A stretch of DNA of 32,959 bases from Planctomycetota bacterium (GTDB lineage: Bacteria; Planctomycetota; Planctomycetia; Pirellulales; UBA1268): positions 1 through 32,959 of the forward strand of contig QWPO01000028.1 of assembly GCA_003669255.1 (NCBI GenBank), read 5' to 3'. The notes below the pieces were generated by a model. It did not search any database and was not told where the DNA came from. It worked only from the letters and a program-made list of their open reading frames with translations. Position 1 is the stretch's first letter. Each line of letters starts with the position of its first letter. A program made the translations under genes and the position numbers. Below are positions 1-32,959 of this stretch, piece after piece.

Positions 1-1
1 C

Positions 2-523
2 ATGCGTCCCCGGGAGACCGGCCCAGTCCGTGGCGACGCCACGCGGACCGACAGGCCCGCGGAGTCCAAGGAAGGCGACGACGCAGCCGGCAGCGAAGGC
101 CGTGGCCGCCGGCGCCGGCGGCGGCGTGGCGGCGAGGGACGGTCGCGAAGCGACCGTGAATCCTCGTCTTCGTCATCATCATCGAGCCGTGATTCGGGCC
201 AGCCACGCCAGCGAAGCCGGAGTGGCCGGCGGTCGTCCGGAGAATCTCGGTCGTCCTCTTTCTCGCGGGGCCGCCGCGATGACTTCGCACCGGTCGCCGG
301 CCGTCACGAAGACGATGACGAGGGCCTTGAGTTCCTCGGGGTCGAGGAGGCTGGCCAGGAGTCGCAGCGCCGTCAGCGGGCCGCCGAGGACGAAGACATC
401 CTCGTCGAAAGCGGCCTCAACACGGTGCTCGACGTGCCCAGCTGGGTCGAGGCGATCGGGATCGTGATCGCCGGCAACCTCGACGCCCGCAACAAGGGCC
501 GCAGCGGCGACCGCAGCCGCTAG
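2..523 (+). CDS. C-terminal part of a Ser/Arg-rich low-complexity conserved hypothetical protein (5' truncated by window)
   Basis: ORF open to window edge; low-complexity RGRRRRRRRGGEGRSRS / SSSSSSSSSR segment followed by ordered acidic C-terminus DILVESGLNTVLDVPSWVEAIGIVIAGNLDARNKGR. Confidence 0.6.
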   Translation: MRPRETGPVRGDATRTDRPAESKEGDDAAGSEGRGRRRRRRRGGEGRSRSDRESSSSSSSSSRDSGQPRQRSRSGRRSSGESRSSSFSRGRRDDFAPVAGRHEDDDEGLEFLGVEEAGQESQRRQRAAEDEDILVESGLNTVLDVPSWVEAIGIVIAGNLDARNKGRSGDRSR

Positions 524-536
524 AGCGACACGTCGA

Positions 537-1280
537 TTACTTCAGCGAGATCGTCCGGGCCAGCGGCCGGAGGATCTGCTCGACGACGCAGGAGTCGACC
601 ACCTCGCGGCCGAGTTGGGCCAGCCGATCCATCGCGTCGACGTAGCTGGTATCCGGGTCGAGGCTGCCGTACTGCCGGGCCGTCACGTACACGCTCAGCT
701 GCTCCTCGTTGAACTCCCCGGTCCGCACCTGGAAGGCGTTGGTCCGTGTCTCGGTGCTCACCCGCACCTGAATGCGGCAGTCCTCCTCGATGGCGATCGT
801 GAGCGACGGCTCGTAGTTGATCACTCGCGCCCCGGGGGCGTCGCCGAGCCGTTCCAGGGCCGGCCCCACTCCGAGGGCCTCGGCAAGGAGGGCGTTGTGG
901 TTACCGCGATAGGCGAAATCGAAGCCGAAGAGCACGTCGAGAGCCTCACACTCAAGCGGGCTCACCGAGAGGAACGCCGGGGCGAGATCGAGCACCAGAC
1001 GGTGCTGCTCGAGGGCATCGTCGATCGATGACGGATTGACCTGGCCGGAGCAAAGCCGCTTGGCCTCGACCGCGGCCCAGCGGTAGCGCCCCTGGTCCTT
1101 GTCCTCCTCGAGCACGTAGTCGCGCTTGTCGCGGCAGTAGAACTTCCGCATCGACGGAAAACGCTTCTGCACCCGCTCGAAGTACTGGAGGATCGTCTCC
1201 CTCTGGGCCGGGAGTTCGATCTCCGTGGCCAGGTTCATGTTGACGTAGAAGTCGTCGGCGAGCGACGCGTAGGGCGTCAT
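537..1280 (-). CDS. conserved hypothetical protein
   Basis: 247 aa ORF with normal globular composition (MTPYASLADDFYVNMNLATEIELPAQRETILQYFERVQKRFPSMRKFYCRDKRDYVLEEDKDQ...); convergent with upstream ORF. Confidence 0.8.
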   Translation of the reverse strand: MTPYASLADDFYVNMNLATEIELPAQRETILQYFERVQKRFPSMRKFYCRDKRDYVLEEDKDQGRYRWAAVEAKRLCSGQVNPSSIDDALEQHRLVLDLAPAFLSVSPLECEALDVLFGFDFAYRGNHNALLAEALGVGPALERLGDAPGARVINYEPSLTIAIEEDCRIQVRVSTETRTNAFQVRTGEFNEEQLSVYVTARQYGSLDPDTSYVDAMDRLAQLGREVVDSCVVEQILRPLARTISLK

Positions 1281-1495
1281 GTCCTGGAGGAACTCCCGAG
1301 GAAAAAGGGGCGGGGAACTCGCGAGTATAGCAAGGCGGGGCCGGCATCTCGCCCCGGGACGTCCGCTGGGACCAAGGCCCGGATGCCCACGACTGGAAAC
1401 CTTCCCCGATGATCGTCATAATCCGGAGCGACGGGGGGAGTTCGGAAGGACCCTCCGTCCTTCTGCGCTCCGCCCGCGTGCAAGAGCGCCCAGCC

Positions 1496-1699
1496 ATGGC
1501 TTCGAACTCCGGAGCAGCCAGCATTCCCGACGAGCGGCTGTCGATCGAACAGCGGCACGACGGCGCCATTCTGGTCCGCGTGAAGTCGGAGGGCACCGAG
1601 GGCTCGCGACTCCCCGACGCTGTGTTCTCGTTTCGCTGCGGCGACCCCCAGTATTCCTACTGGCTCGCTCGCCTCAAGACGGCCGACGGCAGTCGCTGA
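1496..1699 (+). CDS. small hypothetical protein
   Basis: Internal ATG of ORF 1409-1699 gives MASNSGAASIPDERLSIEQRHDGAILVRVKSEGTEGSRLPDAVFSFRCGDPQYSYWLARLKTADGSR; plausible globular composition. Confidence 0.5.
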   Translation: MASNSGAASIPDERLSIEQRHDGAILVRVKSEGTEGSRLPDAVFSFRCGDPQYSYWLARLKTADGSR

Positions 1700-1758
1700 A
1701 CGCCGCTCACAGGCCCTCGGTTTGATCCTCACGCGTTCAAGAGGCTCGTGGCCTTCTC

Positions 1759-1783
1759 GTAGCACAGGTTTTCAACCTGTGTG
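1759..1783 (+). repeat. palindromic repeat unit, CAGGTT family
   Basis: GTAGCACAGGTT TTC AACCTGTGTG, between convergent 1496-1699 (+) and rho (-). Confidence 0.9.
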
Positions 1784-1799
1784 TCTTGGTTGAGCCCTA

Positions 1800-3194
1800 T
1801 CAGTCGTCGCGCGAACTGGCGATCAGCGAGATGAACTCGCGGTTGCTCTTGAACTTCGCGAGCTGCTTCGTGAGTTGCTCCATCGCATCCACGTGGTGCA
1901 TGCTCGACAGCGTTCGCCGCAGCATGTTGACCGCGTGGAGCGTGTTGGGATCGAGCAGCTTCTCCTCGCGACGTGTTCCTGACTGCGAGATGTCGATGGC
2001 AGGCCAGACACGGCGGTCGGAGAGTTTCCGGTCGAGCACGAGCTCCATGTTGCCGGTGCCCTTGAACTCCTGAAAAATCAACTCGTCCATGCGGCTGCCG
2101 GTATCGATGAGGGCGGTGGCCACGATCGTCAGCGAGCCCCCCTCCTCAAACACGCGGGCCGTGGCGAAGAGCTTCTTGGGAATATCGAGGGCCTTGATGT
2201 CGACGCCGCCCGACATCGTCCGGCCGGTGTTGCCGACCCACTTGTTGAAGGCCCGGGCCATGCGGGTGATCGAGTCCATCAACAGGAACACGTCCTTGCC
2301 GGTCTCGGCCATCCGCTTGCAACGCTCGACGACGAGTTGCGAGAGCCGCACGTGGCTCTCCACGTCGCAGTCGAGGCTGCTGGCGAGCACATCACCCTTC
2401 ACCGACCGCTTCATGTCGGTGACCTCCTCGGGCCGCTCGTCGACAAGCAGCATCACGAGGCTGAGTTCCGGGTGGTTGGTGGAGATGGCCTGCGAGACCT
2501 GCTGAAGGAGCACGGTCTTGCCCGTCCGCGGTGGCGCAACGATCAGGGCCCGCTGCCCCTTGCCGAGGGGCGTGAGGATATCCATCACCCGCGTGGTGAT
2601 CGGCTGCTGTCCCGTCTCGAGACGTAGCCACGTCTCGGGATTGATCGGCGTGAGCTGGTCGAACGCCTTGACGTTGATGTAGTCGTCGGGAGGCATGCCC
2701 TCGACCGACTCGATTTCGCGAACCCGCGGTCCCTGCTGCCGCCTGCCGGGCTGGACGAGAGCCTTGAGGTACACGCCCTCGCGAAGGCGATACCGGTCGA
2801 TCATCGTGGCCGGCACGAAGGGATCGGTGCGTTCCCGCGTGTAGTTGGTCTCCACGCTGCGGAGGAATCCGTAGCCGTTGGGGTGCATCTCCAGCACGCC
2901 CACACCCGGCTCCAGCGGGATCGGCTCGCCGTTTTCAGCGACCTCCGGCTCCAGCTCCGGCGGCCTCATGCCCTCGCTGTCCATGTCCACGGCCCCGGCT
3001 CCGGCCTGCGGCGGGCCACCACCGCCACCACCGCCACCGCCGCCGCCACGGCGAAATCGGCGACGACGGCCGTAGCCGCCGCCTTGGTATCCCTGACCGG
3101 GGCCCTGCCCCGGACCCGGCCCAGGCCCCTGACCGGGGCCCTGTCCCTGACCACCGTACCCACCGGGACGCCGCGAACGCCTGCGCTTCGACAT
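1800..3194 (-). CDS. rho: transcription termination factor Rho with Gly/Arg/Gln-rich N-terminal extension
   Basis: Walker A APPRTGKTVLLQQ, LLVDERPEEVTDM, SGGVDIKALDIPKKLFATARVFEEGGSLTIVATALIDTGSRMDE, RRVWPAIDISQSGTRREE; start chosen at MSKRRRSRRPGG (3194) rather than the upstream ATG at 3266. Confidence 0.97.
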   Translation of the reverse strand: MSKRRRSRRPGGYGGQGQGPGQGPGPGPGQGPGQGYQGGGYGRRRRFRRGGGGGGGGGGGPPQAGAGAVDMDSEGMRPPELEPEVAENGEPIPLEPGVGVLEMHPNGYGFLRSVETNYTRERTDPFVPATMIDRYRLREGVYLKALVQPGRRQQGPRVREIESVEGMPPDDYINVKAFDQLTPINPETWLRLETGQQPITTRVMDILTPLGKGQRALIVAPPRTGKTVLLQQVSQAISTNHPELSLVMLLVDERPEEVTDMKRSVKGDVLASSLDCDVESHVRLSQLVVERCKRMAETGKDVFLLMDSITRMARAFNKWVGNTGRTMSGGVDIKALDIPKKLFATARVFEEGGSLTIVATALIDTGSRMDELIFQEFKGTGNMELVLDRKLSDRRVWPAIDISQSGTRREEKLLDPNTLHAVNMLRRTLSSMHHVDAMEQLTKQLAKFKSNREFISLIASSRDD

Positions 3195-3584
3195 GGATGC
3201 TGAAAACCCCTGAACTGGAATCTGATCTGAAATCCGAACCGGAAACCGCCCTGAAATGCTGGTCACTCGGAAAGCGTGAACACCGTCTGGCTCAACCTGG
3301 CTGCTTTCGCACGGACGTGGGCGTCACCGCCCGAATCCTGAGACGGACTTTCCGCGGACGACCGTGGAAAATCCTCGAAAACGAAGCCGTCGTAACGACG
3401 GCATCCGAAACGATGCCGCGACCTCTGACCCGGGGCTCTTAGGAAACCCCAATGGGAAGACCCCTCGCGGAGTCCTGACTCCCTGGCCGCGACCCGTCTC
3501 ACAAGCTGTTGAGACGAAGCCCTGCGACAAGCCTCCGGAAGGCTCAAAGCTCGTTCCGGAATCGTCAGTCACGACGACTTGCGA

Positions 3585-3613
3585 AGTATCCGTGGGAGCT
3601 GCATATCTGTCAA
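3585..3613 (-). promoter_or_regulatory. predicted sigma70-type promoter for rho
   Basis: Minus strand TTGACA (3608-3613), 17-bp spacer, GATACT (3585-3590); about 390 nt upstream of the rho start. Confidence 0.6.
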
Positions 3614-3899
3614 GCAGGGGGACCAACAGGACACCTGCCGGGGCGTCGCGAAAAACCCGATAAAATACGCATGAATAGGTGTTTTCGCCCCGGAGAACTG
3701 GGGGGGCTGGGAGGCCCGTCACGAGCCTTGTTTTCGAGTGCTGGCTGCCGCTGGCGATTTCGATGCGATTCCTGCATCCGGATCAACCGATACCAGACGC
3801 AGGGTTTTCCCGATCGGCAGGCTGCCCAAGCCTCCGGGCAATGGTGGCCGGAGTCAGGGGCGACGCCGCGACCGGATTCTCGATCACGGGGCCAGAGCG

Positions 3900-5474
3900 A
3901 TGGGTGGGGCAACAACAACAGGTCGGTGGTCAGCTGTGTCGCATGCGGCGACGACTCGTACGGTCGGCGTGCTGGTCTTCGCGCTCTTTTCCGTTCCCGC
4001 ATGGGCGGGCATGACGTGGCATGAGGATCTCGCTGCGGCCCAGACCGCATCCGCCGCGAGCCGTAAGCCTGTCCTCGCCGTGTTCACCGCGTCGTGGAGT
4101 CCGGAATCGACCGCGTTTGAGCAGCAGGTTCTGGTTGCCAACGAAGTCGAGGCCGTGCTGGCGGCGTGCTTCGAGCCGATCCGCATCGATGTCGATCAGC
4201 GGCCCGGCCTCACCAAGCGACTCGAGGTGGCGCACGTGCCATCGGCATGCGTGCTCGGCGAGGGCAATGCGGTCCTCGCACGATTCGACTGCCCGTCGAC
4301 ATCACCCGGTTTCGTGGCGATCGCGGCACGCACCGCCCAGGAAGCCGCGTCCTGCGCCGCCGCCAAGCAGCCGACCGGCGACGCCTCGGCCGTGGCATGG
4401 AGCGTGGCCTCCGACGACCGCTCCGCCGCTGAGCGGGCGGCCGCCGACTTCCCCGCAACACCTGGCGATGGCAGCCCGCTGACGGAATCAGCCGCTCCGA
4501 CGGCGTTGGGGCGTGGCTCGATCTCACTCGTGACGGCGAAAGTTCGGCAGCTCTCCAGCTTTGCGACCGGAACCTCGCGTTCCGTGGGCAGCGGCGCGCC
4601 GCAGCCGCCTTCGTCGCCCGCCATCGCTACCAGCGAGCCGCCGCCGAGCCGCTTTGTATCGTCCACTCCTAACGATCAGCCGACGCTCCCGCAGTCCGCG
4701 CCTCCGTCGTGGCCCGCCGAGCCGGCCAGCCGGGACTCCGCCTTCGCCAACGCCCCGCAGCAGCCTGCGGCTGCCCAAACGATCGAACCTCATCCAGCCG
4801 CAACGCCGTGGCTGTCCGGTTCTGCGTCGGCGGGTGCCTTGCCGCCATCGGGCCCCGAGTCGTCGGCCGTCGCCGCGGATCCGTCCGAGAACACAAAGCC
4901 AACGAGCACGTGGTCGTCGTTCGTGACCGCATTTCAGAAGCCGTTCAGCATCTTCTCGAAGCCGTCCAAGCCCGCAGAGCCGCCGACGATGCCGCCCGCG
5001 CGGCCCACGTCGCCGCTCGCCGCGACGCCCTCGACAACGGCTTCGGCCGCCGCCTCGCTCGCGGACGCGGCTCCGGTAGGCCCCGATCCTCACGGCTCGA
5101 TGCCGCTGGGGCTCGAGGGCTACTGCCCCGTGACGCTCGCCGAGAAGGGCGTCTGGACGGAAGGCCGCGCCCAGTGGGGTGTTAGGCACCGCGGTCGCAC
5201 GTACCTGTTCGCCGGCCCTGAACAGCAGCAAGCGTTCCTGGCCTCGCCCGACCGCTACTCTCCGGCCCTCTCCGGCGACGACCCTGTGGCCGTCGTTGAT
5301 CAGGGCAAGAGCCTGCCGGGCCGACGGGCGTACGGTGTGACCTATCAATCGCGGATGTATCTCTTCTCTTCTTCGGAGACGCGGGCCCAGTTCGCCGCCA
5401 ATCCGGAGCGATACACCGCCCCCGTGACGCTCGCCGAGCGGCCGGCACCCGTCGACGCCACTCGGCGGTACTAA
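3900..5474 (+). CDS. secreted thioredoxin-like fold protein with Pro/Ser/Ala-rich linker and two C-terminal YHS-like domains
   Basis: Signal-like VGVLVFALFSVPAWA; KPVLAVFTASWSPESTAFEQQVL resembles a thioredoxin N-terminus; C-terminus GYCPVTLAEKGVWTEGRAQWGVRHRGRTYLFAGPEQQQAFLASPDRYSP and GVTYQSRMYLFSSSETRAQFAANPERYTAP are YHS-like. Confidence 0.8.
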   Translation: MGGATTTGRWSAVSHAATTRTVGVLVFALFSVPAWAGMTWHEDLAAAQTASAASRKPVLAVFTASWSPESTAFEQQVLVANEVEAVLAACFEPIRIDVDQRPGLTKRLEVAHVPSACVLGEGNAVLARFDCPSTSPGFVAIAARTAQEAASCAAAKQPTGDASAVAWSVASDDRSAAERAAADFPATPGDGSPLTESAAPTALGRGSISLVTAKVRQLSSFATGTSRSVGSGAPQPPSSPAIATSEPPPSRFVSSTPNDQPTLPQSAPPSWPAEPASRDSAFANAPQQPAAAQTIEPHPAATPWLSGSASAGALPPSGPESSAVAADPSENTKPTSTWSSFVTAFQKPFSIFSKPSKPAEPPTMPPARPTSPLAATPSTTASAAASLADAAPVGPDPHGSMPLGLEGYCPVTLAEKGVWTEGRAQWGVRHRGRTYLFAGPEQQQAFLASPDRYSPALSGDDPVAVVDQGKSLPGRRAYGVTYQSRMYLFSSSETRAQFAANPERYTAPVTLAERPAPVDATRRY

Positions 5475-5498
5475 GATCACCGCAGGGCGTGCTCTCCG

Positions 5499-5656
5499 GT
5501 AGCACAGGTTCGCAACCTGTGCCGTTTTCTGAGCAGGTTAACAACCTGCTCTACATTTCCCCACGTAGCACAGGTTGGCAACCTGTGCCGTTTTCGAGCA
5601 GGTTAACAACCTGCTCTACGTGCCTCCCCGTAGCGCAGGTTTTCAACCTGCGGCTC
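5499..5656 (+). repeat. cluster of five palindromic CAGGTT-NNN-AACCTG hairpin units, including a tandemly duplicated two-hairpin composite
   Basis: GTAGCACAGGTTCGCAACCTGTGCC, GAGCAGGTTAACAACCTGCTCTAC, GTAGCACAGGTTGGCAACCTGTGCC, GAGCAGGTTAACAACCTGCTCTAC, GTAGCGCAGGTTTTCAACCTGCGGC. Confidence 0.95.
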
Positions 5657-5668
5657 CTCACGCGGCGG

Positions 5669-7270
5669 TCAGCGAGCCCGCGCCCAGCCTTTGCTCCGCT
5701 CCACCGCGTCACGCCAGGTGGCGAGCATCCGCCGTCGCTCCTCGGCGGTGATCCGAGGCTCAAACCGCCGCTCCACGCGGCGGGCATCGGCCACGGCCGT
5801 CGCGTCGGCGAAGAATCCTGCTGCCAGGCCCGCCAACAGTGCCGCGCCGAGCGCCGTCGTCTCCACCACCGCCGGACGCTCCACCACGAGCCCGATCACA
5901 TCGGCCTGGACCTGCATGAGGAGGTCGTTGCCGCTGGCCCCACCGTCCACCCGCAGATGGCGGAGCGCGACCCCCGAATCCCGCTGCATGCACTCCACCA
6001 CATCGGCCACCGACAGTGCGATGGCCTCGAGCGCCGCCCGGGCGACGTGGCCACGGCTCGTGCCCCGCGACAGGCCGATGATCAGGCCCCGCGCCGCGGG
6101 ATCCCAATAGGGTGCGCCAAGTCCAGTGAGCGCCGGCACGATCGTCACGCCGCCGTTGTCGGCCACGCTCGTCGCGAGCAGCTCCACGTCGGCGGCCTTC
6201 TCGATCAGGCCGAGGCCGTCGCGGAGCCAGCCCACGAGCGCTCCCGCGATGAACACCGATCCCTCCAGGCAGTAGTGCGGCCCGGGCGGTGACCCGCATC
6301 CGGGTGTCGTCAACAATCCGCTGTCGCTCACCACCGGCCGGTCGCCGGTCGAGAACATCAGAAACGCCCCCGTGCCGTAGGTGTTCTTTGCGTCGCCGGG
6401 CCGCTCGACCCCCTGCCCGAAGGCTGCGGCCTGCTGGTCGCCGGCGCAGCCCAGGATCGGCACGGCCGCGCCGAAGAGTGCCGGCTCGGTCTCCCCGAAC
6501 CAACCGCTCGACGGCCGGACCTCGGGCAGCATGCACCGCGGCACGCCGAAGATGCGGCAGAGGTCGTCGCTCCAGGCAAGCGTGCCGATGTCGAAGAGCA
6601 GCGTGCGGCTGGCGTTGGTGACGTCGGTGGCGTGCACGCGGCCGCCGGTGAGCCGCCAGATCAGAAACGAGTCGACGGTGCCGAAGAGCACCTCGCCCCG
6701 CTCGCACCGCCCACGCAGACCGGGAATCGTCTCCAGCAGGTGCACGATCTTCGTCGCGGAGAAGTAGGGGTCGAGCACGAGGCCCGTCCGCCGCCGCACC
6801 TCTAGCTCGACGCCCGCGGCCTTCAGCCGTGTGCAGATCGGCGCCGACACGCGGCTCTGCCAGACGATCGCCGGCGCGACCGGCTTTCCCGTCTCCTTCT
6901 CCCAGAGGATCGTCGTCTCCCGCTGGTTGGTGATCCCGATCGCGGCCACGTGGTCGGCGGCAACGCCGGCCGACTCGAGCACCCGCCGCGCGCACGAGAG
7001 CTGCGTCCGCCAGATGTCCTCAGGGTCGTGCTCGACGATCCCGAGGTCGGCGCCGTCTGGCCCCGCCTCGCTGCGGGCGTGCTGCGGAAACTCCTCCTGG
7101 GCCACCGCGACCGGTGTGCCCCGCTGATCGAAGAGGATCGCACGGCTCGAGGTGGTGCCTTGGTCGAGTGCGAGCACGCAGGTGGCCGAGGGCCGCGATG
7201 GCAAGGTCGAGATCTCCGTGATGGGCGAAGGACGTGGGGGCCGAGTATCCTCGACAACGTCCCTGGACAC
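5669..7270 (-). CDS. glpK: glycerol kinase
   Basis: FGGY kinase: CVLALDQGTTSSRAILFDQRG, ITNQRETTILWEKETGKPVAPAIVWQ, GCAGDQQAAAFGQG...KNTYGTGAFLMFSTG; exact start uncertain (about 30 aa extra N-terminus). Confidence 0.95.
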   Translation of the reverse strand: MSRDVVEDTRPPRPSPITEISTLPSRPSATCVLALDQGTTSSRAILFDQRGTPVAVAQEEFPQHARSEAGPDGADLGIVEHDPEDIWRTQLSCARRVLESAGVAADHVAAIGITNQRETTILWEKETGKPVAPAIVWQSRVSAPICTRLKAAGVELEVRRRTGLVLDPYFSATKIVHLLETIPGLRGRCERGEVLFGTVDSFLIWRLTGGRVHATDVTNASRTLLFDIGTLAWSDDLCRIFGVPRCMLPEVRPSSGWFGETEPALFGAAVPILGCAGDQQAAAFGQGVERPGDAKNTYGTGAFLMFSTGDRPVVSDSGLLTTPGCGSPPGPHYCLEGSVFIAGALVGWLRDGLGLIEKAADVELLATSVADNGGVTIVPALTGLGAPYWDPAARGLIIGLSRGTSRGHVARAALEAIALSVADVVECMQRDSGVALRHLRVDGGASGNDLLMQVQADVIGLVVERPAVVETTALGAALLAGLAAGFFADATAVADARRVERRFEPRITAEERRRMLATWRDAVERSKGWARAR

Positions 7271-7275
7271 GAGCC

Positions 7276-8328
7276 ATGCCGCCGTCGCTCCCCAATCGCA
7301 GGAACCATCGTACCGCTCGCGGCCGATCCGTCGACGGCTCAGCAGTGCTCACCACGGGCCTCATGCTGCTGTTCGCCCTCGCTGGCTCAGGCCACTCCGC
7401 CGTACCGGATCCGGCCGCACTCGACGCCGCGGTTCGGGCCACGTGGACACGCGTTCCCATCCGCGACTGGGCTCGCCGCGTCTCGGAGATCACGGGCGCC
7501 ACGGTCATCGTCGATTGGCGGCTCGATCCAGACGTCAGCGTCACCCTCGCGAGCGACGGCGACACGCTCCGCTCGCTCCTCGACCGTGTGGCCGCTTCGA
7601 CGGGCGCGGCAGTGGAGCCGCTCGCCTCGACGACACGGCTCGTGCCCCGTGAGGTCTCGGGCCTCGCAGCGGCCGCCGAAGCAGCCCGGCGCCGCGATCT
7701 CCGCGGGCTGCCTCCGGAGATCCGCCGCATCGCCGAACGTCGAGCGTCGTGGACCTGGCCCGCGGCCGCGCAGCCACGCGACCTGGTCGCGGCCGCGGCC
7801 GACGACGCGGGCATCACGATCGCCAGCCTCGACCGCGTGCCGCACGATCACCTGCCGGCCACGTCGCTGCCCCCGCTCCAACTCGCCGAGCGTCTCGATC
7901 TGCTGCTGGCGAACTTCGATCTCCGCGTCGACTGGTCGGCCGCCGGTGGCACGATCGTGCCGATCGATGCGGGCGTTGACCCACTCGACGGCACTGGCAT
8001 CCGCTCGAAACCGGTTCGCCCGATCCGGCCGCGCGAGGTGCCGAAGCGAGCCGGCATCGCCGTCTACTCCCTCCGTCTCGAGGCGCCGCTCAACCAGGCG
8101 GTGCCTGCCGTGGCGAAGAGTCTGGGGCTGGCGTCGTCGCTCGACGAGGCATCACTCGCGGCCCGTGGCATCGCCCCTGGAGAGATCGTTCGGGTGGATG
8201 CCCGCGACCTATCGCGCGACGAACTGCTCGACGCGATCGTGGCTCCGCTCGACCTCGAGTGGAGGATCGAGAACGAAACGCTCCGCGTGTTCGCCGCTCC
8301 GGCCGCCCGCGATGCCCCGAACCCGTGA
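7276..8328 (+). CDS. exported protein with repeated STN/secretin-N-like modules
   Basis: 350 aa from MPPSLPNRR; hydrophobic segment TTGLMLLFALAGSGHSAV; repeated pattern such as IRDWARRVSEITGATVIVDWRLDPDVSVTLASDGDTLRSLLDRVAASTG. Confidence 0.75.
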   Translation: MPPSLPNRRNHRTARGRSVDGSAVLTTGLMLLFALAGSGHSAVPDPAALDAAVRATWTRVPIRDWARRVSEITGATVIVDWRLDPDVSVTLASDGDTLRSLLDRVAASTGAAVEPLASTTRLVPREVSGLAAAAEAARRRDLRGLPPEIRRIAERRASWTWPAAAQPRDLVAAAADDAGITIASLDRVPHDHLPATSLPPLQLAERLDLLLANFDLRVDWSAAGGTIVPIDAGVDPLDGTGIRSKPVRPIRPREVPKRAGIAVYSLRLEAPLNQAVPAVAKSLGLASSLDEASLAARGIAPGEIVRVDARDLSRDELLDAIVAPLDLEWRIENETLRVFAAPAARDAPNP

Positions 8329-8362
8329 ACCGACGCCGTGACCAGCGCCGTGCCGCGACAGC

Positions 8363-9439
8363 TTACGGCTGCGCGATCGAGCGATTGCCCGACTTGCCGC
8401 GGGCAACCTCGATGTTCTGCCGCGACGGCTGGTGCTGCGGATCTCGCTTCAGCGCTTCCGAGTACGACCCCACCGCATCGGCATACCGTCCCTGATAGGA
8501 CTGCGCGACGCCGCGGTTGAACCAGGCGCGAACGTCCTTCGGGTCATGACGGATCGCCTGATCGAAGTCAAACTCCGCCTTCCGCGGCTGGTGCGTCTGC
8601 AGGTAGGCCAGACCACGGTTGAGGTAGGCGAGCATGTACGTCCGGTCGCGGCGGATGCTCGACGCGTAGGCGTTGATCGCCTCGAGCGGACGGTCGAGTT
8701 CGACGAGGGTCAGCCCGCGCCAGAGTTCCGGCCGCGGGTCGTCGTAGGCAATGCCCGCGGCATCCTCGAAATCCTCGAGGGCGATGCCGTACAGGCCGAG
8801 GTGGAACCAGGCGATGCCACGACGCAGGTAGAGTTCGGAATCCTGCGGATCGATCGCCAAGCCCCTCGAGCAGGCATCGACGCAGCCTTCGAAGTCACCG
8901 AGCCGCCGCGATGTGACGCCAAGCGCGAGGTAGGCGAGCGTCATCTTCGGGTCGAGCTTGATCACCTCGCGGATCTTCTCGCGGGCCTCTTCGAGCTTCC
9001 CAGCCTTGTCGAGCTTCTCCGCCTCTCCGAGCAGTTTTTCGGCCGGTGTCGGCTCCCAGTCTTGGCTCTGGCTGTCGCGCATCGAGGGACGAGACCGGTC
9101 TGATCGTTCAGCCGGATCGCCCGACACCGTCGTGTCGGGGAAAGGCACAGGCAGCCGGGGACTGGCTTGCGGCCCGGCGGACGGCCGCTCCTTGGGCATG
9201 GTGGGGGCAGGCTGCCGCGGCGTGGGCCGCTGCTCGGACGGCTTGGCGGCGTTGCCGCGGCCGAACGGATTCAGTTCGTCGGCGAACGGGTCATCCTCGG
9301 GCACTCCGCCCGGCTCTCCGCCGCCCTGGGCGTGGACCAGAGAGGAGGCCGCGACGACCGCGAAGCAGGCGGCACAACAAGCGGCTGCAAACAAGGGCCG
9401 CATGCGAAGGAGCATCGTGAAAGGTGTGCGCTGGGTCAT
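8363..9439 (-). CDS. TPR-repeat exported protein
   Basis: Tandem TPR motifs (AYLALGVTSRRLGDFEGCVDACSRGLAIDPQDSELYLRRGIAWFHLGLYGIALEDFEDAAG...AWFNRGVAQSYQGRYADAVGSYSEALKRDPQ); N-terminal signal-like segment. Confidence 0.92.
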   Translation of the reverse strand: MTQRTPFTMLLRMRPLFAAACCAACFAVVAASSLVHAQGGGEPGGVPEDDPFADELNPFGRGNAAKPSEQRPTPRQPAPTMPKERPSAGPQASPRLPVPFPDTTVSGDPAERSDRSRPSMRDSQSQDWEPTPAEKLLGEAEKLDKAGKLEEAREKIREVIKLDPKMTLAYLALGVTSRRLGDFEGCVDACSRGLAIDPQDSELYLRRGIAWFHLGLYGIALEDFEDAAGIAYDDPRPELWRGLTLVELDRPLEAINAYASSIRRDRTYMLAYLNRGLAYLQTHQPRKAEFDFDQAIRHDPKDVRAWFNRGVAQSYQGRYADAVGSYSEALKRDPQHQPSRQNIEVARGKSGNRSIAQP

Positions 9440-9574
9440 GGTGAGAAAGTATCCCTTTGGAAGATCGGCAATTCAAAAGCTGGAAACGGTGCTCCGGGAG
9501 GGCGATCGGTCATCACCCGTGCAATCCTCGCAACCCGTCGTGGTCCCGGAACCCCGACAGCCGCGGCTGGGCCG

Positions 9575-9883
9575 TTAGGCCGGGCCCGCCTCCAGGAGCC
9601 CACCGAGCCGCTCCTGAATGCCGCTCTTGATCTTTCCGGCAAAAAGGCCGGCCATCGCGGGCACCTCGAGCCGAACGACCAGTTCCGCCGGCAGAATCTC
9701 GACGTCGCTCTCGATGGGCATGCCCATCACGTCGAGCGACAGCTGCAGGCGACCGTCTTCGTGCCACTTTGAATCGATGGCGCCGACCTTGCCGGCAAAG
9801 TCGTTACGGGCGCGGCCGACGGCCACTTCGAGACGGCGACGAACCTCGCTCTCGTCGAGGCTGTGCGGAATGCGAACTTCCAT
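9575..9883 (-). CDS. polyhydroxyalkanoic acid system family-like protein
   Basis: MEVRIPHSLDESEVRRRLEVAVGRARNDFAGKVGAIDSKWHEDGRLQLSLDVMGMPIESDVEILPAELVVRLEVPAMAGLFAGKIKSGIQERLG matches the family pattern. Confidence 0.8.
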   Translation of the reverse strand: MEVRIPHSLDESEVRRRLEVAVGRARNDFAGKVGAIDSKWHEDGRLQLSLDVMGMPIESDVEILPAELVVRLEVPAMAGLFAGKIKSGIQERLGGLLEAGPA

Positions 9884-9896
9884 CGATTTCACGGGC

Positions 9897-10691
9897 TCAA
9901 CTCCTCCGGGCAATGCGTGATGGTGACGGGCTGCCGCCAGCGGCTGATTCCGCCTCCGCGAGTGTACCCACGAGTTCGCTCACGTTCCCGCGGCGGACCC
10001 GGCCCATGCGGCCCCCCTCGCAGGCCGCCGACCGCACCCCCAGAATTTGGGCCCCAATTGCCGCAACCTTCGGCAGGTCGATGGCCGTCAACCGGCCCGC
10101 CAGGGCCACCCCCAAACCCCGCGAGCGGGCAGCCGACACCCACGCGCCGACGCGGTCGGTCCCGCCGATCTCGAGGAGCCCGCCGGCCGACTTGTCGAAC
10201 GTGTCGATGAGGATCGTCGAGGCCCCGCCAGCCGCAGCTGCCTCGATCAGCTGGGCGGGATCTGGAGCCTTCGCGAGCTGCCAGTCGGCATAGGCGACGG
10301 CCACGAGTTCGATCGGCTCCGGGACGATCGCCGAAAGCCGTTCATGGGCCGACCGCCATCGGTCGAGCGACAGTCCCGAAGGCCCGACCTTCACCGCTTC
10401 CGGAAACGGAAGTCCGGCGGCCACGAGTTGGGTGGTGAGCGACTCGATGTGGGCCGCGATCGCGCGCTCGCCGGCGACGAGTTCACCGCAGGCGACCGTC
10501 AGCTGCGCCCGACCGGCGACCGCCTCGGCAATCGCGGCGGTGACATCGGCATCGGCTCGTCCGAGGGGCCCACGCGACGGCTCCTTCACGTCGATGATCG
10601 CAGCACCGCCAGCCACGGCCTCCTGCGCTTCGGCGACCGACCGCACGCTCACCAGCAGTCCAGCCGCCAGCCGGCTTCTCGTGGTGTTCAT
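9897..10691 (-). CDS. mfnB: (5-formylfuran-3-yl)methyl phosphate synthase-like (MfnB/DUF556 family)
   Basis: LLVSVRSVAEAQEAVAGGAAIIDVKEPSRGPLGRAD and the VAVAYADWQLAKAPDP...ILIDTFDKSAGGLLE region resemble MfnB; start at ATG 10691, overlapping the upstream stop. Confidence 0.85.
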   Translation of the reverse strand: MNTTRSRLAAGLLVSVRSVAEAQEAVAGGAAIIDVKEPSRGPLGRADADVTAAIAEAVAGRAQLTVACGELVAGERAIAAHIESLTTQLVAAGLPFPEAVKVGPSGLSLDRWRSAHERLSAIVPEPIELVAVAYADWQLAKAPDPAQLIEAAAAGGASTILIDTFDKSAGGLLEIGGTDRVGAWVSAARSRGLGVALAGRLTAIDLPKVAAIGAQILGVRSAACEGGRMGRVRRGNVSELVGTLAEAESAAGGSPSPSRIARRS

Positions 10692-11275
10692 CGCTGCGAC
10701 ACCGGCGTCACTCGCCTCTTGGCCTCGAGCAGCCGCGCTGAAATGTCGCGGGCGATCGCCTGCGAGAGCGGCTCGCACCAGCGACCGTCGAACACCACGT
10801 TGCCATCCTCCCACGAGCCCCACGCCGATGCCACGGGCCGCGACCGCCACTCGACCGCCCGTTCGGCGAGCCGCATCACGAGGGTGCTCACGCGGCGGTC
10901 GGCAGTCTCGTCGTCGGCGCCGAGCGGCTGTGAACCCGGAAAGATGCACTCGACCACTTCCAGCGGCACCCGCTGCACGCCCAACGGCGAAAGCCGCACT
11001 TCGAGCGCGTCACCGCGACACGCAAGCCTCGGCCGGGAAGCGGCCCAGAGGAATGCTGCCCCGACCGTCAGGCCCGCCAGGCAGGCCGTGGCCACGAATG
11101 CGACTCCCCATGCCGGCGGGCGAACTGCGATCAGAACGGCGGCGGCGACCGCCGCAACGGCCATCATCGCCACGAACAGCACGGCCGCCGGCCTGAGGTT
11201 GGCCCGCAGCCAGACCTCGTCCGCGGCATGGGTCTCTCGGCTCAGTTCCGCTTCCGCCGTCGCCTGACCTTGCAT
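10688..11275 (-). CDS. small membrane protein with two TM segments
   Basis: Internal ATG MQGQATAEAELSRE...; AAVLFVAMMAVAAVAAAVLIAV and GVAFVATACLAGLTVGAAFLWAA; ATGA-type overlap with mfnB. Confidence 0.75.
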   Translation of the reverse strand: MQGQATAEAELSRETHAADEVWLRANLRPAAVLFVAMMAVAAVAAAVLIAVRPPAWGVAFVATACLAGLTVGAAFLWAASRPRLACRGDALEVRLSPLGVQRVPLEVVECIFPGSQPLGADDETADRRVSTLVMRLAERAVEWRSRPVASAWGSWEDGNVVFDGRWCEPLSQAIARDISARLLEAKRRVTPVSQR

Positions 11276-11317
11276 ACGATCTGCCGTCGATTCCCTTGCC
11301 ACGAAGAGGCTTCCACC

Positions 11318-12877
11318 ATGCACGATGCAGCACCCGCTGGCGCCGGCCGACTGCCCCTCTGGGGCATCGCCATCGCGCTGGCAGCCTACCTCGTCGCGGC
11401 CGCCCTGGGGCTGCCGCAACATGGTCGCGATTTGCTGGTCCACTCACAAGCGGCCCACGCTGACGACCACGATGCGGCCCCGCACGGCGACGCTGCCGTC
11501 CCTGAGAGTCACGCCGTCGCAGCACCGCCGGTAGCCACCGTGCTGCCGTTCGCCCTCCTGCTCGCGGCGATCGCGATCCTGCCGCTCACCCCGGGCCTCT
11601 CGCACTGGTGGGAGCACAACTCCAGCAAACTCGTCGTCGCGGGCCTGCTCGCGGCCATCACGCTCGGCTACTACCTCCTTGGCCACCGCCATCCGATCGA
11701 TCTCCACTTCCCAGCCCACGCGGTGGTGCAGCCGGCGGCGGCAGGGCTTTCGTGGAGCACCGTCGGCACGGTGCTCATCAACGCGATCCTGGCCGAATAC
11801 ATCCCCTTCATCACGCTCCTCTTCGCCCTCTATGTGATCACCGGCGGCGTGCGGATCGAGGGCGACCTCGAGGCCACGCCCACCACCAACGCGGCCTTCC
11901 TGGCGGTGGGTGCGGTGCTCGCGAGCTTCATCGGCACGACGGGCGCCGCGATGCTGCTGGTGCGGCCGCTCCTCGAGACCAACCGCGAGCGGCGGCACGT
12001 GGCCCACACGCTGGTGTTTTTCATCTTCATCGTCTGCAACTGTGGCGGGCTGCTCCTGCCGATCGGCGACCCGCCACTGTTCCTGGGCTACCTCCAGGGC
12101 GTCGATTTCCTCTGGACGATGTCGCTCTGGAACGAATGGCTGTTCACCAACGGCTCGCTCCTGGTGATCTACTGGCTCTGGGACACGCTCATCGCCCACC
12201 CCCGCGAGACCCGGGCCGACGTCGTCCGCGACCGGCTTCTCACCCGCAGCCTCCGCTTCAGCGGCCTCTGGCCCAACCTGCCGCTGATGGCGGGCGTGAT
12301 CGCCGCCGTGGCGTTCCTCGATCCGTCGAAGCCGTTTCCGGGCACCTCCTGGCATCCATGGATCTACCTCCGGGAGACGGTGCTCCTCGGACTCGTCGGG
12401 CTGTCGCTGCTCCTGGGCTCGGGCGAAGTCCGCCGCAAGAATGCGTTCACCTACGGGGCGATCCTCGAGGTGGCGGCGCTCTTCATCGGCATCTTCATTT
12501 GCATGCAGCCCGCCCTGGCCCTGCTCCACGTCCACGGCGCCAGCCTCGGCCTCTCGTCGCCGCAGTCGTATTTCTGGGCCACCGGGTCACTTTCCGCGGT
12601 GCTCGACAACGCCCCGACCTACCTCGTGTTTTTCGAGGCGGCCGGCATCGACCCGACCGACGGCCTCACCGGCGAAGAGGCCCGGCTCCTCGCAGCGATC
12701 AGCCTCGGGGCGGTGTTCCTGGGGGCGATGACTTATATCGGCAACGGCCCCAACTTCATGGTCAAGGCGATCGCCGAGCAGGCGGGCGTGAAGATGCCGA
12801 GTTTCTTCGGCTACGTGATGTACAGTATGGGGGTGCTGCTGCCGGTGTTCGCCGTGATGGCGTGGCTCTTCGTGTAG
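11318..12877 (+). CDS. Na+/H+ antiporter (NhaD/ArsB/CitM ion-transporter superfamily-like)
   Basis: Polytopic; LLFALYVITGGVRIEGDLEATPTTNAAFLAVGAVLASFIGTTGAAMLLVRPLL, VFFIFIVCNCGGLLLPIGDPPLFLGYLQGVDF, YIGNGPNFMVKAIAEQAGVKMPSFFGYVMYS. Confidence 0.88.
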   Translation: MHDAAPAGAGRLPLWGIAIALAAYLVAAALGLPQHGRDLLVHSQAAHADDHDAAPHGDAAVPESHAVAAPPVATVLPFALLLAAIAILPLTPGLSHWWEHNSSKLVVAGLLAAITLGYYLLGHRHPIDLHFPAHAVVQPAAAGLSWSTVGTVLINAILAEYIPFITLLFALYVITGGVRIEGDLEATPTTNAAFLAVGAVLASFIGTTGAAMLLVRPLLETNRERRHVAHTLVFFIFIVCNCGGLLLPIGDPPLFLGYLQGVDFLWTMSLWNEWLFTNGSLLVIYWLWDTLIAHPRETRADVVRDRLLTRSLRFSGLWPNLPLMAGVIAAVAFLDPSKPFPGTSWHPWIYLRETVLLGLVGLSLLLGSGEVRRKNAFTYGAILEVAALFIGIFICMQPALALLHVHGASLGLSSPQSYFWATGSLSAVLDNAPTYLVFFEAAGIDPTDGLTGEEARLLAAISLGAVFLGAMTYIGNGPNFMVKAIAEQAGVKMPSFFGYVMYSMGVLLPVFAVMAWLFV

Positions 12878-12928
12878 CAGCCGAGCCTTCCTTTTTTCGG
12901 GCCGACGGCGAACCCCCGGCCCCCACGC

Positions 12929-14134
12929 ATGAACGTCCGCCCCGACTCCGACTTCGAGGTCGTCGAAACCGACTCCCAGGTTCGCGACCTCGTGGACCGC
13001 CTCGCCCCCCACCCGCACGTTTGCTTCGACACCGAGTTTGTGTCAGAGCACACCTATCGCAGCCAGCTCTGCCTGGTGCAGGTGGCCGCGCCCGGCATCC
13101 TTGCCGTCATCGACACGCTCAAGGCCCGCGACCTCGACCCGTTCTGGAGGCTCCTCGCCGAGCCCGGCCGTACGACGGTCGTCCACGCCGGCCGCGAGGA
13201 GTTCGGCTTCATTCTCCACGCGATCCAGGCCCGGCCGTCGCACCTGTTCGACGTGCAGGTCGCTGCGGGCCTCGTGGACCACGACTTTCCCGCCGGCTAC
13301 GCCTCGATCGTCCGCCGCTTCCTCAACCTCCCGACCAACAAGGGCGAGACGCGGACCGACTGGCGGCAGCGGCCGCTCACGCAGGCGCAACTGGAATACG
13401 CCGTCGACGACGTCCGCCACCTGGAGCAGCTCTGGCGGAAGCTGGAGCGAAAGCTCGAGTCGCTCGGCCGCGTCGAGTGGATGCAAAACGAGATGGTGGC
13501 CTGGCAGGACGACGTCGAGGAGTCGTTCAGCCGCAAGCGGTGGCGCAGGGTGTCGGGGCTCAATGGCCTCTCCCGCCGGGAACTGGCCGTGGCCCGTGAG
13601 CTCTGGCACTGGCGTGACTCGGTGGCCGAAGAGCGCGACATGCCGCCCAAGCGGGTGCTCCGGGACGACCTCTTGGTGGAACTCTGCAAGCGAAAGAGCG
13701 CCGACGAGCGGCAGATCTCGGCGATCCGCGGCATGCAGCGATCCGACCTGCGGTACATCGTTAAGGGGCTCTCGGAGGCGATCGCCCGCGGCCTCGAACT
13801 CCCCGAGGATGAGTGCCCGGGCGGCGAGCGGCACCGTGCCCCACCGCCGCAGCTGGCGATGCTCGGCCAGTTTCTGGCCACCGCCGTGGCGGGCATGTGC
13901 CGCAGCGAGCACCTGGCGCCGGCGCTTGTCGGCACGTCGTCCGACATGCGCGATCTGCTCTCCTACAAGCTCGGCTACTACGACGAAGAAAGGCCCCCGC
14001 TGCTCGCCACCGGCTGGCGGTCGCGCGTGGTGGGCGACCTCGTGGACGACCTGCTCGCAGGCCGCGCCGCGCTCCGCATCGGCGACATCAAGTCGCACGA
14101 TCCGCTCGTGATCGAGCGCTGGGGCGACCGCTGA
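12929..14134 (+). CDS. rnd: ribonuclease D
   Basis: DEDD exonuclease: VCFDTEFVSEHTYRSQLCLVQVA, VVHAGREEFGFI, FDVQVAAGLV, TDWRQRPLTQAQLEYAVDDVRHLEQLW; HRDC-like C-terminus. Confidence 0.94.
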   Translation: MNVRPDSDFEVVETDSQVRDLVDRLAPHPHVCFDTEFVSEHTYRSQLCLVQVAAPGILAVIDTLKARDLDPFWRLLAEPGRTTVVHAGREEFGFILHAIQARPSHLFDVQVAAGLVDHDFPAGYASIVRRFLNLPTNKGETRTDWRQRPLTQAQLEYAVDDVRHLEQLWRKLERKLESLGRVEWMQNEMVAWQDDVEESFSRKRWRRVSGLNGLSRRELAVARELWHWRDSVAEERDMPPKRVLRDDLLVELCKRKSADERQISAIRGMQRSDLRYIVKGLSEAIARGLELPEDECPGGERHRAPPPQLAMLGQFLATAVAGMCRSEHLAPALVGTSSDMRDLLSYKLGYYDEERPPLLATGWRSRVVGDLVDDLLAGRAALRIGDIKSHDPLVIERWGDR

Positions 14135-14161
14135 CGAGCGCCGCTCGAGGCTCCCACGTAG

Positions 14162-14182
14162 GTGCAGGTTGTCAACCTGCAC
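14162..14182 (+). repeat. palindromic repeat unit, CAGGTT family
   Basis: GTGCAGGTT GTC AACCTGCAC, 9-bp perfect stem, preceded by GTAG. Confidence 0.9.
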
Positions 14183-14206
14183 AAGCATTCCGCGGCAGAT
14201 CCCGCC

Positions 14207-14423
14207 GCGAGGGGCTACCCATGCCCCGTCGCCGGACGCTCACTGCGGGCATGCGACTGTCGCGCCGTCGCCGCCGTCCCGGCGTCGGCTCCGGCTTACG
14301 GTCGCCGGGCGCGGCCCGGCTCCCAGCATCCTGCCCTTCGCTCGCTCGATGCTTCCTCCGCTTCGCCATCGTGGCTGCGCGTCGGAAGCAACGCCGGCTC
14401 CCGGGGCACGGGCAGCCCCTCGC
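14207..14423 (-). other. structured intergenic element closed by a 22-bp inverted repeat
   Basis: 14207-14228 GCGAGGGGCTACCCATGCCCCG versus 14402-14423 CGGGGCACGGGCAGCCCCTCGC; complementary with two A/C mismatches on plus that become G-U on minus. Confidence 0.6.
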
Positions 14424-14505
14424 CCCCTCGTCGCGGTAAGGCGGTGGCAGAAGGCCAACGTCTCATCTGGGTGCCACACACAAGGGCACCGTTTCATGCG
14501 CCGCC

Positions 14506-14639
14506 GCCGGCCCGGATGGCCGGCCCGCCGACAGGCTGCAACGGCCACGATGGCGTTGCAGCCCACACAGCTGCCGGCCCGGATGGCCGGCCCACCGTCA
14601 GGCTGCAACGGCCAGGATGGCGTTGCAGCCGTAAAGCGG
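14506..14639 (-). repeat. tandem duplication of a 67-bp unit, each with two hairpins
   Basis: GCCGGCC-CGGAT-GGCCGGC (14506-14524, 14573-14591) and GGCTGCAACG...CGTTGCAGCC (14534-14563, 14601-14630), both offset by 67 bp. Confidence 0.9.
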
Positions 14640-14718
14640 AGGGCACGGGATTCGAACCCGCAACCGATTTCTCGGCATCTGATTTCGAGTCAGACCGCTA
14701 GCCGTTCGCTTACCCTCC
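14637..14718 (-). tRNA. tRNA-Ser(CGA)
   Basis: Minus strand GGAGGGT...GCCCTCC acceptor (terminal G-T), anticodon arm TCTGA-CTCGAAA-TCAGA, long variable arm, T-arm GCGGGTTCGAATCCCGT. Confidence 0.92.
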
Positions 14719-14900
14719 GGTGTTTGTTTACCGGATCGCGTTTCGGCAGGCCACGGCGGCTGATATTTCCCGGGAGAAACCGCGATTCCTGGACCATCAC
14801 CGCGGTCGACTTCGTGCCGCGGGTGCCGGGGCGAACCGGAATCACTCGGGCGGAACTGATCCGCAGGAACCGAAAGCGGATGGCGAGTGATGGCCCTCCT

Positions 14901-15491
14901 TCAGTACGCAGCCCCGTGGCTCACGCCCGGAATCGAAGGCGACAGATAAAACGTGAATGCGGCGGTGCGAATGCCCTGGCGGACCTGCCGCAACCAGTTG
15001 GGCATGGCATTCGGATCGCTTCCGCTCCCCAGTTGCAAACCGTAGCCCGCCCCATCCTGGCCCCGCATGGCCGATGCGTTGCTTCCGCCTTGCGCGAAAC
15101 TCTCGCCGTCCGTCGCCGCAACCTGCTTCCAATCCTCTCGAAACGCAGGATCCGCCGCGTAGCCAGCAGCCCGGAGTTCGGCCTGCCATCCGCCCGCCTG
15201 CTCGGGCAAAGCCTGGGATACAAGTCCGCTGGGCACGCTGACCTCGGCGATGATCGCGGCGAGGGGATTGCTCGAGCAAGACATCTCGCCGGACCTGCAG
15301 GAATCGAAATCGGAGCCACTGGAACGCTTTGCCACCGAGCGGCCGGCGGCAACCGTGCCTTCGACTCCGCACGCGTCAACCAAGCCGCCGCGGGCGGCTA
15401 CGGGCAGGATGGCTGCCGCCAAGACGGCGAGTTTCGTCACAAGAAGGAAAGTGCGGCGGTCGGCGACATCACAGGTGGAAAACGTCATCAT
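14901..15491 (-). CDS. small exported hypothetical protein
   Basis: Start at MMTFSTCDVADRRTFLLVTKLAVLAAAILPVAARG (signal-like); preceded by a promoter-like sequence at 15768-15796. Confidence 0.65.
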   Translation of the reverse strand: MMTFSTCDVADRRTFLLVTKLAVLAAAILPVAARGGLVDACGVEGTVAAGRSVAKRSSGSDFDSCRSGEMSCSSNPLAAIIAEVSVPSGLVSQALPEQAGGWQAELRAAGYAADPAFREDWKQVAATDGESFAQGGSNASAMRGQDGAGYGLQLGSGSDPNAMPNWLRQVRQGIRTAAFTFYLSPSIPGVSHGAAY

Positions 15492-15767
15492 GATTCGTCT
15501 CCTGGCAGTGTGGTTGCGGCCCGGAAGCACCCACCACCACCGCGACGAATCACAAAAACCGAAGGACAATCCGTGAGCGTGAGCTAGGAAATCGGCCCCA
15601 GAATCAGAAACGGGGCAAATACTTTGCAGCACCGCCGGCAGAAGATCACAGGCACGTAGCCTGGACAGATGAGCCGGTAAGATTGCCGTCGGCGAGCGAT
15701 TTCTCGTCGCGACGGTGATGGGTGCTTGCAGTAGCTTCTTGGTAAAAGAAACCTGTCAATCGAGAGT

Positions 15768-15796
15768 GTTTTAGCCGGCTATGGCTGTAGTGTCAA
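15768..15796 (-). promoter_or_regulatory. predicted sigma70-type promoter
   Basis: Minus strand TTGACA (15791-15796), 17-bp spacer, TAAAAC (15768-15773), with A-rich AAAAAAATAT upstream of the -35. Confidence 0.55.
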
Positions 15797-16014
15797 GTGT
15801 GTCGCAGATATTTTTTTGGGTTTGAGACTCGGCCGCGACGGGCCGCTTACGCCGCCCGTTCCGGAAAGGCCGGGCATGCCGACCGCACGCAGCGTGACGG
15901 CCATGCCGGCCCGGGGAGCCGCCGGTCGCCGCACGGCCGCTTCCTGCCGATATCTTCCAGGTACCGCGGGCAGCGGGCGCCTGGCCGGCCGCCCACCCGC
16001 ATGGAGCGCTCGCG

Positions 16015-16669
<655 letters not shown>

Positions 16670-16709
16670 AGGCCGCCCATCGCTGCCGCGCTCGCGCCTC
16701 CTGAGTGGC

Positions 16710-19700
16710 TCACTGCCACCAGCTCTTGAACCGGTCGAACATCCCGCCTGCCTGCCGGTCGGCAGGCTGCGGCGCGACGGGCGGAGCCGCGGTTGGCGGC
16801 GGCTCGGAGACAACCTGCGCGGCCGCCACGGCAGCGTCTGACACGAAGGCCTCGAGAAACATCGGCCAGTAGCCTTCCAGACCGACGAGGCAGCCTCCCA
16901 GATCCCCGCTCGACCGCTGGTGCTCCAGCAGACTCACGGCGGTGGTGATTCGCGCCCGCTGCGAGTCGTCGAAAGCGAGATCGAAGACACGCACATCGTC
17001 GATCTGCACGCGGCCCGGACCAAGCAGGTCGAGCCTCACCCGCAGCGACTCCACAGGCTCGGCCGGAAGGTCGTCGACCTGGAGGACAAACTGCGACCAC
17101 TGGCCGGTGAGTGGCCGGCCTCCGCTGAGTCCTCCGATCGCCGCAAACCGGTAGTACTCGCGGTCGCCCTGCACGCCCTCAATCGCGATTCGCAGCGGGG
17201 GCTGCACCGCCGCGTCGCTCACCCTCAGCCAGGCGGCCACGCTGATCCGCCCCGAGGCTGGCGCCGGAAACGGGTTGCTCCGCAGCGTTGCCAGCCCGTT
17301 GAACGAGGAAAACTCGAGCCCGCGGCCGGGCTGGTCGGGTCCGCCGGCGCCCGGAACGAGCGCCACACCGCCCCGTCGCGACTCCACCACCTCCCAGCCC
17401 GCGATCGACGCGGCCGGCTTGCCGTCTGTCGGCCCCATGCCGAGTTCGAACGCCGGGTTGTCGAGCACGTCGAGGGGCACCGGAGTCTCGAGCACATTCC
17501 GCCGCTGCCGCAACCGCTCGACGCGGTCCGCGAGATCGCGGCGGACATCATCGGCATAGTCTGCCTTGGCCACCCTCACGCTGCAGTCGCCCTCGAGGAC
17601 CACGCACCGCACGCCCCAGGCAGCCAGCGGCACGATCACCTCGGATTCTCCCGCAGTGGCCAGCGGAGAGCCGTCCACCGCATCGACGGCCGTGGAGGGC
17701 CGGCCGGTCACCGCCAGCCGTGCCGTGACCGGCACCGCGGTGAGATTCGATACGAGTGCCCACGCCAGCCCCTGCTGGCGACACGCGCGGACGACGAGCG
17801 GCTGGTCAGCCTGAACAACGGAGGCCGTCATCATCGGCATTGATTCGAACGCCGTCCTCGGAGGTGATCGAGGTGCCGCCGCGCAGAGCAGCGTCGCATC
17901 GAAAATCGCCTCCGCATCAACGAGGCCGACGGCCTCCGCGAGGCCGCGAGATCCGGCCTCCGCAGGCATCACGATCACCTGCTCCCGAGCCGTCGCCGCC
18001 CCAAACGGACCGTGCGGCAGGGCGTCTTCCACGTCGATGCCAGATGCCCTCTCGACCAGCACCGTGGCCCTGCGGCGAGACGCCGCAGCCGCCCGCGCGA
18101 CTGCGGCCGATCGATTGGCGGTCTCCAGCACGGCCCGTTCCCGCACGCCGTCGGCCGGCGCGTGCACGCGGGGCCAGACGTAGACCACGCGATCGGCTCC
18201 CGGCAGGGCGTGCATCGCCGTGGGGTCGTACCCGGCGAGCCGCACGCGGTCGTCAGTTGCTTCACTGTCGGTAGCCAGGCTGCTAGCGGCAGGATCGCCG
18301 ACGGCAAAGAGCGTGGTGGGCACGATGTGCAGCGGCCACCGCGAATCGACCGCGGCCACCGCCGATGCAAGCCGGGCGTGGAACCGGGCCACCTCGGCGC
18401 ACCTCCACGCGATCCAGGCATCGCGAAACGGCCCCTCGACGAGTCGCGCCCGCTCGGCAAACCTGCCCTCGCCCTCGGTCACGGGCGGCGACGGGAGCGT
18501 GGCGGCAAAGCGGGTGAACGTGTCGTCGTCGAGCGGCCAGGCGAGGCCCGGGAGATGGAGCCAGCCATCGTGTGGGATCACAACCGCCACGCCGGCAACC
18601 GCCGCGGAACCGCGGAGCCGCCCAGCCATCTCCACGACCACCTCCTCGACCGCCTTCTGGACCGTCGGATGAAGCATGTTGTAGTGCACGCCGCCTGCCT
18701 GGAGCCGACGCGGCTTGCCGTCGCGGCCAATGCAGGCGATGCCGAGGCCGGCAGCTCCCTCGGCAAGCGCCGCTTCCACCGCAGGCAGCGGCGCGTCGAA
18801 CCGGGCCGCAGGAATCATCGTCAGGCCATGCCGCGCGTGAAGCCGGGCGGTGGCGGCAAGCAGGTCTCGACTGAAACTGCCGTTGCCCGCGTCCCACCGC
18901 GGCGCCTGCCGCGTAGCGGTGGAAGGCCAGGTCGCGGCTCCTTCGGCATAGGCCGTGAGCATGGTGCCGCCCCCTCCCTGGGCCGCGACGAGTTCGGCCA
19001 GGTGCCGCGATCCCGCCACGTGCGCCGCCCAGTCGACGACGAGCCGGCCTTCCTGCGGGGCAAACCTCGCCGCACCGCCGAAGGCGCGAGCGAGATCAGG
19101 CACGTCGGCGAATGCCTGCACGCGCCGGGCGGCAACGGCTGAGCGGACCAAGAGCGCGGCGGGCGGGCGCGGCGACTCCGGCGGCAGTCGGGCCGGACCA
19201 GCCGACACTCGCATACGACCGATCGTCGCCGTATGGCGAGTCGACGCGTTCGCAATCAGCACGAGCGGCTGCTTCGTGGTGGGCCAGAAAATGAAGCGGT
19301 GCACGGCGATCGCCGGAGAAGCTGCGGCGACCGGCGGCCGCGCCACCGTGAAGCCTCCCGAGTGCCGCGTCTGCACGACCACTCCCGCGGCGTCGGCCTC
19401 GAGCACGGCAACGCCAACCGTGGCATCCTGATCGGTCGGGTATTCGATCTCGACCGCATGCGGCAGGCCCGGCTGCACACCGGCCAGCACAAGCCCCTCC
19501 CAGGCCGGGCTTCCGGATCGTTCGGCGGGCGGAAGCCGGAGCATCGGACCGAGCGAGTGCGTGACGAGCGTCGAATGGCCGTGGGAGAGCAGCCCGCTGA
19601 GCCGGGGAACCATCGCCGACACGTTGGGCAGCGGCACGGCGGGCAGTGGCACGCTCGGGAGCTTCGGCAGCGGCACCGAGGCCATCGACAGGCTCGGGAG

Positions 19701-20687
19701 CGGCATCTCCGGAAGCGGCATGCTGGGGAGACTCACCCCGGGAAGCCGCCGCAGCCGTTCGAGCAGCCGTGGGCTTCCCGGATCGAGTTCGTAGACGGAC
19801 TTCCACGGCTCGGCGCCCGCCGGCTCAACCGGTCCCTCGCCGAGGGCGACGATTTCGATCGCTCGCGACGACAGCGAACGCGACCAGCGGAGTCCACCCC
19901 GCTCGAAGGCCTCGAGTTCCACCACCGAGACTCCGTCGTCCGCCGGCAGCGACACGTCAAACATGACCGGGGCAAACTCGGTGAATCCGCGGCCGGCCAC
20001 CGCCACGGCGTCATCGGCGAGCGGCGACAATGGCACCGCCTGCGCGGCGACCTCGATGCCCTGCGGCGATTTCAGCCGCATCCGCAGCTCGACCGAGTGG
20101 CCGCCCTGAAGCCGCGTGGCAAGAATCGGATCGACGCTCACTCGGAGCCGGTCTCCGGGCCGACGGACAAGCCCGAGCGTCTCAACCGAGAAGCGATCGG
20201 CGGCATCGTCCGATGCCGCCTCGACGTAGAGCGCGTCATCCGCCGGAATCCGCGCCGTGAGCCGGTTGCCGAGGGCGTCGAGCGGCTGCTGCGCCGGCGC
20301 CGTCACAAGATCGATGATCGGGACGTCGAGCGTGGTCGGCTTGCCTCCGTCCGAGGCGGCGAGCCGCGCCACGAGCCGTGCCACCTTCCAATCGTCCACC
20401 GTGATCTCGATGCCATCGCTCGCGATCGCCCGCGGCTGATGGACGTGTACCGTGTGGGCCGAGTCGTGCGCGTGCGCGGCAGCGTCGGCATCGGTCGAGA
20501 GCGTTCGCCACGACAGCGGTGCCACGGCGCCGCCAGCGGTGACGATCTCCACCGTGCCGCTCCAGGCCTGAGGCGTGCCGCCCCCCCACTGCACGCGGAG
20601 CACCACCGGCCGCGCCTCGGCGACGAGCGCGACCAGCACCGCGGCGGCGATTGCGAGCGCGCGGACGACGACCATCGGGCTTTCCAT
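16710..20687 (-). CDS. very large (about 1325 aa) exported protein, putative GH-like TIM-barrel region
   Basis: Start at MESPMVVVRALAIAAAVLVALVAEA (signal peptide); long uninterrupted frame; central region with glycoside hydrolase-like pattern; jelly-roll-like C-terminus (LEFSSFNGLATLRSNPFPAPASGRISVAAWLRV...QIDDVRVFDLAF). Confidence 0.8.
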   Translation of the reverse strand: MESPMVVVRALAIAAAVLVALVAEARPVVLRVQWGGGTPQAWSGTVEIVTAGGAVAPLSWRTLSTDADAAAHAHDSAHTVHVHQPRAIASDGIEITVDDWKVARLVARLAASDGGKPTTLDVPIIDLVTAPAQQPLDALGNRLTARIPADDALYVEAASDDAADRFSVETLGLVRRPGDRLRVSVDPILATRLQGGHSVELRMRLKSPQGIEVAAQAVPLSPLADDAVAVAGRGFTEFAPVMFDVSLPADDGVSVVELEAFERGGLRWSRSLSSRAIEIVALGEGPVEPAGAEPWKSVYELDPGSPRLLERLRRLPGVSLPSMPLPEMPLPSLSMASVPLPKLPSVPLPAVPLPNVSAMVPRLSGLLSHGHSTLVTHSLGPMLRLPPAERSGSPAWEGLVLAGVQPGLPHAVEIEYPTDQDATVGVAVLEADAAGVVVQTRHSGGFTVARPPVAAASPAIAVHRFIFWPTTKQPLVLIANASTRHTATIGRMRVSAGPARLPPESPRPPAALLVRSAVAARRVQAFADVPDLARAFGGAARFAPQEGRLVVDWAAHVAGSRHLAELVAAQGGGGTMLTAYAEGAATWPSTATRQAPRWDAGNGSFSRDLLAATARLHARHGLTMIPAARFDAPLPAVEAALAEGAAGLGIACIGRDGKPRRLQAGGVHYNMLHPTVQKAVEEVVVEMAGRLRGSAAVAGVAVVIPHDGWLHLPGLAWPLDDDTFTRFAATLPSPPVTEGEGRFAERARLVEGPFRDAWIAWRCAEVARFHARLASAVAAVDSRWPLHIVPTTLFAVGDPAASSLATDSEATDDRVRLAGYDPTAMHALPGADRVVYVWPRVHAPADGVRERAVLETANRSAAVARAAAASRRRATVLVERASGIDVEDALPHGPFGAATAREQVIVMPAEAGSRGLAEAVGLVDAEAIFDATLLCAAAPRSPPRTAFESMPMMTASVVQADQPLVVRACRQQGLAWALVSNLTAVPVTARLAVTGRPSTAVDAVDGSPLATAGESEVIVPLAAWGVRCVVLEGDCSVRVAKADYADDVRRDLADRVERLRQRRNVLETPVPLDVLDNPAFELGMGPTDGKPAASIAGWEVVESRRGGVALVPGAGGPDQPGRGLEFSSFNGLATLRSNPFPAPASGRISVAAWLRVSDAAVQPPLRIAIEGVQGDREYYRFAAIGGLSGGRPLTGQWSQFVLQVDDLPAEPVESLRVRLDLLGPGRVQIDDVRVFDLAFDDSQRARITTAVSLLEHQRSSGDLGGCLVGLEGYWPMFLEAFVSDAAVAAAQVVSEPPPTAAPPVAPQPADRQAGGMFDRFKSWWQ

Positions 20688-20781
20688 GGTGAAACGGGGC
20701 GGTCTGCGGGGAGGGCGGATGGTAGCGGCCGCCCCCAGGCCGGGCCACGCGGGTTTGCCGGGGAAAACCCGCAGAAAACCG

Positions 20782-21927
20782 TCACTCGGCAGGATGCATC
20801 CCGGCCCCGAGCGGCGCCGTCCAGGCTTGCAGACGATCGCCGGTCGCGGCCGCTTCGGCCAGTGGCCGAAGGTCTTCAACCACCGTTGGGCAGCGGTTGG
20901 CCACATCGCAGAGGTCAAACCAGTCGTCGGGCTTAGCGAACAGCCGCAGCACCGCCTCCTCGTGATGCGGCAGCCTGATGAGATGCCATGCCGGCGTGAC
21001 CACGGCCACCCCCTCCGCTCCGATGACGATCACGCGATCCCGGGCAGCGACGCTCCAGTCGGCGAAGAGGGATGCGAGCGTGCGACCCTGCCACGGCTCG
21101 TGCGGCGACACGACCCCACCAGCCAGCGACTCGGCCAGCGTCTCCCCGAGGTCGGCGGGCGTCACCAGGCCGCCGTAGCGCTGGCCCGCCATCCGCGCAG
21201 CACGATCGACGAGGATCACGGGCAGACGCACCACCTCGTTGTAGGGCGGCAGCGACCCAGGGCCGAGGCGACCGTGCAGCCCCAGCGGCATGCCACGAAT
21301 GCCGGCGACGAGGATCGTGCAGCGGTCGCCCGCCGCATCGACGACGCGGGCGAGGCAGCGGTCGAGGAGCGTGACCTGGCCGGCGAACACGTGCCGCAGG
21401 CCGGTGACGAGGTCGGGATCGGTGTCGGCCGTGACGGCCAGATCGGGCACCGCGGCGCCGGCCGGCGGCGGCGGGTCGTCGGGGTCCACATACGCCTCGC
21501 GAAACTCGTCGGGCGCGTCCCACGAAGTGCCGAGGCTCCCGGCGTGGCACCAGACCAGGTCGTATCGCTGCTCGGCCACGACGGCCGCCGCGGCCGCAAA
21601 CAGTCGGGCAAGATTCGACGACGGTTCGTCGGTGGCCTGCCGCCGTGGCGACGCGACAGGCACGACGGTCACGTCACCGTGACACACGCCGTCGGTAAGC
21701 CTGGGGTCGTCCGTGACGATGGCCGCCGACTGCCGCTCCGCCACCCGAGCGAGCAGGCCCCGCGCCGCATCCCTGGGATCGTCCGACGTGGCGACCACGC
21801 CGTCGAACACCACTCCCCGTGCCGCCAGCCGGTCGATCGTGGGGGCCGCCACCCACGTTGCCCCATAGGCCGGAAGAATCCAGGCGGGGAGCCGGTCGAT
21901 CGTGACGACGAGGAGTGGGTCGTGCAT
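20782..21927 (-). CDS. sulfatase/alkaline phosphatase-fold protein lacking recognisable catalytic motifs
   Basis: LLVVTIDRLPAWILPAYGATWVAAPTIDRLAARGVVFDGVV and PPYNEVVRLPVILVDRAARMAGQRYGGLVTPADLGETL align by eye with sulfatase landmarks. Confidence 0.75.
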   Translation of the reverse strand: MHDPLLVVTIDRLPAWILPAYGATWVAAPTIDRLAARGVVFDGVVATSDDPRDAARGLLARVAERQSAAIVTDDPRLTDGVCHGDVTVVPVASPRRQATDEPSSNLARLFAAAAAVVAEQRYDLVWCHAGSLGTSWDAPDEFREAYVDPDDPPPPAGAAVPDLAVTADTDPDLVTGLRHVFAGQVTLLDRCLARVVDAAGDRCTILVAGIRGMPLGLHGRLGPGSLPPYNEVVRLPVILVDRAARMAGQRYGGLVTPADLGETLAESLAGGVVSPHEPWQGRTLASLFADWSVAARDRVIVIGAEGVAVVTPAWHLIRLPHHEEAVLRLFAKPDDWFDLCDVANRCPTVVEDLRPLAEAAATGDRLQAWTAPLGAGMHPAE

Positions 21928-22028
21928 GCGATGGCGTGGGTTGGGAACGGCTGGATCGTGGGTTTGCGTCAGCGGGGCGTGGTCAGCGATGCTGTCGCCA
22001 TCTTTCTCGATCGTACCAACGGGGTTTC

Positions 22029-23474
22029 ATGGCCACGAACACCCACGGCTATCGCACGCAACCCACCGCCACCAGCGGCATGCCCCCGGGCATTCCCTAC
22101 ATCGTCGGGAATGAGGCCGCCGAGCGGTTTTCGTTCTACGGGATGAAGTCGATCCTGGTCGTGTTCATGACCCAGTATCTGCTGTCGAGCGCGGGCCGGC
22201 CCGACTTCATGACCGAGACGGAGTCGCGGGAGTGGATGCATCTGTTCGTTGCCAGCGCCTACTTCTTCCCGGTCATCGGCGGAATCGTGGCCGACGCCTT
22301 CCTCGGCAAATACCTGACGATCCTCCTGCTCTCGATCGTCTACTGCGTGGGGCACCTCTGCCTGGCGCTGATGGACATGCCCGAGCCCTTCCTCGCGGCC
22401 ACGCTCGAGCCCCGCGGCTGGCTGATCGCCGGCCTGGCGCTGGTGGCGATCGGCTCGGGGGGCATCAAGCCCTGCGTGTCGGCACACGTGGGAGATCAGT
22501 TCGGCAGGTCGAACAGCCACCTCCTCGAGCGGGTGTTCGGCTGGTTCTACTTCGCGATCAACTTCGGATCGTTCTTCTCCACGCTGCTTACGCCCTGGCT
22601 GCTTGAACACTACGGCGCCGGCTGGGCCTTCGGCGTGCCGGGCATCCTGATGGCGATCGCCACGCTCATGTTCTGGCTGGGCCGCAACCGCTTCGTGCAC
22701 GTGCCCCCGCGGGGGTCGGCCTACTTCGCCGAGACCTTCGGCCCGCAGGGGCTCGCCGCGATCGCCAAGCTCGTGCCACTCTACCTGCTCGTGGCGGTCT
22801 TCTGGTCCCTCTACGACCAGACCGGCGGCGCCTGGGTTCAGCAGGCCCAGCAGATGGACCGCCGCTTCCTCGGCATCGACTGGCTCGAGAGCCAGATCCA
22901 GGCGATCAACCCACTCCTCGTACTCCTCTTCATCCCGCTGTTCGGGGTTGTCATCTATCCCGCGGTCGGCCGACTGTTCGACTTCACGCCGCTCCGCCGG
23001 ATCCTCGTCGGCTTCGTGCTGGCCGTCGCGGCCTTCGCGATCTCGGCCCGGGCCCAGGGCCTGATCGACGCCGAGTCGGCCCGGCTGGCGGCGGCGGGGC
23101 TGGGCCCGGAGGCGGCCCGCTGGCCGTCGGTGGTCTGGCAGTTGGCCGCCTACGTGGTGATCACAGCGGCCGAAATCCTCGTCTCCATCACCTGCCTGGA
23201 GTTCAGCTACACGCAGGCCCCGCCCCAGATGAAGTCGTTCGTCATGAGCCTCTACCTCTTGAGTGTTTCACTCGGCAACCTGTTTACGGCCGCAGTGAAC
23301 ATGGCCACCCGCGACGGCTCGGGCAACTCGACCCTCTCGGGCGCTTCCTACTACTGGTTCTTTACCGGCTGCATGGCGGTGGCGACACTGCTACTCGTTC
23401 CGGTAGTCTTGCTCTACCGTTCCCGTGAGTACCTTCAGCCGGAGGCCGACGATCCGGCCCCCCGATCTCACTGA
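22029..23474 (+). CDS. POT/PTR family proton-dependent oligopeptide transporter-like MFS protein
   Basis: [29 protein letters not shown] (ExxER), [48 protein letters not shown]. Confidence 0.95.
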
Positions 23475-23499
23475 CCCAGCGACCAGCACGAGGCCCCCC

Positions 23500-24420
23500 A
23501 TGAATGCCGCGATCAACCCCCTGCCGTCCCGCCGTACCTTCCTCGCCGCGGGTGCCACCGCGCTGGCCGCCGTGCCCCTGCGGGGCATCGCCGCCGACCC
23601 TGCCCCAGCCGCCGCAAAGGAACCGCTCTACAAGATCTCGCTCGCGCAGTGGTCGCTCCACAACACGCTCTTCTCCGGCAAGCTCGACAACCTCGACTTC
23701 CCACGGGCCGCGAAGCAGCAGTTCGGGATCGAGGCGGTGGAATACGTCAATCAGTTTTTCAAGGATAAGGCTCGCGACGAGGACTACATCGCCGAACTCG
23801 CCAAGCGGGCGGCCGACGAAGGCGTGACCAACGTCTTGATCATGTGCGACGGCCTCGGCGACCTTGGCGCCCCGGACGACAAGGCCCGCACGCAGGCGGT
23901 GGAGAACCACTACCCGTGGGTCGAGGCGGCGAAGCGACTCGGCTGCCACTCGATCCGCGTCAACGCCGCGAGCAAGGGCTCGTTCGAGGAGCAGCAGAAG
24001 CTCGCGGCCGACGGCCTCGCGCGACTCTCGGAATACGCCTCGCAGCTCGGCATGAACGTGATCGTCGAGAACCACGGCGGCCTGTCGAGCAACGGCGAAT
24101 GGCTCGCGGGCGTGATGAAGATGGTTGGCAAGCCGAACTGCGGCACGCTCCCTGACTTTGGCAACTTCTACGACTACGACCGCTACCGCGGCGTCGAGGA
24201 ACTGATGCCCTTCGCCAAGGGCGTGAGCGCCAAGAGCCACGAGTTCGACGCCGATGGCAACGAGGTTCGCACCGACTACCGCAAGATGATGAAGGTTGTG
24301 CTCGATGCCGGATACCACGGCTGGGTGGGTGTCGAGTACGAAGGCAAGGAACTGCCGGAGCCGGAGGGCATCCTCGCTACCAAGAAGCTCCTCGAGAAGG
24401 TCCGCGACGAACTGGCGTGA
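23500..24420 (+). CDS. sugar phosphate isomerase/epimerase (xylose isomerase-like TIM barrel), Tat-like signal
   Basis: [79 protein letters not shown]. Confidence 0.9.
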
Positions 24421-24440
24421 ATCAACCGCCGGCTGTCGCT

Positions 24441-24513
24441 GCGGCACAGGTTGGAAGCCTATGGCGACGGGGGGCGACGGGGGGATCGTGGCCGCAGGTC
24501 TTTAACCTGCGGC
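24441..24513. repeat. one degraded and one near-intact CAGGTT-family palindrome
   Basis: GGCACAGGTTGGAAGCCTATGGC (degenerate, about 24443-24465) and GCCGCAGGTCTTTAACCTGCGGC (24491-24513). Confidence 0.8.
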
Positions 24514-24595
24514 ATGGAACCGTTGACGGTCGTGCCGGTCGCTCGCTAGAGTTCGCACTCCTCGCCCCGCCGATCACGCCTTGGCTTCCCACCCG

Positions 24596-25072
24596 ATGCC
24601 TGCTGACCACACCAGGACTCTCGAGTCCGAACCTGTTTCCCTCGACCGCACACTCCGCGTCGCTGAGACCCACGTCGGCAAGGGCGTTTTCGCCCGCCGC
24701 CGCATTGCATCCGGCGTCGTGCTTGGCGAGATTCGCGGCCCCATCCTCGACGACCACCCCGAGGATTCGAGCTACGTGATGGAACTTCCCGGCGGCCGGC
24801 TGCTCGATCCGGCCCCGCCATTCCGCTACGTGAACCACAGTTGCGACCCCAACTGCGAACTCTTCTACTGGGAGGCCGAGCCCGGTGAGACAGAGGAAGA
24901 GCGGCTGTGGATGCAGACGATCCGGCCGATCAACGCGGGCGAGGAACTCCTGATCGATTACTGCTGGCCGGCCGACGCGGCGATTCCCTGCCGCTGCGGA
25001 GCCCTGGGGTGCCGAGGATGGATCGTGGACCCGGCGGAACGCCACCTGATCGAGGAACGGACGGACGGCTGA
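24596..25072 (+). CDS. SET domain-containing protein (putative protein lysine methyltransferase)
   Basis: GKGVFARRRIASGVVLGEIRG, FRYVNHSCDPNCEL, INAGEELLIDYCW and post-SET-like CRCGALGCRG. Confidence 0.93.
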   Translation: MPADHTRTLESEPVSLDRTLRVAETHVGKGVFARRRIASGVVLGEIRGPILDDHPEDSSYVMELPGGRLLDPAPPFRYVNHSCDPNCELFYWEAEPGETEEERLWMQTIRPINAGEELLIDYCWPADAAIPCRCGALGCRGWIVDPAERHLIEERTDG

Positions 25073-27363
25073 CTGCCGGCCGCGCCGCCCCTTCGTCTCG
25101 ATCCTGGCACCGGGCCGGCTGGCTGCTCGCCGCGGCCGTGACCGCCCTTGCCGCGTTCGGTATCTCGCGGCTCCGGCTCGACGACGACCTGCGGTCGCTG
25201 ATCCGCGATTCGAACGGCGAGTTCGCCCTCGTCGACGAAGTGGCGGCGATCTTCGGGCCACCGGATCGCGACTGCATCGTGCGGGCCACGGCTCGCACGG
25301 GCGACATCTTCGATGCGGAACCGCTGGCGGCCCTGGAATCACTCGCCGCCCGCCTCCGTGACGTCGAAGGCGTGGAGCAGGTGCGGAGCATCTTCGATAT
25401 CCGTCGGCAGGGCGCCGCCGGCGCGATTCTGCCGGTGATCCCCAGGCGAAGTGGCCCGCTCGATGCCGAAGCACGGGCCGAGGCCAAGGCCCGCGCCTCG
25501 CGACACCCGCTCGTGGCCGGCCACCTGCTCTCGGCCGACACTGCGTCGTCGCTCCTGCTGGTGCAGCTTGCCGCCGACGCCGACCGCCCGCCGCGATCAA
25601 CAGACGTGGTGGCACGAGTCGAGGCGGCGCTTGCGGAGGCGGCCGATGACCGCGGTCCGCTGGCGGTCGAACTCACCGGCCTGCCCGCCCTCCGCGAGCA
25701 GGCGATGCAGGCGTTGCGGCGCGACATGCTCACGTTCAACTCCATCGGTCTGTCGCTGGCGGTGATTCTCTCCGCCGCGGTGGCGCGGAGCCTGCGGTCG
25801 ACGGTGGTGGCCTGCGTGCCGCCGTTCGTCGGGGCGGTCTGGGCCCTCGGAGCGCTGGGGCTGCTCGGGGCGCCCGTCACGGTGCTGACGAGCGTGGTGC
25901 CCTCGCTGGCCCTGGTGGTGGGCACCTGCGACTCGATCCACTTCATCGAGGACATGCGGCGGAGCGTGCGGCGAGGGCTCGACCCGCTCGCGGCGTCGTC
26001 GGGGGCTGTGCAGCGCATCGGCATGGCTTGCGGCCTCACGAGCATCGTCACCGCGATCGGCTTCGCCTCGCTGGCGGTCGCCCGGATCGAGGCCGTGAGG
26101 ACGTTTGGCATCGCCGCCGCGATCGGAGCCCTGGCCAGTTTCCTGGCCGTCACGCTGCTCACGCCGATGATCGCGGCCACGCCGTTCTGCAGCGGCCTGC
26201 GGCTCGGCCGCTCGTCGCGGCTGGCAGGCCGGGCCGCCAACCTGCTCGCGGCGTTCTCGGTGCGGCACGCCCGGCCGCTCGTGGCGGTGGCCTGCGGCCT
26301 CACCCTCCTCTTGGGCATGGCAGGCTCAGGGCTCGAAGCCGACAACCGGATCGTCGATTCGCTGCCGGCCGGAGCGGCGGCCTCGCAGACCCTCGCCCGC
26401 GTCGATGCCGACTTCGGCGGGGCGATGGGAATCGACATCCTCGTCGGCTGGCCCGAGGGCGTCGATTGGCGCGATCCAGCCGTGCTCGACGGGCTCCGCC
26501 GCGCCGAGGCGGTGATCGCCGGCGAGGCTGGAATCTCCAAGCCGATCTCATTCTCCACGATCGCCGGCGAACTGCCTCCCCGCGTCCGGCGACGGCTCGA
26601 CGCCGCCAGCGTTGGCGACCTCGTGTCTCCGGAAAATCGCGTGGCGATTGTCCGCGCCCGCGTGGCCGACCTCGGCTCCCGTCGGCTGGAGGTCATCTAC
26701 GACCGGATCGACACCTCGCTGGCGGCGATCGAGCGCGACCTGCCGGGCTGGCGTTTTCGGCTGGCGGGCATGTCGGTCGTTTCGGCCCGCAACATCCGGC
26801 AGCTCGTCCGCGACCTCGGCTCGAGCCTCGTCATCGAGGTGCTGGTGATCGGCTGCATCCTCGCCGTGGCATTCCGCTCGCCGCTGGCCGGCCTGGTGAG
26901 CATGATTCCCAACGTTTTTCCACTGGCGGTGATCGCGGCATTGCTCGTGGTCACCGGCCGGTCGCTCGACCCTGCGACGGTGATCGTGTTCAACGTCTGC
27001 CTCGGACTTGCGGTGGACGACACCGTGCACGTGCTCTCGGCGCTGTCCCGAAACCGCCGCGAGGGGATCTCGATCGCCACCGCGGTCCGCCGGGCCGTGG
27101 CCGAAACGGGCAACGCGGTGGTGATCGGCGGGGTGGTCCTGATGGTGGGCTTCGCCGCCGTCACCGCCAGCAGCGTGCCCTCGCTGGCGGGGTTTGGCAT
27201 GCTCGCCTGCGCGGCCGTGCTGGCGGCCACGATCGCGGAACTCGTGTTTCTCCCAGCCCTGTTGGTGGTCACCGACCACGCCGTGAAGCGGCGCTGGCCG
27301 GTGTTCCGCGACGGCATCTTCGGCACGCCGCTCGCCTGGCCGACCGAGCCCCGCGCGGCCTGA
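25018..27363 (+). CDS. RND superfamily (MMPL/HAE3-like) exporter
   Basis: Two repeats of TM plus periplasmic domain; VVGTCDSIHFIEDMRRSVRRG and CLGLAVDDTVHVLSALSRNRREG; start uncertain (overlaps SET gene). Confidence 0.9.
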   Translation: MDRGPGGTPPDRGTDGRLTAGRAAPSSRSWHRAGWLLAAAVTALAAFGISRLRLDDDLRSLIRDSNGEFALVDEVAAIFGPPDRDCIVRATARTGDIFDAEPLAALESLAARLRDVEGVEQVRSIFDIRRQGAAGAILPVIPRRSGPLDAEARAEAKARASRHPLVAGHLLSADTASSLLLVQLAADADRPPRSTDVVARVEAALAEAADDRGPLAVELTGLPALREQAMQALRRDMLTFNSIGLSLAVILSAAVARSLRSTVVACVPPFVGAVWALGALGLLGAPVTVLTSVVPSLALVVGTCDSIHFIEDMRRSVRRGLDPLAASSGAVQRIGMACGLTSIVTAIGFASLAVARIEAVRTFGIAAAIGALASFLAVTLLTPMIAATPFCSGLRLGRSSRLAGRAANLLAAFSVRHARPLVAVACGLTLLLGMAGSGLEADNRIVDSLPAGAAASQTLARVDADFGGAMGIDILVGWPEGVDWRDPAVLDGLRRAEAVIAGEAGISKPISFSTIAGELPPRVRRRLDAASVGDLVSPENRVAIVRARVADLGSRRLEVIYDRIDTSLAAIERDLPGWRFRLAGMSVVSARNIRQLVRDLGSSLVIEVLVIGCILAVAFRSPLAGLVSMIPNVFPLAVIAALLVVTGRSLDPATVIVFNVCLGLAVDDTVHVLSALSRNRREGISIATAVRRAVAETGNAVVIGGVVLMVGFAAVTASSVPSLAGFGMLACAAVLAATIAELVFLPALLVVTDHAVKRRWPVFRDGIFGTPLAWPTEPRAA

Positions 27364-27450
27364 TACGGTTCACACGTGGTCCTCGCGCGTCGTCGCGTCA
27401 CCGCAGCCGGCCCGACGTGGGTGGCCCGGAGCTCACCGCGAACTGGGAAC

Positions 27451-27544
27451 ACACAGGTTGCCAACCTGTGCTACGGAAGAAAGACACACAGGTTGAAAAC
27501 CTGTGCTACGGGAGGAGGGCACACAGGTTGCAAACCTGTGCTAC
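27451..27544 (-). repeat. three tandem CAGGTT-family palindromes at exact 35-bp period
   Basis: ACACAGGTTGCCAACCTGTGCTACGG (27451), ACACAGGTTGAAAACCTGTGCTACGG (27486), ACACAGGTTGCAAACCTGTGCTACGG (27521). Confidence 0.95.
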
Positions 27545-27551
27545 GGGAGGA

Positions 27552-29144
27552 TTACACCCGCGTTTCGGCGGCGATGCGGGCGAGCGCCTCGGCCGTGTGG
27601 ATGATCTGCTCCTCGGTGTGCTCGCAGGTGAGGAAGAACCGCACCCGCGCCGCCGACTCGCGGACCGCTGGATACAGGATCGGCCGGGCGTTGATCCCCT
27701 CCTCCAGCAGACGCTGCGACACCCCCATCGCCCGCGTGGAACTGCCGAGGATCACCGGGATCACCGGCGTGTCGGCACTCTCGCCGGTGTTGAGGCCGAT
27801 GTCGGCGCAGAGCTTGAGGAACAGGTCCGAACGTTCGCGAAGCCGAGCCAGCCGCCAGGGTTCGCGGCGAATCACGCGAATCGCCTCAAGCGCCGCCGCG
27901 GCGTTGGCCGGCGAACAGGCGGTCGAGAAGACGAACGCGGGCGTGGTGAGGCCGAGGTAGCGGATCAGCCGCTCCGGCCCCGCGAGGTAGCCGCCTTGCG
28001 CGCCGAGCGCCTTGCTGATCGTGCCCATCCAGAGGTCGCCCTCGCGGGCATCCACACCGAAGAAGTCGCAGATGCCGCGACCCTCGGGCCCCATGGTGCC
28101 GATCGAGTGGGCTTCGTCCACGTAGAGCAGCGCGTCGTGCCGCCGCTTCACCTCGATGAACTTCGGCAGGTCGGGATAGTCGCCGTCCATGCTGTAGACG
28201 CCCTCGATGGCGACCACCACCCGGCGATACTGGGAGCGGAGGTCGCGAAGCAGGCCGTCGAGCTGGTGGTAGTCGTTGTGACGAAACGGCCGCTTGCCGG
28301 CCTTCGAGAGCGCCGCCCCCTGCACGATGCTCGTGTGGGCGAGTTCGTCGTAGAGGATCAGATCGCCCGCGCCGAAGAGATGGCCGAATACGGAGGCATT
28401 GGTGCCGAAGCCGCAGGGAAACATCGTCGCCCGCTCGGTGCCGATGAAGTCGGCGAGTGCGGCGTCGAGATCGTCGAGCACGGTGTTGTTGCCGCCGACC
28501 ATGCGACTGGCGGAGGCGCTGCACCCAAACCGATCGATCGCATCCTTGGCCGCCCGCTTCACATCCGGGTGACCGGCGAGGCCGAGGTAGTCGAAACTGG
28601 TGTAGGAGATCGTTTCGCGGCCGCGAATCGTGGCCAACCGCCCGTCGACGCGTTCGTTGGCGAGCAGGAACGGGCTTTCCAGCCCGGCGGCGTCGAGGGC
28701 GGCGAACCGGTCTTCGAGCGCCCGGCACTCCGGCCAGGCATCGTCGCCGACAGCCGCCTGTGGCTCCCGTGGGGAAACCGAGAGCGGAACCGTCCTGACG
28801 GCGCCCCGGTCGGCGGCGTCGAACATGTGGTCGGCCACCCGCTGCATCAGATCGCCGCACGTGCGGATTCCGGTCAGCCAGGAGGCGTGAAACCGCATCT
28901 GGTAGCGGCCCTCGAGCCAGTTGATGGCGTCGAGGAAGCGGTCGGAATCGATCCCGGACTCGGCGATCAGGGAACTCGCCGAAAGCCGTCGGCGGCTGCC
29001 AGACGGCCGAACGGACTCGAGGGCCTCGAGCACCACCTCGGCGATCGCCGCACGGCCGTGGGCGTTGGGCCGCTCACGGACAGGGGCCGAACGTCCAGCC
29101 GAGGTGGCGAAACCGATGCCCGTCTGCAGGATGTCTACCGCCAT
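27552..29144 (-). CDS. alpha-oxoamine synthase (KBL/AONS/SPT family PLP enzyme) with N-terminal acyl-carrier-protein-like domain
   Basis: AOS core YTSFDYLGLAGHPDVK, GCSASASRMVGGNNTVLDDLD, VYSMDGDYPDL, YVDEAHSIGTMGPEGRG, MGTISKALGAQGGYLAG; N-terminal ACP-like AAIAEVVLEALESV...SLIAESGIDSDRFLDAINWLEGRYQMRF; start at 29144 preceded by GGAGGG. Confidence 0.92.
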   Translation of the reverse strand: MAVDILQTGIGFATSAGRSAPVRERPNAHGRAAIAEVVLEALESVRPSGSRRRLSASSLIAESGIDSDRFLDAINWLEGRYQMRFHASWLTGIRTCGDLMQRVADHMFDAADRGAVRTVPLSVSPREPQAAVGDDAWPECRALEDRFAALDAAGLESPFLLANERVDGRLATIRGRETISYTSFDYLGLAGHPDVKRAAKDAIDRFGCSASASRMVGGNNTVLDDLDAALADFIGTERATMFPCGFGTNASVFGHLFGAGDLILYDELAHTSIVQGAALSKAGKRPFRHNDYHQLDGLLRDLRSQYRRVVVAIEGVYSMDGDYPDLPKFIEVKRRHDALLYVDEAHSIGTMGPEGRGICDFFGVDAREGDLWMGTISKALGAQGGYLAGPERLIRYLGLTTPAFVFSTACSPANAAAALEAIRVIRREPWRLARLRERSDLFLKLCADIGLNTGESADTPVIPVILGSSTRAMGVSQRLLEEGINARPILYPAVRESAARVRFFLTCEHTEEQIIHTAEALARIAAETRV

Positions 29145-29319
29145 GCCGCACCCTCCGTGACAAATCTTTAAGCGGGGCGCCGCCGTGCCTGCACCCGTGG
29201 GTCTCACTATACGGGAACGGCCCGAAACCAAAAGCCGACGCAAGCCCCTGACGGGCGAAAAACCGCCCAACAAAAGTGTCTGCGCGGAAAAATCTTCCGC
29301 TGGAAACGAGTTTGCCGCC

Positions 29320-29340
29320 CCGCAGATTGCCAACCTGCGG
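29320..29340. repeat. CAGGTT-family palindrome with one stem mismatch
   Basis: CCGCAGATT GCC AACCTGCGG (A/C mismatch); half-element GTACAGGTTGG near 29380. Confidence 0.7.
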
Positions 29341-29406
29341 CGACGGACAGCAACACAGCGGTTCCTCCTCCACATGGAGGTACAGGTTGGCTCTTTGGAC
29401 CAGCGA

Positions 29407-32121
<2,715 letters not shown>

Positions 32122-32403
32122 GGCGGTAGGGTTTTCTGAGGCGTGACGGGGAAGGATGACTCAACAGGATGAGGGCAGCGGTGGACGGTAGCGTAACGGA
32201 CACCCCGTAGGCCGGAGAAGCGGCCCAAACAGCGTGTCCAACGGCCCGCCGGCTCACCACCGTGGGCCGGCACGACGCAGGCACCTCCAACGGAAACCTG
32301 CAAAAGCCCTGGAAAAAGACCCCTAACCGGCAGATTTTGCCGCGGCGACCGCCATCGGGAGGTCGATCCAGAAAAAAAGGGTCGACGCGAAGGCGGAACC
32401 TAA

Positions 32404-32548
32404 GGTATGGTTGGAGAGCCGTGGGCATGAGCCGGCGGCCACACCATACACCTCGATTCTCTTCAGCGGCTGTTCCCCCCCCCAAAGACCCACACATCGA
32501 TAGCCGCTACCGGACCCGTGGTTTTCGAACCACGGGTCCTTTTCTTTT
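32404..32548 (+). ncRNA. candidate intergenic small RNA with three stem-loops
   Basis: Hairpin GTATGGT/ACCATAC (32405-32449), hairpin AGCGGCTGTT/GATAGCCGCT with C9 loop (32465-32508), terminator hairpin with U-tract; no convincing + CDS in the interval. Confidence 0.55.
32512..32548 (+). terminator. intrinsic (Rho-independent) terminator, plus strand
   Basis: GGACCCGTGGTT-TTCG-AACCACGGGTCC (12-bp perfect stem) followed by TTTTCTTTT; no T-tract on the opposite strand. Confidence 0.92.
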
Positions 32549-32583
32549 CCGGGTTCGTTTTTTCTGGCTGACGAGGCTTCCGC

Positions 32584-32959
32584 TCACCCCACGACGCCGC
32601 GATCGAGCAGACCGTCGATCAGCGCTGAACGCGTGTCGATCGGCGACGTGCGGCGGTTGGCCGCCGGTGCGGCGAGAATCTCTCGCGTTTTCATCAGCCG
32701 CCGGCCACCCGACTGAGCATCGTAGGCGTTGAGGGCGACCGTGAGCCGGCGATCGGCGGGCACGTCGGCCCCCTGATGCCGCAACCGTGCCGGTGCACCG
32801 CCATCCCCCGCCACGACCTCGAACGGCCACAGGGTGCGGTCGGAGTCTTTCTGCTTCGCGTCCTCGGCGACGATGGCGAGTAGGTCGGCGGCCGTCACCT
32901 CGGCGGTAACGAGCATGTTCTCGTAGGGAATGATCTTCCAGCAGTCGGCCACCGTGAGC
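32584..32959 (-). CDS. 5'-nucleotidase C-terminal domain, UshA-like (5' part outside window)
   Basis: LTVADCWKIIPYENMLVTAEVTAADLLAIVAEDAKQ...LTVALNAYDAQSGGRR; the listed GTG start looks like an internal Val, frame open to window edge. Confidence 0.8.
   Translation of the reverse strand, partial: LTVADCWKIIPYENMLVTAEVTAADLLAIVAEDAKQKDSDRTLWPFEVVAGDGGAPARLRHQGADVPADRRLTVALNAYDAQSGGRRLMKTREILAAPAANRRTSPIDTRSALIDGLLDRGVVG

Follow-up and report, generated by a model that had tools for sequence, protein, structure and literature searches.

A putative trans-acting antisense sRNA with a C-rich loop in one family of uncultured planctomycetes and its likely partner, a lipoprotein mRNA leader

Introduction

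In Helicobacter pylori, the small RNA (sRNA) RepG uses a C-rich loop to pair with a G-run in the tlpB-hp0102 leader, the product being membrane-associated (PMC8295292). The sRNA sX13 of Xanthomonas combines stable hairpins and C-rich loops with G-rich targets, and its targeting is driven by structure (PMC3771888). B11, a 6C RNA of the Actinobacteria, acts through a C-rich terminator loop (PMC12395582).

Here, we describe a putative sRNA gene from a Planctomycetota bacterium that invites comparison with these RNAs. It is located in a stretch of 32,959 nucleotides, referred to as the window. Like RepG, the planctomycete sRNA has a C-rich loop that matches a leader G-run, and in both systems a homopolymer varies in length. 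In RepG, however, it is the terminator loop that pairs, whereas the planctomycete sRNA would use the loop of a separate hairpin together with a stem arm; the repeat that varies in length is on the target side (G-run) in RepG and on the sRNA side (C-run) here. The two RNAs come from different phyla and have no sequence relation. The likeness to sX13 lies in the stable hairpins, the C-rich loops and the G-rich targets. In contrast, sX13 addresses many targets by short pairing with 4G motifs near starts, while the planctomycete sRNA has one target with 25–35 nt of complementarity. In 6C/B11 RNAs, two hairpins carry C-rich loops and the second is a terminator; here, loop 2 contains C7–13 and the terminator loop has CCCC in most relatives but is TTCG in the window. 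By analogy, the planctomycete sRNA would work like RepG, sX13 and 6C/B11, with a C-rich loop on a G-rich mRNA, and by the available tests it is a member of none of them.

Results

A sequence-only reading of the window had proposed a novel sRNA between acnA and the next gene. This was largely right: positions 32,418–32,548 of the plus strand hold a predicted stand-alone, previously uncatalogued sRNA gene of about 130 nt. Its features in window coordinates are as follows.

32,382–32,387, plus strand: −35 box TCGACG (family consensus TCGACA), kept at 55 of 55 sRNA loci, 17–18 nt from the −10 box
32,406–32,411, plus strand: −10 box TATGGT (family consensus TATRGT), coinciding with what the sequence-only reading drew as the outer hairpin-1 arm
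32,418–32,548, plus strand: predicted sRNA transcript of about 128–131 nt, its start placed by the −10 box and its end by the T tract, with support from the family alignment
32,418–32,439, plus strand: 5′ hairpin GCCGTGGGC-ATGA-GCCGGCGGC, variable in sequence and dispensable
32,454–32,491, plus strand: conserved pairing region CGATTCTCTTCAGCGGCTGTT-C9-AAAGACCC, nearly invariant in 48 distinct sequences
32,465–32,508, plus strand: hairpin 2, stem AGCGGCT/AGCCGCT (arms 32,465–32,471 and 32,502–32,508) with a 30-nt C-rich loop
32,475–32,483, plus strand: C9 run (7–13 C among relatives)
32,512–32,548, plus strand: intrinsic terminator, 12-bp stem (32,512–32,539) followed by TTTTCTTTT, at 55 of 55 loci

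The C9 run, hairpin 2 and the plus-facing 12-bp terminator are all found where they had been placed before. Likewise, an ORF check agreed that no plus-strand gene is terminated here. The flanking CDSs, acnA (start at 32,121) and the next gene (end at 32,584), are both on the minus strand, the gap contains no plus-strand CDS upstream of the terminator, and there is no ORF in the sRNA unit. The 145-nt stretch folds markedly better than its dinucleotide shuffles (z = −5.6; 0 of 200 shuffles as good).

The sequence-only reading had missed the promoter because hairpin 1 was drawn over the −10 box. A σ70-like promoter comprising TCGACA, a spacer of 17–18 nt and a TANNNT-type −10 box is present at each of the 55 aligned loci, 52 of which have TATNNT; the chance rate of this pattern is about 2% per 260 nt. 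As the outer arm GTATGGT is the conserved −10 box, the outer stem GTATGGT/ACCATAC is an accident of the promoter, the RNA would start near 32,418 and only the inner GGC-ATGA-GCC hairpin would be transcribed. The positions of promoter and terminator thus give an RNA of about 130 nt instead of the roughly 145 nt assumed before. An own promoter, an own terminator detected at every sRNA locus, the lack of an ORF and a conserved intergenic unit are what is expected of an sRNA gene, and their conservation across the family supports the plus-strand polarity that had been proposed.

In the family alignment, the order from the 5′ end is a variable hairpin, an A/C-rich linker, CTCTTCAGCGGCTGTT, C7–13, AAAGACCCACAC, the arm AGCCGC and the terminator. 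The conserved core is CTCTTCAGCGGCUGUU-C(7-13)-AAAGACCCACAC..AGCCGC. The inner hairpin 1 (GCCG.GGC-ATGA-GCC.GCGGC) is present in most relatives (mean folding z of −1.8) and was absent from four loci (L024, L047, L146 and L150) when the relatives were folded. Six of the seven pairs of hairpin 2 are invariant in 48 sequences and therefore carry no covariation information; the basal A-U pair varies (A-U, G-U, G-C and two unpaired). The G-U extension GTT/GAT, which the sequence-only reading had included in hairpin 2, occurs in the window but is not conserved, in contrast to the 6–7-bp stem GCGGCT/AGCCGC. Conservation of the stems in relatives was seen in the 48 sequences, in which stem 2 is invariant and the terminator covaries. 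In the terminator stem, 99.7% of the cells are paired and two-sided changes occur at 6 of the 12 pairs. For terminator and stem 2, the covariation score is 0.168 versus 0.089 in shuffles (0 of 500). These figures overstate independence because the relatives share a common tree. The signal was lost when the partners were slid by one column. The terminator loop contains CCCC in most relatives and is TTCG in the window.

With the locus DNA as query, one strong match was obtained in nearly every genome of the window's planctomycete family, covering 12 genera, and beyond this family the same search of relatives turned up nothing similarly strong. When genomes sampled from the order were searched with a covariance model (R1), 44 genomes of family f1 were recovered with E values from 1e-26 to 1e-33. 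Matches of the model elsewhere in the order were inspected and turned out to be bare terminators only. A sample of the phylum added only three weak matches (E about 1e-6) in the distant family f36. By analogy with the other matches in the order, these (G358:C49, G499:C47 and G318:C16; loci L198–L200) are probably terminators as well. Among the genomes searched, the sRNA was only found in this one family of uncultured planctomycetes. The most divergent genus (G022) has a second, diverged tandem copy (L048:2995–3086; E 5e-15), in which a C8 loop is kept, GACCC is replaced and the terminator is different.

The aconitase gene acnA is the divergent neighbour at most loci, as it had been described for the window. 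At locus L044, another gene and a distance of about 1.8 kb separate acnA from the sRNA, and the stretch containing L046 has no acnA; both loci nonetheless keep an intact sRNA with its promoter and terminator. Adjacency to aconitase is thus usual but dispensable, two genera having other neighbours, and for the same reason a role of the sRNA in acnA control is not supported. A gene resembling an esterase-like phytase, as judged by eye, lies between the sRNA and acnA or replaces acnA at these loci (L044:760–2655 and L046:923–2587).

The sRNA did not match any Rfam family at gathering or relaxed thresholds, which is in line with the novelty proposed for it. The best Rfam score of one relative was to 6C RNA (RF01066; 21.6 bits, E 0.75, cut-off 47), which had no match in the window. 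Over the element in the window, the best weak score was to ar15 (RF02345, AbcR family; 17 bits, E 0.5, cut-off 40). The ar15 sRNAs of Alphaproteobacteria have a similar trans-acting sRNA layout, and no sequence relation is apparent. The sole Rfam match in the window is a tRNA gene (14,637–14,718, minus strand).

A DNA search followed by a pattern scan revealed that, in many genomes, the sequence of the sRNA 5′ arm and loop recurs once more in shorter form. In all cases examined, this second site is antisense to a lipoprotein mRNA and lies between an upstream gene, usually encoding uracil-DNA glycosylase (udg), and a small lipoprotein gene. The lipoprotein (e.g. L065:2609–3148) carries a LAGCTMCPDPFDYAGPVPNG motif and has no Pfam match; it is conserved family-wide, and weak homologues occur in other parts of the order. 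Roughly 50–200 nt upstream of its start codon, the site is complementary to the sRNA pairing region in 52 of 53 leaders, an invariance that is part ascertainment since most leaders were first found via sRNA similarity. Only eleven leaders are free of this bias: twelve more were fetched by homology of the lipoprotein alone, one being too short to judge, and the site was present in 10 of these 11, the exception being G022. Where udg has given way to a different upstream gene (L191, L193 and L194), the site still accompanies the lipoprotein gene. As it is still there in genus g3 with another upstream gene, it belongs to the lipoprotein leader. On the sRNA-like strand of the second site, neither a promoter (0 of 41) nor a terminator (0 of 51) nor a 3′ arm was found. 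The window's own genome assembly, which is 52% complete, yielded no lipoprotein gene, so that we infer its partner from the closest relatives, e.g. G016.

Just upstream of the target site, the leaders contain a conserved block, TTTTCTGAAG..CGGTCGTGACGATCCGAT (e.g. L065:2468–2556 and L067:2498–2586). It could form a hairpin (CGGUCG/CGAUCCG) with G-U pairs on the mRNA strand only, and might serve as promoter, operator or structural switch.

Comparison of sRNA and leader from the same genome at ten core positions in 41 genomes gave 410 cells, of which 408 are paired (394 Watson-Crick, 14 G-U) and two unpaired, none being A-C; as the genomes are related, these counts overstate independent events. 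A shared DNA motif or a paralogue would predict G-U and A-C to be equally common, so 14 G-U versus no A-C argues against both. Two lineages only, G031 and G041, have G in place of A in the sRNA together with C in place of U in the leader. The predicted duplexes range from −42 to −72 kcal/mol, with a mean of −59 compared with −35 when the leaders are locally shuffled, and in the ten genomes tested complex formation is predicted to yield a net gain of 21–56 kcal/mol after the cost of unfolding. The lengths of the sRNA C-run and the leader G-run were not correlated in a single test that used a faulty pattern. Complementarity that is conserved towards the mRNA of a distant gene is the mark of a trans-acting sRNA. 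Towards its 3′ side, the loop carries CACACUUC, which is conserved yet mostly not complementary to the leader, and G022 retains the sRNA with a lipoprotein leader devoid of the site. Judged by these sequence features, further targets beyond the lipoprotein leader probably exist.

Discussion

The comparative data presented here make it likely that the locus encodes a trans-acting antisense sRNA with its own σ70-type promoter and terminator, the C-rich loop of which pairs with the leader of a lipoprotein mRNA. As far as genome sequences can document it, gene, promoter and terminator are conserved family-wide, and the near-perfect complementarity has been kept by an evolution tolerant of G-U pairs; that the two RNAs pair in the cell we infer. 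Given this complementarity to one particular leader, the sRNA very probably regulates the lipoprotein gene by base pairing.

Pairing would begin between the C-rich loop and the G-rich stretch of the leader (GGGUCGUGGGGGAGGGG or similar). Since the leader also contains AACAGCCGCUG, which is identical to the sRNA 3′ arm, pairing would then extend along the 5′ arm of the hairpin 2 stem and displace the 3′ arm, resulting in a duplex of about 25–35 bp. The sequence-only reading had envisaged a trans-acting sRNA whose C loop targets Shine-Dalgarno sequences. Trans pairing by the C loop is supported by the sequence comparison, but the conserved target is a leader element further upstream, and the stem 5′ arm would take part as well. 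Because the site is so far upstream, the duplex is unlikely to cover the ribosome-binding site, and a change in leader structure or cleavage of the duplex fits better as the way in which lipoprotein expression would be reduced. Repression is a guess towards which we lean. By analogy, activation is possible instead, as RepG can both repress and activate (PMC8295292). There is also a slim chance that slippage of the length-variable C7–C13 run tunes control of the surface lipoprotein, in a mirror image of RepG.

It is possible, if rather doubtful, that the sRNA is mainly a general repressor masking G-rich ribosome-binding sites by its C loop, with the lipoprotein leader as one of many targets. 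sX13 (PMC3771888) and RepG (PMC8295292) provide precedents. The sRNA always has an uninterrupted C run, which does not hold for its counterpart in the leader, the sRNA survives in G022 where the leader site is missing, and the CCCC in the terminator loop of most relatives is a second C-rich element. Against this, scans across the family revealed no other recurrent extended site.

Alternatively, the shared motif of 15–20 bp could be a DNA-binding site for a transcription factor controlling the sRNA along with the lipoprotein gene, as it recurs at two promoter-proximal places and its two copies have changed in step in G031 and G041. This is improbable. The motif lies 45–70 nt inside the transcribed region of the sRNA, the arm with which it pairs does not vary, as RNA folding requires, the C-run length ranges from 7 to 13, and the one-sided transitions between the copies are not predicted for a DNA site. 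Just as improbable is the idea that the leader element represents a second, paralogous sRNA antisense to the lipoprotein leader with an unrelated function. Sequence is indeed shared in the same order as in the sRNA 5′ arm and loop, and an ancient duplication could have given rise to the site. We reject this explanation because neither promoter nor terminator exists on that strand; moreover, it is invariably the leader of this one gene that carries the site, and the differences are asymmetric and preserve G-U pairing. That the hairpins are merely the end of a longer plus-strand transcript, or a terminator for acnA antisense read-through, has nothing in its favour beyond the terminator itself and is hardly credible in view of the conserved promoter directly upstream at all 55 loci and the persistence of the unit without acnA as neighbour (L044 and L046).

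By the comparisons above, we file the planctomycete sRNA as a putative new sRNA family; a Rhodopirellula-1 motif is listed by Weinberg et al. (2010). Our literature searches returned no sRNA work on this planctomycete lineage, and no sRNA of this kind from it was found in Rfam or in the literature searched. Both the length of the complementarity and its preservation across a whole family are unusual for a trans-encoded sRNA. As genomes alone have yielded its promoter and terminator, the covariation and the name of a target, the proposed sRNA can be tested directly. With its predicted pairing, the sRNA gives a handle on a lineage-wide lipoprotein that has no counterpart in Pfam.
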